Shown here in pieces: positions 1 through 64,000 of a stretch of 64,000 nucleotides of DNA; position 1 is the stretch's first letter; each line of letters opens with the position of its first letter. The notes below the pieces were generated by a model. The model had not been told where the DNA came from. It searched no databases and saw nothing but the letters and a program-made list of their open reading frames with translations. This stretch comes from Hymenobacter edaphi (lineage in GTDB: Bacteria > Bacteroidota > Bacteroidia > Cytophagales > Hymenobacteraceae). A program made the position numbers and the translations under genes. Location: the NCBI RefSeq assembly GCF_003258365.1, contig NZ_QHKM01000001.1:1054001-1118000 (forward strand). Reading direction: 5' to 3'.

Positions 1-2
1 GC

Positions 3-557
3 GACACCAACGAAACTAAAATCAGCGTCGAGCTGAACCTGGACGGCAGCGGCCGGCACAGTATAAAAACCGGACTCGGGTTTTTCGACCACATGCTCGA
101 TCAGCTGGCCAAGCACAGCGGGGTGGATATGCGGGTGCAGGTGCAAGGCGACCTGCACATCGACGAGCACCACACCATCGAAGACGCCGCCATTGCCATC
201 GGTGAAGCTTTCAGCCAGGCCCTCGGTGACAAGCGCGGCCTGGCGCGTTACGGCTTCCTATTGCCCATGGACGACGCGCTGGCCCAGGCGGCCATCGACT
301 TCTCCGGCCGCCCCTGGCTGGTGTGGGATGCCCACTTCAAGCGGGAAAAAATCGGCGACATGCCCACGGAAATGTTTTACCATTTCTTTAAAAGCTTCGC
401 CGATGCGGCCCGCTGCAACCTCAACGTCAAGTGCGAGGGCGACAACGAACACCACAAGATCGAAGCCATTTTCAAGGCGGTGGCCAAAGCTATCAAAGCC
501 GCTTTGCAGCGCGACGCCAGCAAGATGGAAATTCCCAGCACCAAAGGGGTGCTGTAG
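3..557 (+). CDS. hisB: Imidazoleglycerol-phosphate dehydratase (HisB), 5' truncated
   Basis: Step six of histidine synthesis, dehydrating imidazole glycerol phosphate to imidazole acetol phosphate in the cytoplasm. The reading frame is already open at base 3, so the start lies outside the window. The visible 184 residues cover almost a complete IGPD domain: a GLGFFDHM motif, the manganese-binding segment DEHHTIED and its second copy [10 protein letters not shown], then a C-terminus rich in lysine and alanine. Whether the missing N-terminus carries the HAD-type histidinol phosphatase domain of bifunctional HisB cannot be seen. It is followed 124 bases later by hisH, so it is the first visible gene of a his operon. 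Confidence 0.96.
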
Positions 558-681
558 GCTTTACACAAATGTTGAAACAAATGGATAAGTCCTGGTTTCC
601 GGGTTTGCAGCCAATGCAAGGCAGGCAGATGGAAAGGAAAGCCATGTTTATTCATTTGTTAAACATGGTTTGAATCAGCAA

Positions 682-1269
682 ATGGAAATAGCCGTCATTG
701 ATTATAAGGGAGGCAACGTGCAGTCGGTGCTGTTTGCCCTGGAGCGCCTCGGCGTGCAGGCCACCCTGACCGCGGAACCCGACGCCATTCGCCGGGCCGA
801 CAAAGTCATCTTTCCGGGCGAAGGCGAAGCCGCCTCGGCCATGCGCGAGCTGCGTGCCCAGGGCCTCGACCAGCTGCTGCCCACCCTGACGCAGCCCTTC
901 CTGGGCGTGTGCCTGGGCATGCAGCTGCTGGGCCGGCACAGCGAAGAAGGCGACACCGAGCTGCTCGGCATCCTGCCCTTCGACGTGCAGCGCTTCCAAC
1001 CCGACGCGCAGCACAAGGTGCCGCACATGGGCTGGAACACCCTGCGTAACCTTCGCTCCCCGCTCTTCCGGGGGCTGCGCGAAGACGACTACGTGTACTT
1101 CGTGCACAGCTACTACGCGCCGGTGGGCGCCTACACCATTGCCGAGGGCGCCCACCCGGGCCCGTTCAGCGCGGCCGTGCAGCACCAGAACTTCTACGCC
1201 GTGCAGTTTCACGCCGAAAAGAGCGGCCCCGTCGGCACGCGCATCCTCCAAAACTTCCTCGACCTGTAA
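682..1269 (+). CDS. hisH: Imidazole glycerol phosphate synthase, glutaminase subunit HisH
   Basis: Class I glutamine amidotransferase that hydrolyses glutamine and passes ammonia to HisF, in the branch point that yields imidazole glycerol phosphate and AICAR. The 195 residues begin MEIAVIDYKGGN, the normal HisH N-terminus, so I prefer ATG 682 over an in-frame TTG four codons upstream. The nucleophile sits in GVCLGMQ (Cys77) and the rest of the triad in QFHAE (His177, Glu179). Length is normal for the family. It lies between hisB and hisA, only 10 bases from hisA, consistent with cotranscription. Confidence 0.96.
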   Translation: MEIAVIDYKGGNVQSVLFALERLGVQATLTAEPDAIRRADKVIFPGEGEAASAMRELRAQGLDQLLPTLTQPFLGVCLGMQLLGRHSEEGDTELLGILPFDVQRFQPDAQHKVPHMGWNTLRNLRSPLFRGLREDDYVYFVHSYYAPVGAYTIAEGAHPGPFSAAVQHQNFYAVQFHAEKSGPVGTRILQNFLDL

Positions 1270-1279
1270 TCGACCCGCC

Positions 1280-1999
1280 ATGGAAATCATTCCCGCCATC
1301 GACCTGATCGGGGGCCAGTGCGTGCGCCTGACCGAGGGCGACTTCGCCCAGCAAACCACCTACGATTCCGACCCGCTGGCCGTGGCCCAGCGCTTCGAGC
1401 AGCACGGGCTGCGCCGCCTGCACCTGGTCGACCTCGACGGGGCCCGGGCCAAGCAGCCCGTCAACCTGGCCGTGCTTGAGCGCCTGGCCCGCCACACCAC
1501 GCTGCACATCGACTTCGGCGGCGGGCTGCAGCACGAGGACGCCGTGCGCCAGGCCTTCGACGCGGGCGCTGCCCAGATTACGGCCGGCAGCATTGCCGTG
1601 CGGGAACCCGAAACCGTGCAGCACTGGCTGCGCACTTTCGGGGCCGGGCGCATCATCATCGGGGCCGATTTTCGGGATGAGCACATTGCCATCAACGCCT
1701 GGGCTGAGCAATCGGAGCGGACCCTGCAGGAGTTTGTGGCCGGGTACCTGGCCGCCGGGGCCCATACCTTCGTGTGCACCGACGTGCGCAAGGACGGCAA
1801 GCTGCAGGGGCCGGCGCTGGAAACCTACCAGCAGCTGCGCGGCCAGCTGCCGGCGGCCCGGTTGGTGGCCAGCGGCGGCGTGACCACCGTGGCCGATCTG
1901 CAAGCCCTGGCGGCGCTGGGCATGCACGGGGCCATCATCGGCAAAGCCATCTACGAGGGCACCATCAGCCTGGCCGAGCTGGCGCCCTTCGTGGCGTAA
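1280..1999 (+). CDS. hisA: ProFAR isomerase HisA
   Basis: Phosphoribosylformimino-5-aminoimidazole carboxamide ribotide isomerase, a cytoplasmic TIM-barrel enzyme that opens the ribose ring before the HisFH step. The frame extends upstream into hisH, but the conserved N-terminus [11 protein letters not shown] with the catalytic Asp8 fixes the start at ATG 1280. The second acidic motif TDVRKDGK and the late phosphate-binding motifs SGGV and IIGKAIYEG are present. The 239 residues match the family. It follows hisH by 10 bases and precedes hisF by 61 bases. Confidence 0.96.
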
Positions 2000-2060
2000 G
2001 CAGCGGCCTTGGCCACTCCTTAGTAATAGTATATACCCTGGTACAAGCTTTCTGCGGCTC

Positions 2061-2819
2061 ATGCTGACCAAACGCATCATTCCCTGCCTCGACGTAAAAG
2101 ACGGGCGTACCGTCAAGGGCATCCGGTTCGAGGGCCTGCGCGACGCGGGCGACCCGGTGGCCCTGGCGGCCCAATACGCCCGCCAGGGCGCCGACGAGCT
2201 GGTGTTTCTCGACATCACGGCTACCAACCAGAAGCGCCAGACGCTGGTGGCCCTCGTGCGCGACGTGGCGCGCGAGCTGGATATTCCCTTCACCGTGGGC
2301 GGCGGCATTTCGGCCGTGGCCGACGTGGAAGCCCTGCTGCTCAACGGGGCCGACAAGGTGTCCATCAACTCCGCCGCCCTGCAGCGCCCCGCGCTCATCG
2401 ACGAGCTGGCGCGCCGCTTCGGCTCCCAGTGCATCGTGGTGGCCGTCGATGCGCGTAGTACGCCGGAGGCCGGCTGGCAGGTATACACCCGGGCCGGTAC
2501 CCAGGCCACCGGCCGCGGCGCGGTGCAGTGGTGCCGCGAAGCCGCCGACCGCGGGGCAGGGGAGCTGCTGCTCACTTCCATGAGCCACGACGGCACCAAG
2601 GATGGCTTTGCCCTGGAAGTGACCGGGGCGGTGTGCGCGGCCGTAACCGTGCCGGTAATAGCCTCGGGCGGGGCGGGGCGCCTGGAACACTTCACCAGCG
2701 TCTTTGAGCAGGCCGGCGCCGATGCCGGGCTGGCCGCCAGCATCTTTCACTTCGGCGAAGTCGGGATTCCCGAGCTGAAGCAGCACCTGCATTCCAATGG
2801 CATTCCAGTTAGATTGTAA
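2061..2819 (+). CDS. hisF: Imidazole glycerol phosphate synthase, cyclase subunit HisF
   Basis: Cyclase partner of HisH; a TIM barrel that uses channelled ammonia to make imidazole glycerol phosphate. The 252-residue protein starts [19 protein letters not shown], with catalytic Asp11, and carries the second catalytic aspartate in VVAVDARS. Phosphate-binding motifs VGGGIS, SGGAG and ASIFHFGE are clear. The 61-base spacer before it is AT-richer than the genes and has no visible terminator. HisA and HisF are ancient half-barrel relatives, and their adjacency is the usual operon order. Confidence 0.97.
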
Positions 2820-2916
2820 ATATGATTACTAAATGGTATACCTGTAATGTAAAGTAGTTTACTTATAATTGAAATAGCTTGATAGTAAACCCGTTAGTCA
2901 TTCAACGAACGACCTG
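2820..2916. other. AT-rich spacer between hisF and hisIE
   Basis: About 97 bases with much lower GC than the flanking genes, rich in TA steps. I see no ORF and no strong hairpin. It could hold an internal promoter for hisIE, but no clear TAnnTTTG element is visible. Confidence 0.4.
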
Positions 2917-3561
2917 ATGAACCTCGACTTTGAAAAAATGGGCGGCCTGATTCCGGCCGTGGTGCAGGATGCCGACACGGGCCAGGTGCTCATGCTTGGG
3001 TACGTAAACGAGGCGGCACTGCGGCAGACCGAGCACTCCGGCCGCGTGACGTTTTTCTCGCGCTCTAAAAACCGGCTCTGGACCAAGGGCGAAACCAGCG
3101 GGCACTACCTGACGCTGGTGAGCCTGCACCCCGACTGCGACCAGGACGCGCTGCTCATTCGCGCCCGGCCCGACGGCCCGACCTGCCACCGCGGTACCAC
3201 CAGCTGCTTTGAGCAGGCGGCGCAGACGGCTTTGCCCACGGCGCCGATTAGTTTCCTGGCCGAGCTGGAGCGCCTCGTGCAGCGCCGGCAGCAGCGGCCC
3301 GAGGAAGAGCCGGATTCCTACACCGCGAAGCTGTTCCGGCGCGGGCTGCCCAAAATCGCGCAGAAAGTCGGGGAGGAGGCCGTCGAAACCGTGATTGACG
3401 CCGTGGCCGGCAACACCGAGGGCCTGAAGGGTGAAGCGGCTGATCTGCTTTATCACCTGCTGGTGCTGCTGGCCGCCTCGGGCCTGAGCCTCGACGACGT
3501 GGTGCAGGTGCTGCGGCAGCGGCACACGACCATTGCGGCCGGTGAACGACGGGACTCCTGA
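2917..3561 (+). CDS. hisIE: Bifunctional phosphoribosyl-AMP cyclohydrolase / phosphoribosyl-ATP pyrophosphatase HisIE
   Basis: Carries out steps two and three of histidine synthesis. Residues 1 to about 107 are the PRA-CH (HisI) domain, with LMLGYVNEAAL, the GETSGH motif and metal ligands in PDCDQDALL and GPTCHRGTTSC. Residues about 125-214 are the PRA-PH (HisE) domain, an all-helical pyrophosphatase with SYTAKLFRRG and KVGEEAVETV. The fusion is standard in Bacteroidota. It is the last his gene of the run and is followed within 22 bases by a strong hairpin. Confidence 0.96.
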   Translation: MNLDFEKMGGLIPAVVQDADTGQVLMLGYVNEAALRQTEHSGRVTFFSRSKNRLWTKGETSGHYLTLVSLHPDCDQDALLIRARPDGPTCHRGTTSCFEQAAQTALPTAPISFLAELERLVQRRQQRPEEEPDSYTAKLFRRGLPKIAQKVGEEAVETVIDAVAGNTEGLKGEAADLLYHLLVLLAASGLSLDDVVQVLRQRHTTIAAGERRDS

Positions 3562-3582
3562 CAAGTCCACGAACTGGCTTTC

Positions 3583-3632
3583 AGCCAAACGCCCCGCGCC
3601 AATCCAGCTGGATTGACGCGGGGCGTTTGGCT
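3583..3632. terminator. Bidirectional hairpin between hisIE and the beta-barrel genes
   Basis: Arms AGCCAAACGCCCCGCG (3583-3598) and its exact complement (3617-3632) form a 16-bp stem, extended inward by a further six pairs after a CC/GA bulge. It lies between two convergent units, the plus-strand his operon and the minus-strand barrel gene ending at 3652, so it probably serves both. Confidence 0.8.
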
Positions 3633-3651
3633 TGTTGGGCGGTCGGGGCGG

Positions 3652-4257
3652 CTAAAACCGGTAGCTCAGCTGCAAGCCGGCCGTGGCGTTGAGAAATTGC
3701 GGGGATGCCGCGGACAGGGTATACCTGGAACGGGACCGTTCCAATCCCAGATACGTGTCCAGGCTCAGCCGTTGACCCCAGGCCCACTGGCGGCCGACGC
3801 GCACCTGGGGCGTCAGGTCGAAGCGGCGGCGGGCATCGTTTAGCCCCTCGCCGGCCGTGACGGTGTGGCGCAGGAAGTGGTAGTTGCCCTGCAGGCCGAG
3901 GTCGGCGTACCAGCCAATCAGCGCCGGCTGGCGGCTGGAAAGTGGTAGCGGCCGTGGACTCCGGCCGAGAGCTGCCGCTGGCGGATGGTGCTGCGGCAGC
4001 GGTAAATGCTGTCGGTGGAAAGCACGTAGTCGTAGCCGCTGGCGGAAGTGGAGCCGGAGTAGCTGCCGCTGACTTCGAGTGCGAGTTGCGGCGCCAGCTG
4101 CCACTCGTACGCCAGCGTGGGCCGGATGCCCGACTGACCGGCGACGGCGTGCACCCCTAACTTAACCTGATGCGTGCGGGCCGCGGGGGCGGACCAGGAG
4201 CGGGGTAGCCAGGGCGACGCTGGCCAGTAGTACGCGGGTGAAAACGGAACGGAACAT
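3652..4257 (-). pseudogene. Outer-membrane beta-barrel protein, interrupted by two frameshifts
   Basis: Read across three frames this is one gene of about 200 residues. ATG 4257 gives a signal peptide (FRSVFTRVLLASVALATPLL). The frame must shift near the G5 run at 4185-4189 to continue as THQVKLGVHAVAGQ, and shift again near 3935-3945 to continue as PALIGWYADLGLQG and end in QLSYRF. The alternating aromatic strands and the C-terminal phenylalanine are typical of an outer-membrane barrel. It resembles the intact gene upstream at 4274-4930 (compare PALAGWY and PALIGWY), so the two are probably tandem paralogues. The shifts may be real decay or base-calling errors in GC runs; I cannot tell which. 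Confidence 0.6.
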
Positions 4258-4273
4258 GACGGAAAGCAACGAA

Positions 4274-4930
4274 TCAGAAGCGGTACCCGGCCTGCAGGGC
4301 CAGGCCGAAGGAGGGCCGGGCGTAGAAATAGCGTTCCGCCGTCGGGGCGTAAAGGCCGGTGTTGGAATTGTAGGCGTAGCGCGGCTCGGTGCCCACCACC
4401 AGTTCGGGCCCCAGGCTCGCGTCGAAGGTGAAGCGCGGGCCGAGCTGGCACTGCCGGCCAAGGCGCAGCTGCAGGGCCTGCTCGCGGCGTCGGCGGCGCT
4501 CGGTATGCCCGTCGTCGAAGCGGTAGCGCGTCCACTGGCCCAGCAGCTGCGCCCCGGCCCCAACGTACCAACCCGCCAGGGCGGGTTTGGGGGGCTGCAG
4601 GTAGCGGCGCACCTGCGCCGTCAGGGCCAGGCGATGCCCGCGGGCCCGGAAGCGCTGCGTCGGGATATAGTAGGAATAGGCGGAGTCGTACACGAACCCG
4701 CGGCCGCCGTCGTAGCCGGTAAACCAGCCGCCCAGCGCGGCCTGCAGGCTGTAGCGGGGCGCCAGCTGCCGCTCGTAGCTGAGGCCGATGGTTTCGCTGG
4801 AAAATACGCCGAGCTTGAGCGCCTGCCGCGGGGCCGGCGGGGCGGGAGCAGCGGCTTCGGAGGATTGCTGGGCCGCGGCCGGGGCCGCAGCCAGTAGCAG
4901 CAAGGCCGGCAGACACGCAAGAAGCTTCAC
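4274..4930 (-). CDS. Predicted outer-membrane beta-barrel protein
   Basis: A 218-residue protein with a signal peptide (KLLACLPALLLLAAAPAAAQQ), a short Ala/Pro-rich linker and then alternating hydrophobic-aromatic strands up to the C-terminal LALQAGYRF, a form recognised by the BAM machinery. I place the start at GTG 4930, directly before the signal peptide, because no ATG is available there. It lies 16 bases upstream of the frameshifted paralogue on the same strand. No enzyme motif is visible. The role is unknown; a structural or porin-like surface protein is the fairest guess. Confidence 0.7.
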   Translation of the reverse strand: MKLLACLPALLLLAAAPAAAQQSSEAAAPAPPAPRQALKLGVFSSETIGLSYERQLAPRYSLQAALGGWFTGYDGGRGFVYDSAYSYYIPTQRFRARGHRLALTAQVRRYLQPPKPALAGWYVGAGAQLLGQWTRYRFDDGHTERRRRREQALQLRLGRQCQLGPRFTFDASLGPELVVGTEPRYAYNSNTGLYAPTAERYFYARPSFGLALQAGYRF

Positions 4931-5077
4931 GGACGATGTAACGTAAGGATCGAACAAGCCAAACAACGCCGGGGCGGGCGGGTTTGGTATGGCAATAATA
5001 CGCCGGCCGGGCACCCAGGCCAAACTTCCCGGCCGGGGTGGGCGTAGAGCCCGCACGCGGCCCGCCGAAATCCTGGC

Positions 5078-5085
5078 TACCTTGC
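5078..5085 (+). promoter_or_regulatory. Bacteroidota-type -7 element, TACCTTGC
   Basis: TACCTTGC lies 20 bases upstream of the GT2 start. It is close to the Bacteroidota consensus TAnnTTTG. I see no convincing -33 TTTG at the expected distance, so this is a moderate call. Confidence 0.45.
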
Positions 5086-5104
5086 GCGCCGTTTTGCTGT
5101 TTTT

Positions 5105-5857
5105 ATGTCCGACAACGCTTCTTACCTGGCCACGCAGTCGCTGACCGTGCTCGTCCCCGTGTACAACGAAGAGGAGAGCCTGCGGCAGTTGGTGGTGGAG
5201 ATGAACAAGTACCTGGAAATTGCCCCGGTGGCCACCACCGTGCTCTTCGTCAACGACGGGTCCACCGACGGCTCGCTGGCCATTCTGCGCGACATCTGCC
5301 GCCACGACGCGCGCTACGAGTTCATTTCGCTGGCCCAGAACCGCGGCCTGAGCACCGCCATCAAGGCCGGCATCGACCACGCCCGCGGCACGCTCGTGGG
5401 CTACATCGACTCCGACATCCAGACCACGCCGCTGGATTTCGTGGAGCTGCTGCGGTTTTTCCCCGACTACGACATGGTCACCGGCATCCGGGCCAAGCGC
5501 CAGGACTCGGCCGTGAAGCTGCTCTCCTCGAAGATTGCCAACAACTTCCGCCGCCTGCTGATCAACGACGGCATCGTGGACACGGGCTGCCCGCTGAAGA
5601 TTCTCAAGACCGAGTACGCCCGCCGCATTCCGCTCTTCCACGGCATGCACCGCTTCCTCGGGGCCCTGGTGCAGCTGCAGGGCGGCAAAGTCAAGCAACT
5701 GCCCGTGCGTCACTTCCCGCGCTTTGCCGGCACGGCCAAGTACAACCTCTGGAACCGTCTCTGGAAGCCCCTGGTGGACACGTTTGGCTACCGCTGGATT
5801 CGTTCGCGCTGGAAGAACTACGAAATCGGGGAGAAGCACCACCAATCCGCGGCCTAA
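5105..5857 (+). CDS. Family 2 glycosyltransferase (polyprenyl-phosphate sugar synthase type)
   Basis: A GT-A fold transferase of 250 residues. The N-terminus carries VLVPVYNEEESL, then VNDGSTDGS and the metal-binding DSD at residues 102-104 in YIDSDIQTTP, followed by GCPLKI and RFAGTAKYN. This pattern fits the DPM1/ArnC group, which moves a sugar from a nucleotide donor onto polyprenyl phosphate on the cytoplasmic face. No transmembrane segment is present, unlike GtrB or ArnC. The next gene (LAB_N protein) follows by 15 bases, and an ArnT-like transferase lies 2 kb on. I infer a lipid-linked sugar supply for envelope glycolipid modification. Confidence 0.85.
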   Translation: MSDNASYLATQSLTVLVPVYNEEESLRQLVVEMNKYLEIAPVATTVLFVNDGSTDGSLAILRDICRHDARYEFISLAQNRGLSTAIKAGIDHARGTLVGYIDSDIQTTPLDFVELLRFFPDYDMVTGIRAKRQDSAVKLLSSKIANNFRRLLINDGIVDTGCPLKILKTEYARRIPLFHGMHRFLGALVQLQGGKVKQLPVRHFPRFAGTAKYNLWNRLWKPLVDTFGYRWIRSRWKNYEIGEKHHQSAA

Positions 5858-5872
5858 GCGCCCGCCGCCGCC

Positions 5873-6577
5873 ATGACAACCGAAACCGTCGCGCTGCTGA
5901 TCGGGCTGACCTCGCAGCTGCTCTTCTCCAGCCGCATCGTGCTGCAGTGGGTGCAGAGCGAGCGGGCCCGGCGGGTGCTGGTGCCCACCCTGTTCTGGCA
6001 GATCAGCCTGATTTCGTCGTTTCTGATGATTATCTACGGCATGCTGCGCCACGACCCGGTGATTCTCGGCGCGCAGCTCATCAGCTACGGCATCTACATC
6101 CGCAACCTGCAGCTGCTGGGCGAGTGGGGCAAGCTCAACGCCTGGTTCCGGGCCGGGGCCTACGTGTTTCCGCTGGCCGTGCTGGCCTGGTTCGTGGTCG
6201 GCAACCAGCACTTCAGCCTGCAGCAGATGCTACACCACCGCATTCCGGGCGGGGTGCTGGCCCTGGGCGCCATCGGGCAGACCATCTTCCTGCTGCGCTT
6301 CGTGTACCAGTGGATTTACTCGGAGCGCAAGGGCGAGTCGGTGCTGCCGCTGGGCTTCTGGGTGGTGAGCCTGGTCGGCTCGGTGCTCATCCTGACCTAC
6401 GCCGTGCTGCGCCGCCCCGTCGACGTGGTGCTCATCGTCGGCAACGTGTTCGGTACGGTGGTGTACGCCCGCAACATCGTGCTGCTGCGCCGGGAGCTGC
6501 GGCGCGCGGCCCGGGCCGCGGCTCAAGCTCCCGTTGAGCCCGATCTGGAACCGGAAAATGCGGCCGCCACGGGCTAG
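5873..6577 (+). CDS. Membrane protein with two tandem lipid A disaccharide synthase N-terminal (LAB_N) domains
   Basis: A 234-residue protein of about six to eight membrane segments. Two halves resemble each other: the first holds SSRIVLQWVQSER, LFWQISL and YIRNLQLL; the second holds LLRFVYQWIYSER, GFWVVSL and YARNIVLL. This is the LAB_N unit (PF07578), found alone or fused to LpxB in other bacteria. The C-terminal 25 residues are charged. It sits 15 bases behind the GT2 gene, so the pair is likely one operon. By context it could act in lipid-linked sugar handling or flipping. The fold recalls PQ-loop or SWEET-like duplicated bundles, but that is inference. Confidence 0.82.
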   Translation: MTTETVALLIGLTSQLLFSSRIVLQWVQSERARRVLVPTLFWQISLISSFLMIIYGMLRHDPVILGAQLISYGIYIRNLQLLGEWGKLNAWFRAGAYVFPLAVLAWFVVGNQHFSLQQMLHHRIPGGVLALGAIGQTIFLLRFVYQWIYSERKGESVLPLGFWVVSLVGSVLILTYAVLRRPVDVVLIVGNVFGTVVYARNIVLLRRELRRAARAAAQAPVEPDLEPENAAATG

Positions 6578-6597
6578 GCGGCTCCAAGCAAGAACTG

Positions 6598-6650
6598 TCA
6601 TCACCAGCGAGCGGGCCGGATAGCAAATCCGGCCCGCTCGCTGGTGATGA
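6598..6650. terminator. Perfect 24-bp hairpin between convergent genes
   Basis: Arms at 6598-6621 and 6627-6650 are exact complements with a five-base loop AGCAA. It lies between the plus-strand LAB_N gene and the minus-strand epimerase and should terminate both. No long T tract follows. Confidence 0.8.
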
Positions 6651-6677
6651 CGGCGGGCAGAAAGAGCCGTACGCGCC

Positions 6678-7655
6678 TTATTCCCCCTGCGCGTCCAGCC
6701 ACTCCACGAACTGCCGCAGCCCGTCGGCCAGCGAGGTTTGGGGGGCGTAGCCGAGCAGTTGCTGGGCTTTGCGGATGTCGGCGAAGGTCACGTCCACGTC
6801 GCCGGCCTGCATGGGCTCAAACTGCAGCCGGGCCTCCACGCCCACGGCCGTGGCCACGGCCTGAATCAGCTCGAGCAGGGGCACGGGGCGGTTGTTGCCC
6901 AGGTTCACGGTTTCGTACACCCCGTCGTGGGCGAGCAGGTAGCGCACGCCGCGCACCACCCCGTCCACCGTGTCGGCCACGAAGGTGTAGTCGCGGGCCG
7001 TCGACCCGTCGCCGTACACCGGAATGGGCTGGCCCGTGCGCAGCAGGCGCGCAAACTTGTGAATGGCCAGGTCGGGCCGCTGCCGGGGGCCGTACACGGT
7101 GAAAAACCGCGCGTTGAGCACGTTGAGCCGGTAGAGGTGGTGGTAGGTGTAGGTCAGCTCCTCGCCGGCCAGCTTGGTGGTGGCGTAGGGCGAGATGCAG
7201 GCCTGCTGCAGCTGCTCGTCCTCGTTAAACGGCAGCCGCCGCGTGTTGCCGTACACCGACGAAGACGAGGCGAACAGCAGCCGCCCGACGCCGCGCTGCC
7301 GCAGCCATTCCAGCAGGTGCCCGGTGGCCAGCACGTTGTTGTCGAGGTAGGCCAGCGGCTGCTGCACCGACGGGCCCACGCCGGCCTTGGCGGCCAGGTG
7401 CACCACCACGTCGGGGGTGTCGGTGGGGTCGGGCCAGGCCGTTTCCAGGGCTGCGGCGCCGGCCCGCAGATCCAGCTCGCGAAACGTAAACCGCGGCTGG
7501 GCCAGCAGGGTCCGCAGGTTCCGCTCCTTCAGGCCACGGTCGTAGAACGGATCAAAATTGTCGAGGCCCAACACGCGAAACCCGTCGGCGAGCAGGCGCT
7601 GACAGAGGTGGGAGCCGATAAAACCTGCGCAACCGGTGACAAGAACCGTGGGCAT
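6678..7655 (-). CDS. NAD-dependent nucleotide-sugar epimerase (extended SDR)
   Basis: Cytoplasmic epimerase of 325 residues in the extended short-chain dehydrogenase group. The Rossmann motif VTGCAGFIGSH gives GxxGxxG at residues 8, 11 and 14; the catalytic serine region is ASSSSVYGN, and the YxxxK pair is Tyr157/Lys161 in SPYATTKLAG. The segment RFFTVYGPRQRPDLA is typical of UDP-glucuronate 4-epimerases and related enzymes, which I think the best match. Exact sugar specificity cannot be fixed. It is convergent with the GT2/LAB_N pair and divergent from the GT39 gene, so the neighbourhood as a whole is envelope sugar metabolism. Confidence 0.88.
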   Translation of the reverse strand: MPTVLVTGCAGFIGSHLCQRLLADGFRVLGLDNFDPFYDRGLKERNLRTLLAQPRFTFRELDLRAGAAALETAWPDPTDTPDVVVHLAAKAGVGPSVQQPLAYLDNNVLATGHLLEWLRQRGVGRLLFASSSSVYGNTRRLPFNEDEQLQQACISPYATTKLAGEELTYTYHHLYRLNVLNARFFTVYGPRQRPDLAIHKFARLLRTGQPIPVYGDGSTARDYTFVADTVDGVVRGVRYLLAHDGVYETVNLGNNRPVPLLELIQAVATAVGVEARLQFEPMQAGDVDVTFADIRKAQQLLGYAPQTSLADGLRQFVEWLDAQGE

Positions 7656-7724
7656 ACAGCGGAGCAGTTGATAAAGGAGTCAGGAGCCCGGGCGGCAGGG
7701 GAGTCGGCGCCCGGGAAAGGCGCG

Positions 7725-7732
7725 CAAAGGTA
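7725..7732 (-). promoter_or_regulatory. -7 element for the epimerase gene (TACCTTTG on the minus strand)
   Basis: CAAAGGTA on the plus strand reads TACCTTTG on the minus strand, an exact fit to TAnnTTTG, and lies 70 bases upstream of the epimerase ATG. Confidence 0.6.
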
Positions 7733-7810
7733 GCCGAAATGCCGCCCCGCGCGAGGGACATACGTAGCTTTCGGGCCGTGGGGCCGTATACGCTCCGATT
7801 TTGCCTGGAT

Positions 7811-9472
7811 ATGACGGATACTTTTCTGACCACCGCGGGCTGGCCGCGGCCGTGGGTACAATGGCTGGGGCTGGCCATCGTGTTGGGGATAGGGCTGCTG
7901 GTGCGGCTCGACGCGCCGGAAATCGGCCTGATGGAAGCCCGTAACTTCGTGGCCGCCCGCGAAATGCACGCCGGCGGCTCCTGGCTGCTGCCCACCATGA
8001 ACGGGGAGCTGCGCCTGGCCAAGCCCCCGCTGCCTACCTGGCTGGTGGCCGGCGTGATGCACCTGACCGGCTCTACCACCGACCTGGGCCTGCTGCGCCT
8101 GCCCTCGGCCGCCGGGGCCTGCCTGCTGGTGCTCTTCTTCTGGGCCCTGGCCCGCCGCCTCACCCCGCCCCAGGACCGGGGCCGCACCGCTTGGCTGGCC
8201 GCCGTGGTGCTGGCCAGCAGCCTGCTGCTGCTCACCGCCGGCCGCGACGGCAACGGCTGGGACATCTACTGCTACTGCTTTATGACGGGGGCCCTGGCCG
8301 CGGCCGTGCGCGGGCTGCAAAGCCCGGGCCGGGGCTGGGGCTGGTTTGCCGCCGCCGGCGCGCTGATCGGCCTCTCGATTCTGAGCAAGGGCCCCGTGGC
8401 GCCCTACGGCATGCTGCTGCCGTTCCTGCTGGCCTGCGCCCTGCGCGGCGACCGGGCCGCGCTGCGCCGGCACTGGCCCGGGCTGGTCCTCATGGCCGGG
8501 GTGGGGCTGCTGCTGGGGGCCGCCTGGCCCCTGTACGTGCTCGGGCAGCACCTGAGCGAGGCCAGCCAGGTGGCGCAAACCGAATCCAGCTCCTGGGCCA
8601 ACCGCCACGTGCAGCCCGTGTGGTTCTACGTGAGCTTTCCGGCCTTTATGGGCTTCTGGGCGCTGGCCGCCGGGGCCGCGCTGGCCTGGCCCTACGCGGC
8701 CCCGCGCATCCGGCCCTATGCCCCGTATGCGCTGCTGCTGGCCTGGGCGCTGGCCACCTTGGTGCTGCTGAGCCTGGTGCCCGAGAAGAAGGAGCGGTAC
8801 TTGCTGCCCGTGTTGCCGCCCCTGGCCCTGCTCACGGCCGGGTTGCTGCGCTACTGGCTGAGCGCGTTGCGCCCCACCGGGGCCGATCAATGGCTACTGC
8901 GGGCCTGGGCCGGGGTGGTGGGGCTGGCCCTGCTGGCGCTGCCGGTGGCCCTACGCCTGGTGCGCCTGGCCAGCTTTGCCCCCGAAACGCCCCGGTACTG
9001 GCTCACCAGCGGGCTGGCCGTGGCCGCCGCCGCCGCGACGTGGTGGCTCTGGCGCAGCGGGGCGCGGGCCCGCGCTGCGGTGGCCGCCACGCTGTCGGCG
9101 GTGCTGCTGGCCAGCGGGCTGCTGATGCCGGCCTATCCCGAGTGGCAGCGCCGCCGCGACGACCCGGGGCTGCGGCCCCTGGCCCGGGTTGTGCGCGAGC
9201 GGGCGGGGCTGCGGCACCAGCCGGTGCTCAGCGTAGGGGAGATGCAGATTAAGTGGATTTGGGCGGCCGGCCGGGTGGTGCCGCAGTGGCGGCCCGAAGT
9301 CGATTCGCTGCCGCAGCTGCCGGTGCTCGTGTACGCCGGCGCGCGAGGCACTGCGCCGTTTCCGCCATCCGTGGCCCGGCGCTTTCAAATCGAAACCGTC
9401 GACAGCTTCGATCTGAGCCACCAGTTTGCGGATGGCCGCTGGTACGTAACGGAAATTCGGCCGCGGCCTTAG
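7811..9472 (+). CDS. ArnT-like glycosyltransferase family 39 membrane protein
   Basis: An integral membrane transferase of 553 residues with about 11-12 hydrophobic segments and a soluble C-terminal tail from about residue 450. The first extracytoplasmic loop contains APEIGLMEARNFVAAREM, matching the acidic catalytic loop (ExR) of the ArnT/PMT family, which uses polyprenyl-phosphate sugars as donors. I chose ATG 7811 just before the first helix rather than an in-frame ATG at 7739. The nearby polyprenyl-phosphate sugar synthase supplies a plausible donor. The acceptor, lipid A or another glycan or protein, is unknown. Confidence 0.83.
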   Translation: MTDTFLTTAGWPRPWVQWLGLAIVLGIGLLVRLDAPEIGLMEARNFVAAREMHAGGSWLLPTMNGELRLAKPPLPTWLVAGVMHLTGSTTDLGLLRLPSAAGACLLVLFFWALARRLTPPQDRGRTAWLAAVVLASSLLLLTAGRDGNGWDIYCYCFMTGALAAAVRGLQSPGRGWGWFAAAGALIGLSILSKGPVAPYGMLLPFLLACALRGDRAALRRHWPGLVLMAGVGLLLGAAWPLYVLGQHLSEASQVAQTESSSWANRHVQPVWFYVSFPAFMGFWALAAGAALAWPYAAPRIRPYAPYALLLAWALATLVLLSLVPEKKERYLLPVLPPLALLTAGLLRYWLSALRPTGADQWLLRAWAGVVGLALLALPVALRLVRLASFAPETPRYWLTSGLAVAAAAATWWLWRSGARARAAVAATLSAVLLASGLLMPAYPEWQRRRDDPGLRPLARVVRERAGLRHQPVLSVGEMQIKWIWAAGRVVPQWRPEVDSLPQLPVLVYAGARGTAPFPPSVARRFQIETVDSFDLSHQFADGRWYVTEIRPRP

Positions 9473-9500
9473 TTAACATAATAATGTTCCCGGGGCGAAG

Positions 9501-9561
9501 CAGGCCCGGCGGGGCAGGAGAGTAGCCATGACCGGCTTGTGCTCCTGCCCCGCCGGGCCTG
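9501..9561. terminator. Hairpin with 20-bp arms downstream of the GT39 gene
   Basis: Arms 9501-9520 and 9542-9561 are exact complements, separated by a 21-base loop. It lies between convergent genes, the GT39 gene ending at 9472 and the minus-strand gene ending at 9576. Confidence 0.72.
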
Positions 9562-9575
9562 GTGATTTTGCCTGG

Positions 9576-10586
9576 TCAGCTCCGGCGTTGCAGGTGTTTG
9601 CGGATCTTCTCCAGCAGCGCCTGCACAATAAGCAGGTCGGCATCTTCCTGAACCGAGAGCTGGGTATCGAGTCCCGGACCGGTAATACGAACGGTATAAA
9701 GCGCGCCGGTATCATTTGCTGCCCCGGCTACTGGCACTACCGTGGGTACATGCGCCGGCTGAGGCGGAATACCGGCCTCGGGAGCTGGTACAAGCGGGGC
9801 CGGTATGGGGGCGCTGGTATCCGTCGCCGCCCGCGGTAGCCCAACCGGTGCCAATGGGGCGTTTGGGCCGCTAAGTGGTGGTACAAGCGTTACGGGCGTT
9901 GTAGACTGCATCCCGGGGCCCGATAGCCCGAAGAGGTCCGCAACGGCATCATCCGTAAATGCGGGGGGGCTAATCACTGGCCCGGTTCCCGTCAGGGGCT
10001 CGGGCAACTCTACCGGCGAGGCCGGGCTGCTGCCGCTATCAGCGTCCGGCCGAAACAGGTTCACGTTCATGCCAGGGCTGGCAAGTTCTCGGCGCGGAGT
10101 GGCTTTGGCCAGCAGGTCGATGTCGGCTATGAAGTTGCGCTCATCGAGTATGTCCACCATGCGCGCTCCTTCCACAAAGGCTTTGGCGACATTCTGCGCA
10201 TTGATTTCCTCTACATCGAACTCGCGCACCAGCATCACATCAAACATGTGCACGGGTAGCTCCCGGTTGCGAAACTTGCGGCAGATGTGGGAAAACAGCG
10301 GTGGGTGGAGGAAGGCTTCGCGGTGGTAGACCTTCTCTTCCTCTTTGTCATAGGCATTCTTAATGCGCCGGAAGAGGTTAGTGGTGGTGAGCATTTCGCG
10401 CTTGCTGGTCAGTAGACCAAACTTGACGGCAGACCCCAGGATGGCTTTGAAGCTCCCGCTAACCTTTCTGTTCAGTTTGCGGGCACACGTTTCCACGGAG
10501 CACTTGCCTCCAGTATCATCAACCGTCTCTGCCACTTCCCAAGCCGACAGATAGCTGGTGCGCGGGTAGTCTATGGTCTTGGGCAT
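9576..10586 (-). CDS. Hypothetical protein with a DUF5343-like N-terminal half
   Basis: 336 residues in three parts. Residues 1 to about 160 look helical and winged-helix-like, with blocks such as SAWEVAETVDDTGG, SAVKFGLLT and PPLFSHICRKFRNRELP, ending AKAFVEGARMVDILDE. This recalls DUF5343 proteins of mobile and defence regions, but I am not certain. Residues about 165-290 are a proline/threonine/alanine-rich linker. The last 45 residues, from ALYTVRITGPG, look like a small beta-rich domain plus a helix (LLEKIRKHLQRRS). No signal peptide is present. It stands alone, with a low-GC spacer of more than 700 bases upstream, which suggests acquisition by transfer. Confidence 0.7.
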   Translation of the reverse strand: MPKTIDYPRTSYLSAWEVAETVDDTGGKCSVETCARKLNRKVSGSFKAILGSAVKFGLLTSKREMLTTTNLFRRIKNAYDKEEEKVYHREAFLHPPLFSHICRKFRNRELPVHMFDVMLVREFDVEEINAQNVAKAFVEGARMVDILDERNFIADIDLLAKATPRRELASPGMNVNLFRPDADSGSSPASPVELPEPLTGTGPVISPPAFTDDAVADLFGLSGPGMQSTTPVTLVPPLSGPNAPLAPVGLPRAATDTSAPIPAPLVPAPEAGIPPQPAHVPTVVPVAGAANDTGALYTVRITGPGLDTQLSVQEDADLLIVQALLEKIRKHLQRRS

Positions 10587-11300
10587 GTTGTAGTAGAAGA
10601 GAGAATAATTAGAGTCCTAAATACGGGAATAACAAGTATATAAACGCACATAAAGTATAAAATAGTATATACCAATTTAAACTTTTTATGCTTTTTTGTA
10701 CTTTCAATGACTATAGAATTGCCTAATACAATATCAAACACCTGATATAAAAAAAATCTATCTAACAGACGGCCACAGGCGGGTTCCGAAGAGGAGAGAG
10801 GCTCTATTAGAATCACAGACAAGCCACACCGGAACAACTGCAACTAACACCATCCTGATAGCCATCATAACACAAGTCTCGATACAAAGCCTGAAAAGCC
10901 TTATGGTCGACACCCATGAGGCATTGGAGAAAATAAAAAGACGTGAGGTAAACGTTACTAAGCTGATATCGAGAGGACAGAAACTCAGCAAAATCAATGC
11001 TGGTCCATAATTAGGAAATAGAGCTAAAGTACGGCTGGGTACTGGTCGTGAGACCATGGGTTTCCTGCACCATAGTCATACCACGCAGCAACTAGAAGCT
11101 CACCAGACGCCGGTGGAACAAGCCGATCAAATCCAAGATTATCAGCCGCACCAAGCAAATCAGAAAGCACACCCGGCAGAGCACTCCCGAGTTACTTAAC
11201 AGCCGCCACAGACCTAGAATCAGACAGCAACTCAACACGAGATACCACGAAGCTACAGAACACCCAGTATCGATATGTGCTATAATTTATATTATGTTAA
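10587..11300. other. Low-GC spacer upstream of the DUF5343-like gene
   Basis: Roughly 700 bases with much lower GC than anything nearby. The first 150 bases are strongly AT-rich and probably hold the promoter of the minus-strand gene at 9576-10586. The rest is purine-rich on the plus strand and contains the broken frame listed separately. I see no tRNA, tandem repeat or transposase in it. Confidence 0.5.
10717..11199 (+). pseudogene. Possible gene relic: 160-codon frame broken by one TAA
   Basis: One plus-strand frame is open from after the TAG at 10714 to the TAA at 11197, except for a single TAA at 11008-11010. The first part (97 codons) contains SQTSHTGTTATN, VSIQSLKSLMVDTHEALEK and NVTKLISRGQ; the second (62 codons) has GNRAKVRLGTGRETMG and a His/Gln-rich stretch. 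The first available ATG is internal, and I recognise no family. In AT-richer DNA such a long frame is unusual but not impossible. A decayed gene from a mobile element is one reading; chance is the other. Confidence 0.25.
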
Positions 11301-11315
11301 GTAGTATTCCCAAAA

Positions 11316-11345
11316 AGCAGGCCCGCCTGATTAGGCGGGCCTGCT
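11316..11345 (-). terminator. Rho-independent terminator of the TPR gene
   Basis: Arms 11316-11328 and 11333-11345 are exact complements with a four-base loop. On the minus strand the stem runs directly into a T5 tract (plus-strand A5 at 11312-11316), a classic intrinsic terminator 15 bases after the stop of the TPR gene. Confidence 0.88.
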
Positions 11346-11359
11346 GAGAGACTTAACCC

Positions 11360-12481
11360 CTACTTCATCAGCCGCTCGGCATCAGCTTTACGCCCTACCG
11401 TTACATAGGCTTTCTGCAAGGCGCTGCGCACCCCGGCGTCATCCGGCTTCAGTTGCATTGCGGATTCGAAGTACGGAATAGCTTGCTCCATGTACTTCTT
11501 ACCATCTGCCTCCATCTTCTTGCCTTTGGCCTGGTAGTTCTTGATGTCCATCTTGTTGACCACCTTGAAGATATCCGCGCCTCGGTTGTAGTAGTACACA
11601 CCAAGGTTGTATTGCGAGTCGAAGTTCTTCGGGTCGAGCTCAATGGCTTTCTTGTGGGCCGCCAGCGCATCGTCCGGCCGCTTGCTTTGCTCGTAAACCG
11701 AGCCCAGCACCGAATACAGGTTTGAATTGTTCGGATCGGCCGCAATGGCTTTCTGAATCTTGTCGATGGCTTCCGGGCCGCGGCCGGTGCTCAGCGCCAT
11801 GTTCAGGTCTTCGAGCAGAAAGGCTTTGTTGGTCGGGTACGCCTGCAGGGCCTGCTGCACCACGCGCTGCGCTTCAGCCTCGTTGTTTTCCTGGCGCGCA
11901 ATGCGTAGCAGCCGGTCGTAGAGCTGCGGCGACTTGTAGTTGATGGCGACGAGCTTGTTGTAATTTTCCTTCGCCTGGCCCACATCCTGCTTGGCTTCGG
12001 CTGCGTACGCCGCGTACAGCAGCGCCGTGGTGTCCTGCGGACGAATCTGCTGCGCCATGCGGTAGGCGTTTAGCGCGTCGTCGTATTTCTGGGCGTTGTA
12101 GTTTTCGACGCCAGAGTTCAGCGCCATGGCGTAGATGTTGTCCAGGCGCTGGGTGGCCTGCTTGCCGTAGTCGCTGTCCTTACCCTCCAGCGAAATGGCT
12201 TTCTGATACGACTCAAAAGCCGTTTTGGCCCCTTCGCCCGGCTGCAGCGTCTTGCCGTAGATTGGGCTTTGGGCGAGGCCTTCGTAAATCTCACCGCGCA
12301 CGTACCAGGTTTTGGCTTTATCCGAGGTCTTCGGATTGGTAATGGCCTTGTCGATTTCTGTGCGGGCTTTGTCCAGCGTACCGTTTTTCTGCAACAACTG
12401 GGCGTTGTTCACGGCCGAATTTTGCGCCACGGCGGCGTGCATCGCCAACGCCGGCAAAATCGTCAGAAAAGTCTTTTTCAT
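11360..12481 (-). CDS. Secreted tetratricopeptide-repeat protein
   Basis: A 373-residue exported protein. ATG 12481 gives a signal peptide (KKTFLTILPALAMHAAVAQ); an ATG 63 bases further upstream would bury it. From about residue 25 it is a helical TPR solenoid with units such as YVRGEIYEGLAQSP, ALNAYRMAQQIRPQD, LLYAAYAAEAKQD, SVLGSVYEQSKRPDDALAAH, AIELDPKNFDSQYNLGVYYY and AMQLKPDDAGVRSAL. TPR proteins scaffold protein complexes; no partner is evident. It lies 67 bases downstream of gyrA on the same strand and has its own terminator. Confidence 0.85.
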   Translation of the reverse strand: MKKTFLTILPALAMHAAVAQNSAVNNAQLLQKNGTLDKARTEIDKAITNPKTSDKAKTWYVRGEIYEGLAQSPIYGKTLQPGEGAKTAFESYQKAISLEGKDSDYGKQATQRLDNIYAMALNSGVENYNAQKYDDALNAYRMAQQIRPQDTTALLYAAYAAEAKQDVGQAKENYNKLVAINYKSPQLYDRLLRIARQENNEAEAQRVVQQALQAYPTNKAFLLEDLNMALSTGRGPEAIDKIQKAIAADPNNSNLYSVLGSVYEQSKRPDDALAAHKKAIELDPKNFDSQYNLGVYYYNRGADIFKVVNKMDIKNYQAKGKKMEADGKKYMEQAIPYFESAMQLKPDDAGVRSALQKAYVTVGRKADAERLMK

Positions 12482-12548
12482 GGGAATGAAAAGAGTGGGA
12501 AACTTAGGTTGAGAGAATTCGTGGGAAACGGGAAACCCCGGCACCGGG

Positions 12549-15095
<2,547 letters not shown>

Positions 15096-15207
15096 TAGTC
15101 AAAACGAAAGGCCCGCGGCACCCCCGAAATGGGGGCCGCAGACGCCGGATGTGAAGTGGTATTTAAGCTGGCAAGATACCGAAAAAAGGCCGTTTTCCCT
15201 AGCAAAA

Positions 15208-15456
15208 TCACGGTTTTGACTTGCTGCGGTCGTTACCCATTTTCTTGTCGGGCTCCTGGTGCACCTTGATCTTCTCGCCTATCTCCGGATTCTGTTTTTT
15301 CCAGAGCGGCTGGCCGCGGTATTTCTGTCCGCCGTGGATGTGCACCTTGCGCACGTGGCACGAGGCAATGGGACAGGTGCGGCAGCTGGCCAGGGCCGTG
15401 AGCAGCAGCACCGGCAGCCACCATGCGCGGCGAAGCAGGGAGTTGGGTGTTTTCAT
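15208..15456 (-). CDS. Small predicted lipoprotein with Cys/His-rich motif
   Basis: An 82-residue protein. Starting at ATG 15456, it has a lipoprotein signal (RAWWLPVLLLTALASC) with the lipidated cysteine near residue 25. The mature part carries CRTCPIASCHVRKVHIHGG followed by YRGQPLWKKQNPEIGEKI and a lysine-rich tail. The clustered Cys and His residues could bind a metal, but no function is known to me. Similar short proteins occur in Cytophagales. It lies downstream of the HD gene and upstream of gyrA, and may be monocistronic. Confidence 0.68.
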   Translation of the reverse strand: MKTPNSLLRRAWWLPVLLLTALASCRTCPIASCHVRKVHIHGGQKYRGQPLWKKQNPEIGEKIKVHQEPDKKMGNDRSKSKP

Positions 15457-15517
15457 CTTACCAGCAAAACAACGCAAAAATGCCCGCTTTCGTGCCGGCG
15501 GGATTGGATAAAACCGA

Positions 15518-16195
15518 TTAATGGCCGGGCAGCAGGTCGCTTCCCTCCCACTCGTTCAGAAACTGCGCCAGAAACTGTTCCATAAACCGGTGGCGCTCCT
15601 CGGCCACCCGCCGGGCCGCGGCGGTGTGCAGCCGCTCGCGCAGGTGCAGGAGCTTCTCGTAGAAGTGGTTGATGGTCGGGCCGCCGTTGGATTTGTACTC
15701 GGCAAAGGTGCCGTGCTGTACCGGCGGCTGCTGCGGGTCGTGCAGGGGGCGGCCCTTGTGCCCCCCGTAGGCGAAGGCCCGGGCCACCCCGATGGCGCCG
15801 ATGGCATCGAGGCGGTCGGCATCCTGCACGCAGGCGCCCTCCAGGGTAGCCACGGGCGTGGCCACGCCGGCCCCCTTGAACGAGACTTCACGGATGATGG
15901 CCTCCACGCGGGCAATGAGCACTTCCTCGGCGCCCTGGGCCAGCAGCCAGGCGCGGGCGGCGCGGGGGCCGGCTTCTTCGTCGCCGCCGTGGAATTTCCA
16001 GTCGGCAATGTCGTGCAGCAGGGCGGCCAGCTCGGTCACGAGCAGGTCGGCGCCTTCGGCCCGGGCCAGAGCGCGGGCGGCCAGCCACACGCGGCGGATG
16101 TGGGCCCAGTCGTGGCCGGAGCCTTCGCCGGTGAACTGGGCTTCGACCATGGCCGCGGTGCGGGCCACCAGGTCGGGGGATGCGTCGGGAATCAT
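15518..16195 (-). CDS. HD-domain phosphohydrolase
   Basis: A 225-residue metal-dependent phosphohydrolase. Metal ligands appear as HDWAHIRRV (His28, His32), the HD pair at 61-62 in LLHDIADWKFHGG, and a late aspartate in QDADRLDAIG. The tail FYEKLLHLRERLHTAAARRVAEER is typical of the YedJ-like HD group. Substrate is unknown; relatives act on nucleotides. I chose ATG 16195 because the extended frame upstream overlaps the neighbour spacer and lacks family similarity. The GNAT-like gene ends 111 bases upstream on the same strand. Confidence 0.88.
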   Translation of the reverse strand: MIPDASPDLVARTAAMVEAQFTGEGSGHDWAHIRRVWLAARALARAEGADLLVTELAALLHDIADWKFHGGDEEAGPRAARAWLLAQGAEEVLIARVEAIIREVSFKGAGVATPVATLEGACVQDADRLDAIGAIGVARAFAYGGHKGRPLHDPQQPPVQHGTFAEYKSNGGPTINHFYEKLLHLRERLHTAAARRVAEERHRFMEQFLAQFLNEWEGSDLLPGH

Positions 16196-16306
16196 GGGGC
16201 AAAAATGCAACGGCCGCGGCGAAGAAAGCCGCGGCCGTGCGGCGCTGCGGGCGTCGCCGGCGGCAAGCCGGCTGATACTCTGCGCCAAAGACGGGTGGAA
16301 AAAAAG

Positions 16307-17536
16307 CTAGTCGATGACGGGGTGGCGCTGGAATTCGCGGGTGCGGTCGAAGAGGTAGCGCAGGGTCTGGTGCTCCCGCCACGGCTGCCCGCCAATCAGC
16401 TTGACGATGCTCATCATCTTGGGGTTGAAGTCGCCGATCCAGTTCATCACCGTCTGGGTGTAGGGCACGGCGCCGGGCTTCTGAATGAGCAGCGAGGAGG
16501 CGTAGACCATGGCCGCTTCCACGCCCTTGCGCTGGTGCTCGGGCACCACCCCGAACACCACCCCGAACAGGGTCTTGACCGTGCCGCGCAGCTGGTGGTA
16601 CTTGAACTGCACTTTCTGCCACCAGCCCAGCTTGCCGTTGAAGCGACGCAGGATTTCGTTGATTTCGGGCAGGTTGATGTAGAAAGACACCGGCTGCCCG
16701 TCGTAGTAACCAAACCAGATGATGCGCTCATCCAGGATGTCGAGCATGCTCTTCATCAGCTTGACCGACGCCTCGGGCGACATCGGCTTCACGCCTTCGT
16801 GCTTCACCCAGGCTTTGTTGTAGATGGTACGGAAGTCCTCGGCGTACTTTTTCCAGTCCTTCTTGCGCATGTGGCGGAATTCGTACTTCGGGTCGTTGGC
16901 AATGCGCTCGGCCCGCAGCTGCACGGACGGGTGCAGCTGCGCCGCCACGGTGCGGTAGAAAGTCACCTGCTTGAAGAACGTCTCGAACCCGTAGCGGCGA
17001 AACAGCTCCACGTAGTACGGCGGGTTGTAGGCCGCCCCGTAAATCGGCGAGCCGTAGTTGTCCGTCACCACGCCCCAAAACCGGTCCCGGTCGCCGAAGT
17101 TGATGGGGCCGTCCATGCCTTCCAGCCCGCGCGCGGCCAGCCAGTCGCGGGCGGCGTCGAAGAGCTGATTGGCCGCGGCCTGGTCGTCGATGCAGTCGAA
17201 AAAGCCGCAGCCGCCCATGCCACGGGCAAAATCCTCCCGGGGCGGCGGGGCCTCGGCCCCGTCGGGCGCGGGCAGAGCCGGCTTTTCGGCGGGAAACGCC
17301 GTTTCGCGGTTGAAGAAGGCGGCAATGCGGCCCACGGTCTGGCCCCGCTCGTCGAGCAGCAGCCAGCGCGTGCACTCCCCTTTCTGAAACAGCTTGTTTT
17401 TAGCGGGGTCAAACACCGCTTCGATATCCTGATCGAGCGGGCGGATGTAATGCGGGTCGCGGGCGTAGACCACGCGGGGCGGAAATTCCAGAAACTCGCG
17501 GGCCTGAGCCGGGGAACTGACTTCAACTAGCTGCAT
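16307..17536 (-). CDS. GNAT-fold N-acetyltransferase-like protein
   Basis: A 409-residue cytoplasmic protein found widely in Bacteroidota. The middle (about 100-200) has DGPINFGDRDRFWGVV and YGSPIYGAAYNPPYY; the C-terminal half has the acetyltransferase-like core YDGQPVSFYINLPEINEIL and VVPEHQRKGVEAAMV, where QRKG resembles the acetyl-CoA pyrophosphate loop. I do not know the substrate. ATG 17536 starts MQLVEVSSPAQ, followed by FPPRVVYARDPHYIRP, a good N-terminus; the longer frame upstream is unlikely to be coding. Confidence 0.75.
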   Translation of the reverse strand: MQLVEVSSPAQAREFLEFPPRVVYARDPHYIRPLDQDIEAVFDPAKNKLFQKGECTRWLLLDERGQTVGRIAAFFNRETAFPAEKPALPAPDGAEAPPPREDFARGMGGCGFFDCIDDQAAANQLFDAARDWLAARGLEGMDGPINFGDRDRFWGVVTDNYGSPIYGAAYNPPYYVELFRRYGFETFFKQVTFYRTVAAQLHPSVQLRAERIANDPKYEFRHMRKKDWKKYAEDFRTIYNKAWVKHEGVKPMSPEASVKLMKSMLDILDERIIWFGYYDGQPVSFYINLPEINEILRRFNGKLGWWQKVQFKYHQLRGTVKTLFGVVFGVVPEHQRKGVEAAMVYASSLLIQKPGAVPYTQTVMNWIGDFNPKMMSIVKLIGGQPWREHQTLRYLFDRTREFQRHPVID

Positions 17537-17638
17537 GCAATGGCGCAATACGGGAGGACAACAGAGCACGAAATAACGCAAAAGCTGCTGTTTGCGGGTC
17601 CGCCCCCGCCGCCCGGCGCGGATATGCAAAAAAGTGCT

Positions 17639-17646
17639 TACCTTGG
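17639..17646 (+). promoter_or_regulatory. -7 like element TACCTTGG before a hairpin
   Basis: TACCTTGG resembles the TAnnTTTG element. A terminator-like hairpin with a T5 tract follows only 23 bases on. No good -33 element is visible at the expected spacing, so the call is weak. Confidence 0.35.
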
Positions 17647-17668
17647 CCCTACCAAAACTATTCTTTCG

Positions 17669-17701
17669 CGCCCCGTTGGCTTCGGCCGGCGGGGCGTTTT
17701 T
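17669..17701 (+). terminator. UUCG-loop intrinsic terminator on the plus strand
   Basis: Arms 17669-17680 and 17685-17696 pair almost perfectly (one G-T pair) around a TTCG loop and run into TTTTT. It points in the plus direction, yet no plus-strand gene lies upstream; the nearest upstream CDS is on the minus strand. It may end a short RNA or act as a leader attenuator for the next gene. Confidence 0.7.
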
Positions 17702-17783
17702 GGTTATGGCGGCCCGCCGCCGCGCTAATCCGCCGGCCGCCGCGTTTCGTTTATGCCCCATTCGTTAACCACATCCGCTTTCC

Positions 17784-18152
17784 ATGATACCGCTATACTC
17801 GCCGGCGGGCACGGCGGTGGCCTTTGCCGACGACGCCTGCCGCCTGCTTTACTTTCCCGACGGGCGGCTGGCGGCCTGGCTCGACGACGGGCTGCTCTAC
17901 GCCCCCAGCGGCCGCTACCTGGGCTGGGTGCACCACGGCTGGATTCTTGACCGCACCGGACGGGCGGCCCTGTTTGCCGACAACGCCGCCGGCAAACCCG
18001 CCCGGCCGGCTGTTACGCCCCCCCCGCCCGCCCTCTGGCCCCGCCCGGGCCAGTGCCCGCGGCGGCAGCCCACGCGCAGCACCCGCCCGGCCCGCCGCGG
18101 GCGCATTGCGGAATGGTCGACCCACGCGGGCAAAGCCTACTTCGATCAGTAA
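17784..18152 (+). CDS. 4-fold beta-flower domain protein
   Basis: A 122-residue protein. The first 75 residues carry four similar short beta units: IPLYSPAGTAVAF, CRLLYFPDGRLAAWL, GLLYAPSGRYLGWV and GWILDRTGRAALF. This pattern fits the 4-fold beta-flower family of Bacteroidota and others, whose role is unknown. The remaining 45 residues are proline/arginine-rich and look disordered. No signal peptide. A hairpin with T tract lies about 80 bases upstream. Confidence 0.72.
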   Translation: MIPLYSPAGTAVAFADDACRLLYFPDGRLAAWLDDGLLYAPSGRYLGWVHHGWILDRTGRAALFADNAAGKPARPAVTPPPPALWPRPGQCPRRQPTRSTRPARRGRIAEWSTHAGKAYFDQ

Positions 18153-18337
18153 AGGCCGGGGACACCCCAGCACGTACACGTCACGCAGCACGGGATTACA
18201 CGCCGTTTTCAGTGGCGTGACACCACTCAACAGCGCGGCGAGGGCATGAATAGGCTTATAGCCAGCAACCCAGTGCCTGATAGATCCATGTCACAGCACC
18301 ACCAGCGTCTTCCTGTTTTGCAAGGCCCGGGCAGGCC

Positions 18338-18345
18338 TACCTTGC
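18338..18345 (+). promoter_or_regulatory. Promoter: TTTG at 18317 and TACCTTGC at 18338
   Basis: A -33-like TTTG (18317-18320) and a -7-like TACCTTGC (18338-18345) are separated by 17 bases, close to the Bacteroidota spacing. It stands directly upstream of the tiny ORF at 18360. Confidence 0.5.
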
Positions 18346-18359
18346 ACCGAAATCTTACC

Positions 18360-18464
18360 ATGCCTCTCATGTCTTCCTGCCCGCTTCCGCTTGTTGCTCT
18401 TGCCCTGATGCTCACCGCTGCCCAGCTACCGGCCGGGGCATCTTTGTCGGAAGCCGCGGCCTAG
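18360..18464 (+). CDS. Tiny hydrophobic secreted or membrane peptide (34 aa)
   Basis: ATG 18360 opens a 34-codon frame that is nearly all signal-peptide-like: LPLVALALMLTAAQLPAGA, ending LSEAAA. It is preceded by a promoter-like pair and followed 60 bases later by a perfect hairpin, so it has the form of a complete small transcription unit. Without homologues I cannot show that it is translated. It could also be the remnant of a longer secreted protein gene. Confidence 0.35.
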   Translation: MPLMSSCPLPLVALALMLTAAQLPAGASLSEAAA

Positions 18465-18523
18465 CCGGCTTACCCCGGCACTTGTTACTTCGCCGCTACC
18501 GGTCGGCGTGGCAGATCCAAGAG

Positions 18524-18561
18524 ACTAAAAAGCCCTGGCTGGGTGGCCAGGGCTTTTTAGT
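18524..18561. terminator. Perfect 16-bp hairpin with T tract
   Basis: Arms 18524-18539 and 18546-18561 are exact complements with a six-base loop. The right arm contains TTTTT, and the left arm supplies T5 on the other strand, so it can end transcription in both directions. Confidence 0.8.
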
Positions 18562-18610
18562 TAGGCCTTGCACAAACCCCAAAAGGCAGAGGCGGCCTAT
18601 CGGCTTGCAT

Positions 18611-18663
18611 AGACGCAAAAAACCCGCTGTAAACACGTGGTTTACAGCGGGTTTTTTGCGTCT
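18611..18663. terminator. Perfect 24-bp hairpin, likely terminator of tRNA-Thr
   Basis: Arms 18611-18634 and 18640-18663 pair exactly around a five-base loop, with T6 in the 3' arm on either strand. It begins three bases after the 3' end of the minus-strand tRNA and should terminate it, as well as anything read from the left. Confidence 0.85.
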
Positions 18664-18666
18664 GTG

Positions 18667-18739
<73 letters not shown>

Positions 18740-19412
18740 GAAACAGTGGTGCAAACCTAATGCATCGGGGGCACACGCACAACCCCGGCGGGGTGATTTC
18801 CTTGGCTTCTCAGCTTCATCCCGGCTTCATGGATTCCAAGGCAGCTTTGGGGCGAAGTTGCCGCATGCGCCGCCTCGCGCGCCGACGCGGCTGCGCATCG
18901 CGCTGACAGACAGGATGCCAGCCGACGGGAGGCTGGCCTGACAAGGTCCCGGCTCCGGCCGTGCGCCATGAGGTTGGAACGCTAGCGCACGGCGGGTCGG
19001 GTACCCAGCGGGGCCGGGCAGCCGGGACGTGGCGAAGGCCGTTGATTACCAATGACGCCCTCGCAAGCCGGGCAGCTCGGCCCCGCGCTCCTGTGGCCGG
19101 CGCGTCTGGCACGGGTTCGATTACGTCTTCTCTGCCCCGGCGCCCGGTTGTCGCATTATTCCTCGCCTGGGCGGCTGGATTATCCGGCCGGTTGCGCACC
19201 GGACGTACCCCGGCGCAAACTTACCGGCGCCGCTACCGCGTGGCTGGCCCAACCAGAAAAGCGCCGTCCGGCCGTACGTTGAGGTGCTCATCAGTTATTC
19301 AGATGCGGCGCGCTAACTCGCCGCCCCGTCACCGGCCGGACACGCTGGTAGAATCCCCGGCCATTATCGGTCTGATGGCCGTACTTGCTCATTGTTGATT
19401 GCTCATTTTCCC
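18740..19412. other. GC-rich intergenic region without a convincing gene
   Basis: About 670 bases between the tRNA and the response regulator. Frames exist on both strands because of high GC, but their translations are low-complexity Arg/Pro/Ala text without a start context or a recognisable motif. I see nothing else supported here. Confidence 0.5.
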
Positions 19413-20108
19413 ATGAACGTTCTCATCATCGAAGACGACAAGGCCCTGGCCCGCGAGCTGGGCCTGTACCTGCACAACGAACGGTTTCACTGCGACTTTG
19501 CCCGCACCGGCCGCGAGGCCTCGGAAAAGCTGTTCGTAAACGAATACGACTTTGTGCTCCTCGACCTGGGCCTGCCCGACCAGGACGGGCTGCAGCTGCT
19601 GGCCGAGGCCCGCCAGGAGCGCAACCAGCAAGCCAGCATCATCATCCTGAGCGCCCGCGGCACGGTGGATGACCGCATCAAGGGCCTGGACCTGGGCGCC
19701 GACGACTACCTGGCCAAGCCCTACTCCCTGCTGGAGCTGGTGTCCCGGATGCAGGCCATCGTGCGGCGCAAGCACGGCGTGACCCAGGACACGCTCTCGT
19801 TCGGGCCGTTCGTGCTCAACGTGAGCGACCGGACGCTGCGCCACGGCGAACAGGAAGTGCCCCTGACCAAAAAGGAGTTTGACCTGCTGCATTACCTGCT
19901 GCTGCACCGCCACAAGGTGCTCACCCGCCTGCAGCTCAGCGAGCATATCTGGGGCAGCCTGATCAGCGACAGCGACGACCGGGACTCCAATTTCATCGAC
20001 GTGCACGTGAAAAACATCCGCAAGAAGCTGACGCCCTACGACCCGGGCGACTGGATCGAGACGGTGCGCGGGGTGGGCTACCGCATCAAAACCACGGCGG
20101 ACGCGTGA
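19413..20108 (+). CDS. OmpR/PhoB-family response regulator
   Basis: A 231-residue two-component regulator. The receiver domain has the acidic pair Asp8/Asp9 (IIEDDKA), the phosphorylation site Asp51 (LLDLGLPD) and Lys102 (LAKPYSL). The C-terminal winged helix starts near residue 130, with the transactivation loop motif VPLTKKEFDLL and recognition region SNFIDVHVKNIRKKL, ending VRGVGYRI. ATG 19413 is chosen over a TTG 21 bases upstream because NVLIIEDD is the normal receiver start. Its stop overlaps the start of the kinase gene by four bases, so the two are translationally coupled. Confidence 0.95.
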   Translation: MNVLIIEDDKALARELGLYLHNERFHCDFARTGREASEKLFVNEYDFVLLDLGLPDQDGLQLLAEARQERNQQASIIILSARGTVDDRIKGLDLGADDYLAKPYSLLELVSRMQAIVRRKHGVTQDTLSFGPFVLNVSDRTLRHGEQEVPLTKKEFDLLHYLLLHRHKVLTRLQLSEHIWGSLISDSDDRDSNFIDVHVKNIRKKLTPYDPGDWIETVRGVGYRIKTTADA

Positions 20109-21448
20109 GGCTGCGCCAGAAGCTGGTGCTGCTCACCACCCTCTCGAAGGGCCTGATGGCCGGGGTGCTGCTGCTGGCCCTGCCCTGGGCTATCGAGGTG
20201 TTTGCCCTGCGCCACACCGAAGCGCGCCTGCGCAGCGAGCTGGTGAAAGTGCGCCGGCGCATCGAGCGGGTGGGCGTCACGTCGTTTCTGCGGGGCCAGG
20301 AAAACGACCAGCGCCTGCACTACGACCTGCTGGAAGACGAATTCATCGAGCTGCGGCGGGGCCGGCCCGGCCACCGGCAGCCCGACACCATTGCCACCCT
20401 GCCGCGCCGGCAGCAGGGCGCGCTGGTGGATTTTCGGGTGCTGCGGGCCAGCTTCGAGCACGACGGACGGCCCTACACCCTGGAAATCGGCAAGAGCATG
20501 GAGTCGGTGGAGGACGTGTACGGGCTGCTGCGCAGCTTCGCGGCCTACGCCCTGGTGTTTGCCGTACTCAGCACCCTGCTCATCGAGCTGGGCGTCATCA
20601 CCTACCTGCTGCGGCCCGTCGACCAGATTGTGCAGCGCCTGCGGGCCGTGCAGGGGCCCACGCCGCCCCCGCTGCCGCCGCTGCAAACCAGCACCTGGGA
20701 CTTCCGCTACCTCGACGACACCATCCAGCAGATGCTGCAGAAGATCCGCCGGGTGTTTGAGCAGGAGCGCGAGTTCATTGCCAACGCCTCGCACGAGTTG
20801 TTGACGCCCATCAGCATTCTGCAGAACCGCTTCGAGAACATGCTGCAGGCCGAAAACCTGCCCGAAGAGGCCGAAACCCAGCTCGTCACCTCCCAGAAGA
20901 CGCTGCAGCGGCTCACGGCCACCCTGCGCACGCTGCTGCTGATTTCGCGCATCGAAAACGCGCAGTTTGCCCGCCCCGACCGCGTCGACCTCCGCGCACT
21001 GCTCGGGGAGGTGGTGGAGGAGCTGGACTACCGCCTGCTCGACCAGCACATCCGCCTGCACCAGCAGCTGGAGGGCGCGCCCACGCTGGCGCCGGCCAAC
21101 CGCACCCTGCTCTTCACCCTGTTCTACAACCTGCTCTCGAACGCCATCAAGTACAACCGGCCCGCGGACGGCCGCATCAGCCTCACCGGCGCCCCCCAGC
21201 CCGACGGCACCTACGTGCTGGTGATTCACAACACCGCCGTCCGGCCCATCCCGGCGGCGCAGCTGCCCCAGCTGTTCGAGCGGTTCCGCCGCTTCGACGA
21301 CGGCCGGGTGGAGGGCTTCGGGCTGGGCCTGGCGGTGGTGCGCTCGGTGGCGCAGTTTCACCTGATCGGCATTGCGGCTGCCTCCGACGAGCACGGCACG
21401 GCCTTCACGCTGCGGCTGCCGCCGGCGCGCCCGGACGCGGCGGAATAA
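20105..21448 (+). CDS. Sensor histidine kinase paired with the OmpR-type regulator
   Basis: A 447-residue inner-membrane kinase. Two membrane helices (about 12-35 and 148-168) flank a periplasmic sensor of about 110 residues, which is unlike any I know. A short linker leads to HisKA with the phospho-acceptor His230 in FIANASHELLTPIS. The HATPase_c domain has the N box NLLSNAIKYN and a G2-like GFGLGLAVV; the G1 box is weak (VIHNTAVRPIP). It starts at GTG 20105 inside the regulator stop. The signal and target genes are unknown; an exporter gene follows. Confidence 0.93.
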   Translation: MRLRQKLVLLTTLSKGLMAGVLLLALPWAIEVFALRHTEARLRSELVKVRRRIERVGVTSFLRGQENDQRLHYDLLEDEFIELRRGRPGHRQPDTIATLPRRQQGALVDFRVLRASFEHDGRPYTLEIGKSMESVEDVYGLLRSFAAYALVFAVLSTLLIELGVITYLLRPVDQIVQRLRAVQGPTPPPLPPLQTSTWDFRYLDDTIQQMLQKIRRVFEQEREFIANASHELLTPISILQNRFENMLQAENLPEEAETQLVTSQKTLQRLTATLRTLLLISRIENAQFARPDRVDLRALLGEVVEELDYRLLDQHIRLHQQLEGAPTLAPANRTLLFTLFYNLLSNAIKYNRPADGRISLTGAPQPDGTYVLVIHNTAVRPIPAAQLPQLFERFRRFDDGRVEGFGLGLAVVRSVAQFHLIGIAAASDEHGTAFTLRLPPARPDAAE

Positions 21449-21564
21449 AAAAGCGGATTTTTGCCGCGGCCACGGCGCCGGCCCCTGCCGAAACGGGCCG
21501 GCGCGGCCTGTCGTACCCCGCCCCATTCCTGATGTGCAGCCCCTCCCCGGCGGGCGGGGCTGCG

Positions 21565-22416
21565 ATGCCGCTTATGCGTATTCCCCGACTTCAACTCCCG
21601 CCCTTGCCGGCCGTGCTGCTGTCCATCCTCAGCGTGCAGGGCGGCGCGGCCATTGCCAAAGGCTTGTTTCCGGTGCTCGGCCCGGCCGGCACGGCTAGCC
21701 TGCGAATCGGCCTCTCGGCCCTGATTCTGCTGCTGGCCGTGCGCCCCCGCCTCAGCCGGCTGACGGGGCAGCAGTGGCGGGCGGTGGTGCCCTACGGCCT
21801 GGCCCTGGGCAGCATGAATTTCTTGTTTTACTGCGCCCTGGCCCGCATTCCGCTGGGCTTGGCCGTCACGCTGGAGTTTGTGGGGCCGCTGAGCCTGGCG
21901 CTGCTGGGCTCCCGCCGCTGGCTCGATGCGCTGTGGGCGGTGCTGGCCGCCGCTGGCATTGCGCTCATTGCGCCCTGGCAGGGCCGCGGCCTCGACGTGC
22001 CGGGCATAGGCTTCGCGCTGGCGGCGGGCGCCTGCTGGGCCGTGTACATCGTGCTGGGCCGGCGCACGGCGGCGGCGCTGCCGGGCGCGCAAGCCGTGGC
22101 CATCGGAATGCTGTTTGCCGCCCTGCCGGTGGTGCCCTTCGGCCTGGGCAGCGGCCAGCTGCTGGCCCTGACGCCCTGGCTACTGCTGCTGGGCGGTCTG
22201 CTGGCGTTGTTTTCCAGCGTGCTGCCGTTTTCGCTGGAAATGCAGGCGCTCAAGACCATGCCCACCCGCACCTTCAGCATCCTGATGAGCCTGGAGCCGG
22301 TGGCCGCCGCCCTCTCGGGCTGGCTGCTGCTGCACGAGCAGCTAACCCCCGCCCAATGGCTGGCCGTGGCCTGCATCGTGGTGGCCAGCGCCGGCGCCAC
22401 CCTGGCGGGGCGGTGA
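21565..22416 (+). CDS. RhtA-like EamA-family exporter
   Basis: A drug/metabolite-transporter family membrane protein of 283 residues with ten predicted helices in two EamA repeats. Blocks such as LEFVGPLSLAL, YIVLGRRTA, LPFSLEMQALKTMPTRTFSILMSLEPV and HEQLTPAQWLA match the RhtA group, which exports threonine and homoserine in enterobacteria. Substrate here is inferred only. I prefer ATG 21565 to one 33 bases upstream because the extra residues are not hydrophobic or conserved in type. The stop codon lies within a run of 9-bp repeats. Confidence 0.82.
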   Translation: MPLMRIPRLQLPPLPAVLLSILSVQGGAAIAKGLFPVLGPAGTASLRIGLSALILLLAVRPRLSRLTGQQWRAVVPYGLALGSMNFLFYCALARIPLGLAVTLEFVGPLSLALLGSRRWLDALWAVLAAAGIALIAPWQGRGLDVPGIGFALAAGACWAVYIVLGRRTAAALPGAQAVAIGMLFAALPVVPFGLGSGQLLALTPWLLLLGGLLALFSSVLPFSLEMQALKTMPTRTFSILMSLEPVAAALSGWLLLHEQLTPAQWLAVACIVVASAGATLAGR

Positions 22417-22514
22417 GGTGGTGAGGTGGTGAGGTGGTGAGGTGGTGAGATGGTGAGATGGTGAGGTGGTGAGGTGGTGAGATGGTGAGATGGTGAGGTG
22501 GTGAGGTGGTGAGT
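22414..22514 (+). repeat. Tandem 9-bp repeat, GGTGGTGAG / GATGGTGAG units
   Basis: About eleven nearly identical nine-base units (GTGAGGTG or GTGAGATG phases) start in the stop codon of the exporter gene. Two 19-base stretches, 22445-22463 and 22477-22495, are exact complements of 22580-22598, which overlaps the stop of the kinase gene, so the spacer can fold into a long hairpin. Confidence 0.9.
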
Positions 22515-22597
22515 TTGATGTTCAGACGGCGCGGTACTGCGCATCTCGTGCAATCAGAACAGAACTACACTCACTATTTCACCATCTCACCATCTCA

Positions 22598-24415
22598 CTA
22601 AACCACCGGCAGGGTGAGGTGGAAGGTGCTGCCGCAGCCGGGGAAGCTTTCCACCCAGAGGCGGCCGCCCTGGGCGGCCATGAACTCGCGGCTGATGCTC
22701 AGGCCCAGGCCGGTGCTGCCGCGGCGCACTTCGCCTTCGGGGCTCTGGTGGAAGCGCTGAAAGATTCGCTCGTGGTGCTCGGGCGCAATGCCGGGGCCAC
22801 AGTCTTCCACGCTGAGCTGCACGCGGCCGTCGGCGCTCAGCGCGCCGCGGATGGTCAGCTGGGCTTCGCTGGGCGAGTAGCGGATGGCGTTGGAGAGCAG
22901 GTTGATGAGCACCCAGGTGGTTTTTTCTTCGTCGGCGCGCACGGGGGGCAGGTCCGGGGGCAACTCCAGCCGCAACGGCAGGCGCTTGTCGTCGAGCTGG
23001 GGGCGCACGGTGTCGACGGCGCGCTGCACCACGGCGGCCAGGCTGCTGGGGCGCAGGCTGAGCTGGATGCCGGCGCCGGCGTCGAGGCGGGCCACGGTGA
23101 GCAGCTCGCCCACCATGCGCTGCAGGCGCTGGGTTTCCTGCCCGATGCCCTGGGCCAGGCGCTGCCGCTCCTCGGCGTCGGTGCGCTCGTGCTGCAGCAG
23201 CTTCAGGCTAAGGCCGATGCTGGCCAGCGGGGTTTTCAGCTCGTGCGAGACGGTGGCCAGGAAGTTGGATTTGAGCTGGTCGAGCTTCTTGAACTCCGAC
23301 ACGTTGCGCAGGGCCAGCAGCTGCCCGGCCGGGCGCACGTGCTGCCCGCTCTCGTCGAAGGTGCGCAGCTCGTGGGCGCTGAGGCGGTAGTACTGGTCGT
23401 AGCCGCTGATGCGCACGGTGATGAGCGGGGCGGCTTCGCCATCGGCCGCAGCGGCCGGCGGGGCCTCGGCTTCGGCGTCATCAGACTCCGGGCGGCCGGC
23501 GTGGGCGGCGGCTACGGGGCGGAGCATCCGGGCCAGCAGCTCCTGCGCCGGGGCCAGCTCGGTGGCGCGGCGGCCCACCAGCTCGGTATCGGCGCGGCCG
23601 AGCAGGCGGCAGATGGCGGGATTGGCCAGCAGGATGACGCCACGCTCATCGAGCAGCAGCAGGCCCTCGTCGAGGCTGCTCACCACGCCTTCGAGGCGGG
23701 TGCGCTCGGTCATGATTTCGGTGAGGGCGGTGCGGCGGAACTTCTGCAGCTCCAGCAGCAGGCGGTTGAAGGCCCGGCCGGCGCGACCCAGCTCGTTGTA
23801 CTCCCCGGCCGGGATGGTCGACTCGAAGTTGTTTTTGCTGGCGTGCTCCAGGGCCCGCGTCAGCTCCTCGATGGGCACGGCGGCGGCCTCGGCGGTGGCA
23901 ATAATCAGCCCCAGGGTGATGACCACGGCCAGCGCTGCCAGCGCCAGCATGATGCGAAACGACTCGGCGGCGCGGCGGTCGGCCACCAGGCTTTTGCGCT
24001 CCAGGGCCTCCACGTTCAGATCGACTAAACGGTGGGCGAGGCCGCGCAGGTAGCTGCGGTAGGGCGCCAGCGCGGCGGGCACTGCGCCATTCTGCACGCG
24101 CTGCTGGTAGGCCGCCGCGGCCTGGGCCAGGCTGTCGATGACGGCCTGCTCGCCGGGCTCGGTGACGTTGGCACCCGCGCGGCTGAGGGCCTGGCCCAGC
24201 AGCGGCAGCCCGCCGGGCGCAGCCGGCTGGGTTTCCAACTGGTCGATGGCGCGCAGCAGCACCTGGCCCACCTCCACGGAGTAGAGGTTGGTTTGGCGGA
24301 TGCGGCGGGTGGTGTTGTCGAGGCGTAGCAGGGCCGTGGTGGCGTAGGCGCCCAGCACCAGCAGCAGGGCCAGTACCACGCCGAAACCCAGGCTTATTTT
24401 CGTGCGGATGTTCAT
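22598..24415 (-). CDS. PAS-containing sensor histidine kinase
   Basis: A 605-residue inner-membrane kinase. Helix one spans about 8-28 and helix two about 156-178, enclosing an all-helical periplasmic four-helix sensor. A HAMP-like segment follows (about 178-230), then a PAS domain (about 242-375, LDEGLLLLDERGVILLANPAICRLLGR) and HisKA with His391 in ATVSHELKTPLAS. The ATPase has NLLSNAIRYS, EDCGPGIAPEH and GSTGLGLSIS. It resembles KinE-type cognate kinases of NtrC-class regulators. No regulator adjoins it; the likely partner is the NtrC-type regulator at 31786-33147, with the ABC/coiled-coil genes between. That pairing is inference. Confidence 0.92.
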   Translation of the reverse strand: MNIRTKISLGFGVVLALLLVLGAYATTALLRLDNTTRRIRQTNLYSVEVGQVLLRAIDQLETQPAAPGGLPLLGQALSRAGANVTEPGEQAVIDSLAQAAAAYQQRVQNGAVPAALAPYRSYLRGLAHRLVDLNVEALERKSLVADRRAAESFRIMLALAALAVVITLGLIIATAEAAAVPIEELTRALEHASKNNFESTIPAGEYNELGRAGRAFNRLLLELQKFRRTALTEIMTERTRLEGVVSSLDEGLLLLDERGVILLANPAICRLLGRADTELVGRRATELAPAQELLARMLRPVAAAHAGRPESDDAEAEAPPAAAADGEAAPLITVRISGYDQYYRLSAHELRTFDESGQHVRPAGQLLALRNVSEFKKLDQLKSNFLATVSHELKTPLASIGLSLKLLQHERTDAEERQRLAQGIGQETQRLQRMVGELLTVARLDAGAGIQLSLRPSSLAAVVQRAVDTVRPQLDDKRLPLRLELPPDLPPVRADEEKTTWVLINLLSNAIRYSPSEAQLTIRGALSADGRVQLSVEDCGPGIAPEHHERIFQRFHQSPEGEVRRGSTGLGLSISREFMAAQGGRLWVESFPGCGSTFHLTLPVV

Positions 24416-24564
24416 TGAGGGGCCGCCGGGGCGGGGAATCAGGGGACAAGGTACGGCGGGGCGGTTTTAGCCTGCTGCACGTCAAGAACCAGCCCCTATG
24501 ATTTCTTGAGTACTTTGCCTTATTTCGTCCAGTGACGTAATCTTAAATGTTTTAAGTATTGCCA

Positions 24565-25110
24565 ATGAGTGTACGTGAAGACGACGTCGAGTTTTTTAGA
24601 AAGCTGCGCGCTCAAAATGTTGACAAAATAATTCTTGCTAATGGCGGCATAAGCCTCTACCGCAAAGAAGCAGCTTTGGACTACGACATAAAACTTCTCA
24701 TTGATAAAGACTAGCAAATAATTGAATTTGATGGCAGGTTTATTTCTACTAAAGCAGAGTTGCATTTTGATCTATACCAGCAACTACAGTTCCCACCGTG
24801 GTATGGCCACAACTTCGATGCGCTGAATGACTGTCTACGTGATTGGAAAGTAGCTACCAATGGAACTGTCTTTATTTTTCGGAACCTAAATACATTAGAG
24901 CCTGAGCACACCAATGCATTACTTCACATATTATCAATGCATTCCAGACGCAGATTACCCTATGGACAAAAATTAATCACTTTAATTCAAGGAAAGCTAT
25001 TAGGACTTGCCACCACCAAACCAATTGGAGCTATTAATTTATATGTATGGAGTGGTTTGGAAAGCCCCGGGGGATATGGAAACTTGTTATCAGAGTCTGA
25101 ACGACCTTAG
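24565..25110 (+). pseudogene. Barstar-family (ribonuclease inhibitor-like) gene with in-frame TAG
   Basis: One frame runs from ATG 24565 to the stop at 25108, broken only by TAG at 24712-24714. After the stop the protein reads IIEFDGRFISTKAELH, then LQFPPWYGHNFDALNDCLRDW and FIFRNLNTLEP, the hallmark of barstar, the inhibitor of barnase-type RNases. The 49 residues before the stop (SVREDDVEFFRKLRAQN...) match nothing I know. Either the TAG is a nonsense mutation in a longer protein, or there are two genes and barstar starts at a non-ATG codon (ATA or ATT just after TAG, or TTG 24760, which would lose the first strand). GC is much lower than in the neighbours, suggesting transfer. No barnase-like toxin is in the window. 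Confidence 0.65.
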
Positions 25111-25121
25111 TTCCCTAGCCC

Positions 25122-25162
25122 CTACGACCGCCGAATCTTCTCCTTCAGATGCTCCACGGAGC
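25122..25162 (-). pseudogene. Displaced copy of the 3' end of the ABC ATPase gene
   Basis: These 41 bases match 25581-25621, the last 13 codons and stop of the ABC ATPase gene, at 38 of 41 positions. The repeat starts exactly at the stop codon. In the ATPase frame the copy reads SVEHLKEKIRRS rather than FVEHLKEEIRRS. It lies about 460 bases from the original in the same orientation, with the small membrane-protein gene between, so it looks like the scar of an insertion or duplication. Confidence 0.8.
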
Positions 25163-25196
25163 AACTCCGCTCTAGCCCTCACTGCTCTTTTACATT

Positions 25197-25517
25197 ATGA
25201 AATTCAAGGACAAATTATTTGCAACACTCCGCCTCCTCCAACTCATTACGAGTATTACGCCGGCCGTGTGGCTATTCATTATTATCTATTATCTACTGGT
25301 TCAAAATCAATTTCTAAAAGCAGGTCTTTTCTTCGGATTCATCACTACTGGCTGGTCAGTGTATATCTGGCTACCAACTACGATTATCCTGCTCGTTCTT
25401 AAAAAAAGGCCTATTATGCATCCAGCGACTTTACTCATTCCGGTGGTTAGTATCGTGACCAGCTTCGTAATAATTAATATTAATCCAGGCTGGGTATTTG
25501 ACGATTGGCTAGGTTGA
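25197..25517 (+). CDS. Small membrane protein of unknown function
   Basis: A 106-residue protein with three or four hydrophobic helices (LLQLITSITPAVWLFIIIYYLL, FLKAGLFFGFITTGWSVYIW, TTIILLVLKK, TLLIPVVSIVTSFVIININ). It has the same low GC as the barstar-like gene and lies between the two copies of the ATPase 3' end. It may be a passenger of the same insertion. I recognise no family. Confidence 0.55.
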   Translation: MKFKDKLFATLRLLQLITSITPAVWLFIIIYYLLVQNQFLKAGLFFGFITTGWSVYIWLPTTIILLVLKKRPIMHPATLLIPVVSIVTSFVIININPGWVFDDWLG

Positions 25518-25529
25518 TATTACTATCTA

Positions 25530-25568
25530 ACGAAGCGGGAGAGATGCTTCGACAAGCTCAGCATGACG
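25530..25568 (+). repeat. Half copy of the GTCATGCTGAGC palindromic element
   Basis: The sequence CGAAGCGGGAGAGATGCTTC and then GACAAGCTCAGCATGACG matches the right half of the full palindromic element at 60441-60530. It sits just downstream of the ATPase gene stop. Confidence 0.75.
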
Positions 25569-25580
25569 TTCTAGGGGATT

Positions 25581-26405
25581 CTACGACCGCCGAATCTCCT
25601 CCTTCAGGTGCTCCACGAAGCGGCCGAATTCCGGCTCGGCTTCCACGTTGGGGTGCCAAGCCAGGCCCAGGGCGGCCAGGTCGTATTGGTGCTGGCGGGA
25701 GATGGTGGCGCCGGGGATGAGCTGGCCGGCCTCGTCCCGTTCGTGGCCCATGAGCCAGAGGGTATCGGAGAGGGCGGTGGTGGTGGCCAGGTCGTGGGAG
25801 ACGATGACGACGGTGTTCAGTTCGTCCATCGTGGTGACTTCGACGATGATTTTCTTTAGCTCGTCGATCATGGCCACGTCAAGGCCGGAGAAGGGCTCGT
25901 CGAGCAGGATCAGGTGCTCGGAGCAGAGCAGCTGCTGGGCAATGGCGGCGCGCTGCCGCTGGCCGCCGGAGAGCTGGGCGGGGAACTTCTTGCGGTGCGG
26001 GGCGAGGCAGAACCGCTCCAGGAAGGCTTCGACTTCCTGCCGGGCGGCCTCGGGCTGATGCTTTTGCTGGGCGGCCAGCAGCAGGTTGTCGGCCAGGCTG
26101 CGGTGGTTGAACAGGGGGTAGCGCTGCTGCACCAGGCCCACGTCGCCGGGGCGCACAGGGTGCTGCTCCTCTCCTACCTGCACGGCGCCGCTGCTCGGCT
26201 GCGTGAGGCCGGCAATGATGCGGCACAGCACCGATTTGCCGATGCCGGAGCGGCCGTAGAAGCCTACGACCTGGCCCTGGCTCATGCCGGGGCGCACCAC
26301 GTTGCGCACCTGGGCGCTGATGTCGCGCAGCACCAGCTCGCCGTGGAAGCTCATGGAGATGTTGTCAAGGGTGAGTACGGGCTCGTGGTGGCTGTATGGT
26401 GACAT
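25581..26405 (-). CDS. ABC transporter ATP-binding protein
   Basis: A 274-residue ABC ATPase. Walker A is GRSGIGKS (51-58), the Q loop is in VGLVQQRYPLF (about 90-99), the signature LSGGQ is at 145-149, Walker B LILLDE at 165-170 and the switch histidine His204 in VSHDLA. It is closest in style to ATPases of the nitrate/sulfonate/taurine uptake group, which fits the permease at 26738 and the NMT1-like binding protein at 27785. The C-terminal 60 residues (SRQHQYDLAALGLAWHP...) form an extra tail. It is the last transport gene of the cluster; a 332-base spacer with a 21-bp repeat separates it from the permease. Confidence 0.93.
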   Translation of the reverse strand: MSPYSHHEPVLTLDNISMSFHGELVLRDISAQVRNVVRPGMSQGQVVGFYGRSGIGKSVLCRIIAGLTQPSSGAVQVGEEQHPVRPGDVGLVQQRYPLFNHRSLADNLLLAAQQKHQPEAARQEVEAFLERFCLAPHRKKFPAQLSGGQRQRAAIAQQLLCSEHLILLDEPFSGLDVAMIDELKKIIVEVTTMDELNTVVIVSHDLATTTALSDTLWLMGHERDEAGQLIPGATISRQHQYDLAALGLAWHPNVEAEPEFGRFVEHLKEEIRRS

Positions 26406-26537
26406 AGTGAGTTGGTGAAATGGTGATTTAGTGCCGTGTGCCAGTCAGTGCACTTGCGCAGAGCAGTTGGTGCCGGGCGGCGAATGATTGTGACGAGGCT
26501 GCACAGCCCCGAATCCAGGCTTAGAGGTCCTGCGTTC
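26406..26537. repeat. GTGA-rich repeat fragment and spacer before the ATPase gene
   Basis: The segment 26407-26438 (GTGAGTTGGTGAAATGGTGA, then TTTAGTGCCGTG) closely matches 30730-30755 and resembles the spacers at 22414 and 40206. The rest of this stretch, up to the 21-bp repeat, shows no gene. Confidence 0.6.
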
Positions 26538-26726
26538 GAACTGCCGACCATCGGGGCCGGGCTGCAACTGCTCGGAACCCGGTTGCAGACGACTGAAACC
26601 GGGCTGCGAGCCATCGGGGCCAGCTTACAAACAACTGTGACCAAGTTGCCAACGCTTAGGACTGGTTTGCACGCGGTTGCGTCCAGCCTGCAAACAATCG
26701 GGTCCGGTATGCAGGATTCCGGCAGA
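26538..26726 (+). repeat. Degenerate 21-bp tandem repeat, nine units
   Basis: Nine consecutive 21-base units (26538, 26559, 26580, 26601, 26622, 26643, 26664, 26685, 26706) share a pattern close to gGpyTGCanaCnnnTcGgncC. In a plus-strand frame open from 26436 to 26747 they encode heptads such as GLQLLGT, RLQTTET, GLRAIGA, SLQTTVT and SLQTIGS. It lies in the spacer between the ABC permease and ATPase genes. Whether it is coding, a binding array or a selfish repeat is unknown. Confidence 0.8.
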
Positions 26727-26737
26727 AAACCGCACGA

Positions 26738-27520
26738 CTACCCCTGACCGGCCGCCATCAGGGCCGCGTAGGGGAAGAACACGCGGCGCAGCAGGCCGAA
26801 TACGTAGTCCTGGGCGGCGCCGGTAGCGAGGATGACCAGCTGAATGGCCAGCACGCCGTCGAGGTGCAGGTAGCGGTTTTGCTTGTAGAGCAGCAGTCCG
26901 ATGCCGCCTTCCGACTGGTAGAGCGTTTCCACCAGGGTTATCATCGTCCAGATGATGGCGAAGTTCTGGCGCACCACTTCCAGCATCAGGTCCAGCTTGC
27001 CGAGCACCACCACTTCCCAGAAGCTGCGCCACTCGCCCAGGCCCAGGGTGCGGGCGTGGTCCATTTCCTCCTGGGTGGTGGTCAGAATGACGCTGGTCAT
27101 GCCGGTGACCAGGTACACGGTGGTGGCAAAGACGAGCACCGAGAGCTTGACTTCGTGGCCGGAGCTGAGCATCAGGGCCATGAAGAAGGTGAGGCCGGTG
27201 AGGGTGAGGTAACGCATCTTGGTGGCCGCGTAAGCCAGCGGGCGGAAAAAGGGCAGCGCCGTCAGGTACGACAGCAGCAGGGCCAGCACCGTGCCGATGG
27301 CCAGGGCTTGCAAGGCCGTGGTCATGCTGGCCCACAGCTCCTGGATCAGACCCTGGGCAGTAACCAGGTCGCGCAGGGCGGCCAGCACCTGGCCCAGGCT
27401 GGGGAAGATCTGCACCGGGTAAAAGGCCCAGAGCAGCAGCAGCACCAGCACCTGCAGGGCCACCATCGTGGTGAACACCGCGCGGCGCGGGGTGGCGTTG
27501 GGAAGGAACAGGGTTTTCAT
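26738..27520 (-). CDS. ABC transporter permease (TauC/SsuC/NrtB type)
   Basis: A 260-residue inner-membrane permease with about six helices. The cytoplasmic coupling loop EEMDHARTLGLGEWRSFWEVVV fits the EAA motif of binding-protein-dependent permeases. The start at ATG 27520 gives KTLFLPNATPRR before the first helix. It lies 264 bases downstream of the substrate-binding/OmpA gene, with a hairpin and a repeat fragment in the spacer. With the ATPase at 25581 it should form the inner-membrane core of one transporter. The cargo is unknown. Confidence 0.9.
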   Translation of the reverse strand: MKTLFLPNATPRRAVFTTMVALQVLVLLLLWAFYPVQIFPSLGQVLAALRDLVTAQGLIQELWASMTTALQALAIGTVLALLLSYLTALPFFRPLAYAATKMRYLTLTGLTFFMALMLSSGHEVKLSVLVFATTVYLVTGMTSVILTTTQEEMDHARTLGLGEWRSFWEVVVLGKLDLMLEVVRQNFAIIWTMITLVETLYQSEGGIGLLLYKQNRYLHLDGVLAIQLVILATGAAQDYVFGLLRRVFFPYAALMAAGQG

Positions 27521-27574
27521 GGGGACAGACCTGGCTCGAGGCAATTGGGGTCGTTAGTAAGATGAATCAAGGCC

Positions 27575-27601
27575 GTCCTGCTGAGCTTGCCGAAGCATGA
27601 C
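27575..27601 (+). repeat. Fragment of the GTCATGCTGAGC palindromic element
   Basis: GTCCTGCTGAGCTTGCCGAA followed by GCATGAC is a shortened, diverged copy of the element at 60441-60530, in the spacer between the permease and the substrate-binding/OmpA genes. Confidence 0.6.
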
Positions 27602-27677
27602 GGTCTGGTGTGTTCGGGTCAACTCAGCGGCCGGCAAATCAGCCAGCCGAGCAGATACCCGGCCTGGGCCGCCGCGG

Positions 27678-27708
27678 GCAGGCGCCCCGTTACCGGCGGG
27701 GCGCCTGC
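27678..27708. terminator. Intercistronic GC hairpin
   Basis: Arms 27678-27689 and 27697-27708 are exact complements with a seven-base loop. No T tract follows on either strand, so it may be an RNA-stabilising or partial terminator hairpin between the substrate-binding/OmpA gene and the permease gene. Confidence 0.5.
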
Positions 27709-27784
27709 GGCATCTGGCGGATAATCGGCTAATGAATCGGGCGTAGGAATAACACACGCTGGATACCAGGGCCCGCAAGACCCC

Positions 27785-29563
27785 TTAGTTGCCGAGCACG
27801 ATTTCGACGCGGCGGTTTTTGGCGCGGCCGTCTTCGGTGGTGTTGGCGGCCACGGGCTCCAGCGCGCCGTGGGCGTAGACCTGCACGCGGCCGTCGGGAA
27901 ACGAGGAGCGGCTTTTGGCTTCCAGCCAGCTCTTCACGGCCAGGGCGCGCTGCTCGGAGAGCTGCTGGTTGCTGGCGGCGGCGCCCACGTTGTCGGTGTG
28001 GCCGTGCACGGCCACTTTCAGGCGGCCGGCTACCACCAGGTCGTCGAAGAGGCGGTTCAGGTCCTGCTCAGCGGCCGGGGTGAAGGCGCTGCGGCCGGTT
28101 TCGAACGCGATGTTCCAGGCCCGGCGGCTCACGCTCTGGCGGATTTCGTCGTCGGCGGCAAACTGTTGCTGCTCGGCCGGGGCAATGGTTTTGCCCTTGT
28201 ACTGCGCCTGCAGCTTGCGCAGAATCGAGAGGTCCAGCATCTGCTCCAGGGGCACGTAGCTGGGCAGCTCCTTGGGGTAGAGCCGGCTTTGCACGTCGCC
28301 GAAGGTTTTGTAGACGGAGGCGTAGATATTGGTGCCGCCGTTGTCGAGGCCGAAGAGGGTGAGGTTGTCAGCGAAGTTGAAGGCCTTGCTGCCGCCCAGC
28401 TCCACCACTTCGCCGGTGCGGTCGGCTTCGCTCACGCCCTTGTAGTAGCGCAACCAGTAGCTGCCGGGCTTGTCTTTGTCGCCGTACACTTCCGAGGAAA
28501 TATCGGCGGCGCGCTGCAGGGCTTCGGGGTGCGACTTCACCTGGTCACCGGCCACGGCCAGGGCGGTGATGATGCCCTGTACTTCTTTTTCGTGGGCCGC
28601 GTACCAGCGCTTGGTCGTCACCATGATGTTGGGCATCTGGTTGCTGTAGTCCTTGGTCGAGACGATGTTGACCAGGCCGCCCTTCTGCTTGGCAATGTTC
28701 ACGTCGCCGGGCGTCCAGGTGGCCACCGCGTCGGCTACCACGTCGACTTTGACGCCAGTGCTGCGGCCTTTCACCACTTTCAGGCGCTGCTCGGGCTTGC
28801 CGAGGATGTATTTCTCGGCGGCCACCAGGAAGTCGGAGGCGGCCATGAAGTTCACGGCTTCGGGGTCGTAGGTCGTCTCGTCGGGGTTGACTTTCAAGCC
28901 GTTGTCGGCGCACCACTTCAGGGCAATGTTCTGGTCGCCGTCGCGCAGGTAGCAGGCAATGGTTTTGCCCAGGGCCGATTTGGGGTTGTCGAGCCACTCC
29001 TTCGGGCCCATCAGCTTGTCTTCGCCGAAGGACTTACCGGGGCTGTAAGGCAGAATCTGCAGGCCGGTGCCGGCTTTTTCCAGCTGCTGCTGCACGGCCG
29101 AGAAGGCCGGCAGCCCGTCACCCATGATGCTCACGATGAGACCGGGCGTCTGGGGGTTGTTCTGCAGGTCCAGGGCATTCTTGACCAGGTCGGCCTGCAT
29201 CTTGGCCACGTCGTCCTGCCGCACAATCTGCATGTCGATACCGTTGGCGGCCATGGCCGAACCCTCGGTGCTGCGCGGGCCGCCGTTGGCCAGCATGGCG
29301 CCCATCTGCGAGTTCCAGGCCATTACTTCCCAGGTCACCGGGGTGCCTTTCTCAGCCGGCGTGCTAGTCGGCAGCGGGGCCAGCGGCACCGCCAGGTTGG
29401 TGCGCGTGCCGCCCGCCTGGGTGGGCAGCTCGATGGAGTTGAGCAGGACGGATTGCGTCTCCGCTTTCTGAAAGACGGCCCCGCTGCTAATGAGCTTGTT
29501 GATGCCGAAGTAAGCGGCCAGCACCAGCAGCAGGCCGATGACGATTTTACCGCGAGTTGTCAT
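27785..29563 (-). CDS. Substrate-binding protein fused to an OmpA-like domain
   Basis: A 592-residue envelope protein. Residues 7-24 form an N-terminal membrane anchor or uncleaved signal. The middle (about 50-440) resembles NMT1/TauA-type periplasmic binding proteins (TPVTWEVMAWNSQMGAM, DVVADAVATWTPGDVNIA, IMVTTKRWYAAHEKEV). Residues about 470-592 form an OmpA C-terminal domain with VAVHGHTDNVGAAASNQQLSEQRA and DGRAKNRRVEIVL, which binds peptidoglycan. The fusion places a ligand-binding domain between the inner-membrane permease and the cell wall. It is followed by permease and ATPase genes and preceded by two coiled-coil genes. Confidence 0.88.
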   Translation of the reverse strand: MTTRGKIVIGLLLVLAAYFGINKLISSGAVFQKAETQSVLLNSIELPTQAGGTRTNLAVPLAPLPTSTPAEKGTPVTWEVMAWNSQMGAMLANGGPRSTEGSAMAANGIDMQIVRQDDVAKMQADLVKNALDLQNNPQTPGLIVSIMGDGLPAFSAVQQQLEKAGTGLQILPYSPGKSFGEDKLMGPKEWLDNPKSALGKTIACYLRDGDQNIALKWCADNGLKVNPDETTYDPEAVNFMAASDFLVAAEKYILGKPEQRLKVVKGRSTGVKVDVVADAVATWTPGDVNIAKQKGGLVNIVSTKDYSNQMPNIMVTTKRWYAAHEKEVQGIITALAVAGDQVKSHPEALQRAADISSEVYGDKDKPGSYWLRYYKGVSEADRTGEVVELGGSKAFNFADNLTLFGLDNGGTNIYASVYKTFGDVQSRLYPKELPSYVPLEQMLDLSILRKLQAQYKGKTIAPAEQQQFAADDEIRQSVSRRAWNIAFETGRSAFTPAAEQDLNRLFDDLVVAGRLKVAVHGHTDNVGAAASNQQLSEQRALAVKSWLEAKSRSSFPDGRVQVYAHGALEPVAANTTEDGRAKNRRVEIVLGN

Positions 29564-29614
29564 TGTGGTAGGAGAAAAAGTGGGTTTTGAGAGTTGATTT
29601 AAGGTTCACCAAGC

Positions 29615-29709
29615 CGTCATGCCGAGCGAAGCCGAGGCATCTCGCTGGGTAGTAATCGGCTCGTTGAGGCTACAGCACGCGAGATGTCTCGCGGGGCTCG
29701 ACATGACGT
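29615..29709. repeat. Palindromic interspersed element (GTCATGCCGAGCGAAG variant)
   Basis: A 95-base imperfect palindrome whose ends are GTCATGCCGAGC and, inverted, GCTCGACATGAC, with GGCATCTCGC and GCGAGATGTC inside. It lies between two minus-strand genes of the cluster and is related to the elements at 25530, 27575 and 60441. Confidence 0.8.
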
Positions 29710-29723
29710 TCAAGCGGGGTGGA

Positions 29724-30710
29724 TTAGTCCAGCAGCCGGCTGAAGGCGTCGTTGCTGGCCTGGGCGGTGGTGCGGGGCGTGGCCGGGGCCGCTTTTTCGT
29801 CGAGCAGGGAGTTGAAGTCGCCTTTCTGGTAGCGTTCCAGCAGCTGCTGGCCCTTCTGGCTCATCACCCCGTTCTGGATGTCCATTTCCTTCACGAAAGC
29901 CTGCGAGTAGCGCATGGCCTGCTTGATCTGGCCGAGCTTCATGGCCATGTCCTGGGCCACGCGGTCGGTAGCCAGGTCGAAGAAGTACTTCTTGTCCGGG
30001 TCGCCGCGCAGGATGTTCATGGCGGCGCGCATGCCCGAGGAGGTGCGTTTTACCAGCTCGTACTCGTCCTTGAGCAGGTTCACCTTGAACTTGGAGTTGT
30101 CGATCTGGCGCAGGGCGGCTTTCAGGATCTGGCGCATCACCAGGCTCACGTTGGCGGTGGTGGTGAGCATGGGCTGCAGGCGGGCGTTGTAGTCTTCGAG
30201 TTGGGCGGCGCGGGAGGCATACTGCTCGGCGGCGTCCTTTTCGCCCTGGCGCTGGGCCGAGGTGGCCAGGTTCAGGTACTCCTGCATCTGCTGCTTGTTG
30301 CCGTCCATCTTGCGCTTCACCAGTTCGTGGGCGCCCTCCACGTGGGCCACTTCGGCGTCCATCTTCTTGGCCTCCTGCTCGGTGTTGCGGATGTAGTCCT
30401 GCATGATGCCGATGGGGTCCGTCTCGACGAAAATGCCGGCGGCGGTGCGGAAGATGCGCTGCCCGGCGTACCACAGGCCGGCCTTGATGCGCTTGCTGGT
30501 CACGAGCAGAAACATGGCGAACAGGGCGCCCAGCCCGATGCCGAGCTTCACCGTGTCGAAGACCATATCGACCAGAAACGGGACGATGGCGCCCCAGAAG
30601 TACACGCCGGTGCCCACGGCGCCCGCGAGGAAAATCCAGCCGGCAACTTTCTCCGGCTTCTGCCACTTAGCCAGCCCGGCGCTGTGGTCAGTTGAAAGCA
30701 TTGTGTCCAT
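29724..30710 (-). CDS. Membrane-anchored PspA-like coiled-coil protein
   Basis: A 328-residue protein. Two hydrophobic segments near the N-terminus (about 23-55 and 57-72: VAGWIFLAGAVGTGVYFW, LGIGLGALFAMFLLV) are followed by long charged helices from about 100 to 290, for example QDYIRNTEQEAKKMDAEVAHVEGAHELVKRK and AEQYASRAAQLEDYNARLQ. The layout recalls PspA/IM30, but PspA lacks these membrane helices, so I only call it PspA-like. The tail is low complexity. It sits between two other cluster genes on the same strand and probably supports membrane integrity or anchors the transporter. Confidence 0.7.
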   Translation of the reverse strand: MDTMLSTDHSAGLAKWQKPEKVAGWIFLAGAVGTGVYFWGAIVPFLVDMVFDTVKLGIGLGALFAMFLLVTSKRIKAGLWYAGQRIFRTAAGIFVETDPIGIMQDYIRNTEQEAKKMDAEVAHVEGAHELVKRKMDGNKQQMQEYLNLATSAQRQGEKDAAEQYASRAAQLEDYNARLQPMLTTTANVSLVMRQILKAALRQIDNSKFKVNLLKDEYELVKRTSSGMRAAMNILRGDPDKKYFFDLATDRVAQDMAMKLGQIKQAMRYSQAFVKEMDIQNGVMSQKGQQLLERYQKGDFNSLLDEKAAPATPRTTAQASNDAFSRLLD

Positions 30711-30718
30711 TTGGTGAA

Positions 30719-30822
30719 AAGGTGAGTTTGTGAAATGGTGAGTTTGGTGCCGTGATTCAGAAGTGGCGAAAGGGCGAGGAGTTGTTGAACTTCAACTCAC
30801 CATTTCACCACCTCGCTATTTC
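30719..30822. repeat. GTGA-type hairpin spacer
   Basis: GTGAAATGGTGAGTT (30730-30744) and its exact complement (30794-30808) are 15-base arms of a spacer palindrome; GTGCCGTG inside is shared with the spacer at 26406. It separates two genes of the cluster. Confidence 0.8.
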
Positions 30823-31544
30823 ACCGGCAGCGTCAGCAGAAAGCTCTGGGCGGCCTGGAAGTGGGCGTGCAGGTCGGCGGCGGCGCTGGCGTTGGCCAGC
30901 TCGTAGGAGGCCAGGGCCGTCTGGGCTTTCTGGCGCTCCTCCCCCAGCTGCTGCTGGGTGGTCTGCAGCTCCTGGCCTTTGGCCTCCAGCTGCCGCGTCA
31001 GCTCGGCCAAATCGGCCTGCAGCTTCTGCTCCTGGGCCAGCAGCTGCACGATGACGCTGGGGCGGGTGTTGGGAATCTTGATGTCGCCGAGCTTCTCGCG
31101 GTGCCGCTCCAGCACCTTGTTGCGGTCCGCTTGCAGCGTGCGCTCAAACTGGTCGGCCGAGGCCAGCAGCTCCGGCACCGAGAGGCCCGTCACGGCCGCG
31201 AAGGCGTGGAAGGCCGTCTGGTAGAGCACCGGCCCCGCCAGGCCGCTGGCGGCCATGCTGCGCACCATCTTGCAGTAGGCGGCGAAGTCTTTGCCGTTGC
31301 CGGCCAGCAGCCCGTTGATGTGGTCGGTGTGGCGCTGTTCGGGCTGGGTGGCCGCGGGCGCCGTCGGTGGGCCGAAGGCGGGCAGCGGAGCTCCGGCGGC
31401 GGGCGCCGACGCTGCCGGGCCGGCAGCCGGGGCCGCCCCCGGCAGCGGCCGGGGCTGGGGTGGCGGGGCGGCGGCGTCAGCCGGACCGTCGCTTTCAACG
31501 AAGAAGTCCTTGGCGGCTTTGGCGAGGTTGTCGAAGATGGCCAT
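30816..31544 (-). CDS. Coiled-coil protein of the ABC/OmpA cluster
   Basis: A 242-residue soluble protein. Residues 1-17 form a short amphipathic start (AIFDNLAKAAKDFFVE), residues 18-70 are Pro/Ala-rich linker, 71-140 a helical domain (DHINGLLAGNGKDFAAYCKMVRS, TGLSVPELLASADQFERTL) and 165-215 a coiled coil (LLAQEQKLQADLAELTRQL, ELQTTQQQLGEERQKA). No known family is evident. It is the first gene after the NtrC-type regulator, and a weak -24/-12-like sequence lies about 50 bases upstream. I infer a cytoplasmic partner of the membrane-bound coiled-coil protein. Confidence 0.65.
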   Translation of the reverse strand: MAIFDNLAKAAKDFFVESDGPADAAAPPPQPRPLPGAAPAAGPAASAPAAGAPLPAFGPPTAPAATQPEQRHTDHINGLLAGNGKDFAAYCKMVRSMAASGLAGPVLYQTAFHAFAAVTGLSVPELLASADQFERTLQADRNKVLERHREKLGDIKIPNTRPSVIVQLLAQEQKLQADLAELTRQLEAKGQELQTTQQQLGEERQKAQTALASYELANASAAADLHAHFQAAQSFLLTLPVK

Positions 31545-31589
31545 TGGAAAAGGCGGTTAGGGTAACGTCTTGCGGGACGCGGACCCTAA

Positions 31590-31605
31590 GCCAATCCAGG
31601 TGCCG
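31590..31605 (-). promoter_or_regulatory. Weak sigma-54-like -24/-12 sequence
   Basis: On the minus strand CGGCACCTGGATTGGC resembles TGGCAC-N5-TTGC, but the spacing from the GG to the downstream GC is one base too long. It is placed as expected for the coiled-coil gene and next to a sigma-54 activator gene, so it deserves mention as a weak candidate only. Confidence 0.25.
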
Positions 31606-31785
31606 ATGAGCGGCGACCAGACCCGATTAATATTACTTCTACTTGATTATCAGTCGATAAAAGTCAAAACACCTGAATTATGCCGGACTATAAAACAGCA
31701 AACCATTCCATAATGGAAGGGTCTGGTTTGTCGAAAAGGAAGGCAAGCGCGGGCTGAACCGGCGGTCGGCGTAGCCAGGCCCGCG

Positions 31786-33147
31786 CTACAGCCCGAACTC
31801 CTGCAGCTTGCGGTAGAGCGTGGTCAGGCCGATACCGAGCTGCCGGGCGGCCTCGGTTTTGTTGCCCTCGGTTTCGGCCAGTACCTGCCGGATGTGCCGG
31901 GCTTCGAGGGCGCGCAGGCTGCGGTCGTCGGGGCTGAAGCCGGCCAGGCCGGCGGCCGGGGTACCGCTGGCGTGAAACTCGTCGGGCAGGTAGGCGGGGG
32001 CCAGCGGCTGATCGGCCGGGGCCAGGATGGCGGCGCGCTCCAGCACGTTCTTCAGCTCGCGCACGTTGCCGGGCCAGTCGTAGCGCTGCAGCAGGCGCAG
32101 CGTGTCCGCGTCGAGGCCGGGCAGGCGCTTGCTCATGCGGGCGGCGAAGTAGCGCAGAAAGTACTCGGCCAGCGGGGCCACGTCCTCGGGCCGGTCTTTC
32201 AAGGGCGGGACGGGGATGGTGAAAACGGAGAGGCGGTAGTACAGGTCGGGCCGAAACTGCCCGGCGGCGGCTTCCTGCTTGAGGTTGCGGTTGGTGGCCG
32301 CCACCAGCCGCACGTCCACTTTGGTGGGCTTGGTGTCGCCGAGCTTGGTGAAAGTCTGCGTTTCGAGCACCCGCAGAAACTTGGCCTGCACGGCCAGCTC
32401 CAGCTCCCCGATTTCGTCGAGGAACAGCGTCCCGCCCGAGGCTTCTTCCAGCAGGCCCTTTTTGTCGCCCAGCGCCCCGGTGAAGGCGCCCTTCCGGTAG
32501 CCGAACAGCTCCGATTCCAGCAAATCCTTCGGAAAGGCCGAGCAGTTGACGGCCACGAACGGCTTGCCCTTGCGCGGCGAGGCCTGGTGAATGGACTGGG
32601 CAAACAGCTCCTTGCCCGCGCCCGTGGGCCCTTCCAGCAGCACGGTGGCGTCGGTGGCGGCCACCTGCCGGCCCAGCGCCTTGGCCCGTTCCAGCGCCGG
32701 CGCGTGGCCGATCATCGACTCGAAGGAGTGCTGCTGGCCTACCTGCCGCTCCAGCTCCTGCACGCGGTAGCGCAGGCGGGCTTTGTCGGCGGCGCGTTCC
32801 ACCAGCACCGGCAGCTGGTCGTTCGAGTCGCCCTTGGTGAGGTAATCGAAGGCGCCGTCTTTCATGGCCTGCACCCCGTCGATGATGGTGCCGTAGGCCG
32901 TCATCAGGATGACTTCGGCCAGCGGGGCCTTCTGCTTCAGGCGCGGCAGCAGCTGCACGCCGTGGGCGTCGGGCAGCTTCACGTCGCAGAGCACCACGAG
33001 CACCTGCGGGTGCTGGCCGAGCAGCTCCAGGCCCTCGGCGGCATTCACGGCCTGCAGCACGTGGTAGTCTTCCAGCTCCAGCAGGCGGGCCAGCAGCTGG
33101 CGCAGGCGGGGTTCGTCGTCGATGATGAGAATGGTGCCTTGGGGCAT
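31786..33147 (-). CDS. NtrC-family sigma-54-dependent response regulator
   Basis: A 453-residue regulator. Receiver: Asp10/Asp11 (LIIDDEP), phospho-acceptor Asp55 (VLCDVKLPD), Lys105 (YLTKGDS). AAA+ domain: Walker A GPTGAGKE (173-180), the sigma-54 contact loop GAFTGA (220-225), Walker B LFLDEI (241-246) and the R finger region RFRPDLYYRLSVF-like segment. A Fis-type helix-turn-helix closes the protein (TEAARQLGIGLTTLYRKL). ATG 33147 gives PQGTILIIDDEP, the normal receiver start. It heads the minus-strand run of transport and coiled-coil genes and probably works with the PAS kinase at 22598. Confidence 0.94.
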   Translation of the reverse strand: MPQGTILIIDDEPRLRQLLARLLELEDYHVLQAVNAAEGLELLGQHPQVLVVLCDVKLPDAHGVQLLPRLKQKAPLAEVILMTAYGTIIDGVQAMKDGAFDYLTKGDSNDQLPVLVERAADKARLRYRVQELERQVGQQHSFESMIGHAPALERAKALGRQVAATDATVLLEGPTGAGKELFAQSIHQASPRKGKPFVAVNCSAFPKDLLESELFGYRKGAFTGALGDKKGLLEEASGGTLFLDEIGELELAVQAKFLRVLETQTFTKLGDTKPTKVDVRLVAATNRNLKQEAAAGQFRPDLYYRLSVFTIPVPPLKDRPEDVAPLAEYFLRYFAARMSKRLPGLDADTLRLLQRYDWPGNVRELKNVLERAAILAPADQPLAPAYLPDEFHASGTPAAGLAGFSPDDRSLRALEARHIRQVLAETEGNKTEAARQLGIGLTTLYRKLQEFGL

Positions 33148-33420
33148 GGCGGCGAAGGGTGCGGCGAAAAGTGAGGGAGCGAGCCGCGGCGCAAAGGTGC
33201 CAAATTCCGCGGCTCGGCGCGGAGCCGTCGGGCAGCTCACATCATCGGGGCGCACGGCGGCGAATTGCCTGCGGCCTCGGCCGGGCAGTCCGGCAAACTT
33301 CAATCAACCCCGGATAAGCGCCACATCATCGTGGCATTGAGCTGTACGTCAGCGCGTAAGACCTTTGTCTTCGTCGCCGGCACGCTTGCCGGGCGGCTCC
33401 GCTCCTACCCTTTCTGCGCT

Positions 33421-33903
33421 ATGAAAACCAACTTCCTTTCCTCCCTGCTGGCCCTGTTCGGCGCCGGCCTGCTGCTCGGCCCCGCGGCGGGCTGCCAGCG
33501 CCCGGCCTTCAGCGGCCCCACGCCCGCCCCGGCCGCCGACGCCGCCGTGCGCCGGCTGCAGTTCGGCTACGGCAGCCGCTACTCCGGGCACCGCACCACC
33601 TACACCCTGCAGGCCGACGGCGTGCTGCTGGCCCAGGCCGGCCTCGGGCTGCGGCCCGGCACGCCGGTAGCCGCGCTGCGGGTGGGCTCTGCCCAGGCCC
33701 GCGCCGCCCTGCGCCGCTTCGACGCGCTGCCCGCCGACAGCCTGGGCTTCGAGCAGCCCGGCCAGCACTATTACTTTCTGGAAGGCTACACCGCGGCCGG
33801 CCAGAGCGTGCACCTGGCCTGGGGCGCGGCCGATACCAGCGCCCCGCACTGCGCCCGCGTGCTCTACCGGCAGCTCAGCGGGCTGGTGCCGGCCAATCTG
33901 TAG
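33421..33903 (+). CDS. Hypothetical lipoprotein
   Basis: A 160-residue protein beginning with a lipoprotein signal (SLLALFGAGLLLGPAAGC, cysteine near residue 24). The mature part has about 130 residues with a mixed alpha/beta look (RRLQFGYGSRYSGHRTTYTLQADG, QHYYFLEGYTAAGQSVHLAW). No enzyme motif. I set the start at ATG 33421; the frame extends upstream but without a signal peptide. Convergent with the zinc-ribbon gene three bases away. Confidence 0.65.
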   Translation: MKTNFLSSLLALFGAGLLLGPAAGCQRPAFSGPTPAPAADAAVRRLQFGYGSRYSGHRTTYTLQADGVLLAQAGLGLRPGTPVAALRVGSAQARAALRRFDALPADSLGFEQPGQHYYFLEGYTAAGQSVHLAWGAADTSAPHCARVLYRQLSGLVPANL

Positions 33904-33906
33904 CGC

Positions 33907-34530
33907 CTACTCCTCGACTCGGTCCACATCCGTCAGCTGGCCTTTGTTTTTCATGCTCTGCAAATCCAGCTGCGTGAGCGTGAACGGCTCCTTGCTGAAG
34001 TTGCCGGGCCGGTTGAGCTTGCGAATGGGGTGCGCGTCGTCCGTTTCGTAGGCATTAGCCACCACGTCCACCGTGTTGGCCTGCGCCCGCACCACTTTCA
34101 GCAGGGAGTAGTTGCGGGTGGAGTCGTCGCGCACGGTGTAGATGTCGCCCACGTGCGGCGCCGCCAGGAAGACGGCGCTGTGCTGCGCTTTGCGGATGGT
34201 GAAGATGGCGGCCCAGGCCACCCCCAGGGCCAGCAGCGCCGCCCCCGACCAATGCCACCACGGGGCCCGCGTAGCGGCTTTCCGCACCCGGACGGCCTGT
34301 TTCACCGCGTCGGCTTCCGCCGGAATCTTGCCATACTCCCAGCTGGCCTGGCACTGCTGGCACTGCACCACGGCGGGCTTGCGGTAGGGCAGCACCGGAA
34401 TCCAGTACAGGTGCACGTAGCGGCTGAAAATACTCACGCGCAGCTGGTTGGCCGTGTGGCAGGCTGGGCAGGTCACCCCGGGCAGCGGCTCCGTCCGCAC
34501 GTGCGAACCGTTGGTACCAAAAAAAATCAT
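33907..34530 (-). CDS. Zinc-ribbon membrane protein
   Basis: A 207-residue protein. The N-terminus holds a zinc-ribbon pattern with two CxxC pairs: CPACH (about residues 20-24) and CQQCQ (about 58-62). One membrane helix spans about 95-112 (GAALLALGVAWAAIF). The C-terminal part is an extracytoplasmic domain with GDIYTVRDD and TVDVVANAYETDDAHP. Such proteins occur in Bacteroidota, with unknown roles. It lies tail to tail with the lipoprotein gene. Confidence 0.7.
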   Translation of the reverse strand: MIFFGTNGSHVRTEPLPGVTCPACHTANQLRVSIFSRYVHLYWIPVLPYRKPAVVQCQQCQASWEYGKIPAEADAVKQAVRVRKAATRAPWWHWSGAALLALGVAWAAIFTIRKAQHSAVFLAAPHVGDIYTVRDDSTRNYSLLKVVRAQANTVDVVANAYETDDAHPIRKLNRPGNFSKEPFTLTQLDLQSMKNKGQLTDVDRVEE

Positions 34531-34673
34531 TGGCGGAAGAATAAGGCGGCCTCACAACAGCTTGCCGCTTTCAAATGTAGAGCCGCGCCGGCAGTGAGCC
34601 GCCGATTGTCCGGCAAAAAACCCGCTGCTTCCCGCACCTCACCTGCCGGCGGCAAGCCGTCGGTCAGCCACAA

Positions 34674-34707
34674 AAAAAGGCCCCGCAGCAAGCTGCGGGG
34701 CCTTTTT
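34674..34707 (-). terminator. Intrinsic terminator of the DUF349 gene
   Basis: Arms 34674-34689 and 34692-34707 pair exactly; either strand ends in at least five T. It lies 21 bases downstream of the DUF349 stop on the minus strand and can also act on the plus strand. Confidence 0.85.
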
Positions 34708-34727
34708 CTTATCGTTGAGGCGCGGCC

Positions 34728-37292
34728 TTAGCTGCGCACCACGCGCAGCTGGCGCTTGAGCCGCTCGATGCGCTGCTTGGCCTCGTCGATGCGGCCCTGG
34801 TACTCCTCGCGCAGCTGGCCGGCATTCTTCGAGCGGGCGAAGAAGTCCAGGTTGGTCTGCAGCGTGGCCACGTCGTTTTCCAGCTCGTTGATGTCGCGGC
34901 GCAGGTTCTGCTCCTTGCGGTAGAGCAGCTGCTGGGCCTCGGGGTTGGACTTCAAGCGCTGCACCTCCAGCTGGAAGCGCTGCTCGTCGCGCTCGGCGTA
35001 GCTCAGGCCCGGAATGGTGTCGATGTACTTGCTCATCAGCTCCAGGAATTTCTCCTCGGCCTGCGCCCCGCTGCCGCCCCGGCGGCCCGGCTGCGGCACC
35101 TCGCTCTGGCTCCACTCGGCCACCAGCGCCTGCAGGCCTTCCTGCGTGCCGGGGTTGTCCTCCGACAGCGTGGCAATGTGCGAGGCTACGCCGTCGAGGC
35201 GGGCGGCCTGCTCCTGCGACAGCTGCTGCTGGTGATGCTCGCGCTGGCGCGTCTCGGTCTGCTTCCGCTCGAAGAACGAGTCGCAGGCCGTGCGGAAGCG
35301 GTGCCAGATCTTGTCCGACTGCTTTTCGGGCACGCGGCCGATGTTCTTCCACTCCTTCTGCACCCGGATGACGACCTCGCGGCCTTCCTCCCAGTTCGGG
35401 TTTTCCAGCGCAGCCTCGGCCTGCTCGCACAGCGCGATTTTGGCCTTCAGGTTGCGGTTTTTCTCCTCGTCGAGAGCCTTAAAGAACTGGTTTTTGTGTT
35501 GGAAGAAGCCCTTGTAGGAAGCCCAGAACTGCTTGTTCATGGTTTCGGCCTGGCTGCGCGGCACCAGGCCGGCGGCGTCCCACTGCTCCTTCAGCGTCTG
35601 CAGCTCGTCGGTTTTGGCCCGCCACTCGTTCACGCGCTCGGTCTTGAAGTCGCCGAAGGGCAGAATCTGGGCCAGCAGCTCCTGCTTGCGCTGCAGGTTG
35701 GCGTTTTCCTGGGCCGAGCGGGCGTCCACGAAGGCGCGCTTGCGGTTGTGCACCTGCTCGGAGGCCTGCAGGAAGCGCTGCCACAGCGGCTCGCGCATTT
35801 CGTTGGGCACCGGGCCCACGCCCTTCCATTCCTCGTGCAGCTGGCGCAGCTCCGTGAGGGCCTTGTTGATGCTCGGCTGCTGCACCAGGTCCTCGGCGCG
35901 CTTGATGAGCGCCTCCTTGGCTTCCTGGTTGCGGCGGCGGTCCAGCTCCTTCATTTCGAAGAAGAGGCCGCGGTTGTTGTAGTAGATGTCGAGCAGGGCG
36001 TGGTAGCTGTTCCACAGCTCCTGCGACTGCTGCTGCGGCACCGGGCCGGTGGCTTTCCACTCGGCCTGCAGCGTTTTGATGCGGGCCGACGAATCCTTGG
36101 TTTCGGCCGACTCCACCAGTTGGCGCAGCTGCGAGAGGAGGTGCTGCTTGTGCGCCAGGTTTTTGGCGCGCTGCTCGTCTTCCTGGCGGGCGTCGCGCAC
36201 GCGGGCGTCGCGGTAGTCCTGCATGGCGCGGGTCACCTCGGCGTAGTGCTCGGGGCCGCTGAAGCTGAAGTCCTCGGCGTTGTTGCCGGCTTCGGTGAAG
36301 CGCTGGCGGGCCGTGCCGCGCTCCGAGCCCACGCCCTGCTCGTACTGGCGGTGCAGGTCGAGGATCTGGCGGCGGTTCTGGCGCGCGTCGGGGCGGCGCA
36401 GCAACTCCAGCAGGTAGGCGCCCTGGGCGGTCGGGTCGAGCTTGGCAAAGTCCGGGGCCGGGGTTTCCGGCACGTAGTCCTCGTCGTCCTCGGGGTGCGG
36501 GGCAACATGCTCCGCCGCGTGGGCCGCCTCGGCGGCCGACTCATTATTGGAAGTCGGCAGGGCGGCCAGCGGGGCGGGGGCATCTTCCAGCGCCTCGGCC
36601 GAGGCCAGGGGCTGCGCGGGCAAGGTCACGGCGACGGGCTCGGTGGCCGGCGCCGGCGTCACGTCGGGCTGAATGGCCTCCACCGGCGGGTTGGTTTCCG
36701 AAGCCTGCGCCACGGCGCCGGGGCCTTCGTTGCCGTAGTGCTGCTCGGCGCGCTGCTGGGCGGCCGAGGGGGCGTCGGCCTGGCTTGCTTCGGCTTGCTG
36801 CTGCTCGGCAAAGGCCTTGTTAGCTGCCGATTGACCGTAGTCAGCTGCAGCAGGGCTCGAAGCCGCTTCGGCCGTCGGCGTGCCGGTTTCGGCGGGTACC
36901 ACCGGCGTCGGCTCGGTGCCGGCCGTGCCGGGCTCGGCCGTCGGGTCGATGGCGGCCGGGGCGCTGTGGTCGGCGTGTTCGGTGATATCCTCGGCGGCTA
37001 CGGCCGGGCTGGGCGCGGCGGCGGGCTGCGCCGAGGGCGAAGCGGCCGCGTCCACGTCGGGCCGGGCGGCCGCGTGGGGCACCTCGGACGCGGCGCCGGC
37101 CGGCGCTTCGGCCGGGGCCGCCGGTTGGGCCGGAGCAGTAGCGGGTTGGGGTTGCGGGTCAGCAGGGGCATCGGCAGCCGGGCCGCCTTGCTGGCGGGAC
37201 TGCGCAATTTCGGCCAGCCGGCGCTCCAGGATGCTCATGGGATTATCCTGGTTCGACTCGGGGCGGTTGGGGGTTTCGTTCTCCGGTTGCAT
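34728..37292 (-). CDS. DUF349 repeat protein with acidic disordered N-terminus
   Basis: An 854-residue cytoplasmic protein. The first 275 or so residues are Ala/Pro/Glu-rich and low complexity, apart from SILERRLAEIAQSRQQGG near the start. The rest holds about four DUF349 helical repeats, each with the marker W-K-x-x-G-x-V-P: EWKATGPVP, EWKGVGPVP, QWDAAGLVP and EWKNIGRVP. A C-terminal coiled coil (DINELENDVATLQTNLDFF) ends the protein. DUF349 proteins are widespread in Bacteroidota; their role is not settled. ATG 37292 is chosen because the upstream 12 residues belong to the AlgH spacer. It follows algH by 63 bases and is probably in the same unit. Confidence 0.88.
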   Translation of the reverse strand: MQPENETPNRPESNQDNPMSILERRLAEIAQSRQQGGPAADAPADPQPQPATAPAQPAAPAEAPAGAASEVPHAAARPDVDAAASPSAQPAAAPSPAVAAEDITEHADHSAPAAIDPTAEPGTAGTEPTPVVPAETGTPTAEAASSPAAADYGQSAANKAFAEQQQAEASQADAPSAAQQRAEQHYGNEGPGAVAQASETNPPVEAIQPDVTPAPATEPVAVTLPAQPLASAEALEDAPAPLAALPTSNNESAAEAAHAAEHVAPHPEDDEDYVPETPAPDFAKLDPTAQGAYLLELLRRPDARQNRRQILDLHRQYEQGVGSERGTARQRFTEAGNNAEDFSFSGPEHYAEVTRAMQDYRDARVRDARQEDEQRAKNLAHKQHLLSQLRQLVESAETKDSSARIKTLQAEWKATGPVPQQQSQELWNSYHALLDIYYNNRGLFFEMKELDRRRNQEAKEALIKRAEDLVQQPSINKALTELRQLHEEWKGVGPVPNEMREPLWQRFLQASEQVHNRKRAFVDARSAQENANLQRKQELLAQILPFGDFKTERVNEWRAKTDELQTLKEQWDAAGLVPRSQAETMNKQFWASYKGFFQHKNQFFKALDEEKNRNLKAKIALCEQAEAALENPNWEEGREVVIRVQKEWKNIGRVPEKQSDKIWHRFRTACDSFFERKQTETRQREHHQQQLSQEQAARLDGVASHIATLSEDNPGTQEGLQALVAEWSQSEVPQPGRRGGSGAQAEEKFLELMSKYIDTIPGLSYAERDEQRFQLEVQRLKSNPEAQQLLYRKEQNLRRDINELENDVATLQTNLDFFARSKNAGQLREEYQGRIDEAKQRIERLKRQLRVVRS

Positions 37293-37355
37293 GGTTCTCT
37301 CTCGACAAACCCACCCGGCGAGCCGCAACAGCGGCGGGCCGGGCAGGCTACATAA

Positions 37356-37925
37356 TCAGTTCAGGCGCGGGTCCAGGGGGTAGTTCGACAGCACGCGGTA
37401 GCGCCCGCCTTTCTCGCGCAAAATGGCCTGCCAAAAGGCATCGGTGGTCAAAGTAAACACTTTCCCGGCAGCATTCGGGTGGACTATCCAAGTCTTTTCC
37501 TGCACTTCGCCGGCCAGCTGGCCCGCCGTCCAGCCCGAATAGCCGACGTAGAGGCGCAAGTTGTTCTCCGTCAATTCGCCGGCGGCGATGAGGCCCAGCA
37601 GCGCTTCGAAGTCGCCGCCCCAGTACACGTCGTCGGCCAGGGGTTCGGCGCCGGGCAGGTCGGGGCGCTGATGCAGGTAGTGCAGCGTATCGGGCTGCAC
37701 GGGGCCGCCCACGTGCAGCGGCAGCGTAGCGGCGGGGTGTTCGTCGCCGCCGGGCAGGCTCATCGCGTCGCCCAGGCGCACGGTGGTCGGCCGGTTGAGC
37801 ATCAGCCCGAACGTGCCATCTTCCTCGTCGTGGCGGCACAGCAGCACCACCGAGCGCTCGAAGTTCGGGTCGCCCAGAAAAGGCTGCGATATCAGAAGGC
37901 TACCGCTGCGCAGGTTGGTGGCCAT
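37356..37925 (-). CDS. YqgE/AlgH family protein
   Basis: A 189-residue protein of the YqgE/AlgH family (DUF179). The N-terminus [40 protein letters not shown] is the family signature. Further blocks are VHVGGPV-like [25 protein letters not shown] and [13 protein letters not shown]. The family is common and its function uncertain; AlgH was linked to alginate regulation in Pseudomonas. It precedes the DUF349 gene on the same strand. Confidence 0.93.
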
Positions 37926-38129
37926 GACGAAGGCGAAATAAGGGTGAACGATAGGACCACTGACGCCCGCAGGCCGCGCAAAGATGCGCGAAGAATCGGG
38001 CCCGGCAAGTTGGCGGGGGCTTTACCCTTACGTTGGGCAAGGCCCCGCAGGTTCCATTCGCGGCGGCCTTCCGCGGCCAACTGCCGCCGGCAGCCGGCCC
38101 CCAACGCGCCGGGGCCCGCAAATTGCGCC

Positions 38130-38137
38130 TACTTTTG
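38130..38137 (+). promoter_or_regulatory. -7 element TACTTTTG of pdxH
   Basis: TACTTTTG is an exact fit to TAnnTTTG and lies 25 bases before the pdxH start codon. Confidence 0.6.
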
Positions 38138-38162
38138 CGCCCGAACCTCCGCCGCCCGTCCG

Positions 38163-38813
38163 ATGCAAGACCAACACCTCGCCGACCTGCGCAAAACCTA
38201 CGCCCAGCACGCGCTGGACGAAGCCGCCGCCGACCCCGATGCCCTGCGCCAGTTTCGCCGCTGGCTCGACGAAGCCCTGCAGGCCCACGCAGACGAACCC
38301 ACGGCCATGACGCTGAGCACGGTGGCGCCCGACGGGCAGCCCTCGGCCCGCATCGTGCTGCTCAAGGGCCTGCCCGACGAAGCGGGCTTCCTCTTCTTTA
38401 CCAACTACGACTCGCGCAAGGGCCGGGAGCTGGCCGCCGCCCCCAAGGCCGCGCTGACGTTTTTCTGGCCGGCCCTGGAGCGGCAGGTGCGGGTGGAAGG
38501 CACGGTGGAAAAAGCCCCGGAAGCGGTGTCGACGGAGTACTTCCAGAGCCGGCCGCACGGCTCGCAGGTGGGCGCCTGGGCCTCGCCCCAAAGCCAGGTT
38601 ATCGGCAGCCGCCGGGAGCTGGAACAGCGCGAGCAGGACGTGGAGCAGCGCTTCGCGGGGCAGGACCCGCTGCCGCGCCCCCCGCACTGGGGCGGCTACG
38701 TGCTGCGCCCCAGCCGCATCGAGTTCTGGCAGGGCCGCCCCTCCCGCCTGCACGACCGGCTGGAGTACGAACGAACGGACGACGGCTGGCAGCGCCGCCG
38801 GCTGGCGCCCTAA
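38163..38813 (+). CDS. pdxH: Pyridoxamine 5'-phosphate oxidase
   Basis: FMN-dependent enzyme that oxidises pyridoxine or pyridoxamine 5'-phosphate to pyridoxal 5'-phosphate, the vitamin B6 cofactor. 216 residues, the normal length. Family features in order: [76 protein letters not shown] and the C-terminal signature [14 protein letters not shown]. The frame extends upstream without a stop, but ATG 38163 fits both family length and the promoter spacing. It appears to be a single-gene unit. Confidence 0.97.
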
Positions 38814-38817
38814 GCCT

Positions 38818-38884
38818 TAATTAATAATGAATAATTGGGTGGTTGGCTTGCCGACACCTGCTTGGTTCTTTCATTATTAATTAT
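38818..38884. repeat. AT-rich palindromic spacer
   Basis: TTAATTAATAATGA (38818-38831) is almost fully complementary to 38871-38884. The AT-rich arms flank GC-richer DNA, unlike the surrounding genes. It lies between pdxH and the DUF1015 gene. Confidence 0.65.
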
Positions 38885-38901
38885 TAATTCTTCATTAGAA
38901 A

Positions 38902-40200
38902 ATGGCCGAAATTCAACCTGTTCGCGCCTGGCGCTACAATCCGGAGCTGAGCCAGCGCATCGACGACTACGTGTCGCCGTTGTTCGATGTGGTGTCGGCG
39001 AAGCAGCGCGAGGCGCTGTACCGCAACCCGCTCAACAGCATCCACCTCTCGGTGCCCCGGCCCGGGCCCGACCCGGCCGGCGAGGCCCTGCGCCGCCTCA
39101 CGGAGTGGGAGCAGTCGGGGGTGCTGCGGCAGGACGCGCTGCCGGGCATCTACGCTTATTACCAGTATTTCCGGCTGCCGGGCAGCGCGCGCGAGTACGT
39201 GCGCAAGGGCTTCATGTGCCACATCCGGGCTTACGACTGGGCCGAAAACGTGGTGCTGCGCCACGAAAACACGCTGCCCGCGGCCGTCAACGACCGGGCC
39301 GAGCTGCTGGCGCGCACCCAGTTTCAGACCAGCGCCACCCACGGCCTCTACCGCGACGACGCCCACGAGCTGGAACGTTATCTGGACGAGGCCGTCGAGG
39401 ACCCGCTGTTTGAAACCGAGGACTACCAGGGCGTGCGCGACGTGCTGGCCGTGATTCAGGACGCCGGGGTGATTCAGCGGTTTCAGCAGCTGCTGGCCGG
39501 GCGGCAGGTTATCCTCGCCGACGGGCACCACCGCTACGAAGGCTCCCTGGCCTACCGGCAGGCCCGCATGGCCGCCGACGCGCAGCCCACCGGCGCCGAG
39601 CCCTGGCATTACCACCTGATGTACCTCACCAACGCGGCCTCCGACGACTTGCGCATCCTGCCCACGCACCGGCTGCTGCTGGAGCTGCCCGACGGGCTCA
39701 CGGACGCGGCGTTTCTGGCCCGGCTGGAGCCGTACTTCGTCGTCACGCCCAAGGACGACGCGTTCGACCTGCCCGAAGTCATTGCCGGCAAGCCCTGGGC
39801 CTTCGGGCTGTACCTGGGCGGGCAGCCCTACAAGCTGCGCCTGCGCCCCGAGGTGCACCCGCAGCTCGACTGGGACACCACCCCGGAGGTGAAGCAGCTG
39901 GATTTGACGGTGCTGCACTACTTCGTGCTGGAGCGCGCTCTGGGCGTAGTGGGCATCGATGCGCAGCGGCAGTGGCCGGGCGTGACCTACGTGCGCAACT
40001 TCGCCGAGGGCCTGCAGCGCGTGGACTCGGGCGAAGCCCGCGCCGCGCTCATCACCAACGAGGTGACCATGGACGAGGTGGAGCGCGTGTGCCACTCCGG
40101 CGCCGTGATGCCCCCGAAATCGACCTTCTTCTACCCCAAAACCCTCGGCGGCCTGCTCTTCACCAGCATCCGCGACGACGAGCCGGTGGGGCTGCTGTGA
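38902..40200 (+). CDS. DUF1015 family protein
   Basis: A 432-residue cytoplasmic protein. Markers in order: the N-terminal IQPVRAWRYNPEL, SPLFDVVSAKQREALYRNPLNSIHL, YAYYQYF, then VILADGHHRYEGSLAYR, the best-conserved block of the family, and the C-terminal VMPPKSTFFYPKTLGGLLF. No reaction is firmly known; annotations such as serine kinase-like exist for relatives and I do not rely on them. It starts 19 bases after the AT-rich palindrome and is separated from maf by another palindromic spacer. Confidence 0.92.
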   Translation: MAEIQPVRAWRYNPELSQRIDDYVSPLFDVVSAKQREALYRNPLNSIHLSVPRPGPDPAGEALRRLTEWEQSGVLRQDALPGIYAYYQYFRLPGSAREYVRKGFMCHIRAYDWAENVVLRHENTLPAAVNDRAELLARTQFQTSATHGLYRDDAHELERYLDEAVEDPLFETEDYQGVRDVLAVIQDAGVIQRFQQLLAGRQVILADGHHRYEGSLAYRQARMAADAQPTGAEPWHYHLMYLTNAASDDLRILPTHRLLLELPDGLTDAAFLARLEPYFVVTPKDDAFDLPEVIAGKPWAFGLYLGGQPYKLRLRPEVHPQLDWDTTPEVKQLDLTVLHYFVLERALGVVGIDAQRQWPGVTYVRNFAEGLQRVDSGEARAALITNEVTMDEVERVCHSGAVMPPKSTFFYPKTLGGLLFTSIRDDEPVGLL

Positions 40201-40206
40201 CCAGCG

Positions 40207-40326
40207 GTGATTTAGCGACTAAGTGGTTTAGTGAATACCGGCTTCTGCATGTACTGGAGTCGATTCACCTGTCACTTTAGCCGCCAGTCCGGTTCCTGCC
40301 CCACCATCACCAAGTCGCTAAATCAC
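40207..40326. repeat. GTGATTTAGCGACT hairpin spacer
   Basis: GTGATTTAGCGACT (40207-40220) and its exact complement (40313-40326) bracket the spacer between the DUF1015 gene and maf. The outer sequence (GTGG, TTTAGTG, CACCATCACC) resembles the spacers at 22414, 26406 and 30719. Confidence 0.75.
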
Positions 40327-40343
40327 TAACTCACTCCTTGCAA

Positions 40344-40931
40344 ATGCGCCTGATTCTCGCCTCCAACTCGCCGCGCCGCCGCCAGCTGCTGACCGACCTT
40401 GGGCTCCGCTACGAAGTGCGGCTGCAGGAAGTCGATGAAAGCTACCCGGCCCACCTACAGCGGGCCGCCGTGGCCGAGTACCTGGCCGCCCACAAGGCCA
40501 GCGCCTACCGCGCCGGCCTGCAGCCCGACGAAGTGCTGCTCACGGCCGATACCATCGTGTGCCTCGACGAGCAGGTACTCAACAAGCCGGTGGACGACGA
40601 GGACGCCGTGCGCATGCTCACCCAGCTGCAGGGCCGCGCCCACGACGTGTATACCGGCGTGTGCCTGCTCACCGGCGGGGGGCGGCAGGTGGTGTTTTCG
40701 GACCAGACGCGGGTGCATTTCCGCCCGCTCACGGAGGCCGAAATCCGCTACTACGTGCAGCATTACCGCCCGCTCGACAAAGCCGGGGCCTACGGCGCCC
40801 AGGACTGGATCGGGCTGGTGGCCGTGACCCGGCTGGAGGGCTCCTACTTCAACGTGATGGGCCTGCCGGTGCACCGCGTGTGGGAGGAGCTGCAGCGCCT
40901 CACCGACGCGCAGCTGCTGCCCGGGGCATGA
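40344..40931 (+). CDS. maf: Maf-family nucleotide pyrophosphatase
   Basis: A 195-residue house-cleaning pyrophosphatase that hydrolyses non-canonical or selected nucleoside triphosphates. The start motif ILASNSPRRRQLL, the catalytic ADTIVCLDEQVLNKP and DVYTGVCLL, and the end motif QDWIGLVAVTRLEGSYFNVMGLP are all family features. I use ATG 40344; a TTG two codons upstream is less likely. Its TGA overlaps the ATG of the next gene (ATGA), so the two are translationally coupled. Confidence 0.95.
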   Translation: MRLILASNSPRRRQLLTDLGLRYEVRLQEVDESYPAHLQRAAVAEYLAAHKASAYRAGLQPDEVLLTADTIVCLDEQVLNKPVDDEDAVRMLTQLQGRAHDVYTGVCLLTGGGRQVVFSDQTRVHFRPLTEAEIRYYVQHYRPLDKAGAYGAQDWIGLVAVTRLEGSYFNVMGLPVHRVWEELQRLTDAQLLPGA

Positions 40932-42670
40932 GCCGGCCCGCCGCCCCGCCCGCACCGGCTTTCTTTGGGGCCCTGGCGGTGCTGCTGGTGCTGGCGGCCG
41001 GCCTCGGGCCCGGCCTGATTTTCGGCCTGAGCCGCTACGCCGACGTGGAGCACCTGCGCCACGTGCGCTACCACGACGCGACGTTTCGCTACCTGCCCAT
41101 TTCGCTCACGCCCGCCGGCTACGCCCAGGCCAAGCTGGCCTGGCTCGGCCTGACGCTGCTGAGCGCGGCCGTGCTGCGCTGGCAATGGCGCCGCCGGGGC
41201 CGGCTGTACCGGGAGCTGGCCGCGCTGCACCAGGAATGGCGCGCGGCCCCGCCCCTGCTGGCGCCCTGGCGGCAGCTGCGCCCGGCGGAGCGCCGCACCG
41301 CCCGGCTGCTGTTCGGCGCGCTGCTGCTGGTGCGGGCGTACTACGTGCTGCGCTACCCGCTCTACGGCGACGAACTCGTGACGTACCTGAGCTTCGTGCG
41401 CGAAGGCGCGCTGGCGGCCATCAGCTTTTACCCCATCCCCAACAACCACGTCGGCTACAGCCTGCTCTGCTGGCTGAGCAGCCTGGTCAGCCCGAATTTC
41501 TACTGGGCCACGCGCCTGCCCACCTTGCTCATCAGCGCGGCGGGCACGACCGGGGTAGGCCTGCTGCTGCTGCGCCACACCAGCTTCCGGGTGGCGGCGC
41601 TGACGGTATTTCTTTTCGCCTTCTTTCCCTACGCGCTGTTTCAGGCGGTGGTGGGCCGCGGGTATTTTTTGCTGGCCGTAAGCGCGCAGCTGGGCCTGGT
41701 GGCGGTGCTCACGCTGCTGCAGCGCCCGGCGCGGCCGCGGCTGGCGTGGGCCCTGCTCGTGGGCAGCAGCGTCGTGGGGCTGTACGCCATGCCCTCGTAC
41801 CTGCTGGTGTTCGGCAGCCTGCTGGCGGGGCTGGCCACCGGCCTGGCGCTGCAGCAGCGGCCGGCGCCGCTGTGGCCGCTCGGGCTGGCGGGCCTGGTGA
41901 CGGGCGGCGGGGCCGCGCTGCTCTACGCGCCGGTGCTGCTGGTATCGGGGCCGTGGGCACTGCTGGCCAACGACTACGTGGCGCCCGGTGCCGGCTACGC
42001 GGCCGGCCTGACGGCCCTCGGGTTCGTGGCCCGCACCGAGGGGCAACTGCTCGGCACCGGGCCGCTGGGGCTGGCGCTGGCCGGGGGCCTTAGCCTGGCG
42101 GGCCTGCTGCTCGGCTACCGGCAGCGGGCGCTGCGGCCCCTGGTGCTGTCGGCGCTGGCCCTGCTGTGGCTGCCCTACCTGCCGCTGCTCGTGCGGGGCG
42201 TGTACCCGCCGGCGCGGGTGCTCTCGTACCGGGTGTTCGGCCTGTTTCTGCTGGCGGCACTGCTGCTCGAAACGGCCCTGCGCTGGCCGCCGCTGGCGGT
42301 GCTGCGCCGGCGCCCGGCGCTGGCCGTGGCCCTGCCGGTGCTGGCCTGGGCGGGCGTGGCCGTGCTGCTGCTGCTGCGCCGCGCCGACCAGGAAGCGGCC
42401 CGCAACGCGCGCGTGGCCCGCACCTACGCCTGGCTGCAGGCCCGCCACGCCCGGCGCGTGCAGGTCGAGGCGCCGCATTACCAGCTGTACCTGCAGTTTT
42501 TCAGCCAGACCAGCGGCGGCGCCCTGCGCGTCGATGCCGCGGCCGAGCCGGGGGCGCGCTACCAGTTCTACCTGCTCGACCGGGAGCAGCACCACAAATT
42601 TCGGGTGCCGCGGCCGCCCGTCTTCGAGAACGAGGATGTGCGCGTGTACGCGGGGCCGCCGGGCCGGTAG
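40928..42670 (+). CDS. Multi-spanning membrane protein, possibly GT39/GT83-like
   Basis: A 580-residue protein with about 11-13 hydrophobic helices. It starts in a four-base overlap with maf. An early charged loop (YVLRYPLYGDELVTYLSFVREG) and a C-terminal soluble tail of about 110 residues (YAWLQARHARRVQVEAPHYQLYLQFF) fit the general plan of dolichyl/polyprenyl-phosphate-sugar transferases, with the DE pair in GDELV at the usual catalytic position. That similarity is by layout only. The reading frame also extends 5' through maf in another frame, which I regard as non-coding. Confidence 0.7.
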   Translation: MSRPAAPPAPAFFGALAVLLVLAAGLGPGLIFGLSRYADVEHLRHVRYHDATFRYLPISLTPAGYAQAKLAWLGLTLLSAAVLRWQWRRRGRLYRELAALHQEWRAAPPLLAPWRQLRPAERRTARLLFGALLLVRAYYVLRYPLYGDELVTYLSFVREGALAAISFYPIPNNHVGYSLLCWLSSLVSPNFYWATRLPTLLISAAGTTGVGLLLLRHTSFRVAALTVFLFAFFPYALFQAVVGRGYFLLAVSAQLGLVAVLTLLQRPARPRLAWALLVGSSVVGLYAMPSYLLVFGSLLAGLATGLALQQRPAPLWPLGLAGLVTGGGAALLYAPVLLVSGPWALLANDYVAPGAGYAAGLTALGFVARTEGQLLGTGPLGLALAGGLSLAGLLLGYRQRALRPLVLSALALLWLPYLPLLVRGVYPPARVLSYRVFGLFLLAALLLETALRWPPLAVLRRRPALAVALPVLAWAGVAVLLLLRRADQEAARNARVARTYAWLQARHARRVQVEAPHYQLYLQFFSQTSGGALRVDAAAEPGARYQFYLLDREQHHKFRVPRPPVFENEDVRVYAGPPGR

Positions 42671-42686
42671 CAGGCGGCCAGATCGG

Positions 42687-43370
42687 CTACCGGCCGCGGG
42701 CGGGCAGGGTCTGGCCGCCCCCGGCCGCCACGACGGGCTGCTCGGCGGCGTACAGCGCGGGCAGAAACTGCTCGAAGTTGCCGACTTCCTCCACGTTGTG
42801 GCGCAGCCAGGCGTAGCCCATGCGCGCCGTGAACAGCCGGCGCTGCAGCAGCGGGTTGAGCAGGTACCGGCCCAGGGCGCTTTCGTGGCCCACCTGCATG
42901 CGCGACGTGTAGCGCGTGCCTTCCGCGGCGGCTTCAAACCAGTGCTCCAGGCAAAAAACCTCCAGGCCCAGCACGCGGCGCACCAGCCGGATGCCGGTCG
43001 AATCGAGCTTGACCACTTCCTCGGTGCTGTCGACCAGGTGCCGCGCGTCGCCGCCGAAGGCCTCCACGATGCGGAAGCGGCTGCCCACGCCGGCCCCGCC
43101 ATGGGCCGCGGGGCGGGCCAGCGCCCAGTGAATGTGGTCGACGGGATGCCAGACCAGGTAGCGCGGGTACTGCCGTCCCTGGTAGGACATCGGCTCCCCG
43201 ATGTGGCGAAACCACCACTCCAGCATGGCGGGCGTCACCCCGCGCACCAGCTCGTGCGCAATGGTCAGCTCGAAGGAGCCGTGGCGCAGCCGCCGAAACG
43301 TGGTTTGGGCGGAATGGAGGGGTTTCAGCGGGCCGGCCAACGGGCGGGGCGGCAACAGGGACCAGTTCAT
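42687..43370 (-). CDS. DAPG hydrolase (PhlG)-like SRPBCC protein
   Basis: A 227-residue protein with the START/Bet v1 type fold expected of PhlG, the zinc hydrolase that cleaves 2,4-diacetylphloroglucinol. The stretch ELVRGVTPAMLEWWFRHIGEPM, then YPRYLVWHPVDHIHW, contains the histidines and glutamate that bind zinc in the family. The later SRFRIVEAFGG and GTRYTSRMQVG fit the second half. True substrate here is unknown, since most homologues are not tied to phloroglucinol. It is convergent with the membrane protein gene 16 bases away and overlaps the small upstream gene by four bases. Confidence 0.72.
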   Translation of the reverse strand: MNWSLLPPRPLAGPLKPLHSAQTTFRRLRHGSFELTIAHELVRGVTPAMLEWWFRHIGEPMSYQGRQYPRYLVWHPVDHIHWALARPAAHGGAGVGSRFRIVEAFGGDARHLVDSTEEVVKLDSTGIRLVRRVLGLEVFCLEHWFEAAAEGTRYTSRMQVGHESALGRYLLNPLLQRRLFTARMGYAWLRHNVEEVGNFEQFLPALYAAEQPVVAAGGGQTLPARGR

Positions 43371-43666
43371 AGGTAGTGAATTGCAAAAGTGGGCAGCGGC
43401 GCCCCGGCTGCTACCGGAGCAGCCGCCTCGGGGCGCGCCGGCTCGGCGTAGGTCCGCAGCAACCGGCTTAGCGCCCGAATGGCCGAGGGCCGCGTGGCTG
43501 CCGGGCCTCGCCCACCCTGCACCCGCCAGCCAGCCCCCACCGACCAGCCGGCGGCCAGGGCAGCGGGCAGCACCACCTGACAGGAGGCCGGGGCCACCAC
43601 GGGGCGCGGGGGCAGTGGATGGGTAGCGGCGAAGGGAAACAGCAGCAGAAAGGCGACCTTGTTCAT
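43367..43666 (-). CDS. Small secreted protein upstream of the PhlG-like gene
   Basis: A 99-residue frame from ATG 43666 with a signal-like start (NKVAFLLLFPFAATHPLPP) and a low-complexity mature part. Its stop overlaps the start of the PhlG-like gene by four bases, which argues for a real coupled gene, but composition is plain and no homologue comes to mind. Confidence 0.4.
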   Translation of the reverse strand: MNKVAFLLLFPFAATHPLPPRPVVAPASCQVVLPAALAAGWSVGAGWRVQGGRGPAATRPSAIRALSRLLRTYAEPARPEAAAPVAAGAPLPTFAIHYL

Positions 43667-43990
43667 GGCGGATAGGGCTGGGCAGTGGCACATCGGCGCG
43701 CCCATCAGCCGGGGCAGCGACCAGGACAAAGGACCGCCGAAAAGCCACGGGGCACAATCGCATAAATGGGCGTGTAGGCCCCACTAGAGCCACTTTTTGA
43801 TGTGATGCCGCGCGCCAATCAGGACCCGCCACCCGACCGCCTCCGCCCCGCCCGGGCACCGGCGTTATGTCCATCCGCCTCGACGGCAGTTAATGCGGTC
43901 CTGGGCCCTACTTTTATGCCGCCGCCCCGTACTTGGCGGGCGCTGGCGGGCCCGGCCAATACCTGCCGGGCCCTTTTCCCCTCGCCATTC

Positions 43991-45508
43991 ATGCTGCACA
44001 GCTTTCTGTTTGCCCCTTTCGCCGATGCTGCCGCCGAAGCGCAGTTCGATGCCCTGCACGCCGCCCTGCAGCCCCCGGCGGCCGGCGACGAGCTGCTGCT
44101 GCTGGGCAACCTGCCGCTGGAAGACGCGGGCACCCTCGATGCGGTGCTGGTGCGGCCGGCGGGCATCGTGCTGCTGCAGTTTATCGGGCGCGGCGGAGCG
44201 CTGCACATTCCGGCCCTGAACCAGGGCGCGTGGCAGCTGGCCGGACAGCCGCTGACGGGGCAGGCGGGCAGCGCCAACCCGTACGCCCAGTTTCAGCGGC
44301 AGCGGCGGGCCCTGGCGGCCTGGCTCACGGCCCAGCCCGCCCTCGGCCCCATCCGCACCGAGGCCATTGCCGGCCTGGCCCTGTTCGCGCAGCCCGTCAC
44401 CTTCGGCTCCGAAGTGGAGCCGCGCCTGAACGCGCAGTCGGGCACCGATAACTTCCAGCTGCTCAGCAGCCTGCCGCACCTGCCGCGCCGGCTGCAGCGC
44501 CTGCACCTGCCGGGCGCGGCCCTGCCCGCCCCGGCTCTGCACCAGTGGCTGCAGCACCTGCAGGCCGAGTCGGGCGGCCCCGACGCCGCCGCCGACGCCA
44601 GCGCCGAGGACCAGCCCGCCGAGTTCTGGACGCAGAAAGCCCGGCAGCTCTGGCGCTGGCTGGGGGCCGAAGACATTCCGCCCGACACGGGCTACGCCGG
44701 CTATTCGCCCGACCCGGCCGCCGTCAGCGCCGCCGAAAAGCAGCGGCTGGAGCAGCTGCGCCAGCAGGTGCGCACCGAGCTCGACCAGCACACCCAAGCC
44801 CTGACGGCCCGCGAGGTGGAGCGCGAAGCCACCATTCGGCAGCTGCAGCAGCAGCTAAGCCAGGCCGCCGCCGCGGCGCCTTCCGCCGCCGAGCTGCAGG
44901 CCCGGCTGGCCGCCGAAACGCGCGACAAGGAAGCCATGCACGAGGCCCTGCAGCTGGCCCGCGCCGAGTCGGTGGCCCGCAACCGGGAGCTGGACGCCCG
45001 CATTGCCCAGCTGGGCGTGCTCATTCAGCAGCTGCAGACCCGCCCGGCGGCCCCGACAGTTAGCGCCCCGGCACCGGCCCGGCCCGCCCCGTCCCCGGTT
45101 CCGGTCCCGGCGCCCGCTGCGCCGTCGGCCGCCACGACGGCCGCCCGGCCCGTGGCCCGGCCCCGGCGCTATTCCACCTGGCAGCTGCAGCCCTGGCGGG
45201 CGGTGGCGGTGCTGGTTGTGGTGCTGGGGCTGCTGGGCGCGGGCTGGGGGCTGCGGCAGCTGTACCGCGCGCAAACCAAACCGGCCGCGCCGCGCCGGGA
45301 AGCCCAACGGCCCGGCCCCGCACCCACCGCCGACGAGCCCGCCGCCGATGCCGAGCCCACCGACACCGCGCCTTCGCCGCTGGAAGAACGCCTCAACAAC
45401 CCCGTCATCGACTCCAGCGGCGCCCAGCCCGGACCGGCGGCCACGGATTCGGTGCTGGCGCCCAGCCCGGGCTACCTCGACGCCGACTCCCTGGAAAACG
45501 GGGAGTAG
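43991..45508 (+). CDS. NERD-like N-terminal domain protein with coiled coil and membrane helix
   Basis: A 505-residue protein of four parts. Residues 1 to about 170 look like a nuclease-related NERD domain (AEAQFDALHAAL, GNLPLEDAGTLDAVLVRPAGIVLLQFIGRGG, NPYAQFQRQRRALAAWL). Residues about 235-355 form a long coiled coil (EKQRLEQLRQQVRTELDQHTQAL and on). A Pro/Ala linker then leads to one membrane helix near 395-413 (AVAVLVVVLGLLGAGWGL), followed by a Pro/Ala/Asp-rich tail. The catalytic residues of NERD (Asp and Glu-x-Lys) are only partly visible: DAVLV supplies the Asp, but QFIG replaces the usual E-x-K. It may therefore be inactive. Monocistronic, ending in a hairpin. Confidence 0.6.
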   Translation: MLHSFLFAPFADAAAEAQFDALHAALQPPAAGDELLLLGNLPLEDAGTLDAVLVRPAGIVLLQFIGRGGALHIPALNQGAWQLAGQPLTGQAGSANPYAQFQRQRRALAAWLTAQPALGPIRTEAIAGLALFAQPVTFGSEVEPRLNAQSGTDNFQLLSSLPHLPRRLQRLHLPGAALPAPALHQWLQHLQAESGGPDAAADASAEDQPAEFWTQKARQLWRWLGAEDIPPDTGYAGYSPDPAAVSAAEKQRLEQLRQQVRTELDQHTQALTAREVEREATIRQLQQQLSQAAAAAPSAAELQARLAAETRDKEAMHEALQLARAESVARNRELDARIAQLGVLIQQLQTRPAAPTVSAPAPARPAPSPVPVPAPAAPSAATTAARPVARPRRYSTWQLQPWRAVAVLVVVLGLLGAGWGLRQLYRAQTKPAAPRREAQRPGPAPTADEPAADAEPTDTAPSPLEERLNNPVIDSSGAQPGPAATDSVLAPSPGYLDADSLENGE

Positions 45509-45538
45509 CGGGGCGCCAACGGACGCGCAGGCCCCCAA

Positions 45539-45592
45539 CAACAACCGCTGCCGGCCGGCCTTGCGAAGAAGGCCAACCGGCAGCGGTTGTTG
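45539..45592. terminator. Hairpin between the NERD-like gene and catalase
   Basis: Arms 45539-45554 and 45577-45592 are exact complements; an inner GGCC pair strengthens the loop. It lies between two convergent genes and should end transcription from both. Confidence 0.78.
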
Positions 45593-45646
45593 GTTACGAA
45601 TGGCGGCAGTCGCCGCGGGGCCGTGCGCCGGCTCCGCGGCCGGCCG

Positions 45647-47350
45647 TTAGTACGGCTTGGCCTCGTGGCCCTGGGCCTCGGCCTGCGCCACGGCCCGCTC
45701 CTGCCGGCCTTCGTTCTGCTGGTTGCCACCCCGGGCCGGCTGGCCGTTGCGGGCTGCGGCCAGGCCGTCGGCCAGGCGCCGCCCCCAGTCCGGGTCGCAA
45801 TTGGTGCACAGCTCCACCATTTTGTCGCTCACGCGGTGACTGGCGTCGGCCAGGGCGCCCACCATGTTGTTGATCAGGTCGTCCCGCTCCCAGTCTTCGT
45901 GCAGGCGGTACCGTTCGCCGGCCTGCTGGAAGTTGTTCTGCCGGTCGATGGTCTGGCGCATCACCCGGCCGGAGTACTGCGGCATGTGGTCGGGGGCCGT
46001 GCGCGGGGCCTCCTTCAGCCCGTTCAGGGAGCTGGGTTCGTAGTTGATGTGGTTGTTCTGGCCCGGCGCCGCATCCACGTGGTAGGCCATCTGCCCGTCG
46101 CGCTGGTTGGTGGCCACGTGCTTTTTGGGCGCGTTGATAGGTAGCTGCAGGTAGTTGGTGCCCACGCGGTAACGTTGGGTGTCGGAGTACGAGAAGGTGC
46201 GGCCCTGCAGCATCTTGTCGTCCGAGAAGTCCAGCCCGTCGACCAGCACGCCGGTCCCGAAGGCCGACTGCTCCACCTCGGCGAAGTAGTTTTCGGGGTT
46301 GCGGTTCAGCGTCATCTTGCCCACCGCCCGCCACGGAAACTGCTCCTGCGGCCAGATCTTGGTGTCGTCGAGCGGGTCGAAGTCCAGCTCCGGGTGCTCG
46401 TCATCAGACATGATCTGCACCAGCAGCTCCCACTGCGGGAAGTCGCCGCGGTCAATGGCTTCGAACAGGTCCTGGGTGGCGTGGTTGAAGTTTTTGGCCT
46501 GAATGGCCTCGGCTTCCGGGGCCGTCAGGTTTTTGATGCCCTGCAGCGGCTCCCAGTGGTACTTCACCAGCACGGCCTCGCCCTTGTCGTTGACCCACTT
46601 GTAGGTGTTCACGCCCGAGCCCTGCATCTGCCGGTAGTTGGCCGGGATGCCCCAGGGCGAAAACAGGAACGAGACCATGTGCATGGCCTCCGGGGTGTTG
46701 CAGATAAAGTCGAAAATCCGCTCCCCGCTCTGCCGGTTGGTGACCGGGTCGGGCTTCTGGGAGTGAATCAGATCCGGAAACTTCATGGCGTCCCGGATAA
46801 AGAAGACTTTCAGGTTGTTGCCCACCAAATCCCAGTTGCCGTCCTCGGTGTAGAACTTCACCGCGAAGCCGCGCGGGTCGCGCAGGGTTTCGGGCGAGTG
46901 GCCGCCGTGGCCCACGGTGCTGAAGCGCACGAACACCGGCGTCTGCTTGCCGGTGGTGTTGAAGAGCTTGGCGCGGGTGTACTTTTCGATGGGTTCGTCG
47001 CCCACCTTGCCGTAGGCTTCGAACACGCCGTGGGCGCCGGCGCCGCGGGCGTGCACCACGCGCTCGGGCACCCGTTCCCGGTCGAAGTGGCTGATTTTTT
47101 CCAGGAAGGCGTACTGTTCCAGCAGCGCCGGGCCGCGGTTGCCGAGGGTGCGCAGGTTCTGGTTGTTGGTGAGCGGGTGGCCCTGGCGGGTAGTCAGAGT
47201 CTGGGCGCCTTCGCCCTCCGCCGTGCGCTGGTCCTGGGAGGTGCCAGCGCCCGTGACGGCCGTGCCGGTGCCGTCGACGGGCGAGTGGCCGTTGCCGTCG
47301 GAATGGCCGTTATGGGCGTTGTGCGGAGAATTGGGCTGTTCTGGGGTCAT
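45647..47350 (-). CDS. Monofunctional haem catalase
   Basis: Breaks hydrogen peroxide into water and oxygen. 567 residues. The catalytic histidine region is [14 protein letters not shown], followed by [28 protein letters not shown] and the catalytic asparagine in [10 protein letters not shown]. The haem-ligating tyrosine lies in [15 protein letters not shown]. Residues 1-55 are a low-complexity His/Gly/Thr/Asn extension without a signal peptide, and the last 30 residues are also low complexity. ATG 47350 (TPEQPNSP) is chosen, as further upstream is intergenic. It is isolated between a convergent gene and an MFS gene on the same strand. Confidence 0.97.
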
Positions 47351-47458
47351 GGGCGTTTGGGTTGAGGTTGTAGATGCTATACCCCCAAGATACCCATTCT
47401 GTTTTTCTTTCGGAGAATAATTCTCCGCTAGCAACGGTCTTTCACGGTAAAATAACGC

Positions 47459-47496
47459 GGCCCCGGCCCGGCGCAAGGCTGCGCCGGGCCGGGGCC
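47459..47496 (-). terminator. GC-rich hairpin after the MFS gene
   Basis: Arms 47459-47475 and 47480-47496 pair exactly (17 bp) around AGGC. It lies 29 bases downstream of the MFS stop on the minus strand. No T tract follows directly, so it is a moderate call. Confidence 0.65.
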
Positions 47497-47524
47497 GCAA
47501 TTCCCGGGGCGAAGCCGGGGAGCC

Positions 47525-48682
47525 TTACAGCCGGGCCCTGGAGGCCACCGCCGCCACGCACAGGCCCATCAGCGCAATCAGCGAAAAGGAGATGCGCAGG
47601 CTGGTGGCGCCGGCCACCAGGCCGATAATCGGCGGCCCGATCAGGAAGCCAAGGAACCCGATGGTGGACACCGCCGCCAGCGCCATGCCGGCCGACATAA
47701 CGGTGGAGCGGCCCGCCGCGCTATACACCAGCGGCACCACCGACGAGGTGCCGAATCCCACCAGCATAAAGCCCAGCAGCGCCGGCCCCAGCGTCGGAAA
47801 CAGCACCGCAATCAGCAGCCCCACGGCCGTCAGGCAGCCGCTGAGCTGAATGACGGCCCGGGCCCCGAGGCGGGCCGTGAGCCAGTCGGCCCCGAAGCGG
47901 CCCAGGGCCATGGTGCTCATAAAGGCCGTGTAGCCGGCGCTAACCCAGGCTTTGTCGGCCTGCACCACTTTCTTGAAGTACACCCCGCTCCAGTCGAACA
48001 TGGCGCCCTCGCAGATCAGCGCGCAGAAGGCAATGGCCCCGAGGCTGAGCAGGGTGCGGTCGGGCAGCACGAACAGGGGTTGCTCGGCGGTATCCTCACT
48101 GACGGAGTGGGGCAGCAGGCCGTTGAAGCTGAGCATGGCCCCGACCAGAATCAGCGCCAGGATGAGCAGGAAGTGGAATTCGGGCAGCACGCTAAACCCG
48201 TTCATGGCCGTGCCGATGGCCGCGCCGGTGAAGCCCGCCAGGCTCCACATGCCGTGAAACGAGGCCATGATGGGCTTCGGGTACAGCGCCTCCACCCCCA
48301 CCGCCTGGGTGTTGATGGAAATGTTCATCAGGTTGCTGGCAAAGCCGAACACGACCAGGCAGGGCACCAGCAGCCACAAGCTGGGCGCCCAGCCCAGGCC
48401 CACCAGCGCCGAGCTGTAGATCATGGCGCCGGCCAGGGCCGTGCGGCGGCTGCCGTACTGGTGCACCAGCCAGCCGGTGAGCGGCAAGGAAGGCAGCTGC
48501 CCCAGCGGAATAGCCAGCAGCAGCAGGCCCAGGTCGCCCTCGGAGAGGCCCAGGCGCTGCTGAATGGTGGGAATGCGCGAGGCCCAGCTCGCGAAAATGA
48601 GTCCTTGAAGAAAAAACCACGCAGCCACCGCCAGGCGGTGGGTACGCGGGGTTACCTGTCCCGGCAAAGCCAACGTAATCAT
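47525..48682 (-). CDS. MFS transporter
   Basis: A 385-residue major facilitator with about 12 helices. The first helix region contains FLQGLIFASWASRIPTIQQRLGLSEGDLGLLLLAIPLG, close to YbjJ-type MFS proteins, and the loop LVHQYGSRRTALAGAM matches the conserved loop 2-3. Loop 8-9 is GRFGADWLTARLG. Substrate unknown; sugar or drug efflux are both possible. A good -7 element lies about 85 bases upstream. Confidence 0.85.
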   Translation of the reverse strand: MITLALPGQVTPRTHRLAVAAWFFLQGLIFASWASRIPTIQQRLGLSEGDLGLLLLAIPLGQLPSLPLTGWLVHQYGSRRTALAGAMIYSSALVGLGWAPSLWLLVPCLVVFGFASNLMNISINTQAVGVEALYPKPIMASFHGMWSLAGFTGAAIGTAMNGFSVLPEFHFLLILALILVGAMLSFNGLLPHSVSEDTAEQPLFVLPDRTLLSLGAIAFCALICEGAMFDWSGVYFKKVVQADKAWVSAGYTAFMSTMALGRFGADWLTARLGARAVIQLSGCLTAVGLLIAVLFPTLGPALLGFMLVGFGTSSVVPLVYSAAGRSTVMSAGMALAAVSTIGFLGFLIGPPIIGLVAGATSLRISFSLIALMGLCVAAVASRARL

Positions 48683-49218
48683 GAGAGTCCCGGCAAAAAG
48701 CGTTTAACCATAGCAGCCGACGGGCCGCGTGCTTCTCGGGGTGGGAAGTGGATTAGTGCAGTTCGGCAAAGTTACGGGACGCCGCGAAAAGCGTTGGGGC
48801 GCGGAGAAATACAAACGTTTGCGCTCCGCTATTTTTTTCAGGCAAACGGTTGCCGGCCTCGTTTGCGCCCGGGCTGCTTCCTGGCAGCGGGGGCATCAGC
48901 CACCGCCCAAAACGCGAACAGGCGCCCCGGGGGGCGCCTGTTCCACCTGCATCCGCCGGGCGGCGGTGGGTGTGGCGGAGGGCCGGCTGCCTCTCCGGGG
49001 CCGCTCCGTGCGGAGCAGCGCCCACCCGCGAGTTAACCATTCCTCGGGCCTCGCGGCGGATGCGGGTATGTCATTTGCGGACAGCAGTTCGGCCCGGGGG
49101 CCAAAGCGCATATGCAATAAACAACATCTTTGGATAATGTCACAATCACATGAACATGTGAAAAGCAAAACACCCGCGCAGCGCGGTACGCCGGGTGCTT
49201 CGCCGCCCGAAATCCGGG
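48683..49218. other. Intergenic region upstream of the MFS gene
   Basis: About 535 bases. The part next to the MFS gene holds its promoter (-7 TAACTTTG at 48774-48767 on the minus strand). A 12-bp GC hairpin (about 48918-48943) sits in the middle, and the part from 49100 is AT-richer, ending in a weak hairpin after the DMT gene. I see no supported gene. Confidence 0.5.
48767..48774 (-). promoter_or_regulatory. -7 element TAACTTTG of the MFS gene
   Basis: CAAAGTTA on the plus strand reads TAACTTTG on the minus strand, an exact fit to TAnnTTTG, about 85 bases before the MFS start. Confidence 0.6.
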
Positions 49219-49647
49219 CTAGTGCCCGCGCGCCAGCAGCGCAATGCCGCCCACGATGAGCAGCAGCCCCAGCGCCTGCGGCAGCGTCAGCGCCTCGCGC
49301 AGCACCACCAGCCCCAGCACGGCCGTCAGCAGCACCGAGCCGCCCACGATTACCGGGGTGCCCACCGAGGAGGGCACGCCCCGGCTGAACACGACGAAAG
49401 TCAGGATTTCGCCCAGGCCCACGCCCAGCCCGGCCAGCGCCGCCAGCCATAGGCCCTTGCTCGTGACGGGCAGCGGCTGGCCCTGCAGCTTCAGACGCAG
49501 CAGCCACGCGGCCCCCAGCGCGGCGGCCACCAGCTGCAGCACCACCGCGCCCACGGCGGCCGGCACGTGGTCGGCGGCGAGCTTGATGAAGAAGTTGTAG
49601 AAGGCCAGCGCCAGGGCCGTGAGCAGGGCCAGTACAAGCCAGGGCAT
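49219..49647 (-). CDS. Single-domain EamA/DMT membrane protein
   Basis: A 142-residue protein with five helices: one EamA unit, half of a normal DMT transporter. Blocks: PWLVLALLTALALAFYNFFIKLAADHVP, LLAALAGLGVGLGEILTFVVFSRG-like and PVIVGGSVLLTAVLGLVVLREALTLPQALGLLLI. Half-size members work as dimers. The start at ATG 49647 lies two bases behind the DUF4259 stop, so the genes are coupled. Function unknown. Confidence 0.78.
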   Translation of the reverse strand: MPWLVLALLTALALAFYNFFIKLAADHVPAAVGAVVLQLVAAALGAAWLLRLKLQGQPLPVTSKGLWLAALAGLGVGLGEILTFVVFSRGVPSSVGTPVIVGGSVLLTAVLGLVVLREALTLPQALGLLLIVGGIALLARGH

Positions 49648-49649
49648 GG

Positions 49650-50057
49650 TTATTCGTCGTCCAGCTGCAGCCGTTCCAGCAGGTTCTGCTGCAGCGCCTG
49701 CCAGGCGGCGTAGTTGTCCGATTCGGCCCATAGTTCCTGCAGCTCCGAGCCCTTGAGCACCGCTTCCACGGCTTCAATGGCCAGCTCCTGCAAATCTTCT
49801 TGCCCGTCGGCGTCGAGCTGGGTGGTGGCGGGCAGCAACCCCACCGGTATGTCGGCGGCGGGCTTGCCGATGATGGCCGCTACCAGCTCGGCCGCGGCCA
49901 GGGCCTGGCTGGCTTCGTCGGTTTCGAGGTAGCCTTCTTCCTCGGCAGCCGTGGCCAGGGCCTCGTAGAGCACGGCCTCGTTGGGGCTTTTGCGGAAATC
50001 CTCGGCGAAGTCAGCCGCCGCGTCGTTGTCAAAGTTGTGGTAGTCCCAGGTGCCCAT
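49650..50057 (-). CDS. DUF4259 family protein
   Basis: A 135-residue acidic soluble protein. The start GTWDYHNFDNDAAADFAEDFRK is the DUF4259 signature. Middle: YLETDEASQALAAAELVAAIIGKPA; end: VLKGSELQELWAES and AWQALQQNLLERLQ. The family often occurs near toxin-immunity genes, but here it neighbours a DMT gene and no toxin is seen. Role unknown. Confidence 0.82.
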   Translation of the reverse strand: MGTWDYHNFDNDAAADFAEDFRKSPNEAVLYEALATAAEEEGYLETDEASQALAAAELVAAIIGKPAADIPVGLLPATTQLDADGQEDLQELAIEAVEAVLKGSELQELWAESDNYAAWQALQQNLLERLQLDDE

Positions 50058-50138
50058 AGAGAAAAGTGGTCATTTGATTGAAAAGAAGCCGTGCCGGGTT
50101 GCTAGCGGCGCGGCGCATTAGCAGTAAGCTGGAGGTAG

Positions 50139-50459
50139 CTACGGATTCTTTTCGCTGGAGTAGTAACGCCGAGGCGTTCCGTTCTGCTGCGTCCTTGGCT
50201 GCACGACCCGCTCGACAGCTCGGTAACTGCCGATGAAGCACAGAACAGCTACTCCAACCGGGAGCATCTTACGCCACACGGCCGGCCCAGCAATGGAGGC
50301 GCGAAATACAGCCACCATGACCAGCGTAACGCCTAAGAATAATACCCCGGCTATTGCCGGCGCCAGCCCTGTAACCAGACTGAAGTGCAGCACCGGCAGC
50401 AGGAGCAGCCAGGCCACGACGAGTAGCAGGCCGTTGCCGATGTTGACCAAGCCCCGCAT
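50139..50459 (-). CDS. Small membrane protein
   Basis: A 106-residue protein with three hydrophobic helices (LLLVVAWLLLLPVLHFSLV, IAGVLFLGVTLVMVAVF, MLPVGVAVLCFIGSY) and a polar tail. It lies four bases after gpsA on the same strand, so it is probably cotranscribed with it. No family recognised. GC is a little lower than in gpsA. Confidence 0.6.
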   Translation of the reverse strand: MRGLVNIGNGLLLVVAWLLLLPVLHFSLVTGLAPAIAGVLFLGVTLVMVAVFRASIAGPAVWRKMLPVGVAVLCFIGSYRAVERVVQPRTQQNGTPRRYYSSEKNP

Positions 50460-50463
50460 TGGC

Positions 50464-51453
50464 CTACCGAAACTTCTCCTTCAGCAGCTCAATCTCCACG
50501 GCCGGCGCAATCTTCTCGTACAGGATGTGGTAGGCGGCCGAGGTGATGGGCATGTTCACCCGCAGGTCCTTGTTGACCTCGTAGATGCTCTTGACGGCGT
50601 AGTAGCCCTCGGCCACCATGTTCATCTCCATCTGCGCCGACTTCACCGAATAGCCGCGGCCCACCATGTTGCCGAAGGTGCGGTTGCGCGAAAACTGCGA
50701 GTAGGCCGTCACCAGCAGGTCGCCCAGGTAGGCCGAGGCCGACAGGTCGCGGGGCTGGGGGTTGAGGGCGTAGAGGAAGCGGCGGATTTCCTGCACGGCG
50801 TTGGCCACCATCACCGCCTGAAAATTGTCGCCGTAGCCCAGGCCGTGCGCGATGCCGCAGGTCAGGGCAATGATGTTCTTCATCACGGCGCAGTACTCGA
50901 TGCCGTCGAGGTCGGCGGCGGCGTGGGCCTTCACGTAGCGGTTGCGCAGCAGCTGGCTGAAGTCCTCGGCCAGGGCCAGGTCGGGCGAGCCGATGGTCAG
51001 GTAGCTCTGCTTTTCCAGGGCCACTTCCTCGGCGTGGCAGGGGCCGGCCACGCAGCCCATCTTCTCCCGGTGCATGCGGAAGCGCTCCGACACGTAGTCC
51101 GTCACCAGCTCGTTGCGGCCCGGAATCATGCCCTTGATGGCCGAAATGACGCGCTTGTTCTTCAAGGCGTCGCGGTCGAGCTTGTCCAGGGTTTCCTTCA
51201 CGAAGGCCGCGGGCACGGCCAGCACCACCCAGTCGGCCTCCTGCACCACTTCCTCCACGTCGGTGGAGGGAAACACGCGCGTCAGGTCGAACTGCACCGA
51301 GGAGAGGTAGCGCGGGTTGTGGCGCGTGGTGCGCAGGTGCTGCACGTCGTCCTTGTGGCGCAGCCACCAGCCCACGCGGGCGCCGTTTTCGGAGAGAATT
51401 TTGGCTAGTGCGGTGGCCCAGGAGCCGCCGCCAATCATGGCAATTTTTTCCAA
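50464..51453 (-). CDS. gpsA: NAD(P)-dependent glycerol-3-phosphate dehydrogenase
   Basis: Reduces dihydroxyacetone phosphate to sn-glycerol 3-phosphate for phospholipid synthesis. 329 residues, normal length. The start KIAMIGGGSWATALAKIL holds the dinucleotide-binding GxGxxA motif. Other markers are AVPAAFVKETL, ISAIKGM, PCHAEEVALEKQSYLT and YCAVMKNIIALTCGIAHGLGYGDN with the catalytic lysine. A longer frame exists in another register and is rejected. Upstream lies a palindromic element at 51470-51570. Confidence 0.96.
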   Translation of the reverse strand: MEKIAMIGGGSWATALAKILSENGARVGWWLRHKDDVQHLRTTRHNPRYLSSVQFDLTRVFPSTDVEEVVQEADWVVLAVPAAFVKETLDKLDRDALKNKRVISAIKGMIPGRNELVTDYVSERFRMHREKMGCVAGPCHAEEVALEKQSYLTIGSPDLALAEDFSQLLRNRYVKAHAAADLDGIEYCAVMKNIIALTCGIAHGLGYGDNFQAVMVANAVQEIRRFLYALNPQPRDLSASAYLGDLLVTAYSQFSRNRTFGNMVGRGYSVKSAQMEMNMVAEGYYAVKSIYEVNKDLRVNMPITSAAYHILYEKIAPAVEIELLKEKFR

Positions 51454-51469
51454 GGGGAATGCGGGGAAA

Positions 51470-51570
51470 TGTAGCGCGAACTTGCAGTTCGCGTATCGTT
51501 GCTGCCACCAGGAGGCGTAATCGTCCGGTTACATCGTTCAACGACACGCGAACTGCAAGTTCGCGCTACA
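51470..51570. repeat. Palindromic element, arms TGTAGCGCGAACTTGCAGTT
   Basis: A 25-base arm (51470-51494) and its exact complement (51546-51570) enclose about 50 bases. It lies upstream of gpsA and downstream of the efflux adaptor operon. Each arm itself contains the small palindrome GAACTTGCAGTTC-like core. Confidence 0.85.
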
Positions 51571-51606
51571 AGCGTACGGATGGCCGATTTTAGCTAAAAA
51601 AAGCGA

Positions 51607-51640
51607 GAGGCCGGCCCGAACGTTCGTTCGGGCCGGCCTC
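51607..51640 (-). terminator. Terminator of the efflux operon
   Basis: Arms 51607-51622 and 51625-51640 pair exactly. On the minus strand the stem is followed by CTCGCTTTTTTT, a T tract. It lies 26 bases downstream of the adaptor gene stop. Confidence 0.85.
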
Positions 51641-51665
51641 GACGCGGCGGCGCTCCGGCCGCGGC

Positions 51666-53078
51666 TTAGTCCTCGTTGTCGCCTTCGCCTTCCTTCAAGG
51701 CGGCGCGGTCCAGGGACTTAGCGTCCTTTACCTGCACCACGGCCCCGTCCTTCAGCGTCTTCGAGACGGCCCGGAACGGCCCGCTCACCACTTCGTCGCC
51801 GGCCTGCACGCCCGAGAGGATTTCGATGTGGTCGAAGTCGCTGATGCCGGTCTTGACGGGCGTGAGCACGGCCTTGCCGCCGCGCACCACGAACACGACC
51901 TCCTCGATGTCGCCCTTGGGCTTGGCCTCGCCGCCGTCGGCGCTGTTGCCGCCGCGGCCCCGGCCCACTTTCACGCCACCGCTTTCCGCCTTGTCGTTTT
52001 TGGCGAAGGCGCTGTCCGAGCGCGTCGTCACGGCGGCCAGGGGTACGGCCAGCGCGCCGCTCTTGCGGTCGGTAATCACGTCCACCGAGGCCGTCATGCC
52101 GGGGCGGAAGGGCACCACCGTGCGGCCGCCCACGGTGCGCACCAGCTGCCGGTACGACTCGGGCAGCAGGCGCACGCGCACCTCAAACTCGGTCACGGCT
52201 TCGGCCGTCAGCGCGTCCTTGGCCGTGTTGGCAATGCTGGTCACGATGCCGCGGAACTTGAGGTTGCGGGCCGCGTAGGCGTCCACTTCCACGTCGGCCG
52301 AGTCACCCAGGTCCACGTTGCTCACGTCGTTTTCGTTCACGTTCACGCGCACCTCCATCGAGTTCAGGTTGGCAATGCGCATGATTTCGGTGCCGGCCAT
52401 CTGGGCCGTGCCGAGCACCCGCTCGCCCTTCTCCACGTTGAGCTTGGAGACGGTGCCGCTCACCGGGGCGTAGATGGTGGTTTTGTTGAGGTTCTTGCGG
52501 GCTTCGTCGAGGCCGGCCTGGGCCGAGCGCACCGAGCTTTGGGCCGCCCGGATGCTGGCGCGGGCCGAGTTGATTTCCTCCTGCGAGGCATCGTAGGCGG
52601 CTTTGGCCTGCTCGTACTCGGCCTGCGAAATCACCTTCTGCTTGAACAGGGAGGCGTTGCGGCGGTAGGTCAGCTCGGTCTGCTTGGCGTTGGCCATCAG
52701 CTGCTGCAGCCGGGCCTGCGACTGGCCCACGTTGGCCTGCTGGGTGCCCACCATGGCCGACTGCTGGTTGACCATGGCCTGGTAGTTATCGGGCCGGATG
52801 CGCAGCAGCAGCTGGCCCTTGCGCACGGAGTCGCCCTCGTGCACGTACAGCTCGGTGATTTCGCCCGACACGTCGGAGGAAATCTTCACTTCCGTTTCGG
52901 GCTGCACCTTGCCCGAGGCGCTGACCTTCTCCACGATGTTGGCCGGGGCCGCCTTGGCCGTCAGCACCTCGGTGCCGGTGGGCTTGCCAATCCAGCCCTT
53001 TTTCTTGGCCACAATGCCTCCGCCAATCACGACCACCAACAGGCCGAGCAGGATGAACAACAAGCGGTTGTTTCGCAT
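51666..53078 (-). CDS. HlyD/MacA-type efflux periplasmic adaptor
   Basis: A 470-residue membrane fusion protein that bridges an inner-membrane pump and an outer-membrane channel. One N-terminal helix (LLFILLGLLVVVIGGGIVAKKK). The biotin-lipoyl half motifs are EVKISSDVSGEITELYVHEGDSVRKGQLLLRI and TIYAPVSGTVSKLNVEKGERVLG; the coiled-coil hairpin lies between them at about 100-200. The beta-barrel and membrane-proximal domains follow (VRVNVNENDVSNVDLGD, PFRPGMTASVDVIT). It lies downstream of the TolC-like gene, with a palindromic spacer between. The pump itself (ABC or RND) is not beside it. Confidence 0.92.
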   Translation of the reverse strand: MRNNRLLFILLGLLVVVIGGGIVAKKKGWIGKPTGTEVLTAKAAPANIVEKVSASGKVQPETEVKISSDVSGEITELYVHEGDSVRKGQLLLRIRPDNYQAMVNQQSAMVGTQQANVGQSQARLQQLMANAKQTELTYRRNASLFKQKVISQAEYEQAKAAYDASQEEINSARASIRAAQSSVRSAQAGLDEARKNLNKTTIYAPVSGTVSKLNVEKGERVLGTAQMAGTEIMRIANLNSMEVRVNVNENDVSNVDLGDSADVEVDAYAARNLKFRGIVTSIANTAKDALTAEAVTEFEVRVRLLPESYRQLVRTVGGRTVVPFRPGMTASVDVITDRKSGALAVPLAAVTTRSDSAFAKNDKAESGGVKVGRGRGGNSADGGEAKPKGDIEEVVFVVRGGKAVLTPVKTGISDFDHIEILSGVQAGDEVVSGPFRAVSKTLKDGAVVQVKDAKSLDRAALKEGEGDNED

Positions 53079-53114
53079 ATATCAATGTTTGGAATGTGCA
53101 GAAGGAAGGGGAAG

Positions 53115-53212
53115 GTGCAGAATGTGAGAAATGTGGTTGAATATGCTTCTAATGCGCTTGGCCATTGAGGTCGGCCTTGAGCACATTATTCACATTCAAC
53201 CACATTCTGCAC
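53115..53212. repeat. Nested palindromic spacer between adaptor and TolC-like genes
   Basis: GTGCAGAATGTG (53115-53126) is complementary to 53201-53212, and ATGTGGTTGAAT (53131-53142) to 53194-53205. The arms are nested. It fills the spacer between the two efflux genes. Confidence 0.75.
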
Positions 53213-53221
53213 ATATAAGAC

Positions 53222-54763
53222 TTACAGATCGAGGGGTTTGCCCTGGTAGAAGTCGAGCACTTTGCGGCGGAAGAGGTACTCGTACTTGGCCTGAATCATG
53301 TTGGATTCGGCCCCGGCCAGGTTGTTTTTGGCCTGGTTGAAGTCGGTGCCGTTGAGCAGGCCGTTGTTGAAGCGGATTTCGGCGTTGCGGTAAGCCGTGG
53401 TCAGCGCCTCCACCTGCCGCTTGTTCGAGGCGTAGCGCCGCTGGGCCGCCAGCGCGTCGGCGTAAGCCTGCTGAATGGTCTGGCGCAGGGTCAGGCGCGT
53501 CTGCTCGGCGCGCAGCTCGGCCTGCTTGGTGCCGATGATGGAGCGCTGCACGTTGGTGCGCGCCTGCCAGCCGTTGAGGATGGGAATGGTCAGGTTGAAG
53601 CTCAGCTGCTTACCGATGTTGTTTTTTACCTGCGAGCCGAAGCCTTCGGGCAGCGTCTGGAAGCCCGGCTGCCGGATGCCGGCAAACACGCCCGGCACCA
53701 GCACCGGCACCCCGGTGGTGGGGTTGATCTGGTAAATAAAGCCCGAGGGCACGATAACGGAGTCGCCGGACAGCTTGCGGGCAATGCGGGCCGAGGAGTA
53801 GCCCGAAAAGATGCTGGCCCCGAACGAAAGGCGCGGGTAGTAGGCCCCGCGGGCCACTTCCACCCCGCGCAGAGCGCTTTGCACGCGCAAATCGGCAGCT
53901 TTCACCTGCGGCTGGGTGGTCTGGGCAATCTGGTAGGTGCCGTCGGCGTCGCTGTCCATGGCCGGCATTTCATCCGGGTCGGGCAGTTGGGGCACCACCA
54001 GCGTGAGCGAGTTGGTGCGGGCCTGGTCGAGGTTGAGCAGCTGGGCCACCTGCAGGCGGGCCAGGTCGCGCTGGTTCTGAGCCGTCACCACGCTCACTTC
54101 GTCGGAGGCCAGCTGGGCCTGGGCGTCGAGCAGGTTGCTTTCGGCCACGGCCCCGGCGCGCAGCAGCTTCTGGGTGCGGTCGATCTGGGATTGGTCGGTG
54201 TTGATGCGCAGCTGGCTGGCGCGCAGCAGCTCCTCGCCCAGCAAATACTGCAGATAGGCCGAGGCCACGTTCAGCGAGAGGTCGTTGCGGGCCTGGTCGA
54301 TGTCGAGCAAAGCGGCCTGGTAGTCGAGGCCGTAGCGCTTGATGTTGTTGCGCACCTGAAAGCCCGAAAAGACGTTCAGGCCCGCCGTGGCCGAGAAGTT
54401 GTTGGCCCGGGTGGTCTGGCTCTGGAAAGTGTAGGTGAGCGGGTCCACGTTGGTGCCGTAGTTCCAGGTCTGCGAGGCGTTGGCGTTGGCCGTGGGCAGC
54501 TGGCTGAGCCGGGTCTGACGCAGCGTGGCCTCGCTCAGCTCGGCCTGCAGCTGCGACTGGCGCACTGTCAGGTTGTTCTGAATGGCGTACTCCACGGCCT
54601 GCTGCAGCGTGAACGGACCGGAAGGCGCGGCCTGGGGAACGGCAGCCGCGGGCGGCGCGGCGGGCGGCACCACCTGGGCCGCGGCGGGCCCAGCCAGGGC
54701 GGCGGCCACCAGCACGGCGCCGGAGCGCAGGCCGCGGGGAAGAAGCGTAGCAGTTTGTTTCAT
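53222..54763 (-). CDS. TolC-family outer-membrane efflux protein
   Basis: A 513-residue outer-membrane channel with two OEP repeats. Signal peptide RSGAVLVAAALAGPAAAQ, then a Pro/Ala linker, then FTLQQAVEYAIQNNLTVRQSQLQ, the usual first helix. The second repeat starts near DGTYQIAQTTQPQVKAADLRVQSALRGVEVARGAYYPRLS. Start at ATG 54763 gives the signal peptide. It is upstream of the adaptor gene on the same strand, so the two form an incomplete efflux operon. Confidence 0.92.
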   Translation of the reverse strand: MKQTATLLPRGLRSGAVLVAAALAGPAAAQVVPPAAPPAAAVPQAAPSGPFTLQQAVEYAIQNNLTVRQSQLQAELSEATLRQTRLSQLPTANANASQTWNYGTNVDPLTYTFQSQTTRANNFSATAGLNVFSGFQVRNNIKRYGLDYQAALLDIDQARNDLSLNVASAYLQYLLGEELLRASQLRINTDQSQIDRTQKLLRAGAVAESNLLDAQAQLASDEVSVVTAQNQRDLARLQVAQLLNLDQARTNSLTLVVPQLPDPDEMPAMDSDADGTYQIAQTTQPQVKAADLRVQSALRGVEVARGAYYPRLSFGASIFSGYSSARIARKLSGDSVIVPSGFIYQINPTTGVPVLVPGVFAGIRQPGFQTLPEGFGSQVKNNIGKQLSFNLTIPILNGWQARTNVQRSIIGTKQAELRAEQTRLTLRQTIQQAYADALAAQRRYASNKRQVEALTTAYRNAEIRFNNGLLNGTDFNQAKNNLAGAESNMIQAKYEYLFRRKVLDFYQGKPLDL

Positions 54764-54880
54764 CGGGCAGGCAATTTCGGGGGGCGGATTAAGGCAGCTT
54801 GCGGCAGCGGGGCCGCCGGGCACCGGCTCGCCGGCGCGGTATCCGGACAATGATAAATAGGAAGCGGCACGGCCGCAAGC

Positions 54881-55561
54881 TTAATCAATACTGGGGATGT
54901 AGCGCACCTGGTGCACCCAGCGCAGGTGGCGCAGGTACTGCAGGGAGATGTCGTTCAGCGGCGAGTCCATTTCGATAAACTGCCGGGCCACCTGGTTTTT
55001 GCCCTTGCGCGACACGTTCATGGTGGCAATGTTGCAGTCGTCGTGGGCGATGATGTCGGCGATGAAGGCAATGGAGCCCTTCACGTCGTCGGCGTCGATG
55101 ATGAGCGTGTGCAGCGCGGCCGAAAAGTCGCAGGGAAACCCGTCGACCTCCACGATGCGAATCACCCCGCCGCCCCGGCTCTGGCCCACCACGTCGACGG
55201 CCGTGCCGGCCCGCTCGTCGCGCAGCTGCAGGCGGATGGTGTTCGGGTGCATGGTCGAGGCGTTGCCCACGCCCTGAAACGTGTACTGCAGCCCGGCCGC
55301 CTGGGCGTGGTCGAAGGCCTCGCGGATGCGCTTGTCGTCGGTAGGATAATCCAGCAGCCCGGCCACGATGGCGCGGTCGGAGCCGTGGCCCTCGTAGGTG
55401 CGGGCGAAGGAATTGTAGAAGGTGATGGTGGCGTGGGTGGGCAGCGAACCGAGCACCCGGATGGCGGCGCGGGCAATGCGCACCACCCCGGCCGTGTGCG
55501 AGGAGCTGGGCCCGATCATCACCGGCCCAATCATATCAAAAATCGACGATTTCTCAGCCAT
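54881..55561 (-). CDS. sdaAB: L-serine dehydratase, beta subunit
   Basis: Iron-sulfur dependent serine deaminase beta chain, forming pyruvate and ammonia with the alpha subunit (SdaAA), which carries the cluster cysteines and is not in the window. 226 residues. The substrate-binding motif GPSSSHTAG lies at residues 17-25, and GHGSDRAIVAGLL follows. From about residue 150 an ACT domain (HTLIIDADDVKGSIAFIADIIAHDDCNIATMNVSRKGKN) could sense an amino acid. A TAAAGGTA sequence (minus strand TACCTTTA) lies just upstream. Confidence 0.94.
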   Translation of the reverse strand: MAEKSSIFDMIGPVMIGPSSSHTAGVVRIARAAIRVLGSLPTHATITFYNSFARTYEGHGSDRAIVAGLLDYPTDDKRIREAFDHAQAAGLQYTFQGVGNASTMHPNTIRLQLRDERAGTAVDVVGQSRGGGVIRIVEVDGFPCDFSAALHTLIIDADDVKGSIAFIADIIAHDDCNIATMNVSRKGKNQVARQFIEMDSPLNDISLQYLRHLRWVHQVRYIPSID

Positions 55562-55767
55562 TTTTCTGCGGGAAAGCGGGCTAAAGGTACTGCCTCACCC
55601 CACAAAACCAACGGCATATTCGACCAACCCGCCCGCCGCCCGCCGGTTCCCGGCAATCCACTATACAAAACCCGGCCCCACGCTGGCATTTTCTGTTCTT
55701 TTTCGTTCTTTGTGACTTCCCACACCCACCCACCCCCACCCCCTACCTGCTTCCTCCCTCCCCCTCC

Positions 55768-56757
55768 ATGCCAAACCAGGAAGAGTTTTCGCCCGCGGTC
55801 CTCACCCAGCTGCGGCGCTTACAGGAGAAGTATGCCGCTGACGGTCAAGACCTGGCGGGGTACCTCGAAGGCTTGTACCACGCGGATTACGTCAACTACT
55901 GGGACTATATCGAGCTGGATACGCTGCTCTCGCTCCAACGGCCCCTCACCAAGATTCCCGACGAGCGAATCTTCATCATGTACCACCAGATTACGGAGCT
56001 GTACTTCAAGCTCTGCCTGGAAGAGTACGAACAGATCGGCAACCTGCAGCAGCCCGCCCTGGGCGAGCTGGTGCTGCGCCTGGGCCGCATCAACCGCTAC
56101 TTCGAGAACCTGATCGACTCGTTCGACGTGATGGTCGACGGCATGGACCGGCAGCAGTTTCTGCAGTTCCGCATGGCGCTGATGCCGGCCTCCGGCTTTC
56201 AGTCGGTGCAGTACCGGCTGATTGAAATCAGCTCGACCGACCTGGGCAACCTCGTCGACAAGGAGCAGCAGCGCCTGCTGGGCGAGTCGGACAACCACGA
56301 GGAGCTGATGGGCTGCATCTACTGGAAAGCCGGCGCCACCCTGGAAACCGACGGCGCCAAGACGCTTACCCTGAAGCAGTTCGAGGCCAAGTACCACCAA
56401 ACCCTGCTCGACCACGCCGCCCGCTTCCGCCACCGCAACGTGTGGGCCGTGGTGCAGCGCCTGCCCGAGGAGGACCGCCGCCACCCGCGCCTGCTGCGCC
56501 AGCTCAAGCAGCTCGACGTGAACGTGAACATCAACTGGCCCCTGATGCACTACAAATCGGCAGTGCGCTACCTGGAGCGCCAGGCCGGCGACGCGGTGCC
56601 CGCCACCGGCGGCACCAACTGGCGCAAGTACCTGCCCCCGAAGTTTCAGAAGCGTATTTTCTACCCCCAGCTCTGGACCGAGCAGGAATTTGAGGACTGG
56701 GGCCGCAGCTGGGTGGATAAAGTGCTGGAAGAAACGGCCGTTGCCAGCTCCCACTAA
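55768..56757 (+). CDS. Tryptophan 2,3-dioxygenase family protein
   Basis: A haem dioxygenase that opens the indole ring of tryptophan to N-formylkynurenine. 329 residues. YVNYWDYIELDTLLSLQRP and FIMYHQITELYFKLCLEE match the substrate-binding helices; MALMPASGFQSVQYRLIE is strongly conserved. The haem-ligand histidine is most likely in WPLMHYKSAVRYLE, followed by ATGGTNWRKYL in place of the usual GTGGSSGxxYL. That change is seen in bacterial relatives, so I use the family name rather than kynA. No other kynurenine gene is in the window. Confidence 0.85.
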   Translation: MPNQEEFSPAVLTQLRRLQEKYAADGQDLAGYLEGLYHADYVNYWDYIELDTLLSLQRPLTKIPDERIFIMYHQITELYFKLCLEEYEQIGNLQQPALGELVLRLGRINRYFENLIDSFDVMVDGMDRQQFLQFRMALMPASGFQSVQYRLIEISSTDLGNLVDKEQQRLLGESDNHEELMGCIYWKAGATLETDGAKTLTLKQFEAKYHQTLLDHAARFRHRNVWAVVQRLPEEDRRHPRLLRQLKQLDVNVNINWPLMHYKSAVRYLERQAGDAVPATGGTNWRKYLPPKFQKRIFYPQLWTEQEFEDWGRSWVDKVLEETAVASSH

Positions 56758-56774
56758 TTTTTTGCACTACGCAG

Positions 56775-56802
56775 GCGCCCGGGCATACCACTGCCCGGGC
56801 GC
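56775..56802 (+). terminator. Hairpin terminator of the dioxygenase gene
   Basis: Arms 56775-56785 and 56792-56802 pair exactly (11 bp) with a six-base loop, 18 bases after the stop, followed by TTTCGTTA. Confidence 0.78.
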
Positions 56803-56853
56803 TTTCGTTATATTGCACCCGATAGTAGCCGCCGCCCGCCGTTCTGCCTGCCT

Positions 56854-57345
56854 ATGAAACGCTTGCTTATCGCCCTGCCCCTGGCCGCCTTTACGCTGAC
56901 TGTTTCGCTGGCCGGCGGCACCCAAAGCGGCCCGGCCCCGCTGAACACCCTGCCCCGCTACGGCGGCGCCAGCAAATCCAAGGCCCTGCGCAAGCTCGAC
57001 CAGGAGTTCATCAACCAGTCCTTGAAGCAGTACCGGCAGGACCGCCGCGCGGCCTCCGAAAGCTCGGTATCGGAAGGCTGGAGCCACTTCTACGCCAGCG
57101 ACGTAGCCACCAGCATCAAGCGCTTCAACCAGGCCTGGCTGCTCGATTCGACCAACGCCAACGTGTATTACGGCTTCAGCGCCTGCCTTACCGAGCAGGG
57201 CGAAGCGGCGGCAGCGCACCGCTACTTCCAACTCGCCCAGCGCTACGACGTGCAGAACCAGGGCGCCAACAAGTACTACGAGCGGCTGACCTTGTACTAC
57301 CAGAGCCGCAAGCAGACGGCCTCCCGCAGCGCCGGGGCGGTGTAG
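56854..57345 (+). CDS. Secreted TPR-like protein
   Basis: A 163-residue exported protein. Signal peptide KRLLIALPLAAFTLTVSLAGG. The mature part is helical, with two to three TPR-like pairs (EGWSHFYASDVATSIKRFNQAWLLDSTNANVYYGFSACLTEQG, AAAHRYFQLAQRYD). A TATATTGC sequence about 40 bases upstream may be its -7 element. Function unknown. Confidence 0.7.
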   Translation: MKRLLIALPLAAFTLTVSLAGGTQSGPAPLNTLPRYGGASKSKALRKLDQEFINQSLKQYRQDRRAASESSVSEGWSHFYASDVATSIKRFNQAWLLDSTNANVYYGFSACLTEQGEAAAAHRYFQLAQRYDVQNQGANKYYERLTLYYQSRKQTASRSAGAV

Positions 57346-57468
57346 CCGGGCTTTTCTTTAGGGCTTTTCCTGATGTTTACGCGGCCGGGGCTTCTTGTAA
57401 GCCTCGGCCGTTTTTTGATCTGACCGCTGCCCATACCAATCTGCTGCCGAGTTGCGTTGGCGTTCCGT

Positions 57469-58233
57469 ATGCATTGCTTTTTCCCGTTAGTGCGGGCCTG
57501 CTTCGTTATGCTTGGCGTGTTCCCGTTCGCGGGTCTGGCCCAGGCCACCCGCGCCGTAACAATCAAGCGGGAGCAACCTGAATATTTCACCGAAAGCTAC
57601 TCGGTGCTGCTGACCGACAGCCGCACCCGGCACGGCGCCTACGCCAAAAACGTCCTGCTCAACCGGGCGGTGGTGCGCGGCTACTACCACAACGGGCAAA
57701 AGGATAGCGTCTGGACCTTTTACTACGCCCCCAGCGGACAGGTCCAGTCGCGCGGACGCTACCGGGCGGGCCAGAAAGCCGGCATCTGGGAATACCGGCA
57801 ACCGGACGGTGCGCTGGCTTACCACTACGACCACACCCGCAACGCGCTGGATATGCCTTCGGCTTTGCTTGCTGCTGACACCGTAACCCGGGTGGTGGAG
57901 CAGAACGGCCAGCGGCAGCGGCGCCCCCGGATTCGGCCCGCGCTGTTTGTCGGCGGTGATGAAACGCGCTGGCTCGGCGGTGACGGCCGGGTACGGTTTC
58001 CCAATGCCGCCCTGAAGCGCCAGGCCAGTGGCTTGGTCCTAATTGAATTCATCATCGACGAACAGGGCAACGCGACGGGTTTTCGCGTCGCCCAAGGCCA
58101 GGACCCCGCCCTCGATCAGGAGGCGCTACGCGTTACCCGGCACGTGTTCGATAACCAGTGGCTACCAGCAACGGAAGCAGGTAAACCGGTGCGGCTGGTT
58201 TACAAGGTGCCGTTTACGTTCCGCATCAACTAA
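57469..58233 (+). CDS. Secreted MORN-like/TonB C-terminal domain protein
   Basis: A 254-residue exported protein. Signal peptide VRACFVMLGVFPFAGLAQA. Residues about 65-120 have three MORN-like units (GYYHNGQKDSVWTFYY, SGQVQSRGRYRAGQKAGIWEY). The C-terminal 80 residues form a TonB_C-type domain (GLVLIEFIIDEQGNATGFRVAQGQDPALDQEALRV, PVRLVYKVPFTF). Such proteins are frequent in Bacteroidota; energising of outer-membrane transport has not been shown for them. The frame also has a TTG 12 bases upstream, but ATG 57469 fits the signal peptide better. Confidence 0.75.
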   Translation: MHCFFPLVRACFVMLGVFPFAGLAQATRAVTIKREQPEYFTESYSVLLTDSRTRHGAYAKNVLLNRAVVRGYYHNGQKDSVWTFYYAPSGQVQSRGRYRAGQKAGIWEYRQPDGALAYHYDHTRNALDMPSALLAADTVTRVVEQNGQRQRRPRIRPALFVGGDETRWLGGDGRVRFPNAALKRQASGLVLIEFIIDEQGNATGFRVAQGQDPALDQEALRVTRHVFDNQWLPATEAGKPVRLVYKVPFTFRIN

Positions 58234-58277
58234 AGGGTGGCTTCAGCCGCGGCTCCCGCCCGCGGAACCATTCGCCG

Positions 58278-58285
58278 TATCTTTG
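58278..58285 (+). promoter_or_regulatory. -7 element TATCTTTG of the FAD oxidoreductase gene
   Basis: TATCTTTG is an exact fit to TAnnTTTG, 56 bases before the start codon at 58342. Confidence 0.65.
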
Positions 58286-58341
58286 CCGTCTGACATCTAC
58301 CCCTACCGGCTTGCGGGCCCAACTCCCCGCCGCTCTTTCTG

Positions 58342-59907
58342 ATGCAAAAACGCGAAGTTGAAATCGTCCTCTCGCCCGCCGAGGCGTACGACGAGCTGGC
58401 CCGCTACCGGGCCCTGCTGGATGCTGCCGGCCTGAAGCCCGGCGAAGCTGATTTTGTTCACCTGCTGCGCCGCAGCATTGATGCGCGCGGGCGCAACGTG
58501 GGCGTGCGGCTGCGGGCCGACGTGTACCAGACGCCCCCGCCCCGGGAGCTGTTCGGGCCCTGGGTGCAGTACCAGGACGTGAGTCGGGCGCCGAAGCGCG
58601 TCGTTATCGTGGGCGCCGGGCCGGCGGGTTTGTTTGCGGCCCTGCGCTGCATCGAGCTGGGCCTGAAGCCCATCGTGCTGGAACGCGGCAAGGACGTGCG
58701 CACCCGCCGCCGCGACCTGGCCGCGCTCAATAAGGAGCACGTCGTCAACCCCGACTCCAACTACTGCTTCGGCGAGGGCGGCGCGGGCACTTACTCCGAC
58801 GGCAAGCTCTACACCCGTTCCAAGAAGCGCGGCGACGTGCAACGGGTGCTGCGCCTGCTGGTGCAGCACGGCGCCACCCCGGAAATTCTGGTCGACGCGC
58901 ACCCGCACATCGGCACCAACAAGCTGCCCTACGTGGTGCAGGCCCTGCGCCAGAGCATCCTCGACCACGGCGGCGAAGTGCTGTTCGATACCCGCGTGGA
59001 TGACTTGATTCTCGCCGACGGCCGCATCCGCGGCGTGGTGACCGGGCAGGGCCAGGAAATCCTCGGCGACGCGGTGATTCTGGCCACCGGCCACTCGGCG
59101 CGGGATATGTACGAGCTGCTGCTGCGCCGCAAGGTGCGCATCGAGGCCAAGCCCTTTGCCCTGGGCGTGCGCGTGGAGCATCAGCAAAGCCTGATCGATC
59201 AGGCTCAGTACCACCGCGCCGACCGCGGGCAGCTGCCGGCCGCTTCGTACGCGCTGGTGCAGCAGTCGGACGGGCCCGGGGGGCAGCGCGGGGTGTTTTC
59301 GTTCTGCATGTGCCCGGGCGGCTTCATCGTGCCGGCGGCCACGGCGCCGGGCGAGGTGGTAGTCAATGGCATGAGCCCCTCGCGCCGCGACTCGCGCTTT
59401 GCCAACTCGGGCATCGTGGTGGCCATCGAGCCGGCGGACATGAACCTGAAGCGCGACGGCGTGCTGGCCGGCCTGCGCCTGCAGCAGGAAATCGAGCAGC
59501 GGGCCTGCCAGCTGGCGGGCGGCACCCAGCTGGCTCCGGCCCAGCTGCTGGGCGACTTCGTGCAGAGCAAGACGTCGCGCAGCCTGCTCGAAACCTCCTA
59601 CCAACCCGGCCTGGTGTCGGTGGCCATGGACGAGGTGCTGGGAGCCGGCCTGGCCGACCGGCTGCGGCAGGGCTTCCGGGCTTTCGGGCGCAAGATTCCG
59701 GGCTTCACGACCAACAACGCGCAGATTGTGGGCGTGGAAAGCCGCACCTCCGCCCCGGTGCGCATCCCGCGCGACGCGGCCACGCTGGAGCACCCGGAGG
59801 TGCGCGGGCTGTTTCCGTGCGGCGAGGGCGCGGGCTTCGCGGGCGGCATCGTGTCGGCGGCCATGGACGGCGAGCGGTGCGCCGAGGCGGCCCTGGCTTC
59901 GCTGTAA
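58342..59907 (+). CDS. FAD-dependent dehydrogenase (COG2509-like)
   Basis: A 521-residue flavoprotein. An N-terminal domain of about 85 residues (EIVLSPAEAYDE, HLLRRSIDARGRNVGVRLRADV) precedes the FAD-binding motif IVGAGPAGLFAALRC (GxGxxG at 91-96) and LERGKDVRTRRRD. Later come GEGGAGTYSDGKLYTR, ILATGHSARDMYELL and the C-terminal FPCGEGAGFAGGIVSAAMDG. This layout fits uncharacterised FAD dehydrogenases of COG2509. Substrate unknown. It has its own promoter and precedes the CoA-binding gene by about 100 bases. Confidence 0.87.
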   Translation: MQKREVEIVLSPAEAYDELARYRALLDAAGLKPGEADFVHLLRRSIDARGRNVGVRLRADVYQTPPPRELFGPWVQYQDVSRAPKRVVIVGAGPAGLFAALRCIELGLKPIVLERGKDVRTRRRDLAALNKEHVVNPDSNYCFGEGGAGTYSDGKLYTRSKKRGDVQRVLRLLVQHGATPEILVDAHPHIGTNKLPYVVQALRQSILDHGGEVLFDTRVDDLILADGRIRGVVTGQGQEILGDAVILATGHSARDMYELLLRRKVRIEAKPFALGVRVEHQQSLIDQAQYHRADRGQLPAASYALVQQSDGPGGQRGVFSFCMCPGGFIVPAATAPGEVVVNGMSPSRRDSRFANSGIVVAIEPADMNLKRDGVLAGLRLQQEIEQRACQLAGGTQLAPAQLLGDFVQSKTSRSLLETSYQPGLVSVAMDEVLGAGLADRLRQGFRAFGRKIPGFTTNNAQIVGVESRTSAPVRIPRDAATLEHPEVRGLFPCGEGAGFAGGIVSAAMDGERCAEAALASL

Positions 59908-60004
59908 GTCTCGGCGGCAGCTTCCGGTCGGTGCTTTTCGTATAGCCGCACTACCAAATCCTTTCTTCCACCCTGACCGGGCGCGGGCGCCGCGCTCCTC
60001 TCCT

Positions 60005-60370
60005 ATGGCTAACAAGAAAACCGTCGTCATCGGCGCTTCCGATAATCCGGCCCGCTACTCGTTTCAGGCCGTCAACCGGCTGAAAAGCTACGGGCACGAA
60101 GTGGTGCCGGTGGGCATCCGCAAGGGCCAGGTGGCCGGGCTCGATATTCACGTCGACAAGCCCGAAGTGAACAGCGTGGATACTGTGACGCTGTACGTGG
60201 GGCCGCAAAACCAGCCCGCCTGGTACGATTACATCCTGGATCTGAAGCCCAAGCGCATCATCTTCAACCCCGGCACCGAGAACTACGAGCTGGAGCGCCG
60301 GGCCCGCGAGCAGGGCATTCAAACCATCGAAGCCTGCACGCTGGTGATGCTGTCGGTGGGCAATTACTAA
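60005..60370 (+). CDS. CoA-binding domain protein (YccU-like)
   Basis: A 121-residue Rossmann-fold protein. The start KKTVVIGASDNPARYSFQAV, then YGHEVVPVGI, VTLYVGPQNQP, IFNPGTENYELE and the end EACTLVMLSVGNY match the CoA_binding_2 family, related to the acyl-CoA synthetase subunit that binds CoA. Its role is unknown. The frame continues upstream but ATG 60005 is at the family start. Confidence 0.9.
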   Translation: MANKKTVVIGASDNPARYSFQAVNRLKSYGHEVVPVGIRKGQVAGLDIHVDKPEVNSVDTVTLYVGPQNQPAWYDYILDLKPKRIIFNPGTENYELERRAREQGIQTIEACTLVMLSVGNY

Positions 60371-60440
60371 GGCTGGCTGTATGGCGGCTATCAGGGCGTC
60401 ATGTTACGACAAGCTACCCAAAGCCCGCGCCCCGCAGAAC

Positions 60441-60530
60441 GTCATGCTGAGCTTGTCGAAGCATCTATCCCGCTTCGTTGAATTGTATCTGACGAAGCGG
60501 TGGAGATGCTTCGACTGCGCTCAGCATGAC
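60441..60530. repeat. Full palindromic interspersed element, GTCATGCTGAGC type
   Basis: GTCATGCTGAGCTTGTCGAA and GCATCT at the left are mirrored by AGATGCTTCGACTGCGCTCAGCATGAC at the right, with CCGCTTCGT/ACGAAGCGG inside. At about 90 bases it is the most complete copy in the window; partial or variant copies lie at 25530, 27575 and 29615. Confidence 0.85.
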
Positions 60531-60586
60531 GGCCTTTTTTGCCCCGGATGGCTTCCGGATAGGCACCAAACAGATCAGTCCGTCGG

Positions 60587-60639
60587 CCGCCAAGAAAAAA
60601 GCCTCCGTGCGCTTGGCACGGAGGCTTTTTTCTTGGCGG
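60587..60639. terminator. Perfect 24-bp bidirectional terminator
   Basis: Arms 60587-60610 and 60616-60639 pair exactly around a five-base loop, and each strand carries T6 in the 3' arm. It ends the minus-strand SDR gene (stop at 60647) and reads from the left. Confidence 0.85.
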
Positions 60640-60646
60640 CGCGGCG

Positions 60647-61441
60647 TTACTCCGCGTTGCCGTACATGTTGGATTCGCCGCCGTCGATGGCAATGGTCTG
60701 GCCGCTGACGTAGGAGGCGTCGTCGCTGAGCAGGAAGGCCACCAGCTTGGCTACCTCTTCGGGCTGGCCCAGGCGCCGGGTGGGGTTGTGGCTGGCGTAC
60801 TGGGCTTCGGCCTGCTTGGGGTCGGCGGGGTTGACCTGCTTAAAGGCCTCGGCCACCATGGGCGTGAGAATGGCGCCGGGGGCAATGGCGTTGGTGGTGA
60901 TGCCGTAGCGGCCGTATTCCAGGGCCGCGTTCTTGGTCATGCCCGACACGGCGTGTTTGCTGGCCACGTAGGGCATCTGGTTGAGCACCCCGCGGATGCC
61001 GCCCACCGAGGCCACGTTGACAATGCGGCCGTACTGCTGCTTTTGCATCACGGGCAGCACGTAGCGCAGGCCGTAGTACACGCCCATCAGGTTGATGTCG
61101 ATGACCTTTTTGAACACCGCAAGGTCGTACTCGGTGATGGGCGCCTGCTTGCCCTCGATGCCAGCGTTGTTGTAAAACGCGTCGATGCGGCCGAAGCGCT
61201 CCACGGTTTTGTCGACGTAGTTGCGCACGGCGGCTTCATCGGATACGTCGGCGACGATGGTCAGCACCTCGGCTTCGGCAAACGCCTGCCCGATGGCCTG
61301 CTGCGCCTCCCGCAGGCTCTGCTCGTTGTAGTCGACCAAGGCCAGGCGGGCGCCCTGGCGGGCCAATTCCTGGGCGGCGGCCAGGCCGAGGCCCATGGCC
61401 GCACCCGTTATCAGCACGACTTTTCCTTGCATGTTGCTCAT
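60647..61441 (-). CDS. Short-chain dehydrogenase/reductase
   Basis: A 264-residue classical SDR. Cofactor motif TGAAMGLG (12-19), structural NNAG (91-94), catalytic Ser145 (VNVASVGG), Tyr158 and Lys162 (YVASKHAV), and the C-terminal DDASYVSGQTIAIDGG. The cofactor aspartate in ALVDYNE favours NAD(H) over NADP(H). Substrate is not determined by these features. Monocistronic. Confidence 0.92.
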   Translation of the reverse strand: MSNMQGKVVLITGAAMGLGLAAAQELARQGARLALVDYNEQSLREAQQAIGQAFAEAEVLTIVADVSDEAAVRNYVDKTVERFGRIDAFYNNAGIEGKQAPITEYDLAVFKKVIDINLMGVYYGLRYVLPVMQKQQYGRIVNVASVGGIRGVLNQMPYVASKHAVSGMTKNAALEYGRYGITTNAIAPGAILTPMVAEAFKQVNPADPKQAEAQYASHNPTRRLGQPEEVAKLVAFLLSDDASYVSGQTIAIDGGESNMYGNAE

Positions 61442-61694
61442 GGTATTCTAAATCAATGTTGGTACATATAATACCGCTGGCAGCGGCATTTGTTCGGAAA
61501 ACCAGCATTGTACCTTGAACGCCCGTGCGCATTCATTGGCCCGAAACCAGCCTGTCAGGCGCGGAGGGGCGCCTGATCCAAGCCGCGGTTGCACCTTGCG
61601 AAAAATTTTTCCAGCCGGCGGGCAACCCCATTCCCGGCTTCTCCATCTAGCGCTTCAAACACCCCGCTCCTGCCCTACTCCTACTTTCTGAGCC

Positions 61695-62273
61695 GTGAAC
61701 GAAGTCGAACTCATCAGTGCCTGCCGGCAAGGTAGCGTCCGGGCGCAGAAGCAGCTCTATGAGCGCTTCGCCGGGCTGATGCTGACGGTGTGCCTGCGCT
61801 ACCTGCGCCAGCGCGCCGACGCCGAGGAGGCCATGCTCACGGGTTTCGTGAAGGTGTTCCGGGCCCTGGAACAGTACCGCCACGAAGGCTCGTTTGAGGG
61901 CTGGATCCGGCGCATCATGGTCAACGAAGCCCTCGGGCAGCTGCGCAAGAAAGAGCCGCTGCACCTCGCCATCGACGACATGGTGACCGACGTGCCCTCG
62001 ACCCAGGCCACGGCCGAAAGCGACATGGCGGCGGCCGACCTGATGCAGCTGCTGAGCGAGCTGCCGGCCGGCTACCGCACGGTGTTCAACCTGTACGCCA
62101 TCGAAGGCTACACCCACCCCGAAATCGGCGAGATGCTGGGCATTTCGGAGGGCACCAGCAAGTCCCAGCTCAGCAAGGCCCGCGCCATGCTGCAGCGCCG
62201 CCTCGAAGCCGCCTCGGCTTCGGCTATTCCATCCACCTCAACCTCGACGCACCATGCAACCGGAAGATATTGA
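61695..62273 (+). CDS. ECF-type RNA polymerase sigma factor
   Basis: A 192-residue sigma factor. Region 2 spans about 10-80 (QLYERFAGLMLTVCLRYLRQRADAEEAMLTGFVKVF, GSFEGWIRRIMVNEALGQLR), and region 4 about 115-172 (LPAGYRTVFNLYAIEGYTHPEIGEMLGISEGTSKSQLSKARAML). It starts at GTG 61695. Its 3' end overlaps the next gene by 20 bases. The sigma/anti-sigma/target layout suggests control of an envelope response. Confidence 0.94.
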   Translation: MNEVELISACRQGSVRAQKQLYERFAGLMLTVCLRYLRQRADAEEAMLTGFVKVFRALEQYRHEGSFEGWIRRIMVNEALGQLRKKEPLHLAIDDMVTDVPSTQATAESDMAAADLMQLLSELPAGYRTVFNLYAIEGYTHPEIGEMLGISEGTSKSQLSKARAMLQRRLEAASASAIPSTSTSTHHATGRY

Positions 62274-63180
62274 TAAGCTGTTTCGCGCCAAGCTCGAGCA
62301 GCACGCCACCCCGCCCCCACCCTCCTTGTGGTACGACCTGCAGGAGCAGCTGGAGCCCGAAGAGAAAAAACGCCGCGGCGGCTTCTGGATGGCCATAGCC
62401 GCGGCCATCACCCTGCTGCTGGTAGCCGGTGGCAGCTGGCTGGTGTGGCAGCATCAGCCGCTGGGCCCCGGCAACGCGGGCCCGCTGGCTTCGGGCACCA
62501 CCACCGGCGGCCCCGGCCAGCCGCGCCCCGCCGAAGCCCCCGCCACCACGACCCCGACGGCCCCGAGCACGCCCGCTGACGCTGATTTTGGCGTCGACAG
62601 CACGGTGCGGATGCCCCTCGACCCGGCCACCATTGCCGCCCGCCCCGCTGCGGCCCCGACGGCTGAGGAAGCCGCGAAAAATTCTGCGAATCCGGCCGCA
62701 ACTCAGGCAACGGTGACTCCCCGCCCCGCATCTACCCATCAACAGCAGCAACTACTGGCCCGCACCGAGCGCGCTGCAGCGCCCCGGACGTCGGACCGGC
62801 CGGAAAAACCGGTTTTCCAGCCCACCGACGAGCATTCAGTAGCTGATGTACGCCAAGCCGTAGCCGCGCAGCCGGCCCCCGCGCAAACCACCGCTTCCTT
62901 GACGCCAGCCGCCCCAGCCGGGGCCCCGAGCTTGCCGGCCGGCGCCATCGAAGTGGAAGTGCGCCAGCACCCGGAACAAGCCGTGGCCCTGGCCCCGGCC
63001 GCCGCCGCCGAAGCCCCGGGCCGGACGCGGCCCAGCGTGCGGGGCGTGCTGCGCCAGATGCGGCGCGTGGCCCAGGGCGAAAAGCCCAACCTGGCTGAAG
63101 TCGGGCTGCCCACCAACCCCGCCCTTACCCTGCAGGCCCGCGTGGCCGGCCACACCCTCACCAAGACTATTTCGCTCTAA
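62254..63180 (+). CDS. Candidate anti-sigma factor, single-pass membrane protein
   Basis: A 308-residue protein. A cytoplasmic N-terminus of about 45 residues (EDIDKLFRAKLEQHATPPPPSLWYDLQEQL) fits the short sigma-binding segment typical of Bacteroidota, then one helix (MAIAAAITLLLVAGGSWLVW, about 46-65) and a long Pro/Ala/Thr-rich periplasmic part ending with a short basic domain (VRGVLRQMRRVAQGEKPNLAEVG). It overlaps the sigma gene by 20 bases, the usual coupling for a sigma/anti-sigma pair. No zinc-binding anti-sigma motif is present. Confidence 0.72.
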   Translation: MQPEDIDKLFRAKLEQHATPPPPSLWYDLQEQLEPEEKKRRGGFWMAIAAAITLLLVAGGSWLVWQHQPLGPGNAGPLASGTTTGGPGQPRPAEAPATTTPTAPSTPADADFGVDSTVRMPLDPATIAARPAAAPTAEEAAKNSANPAATQATVTPRPASTHQQQQLLARTERAAAPRTSDRPEKPVFQPTDEHSVADVRQAVAAQPAPAQTTASLTPAAPAGAPSLPAGAIEVEVRQHPEQAVALAPAAAAEAPGRTRPSVRGVLRQMRRVAQGEKPNLAEVGLPTNPALTLQARVAGHTLTKTISL

Positions 63181-63243
63181 TTGCCCGCGCCGCCCCGGCG
63201 CCCCGCTTCTTCCCTCTCCCCTGACTTTCTGCTTCCTCCTACT

Positions 63244-64000
63244 ATGAAACCTGCTTCCTTCTTCGCTGCACTTTCCGGCCTGCTGCTTTCCAGCTCCTTC
63301 GCCTCGGCCGGCAGCCTGGCCCGCGTGCCCGGCAACGACGACACCATCATGGTGAAACTGCCCAACCAGGTGTCGATGACCATTGTGGCCCGCAACAAGC
63401 AGCAGCTGCGCGAGCTGAAAAACTACAAGCTCGACTCGCTGATGACCCTGCTCGACGCCTACATCAGCCAGGCCGAAGCGGCCGGGCGCAAGGGCAGCAA
63501 CGGGCAGGTGACGATGGAGTTCTACCCCGCCAAGGACAAGCCCGGCAGCACCGCCGCCCCCGAGCAGGTGCGCGTGACGGTGCGCGGCTCCAAGCCCAAC
63601 GCCGACCGCGTGGAGGTGTTCATGAACAAGAAGCTGGGCGTGACGGTGGAAAACAGCGAAGACGCCAACGGCGGCGACAACGTGAAAGTGAGCATCAACA
63701 GCGACGCCAAGTCCGACTCGGTGAAGCACGCCAAGCGTGAGGCCCGGCGCAACAAGCTCACCGGCACCGACTTCGGCGTGGACCTGGGCCTGAACGCGCT
63801 GGTCAACAAGAAAGCCTATGCCCCCGGCGGCACCGAGCAGCCCTACGACCTGCGCACCTGGGGCTCCCGCTACGTGGCGCTGAACTGGAAATTCTGGGCC
63901 CGCACCGGCCGCAACAGCCCGCTGTACTTCCACCTCGGCCCGGAAGTGGCCTTCAACAACTACATGCTGGAGGGCAACCGCTACTTCGCCGCCAACACCA
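63244..64000 (+). CDS. Secreted protein, probable outer-membrane barrel (3' truncated)
   Basis: At least 252 residues, cut by the window end. Signal peptide FFAALSGLLLSSSFASA. The N-terminal 170 residues are polar and charged (TIMVKLPNQVSMTIVARNKQQL, NADRVEVFMNKKLGVTVENSEDANGG); from about residue 175 strand-like segments appear (TDFGVDLGLNALVN, SRYVALNWKFWAR, LYFHLGPEVAFNNYML), consistent with an outer-membrane barrel. It lies 63 bases after the candidate anti-sigma gene and is a likely member of the same unit, perhaps the target of the sigma factor. Confidence 0.75.
   Translation, partial: MKPASFFAALSGLLLSSSFASAGSLARVPGNDDTIMVKLPNQVSMTIVARNKQQLRELKNYKLDSLMTLLDAYISQAEAAGRKGSNGQVTMEFYPAKDKPGSTAAPEQVRVTVRGSKPNADRVEVFMNKKLGVTVENSEDANGGDNVKVSINSDAKSDSVKHAKREARRNKLTGTDFGVDLGLNALVNKKAYAPGGTEQPYDLRTWGSRYVALNWKFWARTGRNSPLYFHLGPEVAFNNYMLEGNRYFAANT

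Follow-up and report, generated by a model that had tools for sequence, protein, structure and literature searches.

Organization of the variable spot behind the ATPase gene

The stretch of Hymenobacter edaphi DNA analysed here, 64,000 nucleotides long and referred to as the window, contains a variable spot (24455–25580) between the start of a sensor kinase gene and the stop codon of an ABC-transporter ATPase gene. The kinase gene (22598–24415, minus strand) is the conserved flank on the far side of the spot and is also found downstream of the ATPase gene in H. gummosus, H. jeollabukensis, sp. CRA2, and sp. 15J16-1T3B. The ATPase gene (25581–26405, minus strand) is intact; its product matches PF00005 (E = 3e-26), and a relative encodes a 96% identical protein. 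The order of features from the kinase start (24415) is a broken barstar-family gene, a 41-bp copy of the ATPase gene end, an orphan membrane ORF, a single arm of an interspersed repeat, and the ATPase gene itself.

The barstar-family gene (24559–25110, plus strand), a putative immunity gene that is absent from the initial annotation, is broken by an in-frame stop codon at 24712–24714. Positions 24760–25110 match PF01337 with E = 2e-12 and a score of 47.3 bits, compared with a gathering threshold of 23.4; the H. gummosus relative scores 50 bits. The next best match to the window barstar fragment among 204 genomes of the family is 38% identical and belongs to another genus, and seven other Hymenobacter genomes compared contained no match.

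The membrane ORF (25197–25517, plus strand) encodes 106 residues, whose hydrophobic sequence suggests a membrane protein. The initial annotation had placed a low-GC membrane gene here, and the GC3 values agree with it. GC3 is as low as 0.43 in the membrane ORF and 0.37 in the barstar gene, whereas the ATPase gene reaches 0.90 and the flanking genes overall 0.90–0.92. The ORF matches no Pfam or NCBIfam family. No relative was detected among the 389 other genomes searched in the order (E ≤ 0.001) or in plasmids and IMG/VR (E ≤ 0.01). Nothing above chance was detected within the family, where the lax threshold of E ≤ 1 returned 99 of the 204 genomes, including its own, and the best match in another genome (E = 0.002) ran across stop codons.

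The space between the membrane ORF and the ATPase gene is occupied by a REP-like repeat arm (25515–25575, plus strand), the outer end of which is 8 nt from the ATPase stop codon. The repeat fragment reported previously between the copies proved to be this single arm, at about 25515–25575, of an interspersed repeat. It has at least 67 other matches in its own genome, a lower bound since 40 of 120 candidates were scored, and all but one of them are confined to this arm. The interspersed repeat often occurs in inverted pairs, whereas the window spot contains only one arm.

A direct repeat of the ATPase gene end

The end of the ATPase gene is present twice in the window. Copy 2 (25581–25621) is the last 41 bp of the gene, starting at its stop codon, and copy 1 (25122–25162, minus strand), offset by 459 bp, matches it at 38 of 41 positions. 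The best pair obtained from 40 block shuffles of 24400–26400 matched at 28 of 41 positions. A scan of the whole window for ungapped direct pairs spaced by 42–999 bp recovered other pairs with at least 37 of 41 matches exclusively within an 8-bp tandem array near 22.4 kb. The repeat described in the initial annotation is therefore real, and it begins, as had been claimed, at the stop codon of the ATPase gene and extends into the coding sequence. Copy 1, read by eye in the ATPase frame, retains the stop codon; of its three differences from copy 2, one is silent and two change a residue. A pattern search of 204 genomes found no copy pair in a second genome, and the gene end was present twice in only one of the three genomes that hold it; the test is weak, since the pattern detects the gene end at all in only those 3 of 204 genomes.

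A relative with a single copy of the gene end

The initial annotation had proposed searching for a related strain with one copy of the repeat, and H. gummosus (L039) is such a strain. It contains the same kinase and ATPase genes and between them one intact barstar relative of 179 residues, which is 53% identical over 116 residues to the second barstar fragment of the window and has the same position and orientation. In H. gummosus, 9 nt separate the barstar stop codon from the sole ATPase end; in the window, 11 nt separate the barstar stop codon from copy 1. Therefore, copy 1 occupies the place of a barstar/ATPase junction. The orphan membrane ORF is absent from the H. gummosus spot.

The kinase of the window is most similar to that of H. 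jeollabukensis (93% identity versus 89% for H. gummosus). The spot of H. jeollabukensis contains a different gene, 175 residues long, and the same repeat arm next to the ATPase gene, with its outer end 8 nt from the stop codon as in the window. Based on the layouts of these two relatives, the window has the appearance of two alleles, one of the barstar type and one of the repeat-arm type, joined end to end. The gene content of the spot differs among the five clade members, and H. gummosus shares only the barstar type with the window. The ATPases of H. gummosus and the window are 95% identical and the barstars 53%, so the two barstar genes may have arrived separately. In a sliding identity comparison with the window, the four clade relatives are about equally similar across the ABC operon, while H. 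jeollabukensis is mostly the closest across the kinase. This profile allows for an exchange of the ABC operon and contains no clean breakpoint.

Relics of ATPase gene ends in other loci

ATPase homologues (E ≤ 1e-90) are present in 87 of the 204 family genomes. We examined 111 loci, 97 of them after the removal of identical ATPase sequences, with a downstream reach of 0.8 to 6.6 kb. A nucleotide HMM of the full gene detected downstream ATPase fragments in six of the 97 distinct loci, all of them 3' tails and none 5' or internal pieces; the reversed-sequence control yielded no fragment at E ≤ 0.1. The relics cover model positions 642–829 in L050, 662–829 in L223, 720–829 in L188, 721–827 in L182, 717–823 in L193, and 790–827 in the window, where the match is weak on its own (E = 0.043). 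The distance from relic start to stop codon varies, with values of 41 bp, about 110 bp, about 170 bp, and about 188 bp. The ATPase frame is free of stops in the window and in all five other relic loci. Since the relic and the insert are at the same place in L182 and L188, they probably derive from one shared event, and the six loci represent about five events. Tail matches of 40–56 bp found by blastn 3.2–4.0 kb downstream in L200, L205, and L228 were excluded from the count, because the HMM found none there.

In four of the five events, including the window paired with H. gummosus, the sequence behind the relic has a counterpart behind an intact ATPase gene of another species, at nearly the same offset. 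L193 is colinear with L154 (offsets of 9 and 8 nt, 79.7%), L050 with L198 (72 and 72 nt, 77.7%) and also with L185 and L177, and L182 with L184 (159 and 151 nt, 77.5%). Behind the relic that L188 shares with L182 there is a different, DinB-like gene, for which no counterpart was found; the cargo of this locus has thus changed again. No counterpart was found elsewhere for the old cargo behind the L223 relic. The piece between the ATPase gene and the relic of L223 is located directly behind the ATPase gene in L222, with 90% identity and no relic. The insert of L182 and L188 is a porin gene, a relative of which (BBP2 family) directly follows the ATPase gene of L174, again with no relic. The colinearity behind the relics, together with the relic-free arrangements in L222 and L174, indicates that the relics are old gene ends and that the piece between the ATPase gene and the relic is newer.

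The L050 relic is 79.8% identical to L160 of another species and 75.9% to its own ATPase tail, whereas for the L223 relic the best match is the ATPase gene of its own locus (74.6%). When 60 loci were ranked by discordance between the ATPase body and the regulator, L182 and L188 were second and third, the relic-free L206 was first, and its neighbour L202 was fifth. L050 (22nd), L193 (28th), and L223 (37th) are not discordant. The top rank of L206 (genome G070), which has no relic, hints at scarless displacement of the ATPase gene. In the set L161–L236, which includes many ATPase loci of about 73% identity or less, a group of loci lacks a regulator in the roughly 4 kb downstream. Two such ATPase genes are listed for each of ten family genomes, including those of L193 (G062) and L050 (G126). 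The group lacking a nearby regulator and the two-gene genomes may represent a second paralogue with other neighbours.

Cargo exchange between the ATPase and regulator genes

The interval behind the ABC ATPase gene is, as judged from gene content, a hotspot of cargo exchange, with immunity and anti-phage-like genes among the cargo. Of 66 readable ATPase-to-regulator intervals, 59 are loaded (511–3970 bp) and seven are empty (67–150 bp); the clade of the window lacks the regulator at this place and lies outside the 66. The intervals contain 74 ORFs of at least 90 residues in 34 clusters, 23 of which are singletons. A Pfam scan of one representative of each of the 34 clusters, covering ORFs of at least 90 residues in loci with a regulator within reach, found no integrase, and neither did the scan of the cargo of the window clade. 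None of the 66 intervals contains a relic of the regulator head.

Defence and immunity names of the cargo are annotations by family match. Immunity families are represented by SUKH-1 in L049, barstar in the window and in H. gummosus, and Imm-NTF2-2, assigned from one tested member of a cluster present in eight loci. Five of ten scanned cargo proteins have PADLOC matches. These are a Drt8-like reverse transcriptase behind the ATPase-tail relic of L223 (1699–3252, E = 1e-157), a ThsB-like TIR protein in L179, a HEC-02-like ATPase in L232, the one tested member of a cluster found in nine loci, and weak matches to DzbB (L197) and PD-T7-5 (L185). A RAYT-like cluster occupies six loci, and three tested members match the NCBI REP-associated transposase model below its cut-off.

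Mechanism of formation of the repeat

Homology-facilitated illegitimate recombination anchored in the ATPase gene provides the best fit to these comparisons, and we consider it the probable origin of the repeat. Copy 1 is most likely the leftover end of the old ATPase gene, and the membrane gene, the half REP-like repeat, and the new ATPase end most likely constitute a newer insert. The donor molecule would have carried an ATPase gene with its own downstream DNA, including the membrane ORF and the REP-like arm. The donor ATPase gene would have paired by homology with the resident one, and the other end of the donor would have joined illegitimately 41 bp inside the 3' end of the resident gene. 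The outcome would be an intact ATPase gene with a new end and a new neighbour, followed by the stranded 41-bp old end and by the old neighbour, barstar. Direct observation shows that the gene end is repeated, that a relative has it once, that tail relics recur, and that the DNA behind relics is colinear with that of other loci; from this we infer the donor, the one-sided homologous mechanism, and its direction.

The variable starts of the relics and the lack of an integrase among the cargo representatives support one-sided recombination with an illegitimate join. The similarity of the L050 tail to another species and the discordance of the L182 and L188 ATPases also count in its favour. However, discordance is not specific, since the relic-free L206 and its neighbour L202 are discordant, whereas L193, L223, and L050 are not, and this counts against the mechanism. 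The similarity of the L223 relic to its own gene and the lack of a counterpart behind the L223 and L188 relics are further points against the model. No donor allele of the membrane ORF is known, which also weighs against it and leaves the bases of the junction unreadable. All relics derive from the ATPase gene, and the 66 intervals contain none from the regulator head; this asymmetry argues against symmetric one-sided recombination and would be predicted by a mechanism specific for gene ends. It is possible that truncated regulator heads were removed by selection.

Ends of genes are classic attachment sites at their 3' side, and site-specific integration at the ATPase 3' end would generate an identical topology. 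The 41-bp copies would then be attL and attR, and the element between them would be small, depend on mobilisation in trans, and restore the gene end with the att site that it carries. Such integration would also be consistent with relics derived only from the ATPase side and only from its 3' end. Nevertheless, it fits poorly with the variable relic lengths, which leave no fixed core, and with the lack of an integrase among the cargo representatives. Furthermore, the insert in L182 and L188 is a porin gene, and only one of the three genomes with the detectable gene end carries it twice. We therefore regard site-specific integration as unlikely. The integration at a gene end proposed in the initial annotation is retained as an insertion at this place, given the single-copy state of H. 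gummosus, and not as the arrival of a classical site-specific element.

The 41-bp stretch could instead have been duplicated locally, by template switching or strand slippage while the membrane ORF arose or moved, with no donor ATPase involved. The copies differ at only three of 41 positions, and the L223 relic is likewise closest to its own gene, as expected from such an error. However, a local error leaves unexplained the recurrence of relics of other lengths with the old neighbour preserved, as well as the foreign-like tail of L050, and appears quite unlikely to us. The partial duplication considered in the initial annotation describes the outcome, and its likelier source is a second ATPase allele brought in by one-sided homologous recombination.

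We speculate, with considerable doubt, that across Hymenobacteraceae the ATPase gene end could serve as a favoured, one-sided platform on which single immunity and defence genes land. It would be used by a dedicated, unrecognised recombination activity that always enters from the ATPase side and leaves relics of the gene end behind. The spot would then represent an integrase-free defence island, in which relics record the order of arrival.

Tandem duplication of the whole ATPase gene with subsequent decay of one copy is very improbable, because the full-gene HMM found only 3'-tail pieces downstream, and not the two decayed full-length genes that the initial annotation had named as the contrary case, and because H. 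gummosus represents the single state, notwithstanding the ten genomes with two ATPase genes. Transposon insertion with target-site duplication was rejected: the membrane ORF, the sole sizeable ORF of the insert, matches no Pfam or NCBIfam family, and terminal inverted repeats of the plain insert do not exceed chance. Across three readings of the insert ends, the number of shuffles out of 300 that did equally well was 291, 295, and, in the reading that includes copy 1, 34. The insert may be a non-autonomous transposable element. A type VI immunity array was also rejected, since the scanned flanking genes are the ABC operon and the sensor kinase, and not a type VI secretion cluster with an effector.

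Relation to known systems

The closest precedent for homology-facilitated illegitimate recombination at this spot is the sequential displacement model of type VI immunity arrays in Vibrio cholerae (PMC5361080; PMC9711863). As described there, a new module enters where upstream homology provides an anchor, and the old downstream immunity gene is kept and pushed back. In one case the 3' end of the old effector was shifted back. The mechanism proposed is homology-facilitated illegitimate recombination. According to these accounts, the Vibrio anchor lies within genes of the secretion cluster and it is an effector gene that is displaced, whereas in the window both copies derive from an ABC-transporter ATPase gene, and the spot carries cargo of mixed kinds. 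A join that is homologous at one end and illegitimate at the other is treated in PMC3240628, and variable segments formed in this way are discussed in PMC2884548; such recombination explains variable segments with no need for mobile elements. Our proposal for Hymenobacter differs in that it is derived from comparative anatomy.

Integrative elements that use gene 3' ends duplicate the gene end on both sides of the insert. The window resembles them in that the gene end flanks the insert on both sides. Unlike such elements, the relic loci contain mostly single-gene inserts, have no fixed repeat length, and yielded no integrase.

We regard the repeat as a recombination scar of a known kind, found here in a setting that is new because the anchor is an ordinary transporter ATPase gene and the cargo is mixed. 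We found no published account of this locus in the literature on Hymenobacter hotspots, barstar or illegitimate recombination, or on xenologous displacement with remnants, which does not prove that none exists. The integrase-free entry of single genes into chromosomes is known largely by inference. At this spot, several lineages retain the displaced gene end as a scar between the old and the new neighbour, so that the order and polarity of arrivals at a natural hotspot of immunity and defence genes can be read. If correct, the proposed mechanism would carry the displacement model, put forward for secretion clusters of Vibrio, over to a different phylum and to a transporter operon of an ordinary kind. 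The recurrence of the relics and the immunity and defence genes at the spot give the locus moderate interest.

REP-like repeats and other features of the window

The arms of the REP-like repeat are about 50 bp long with a GCTTCGACAAGCTCAGCATGAC core and often form inverted pairs with a short spacer. They are located at 25515–25575, at 60435–60531, and at many sites of the genome, which contains one match to a Y1 transposase. The interspersed repeat, often in inverted pairs, and the RAYT-like cluster at the spot in six loci resemble REP/RAYT systems, whereas the window has a single arm with no sign that it drives insertion. The arm was rejected as the driver, since it folds no better than shuffled sequences (z = -0.97) and L043 and L048, whose spots hold RAYT-like genes, have no arm next to the end of the ATPase gene.

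An 8-bp unit (TGGTGAGG-like) is repeated about 14 times in a tandem array at 22403–22521, between the 3' end of the kinase gene and a transporter gene, presumably EamA-like. An inverted arm of the array is present at 22570–22607, and a degenerate echo at 26397–26433 overlaps the ATPase start. Imperfect repeats around CATCGGGGCCGGGCTGCAA-like units fill 26460–26740 between the ATPase and permease genes; fewer than 51 positions of 26501–26750 match any of four relatives by blastn. The ABC operon also encodes a protein (27785–29563) with an OmpA domain at its C terminus; the same chain includes a solute-binding stretch that resembles NMT1 weakly, with a score under the Pfam cut-off.
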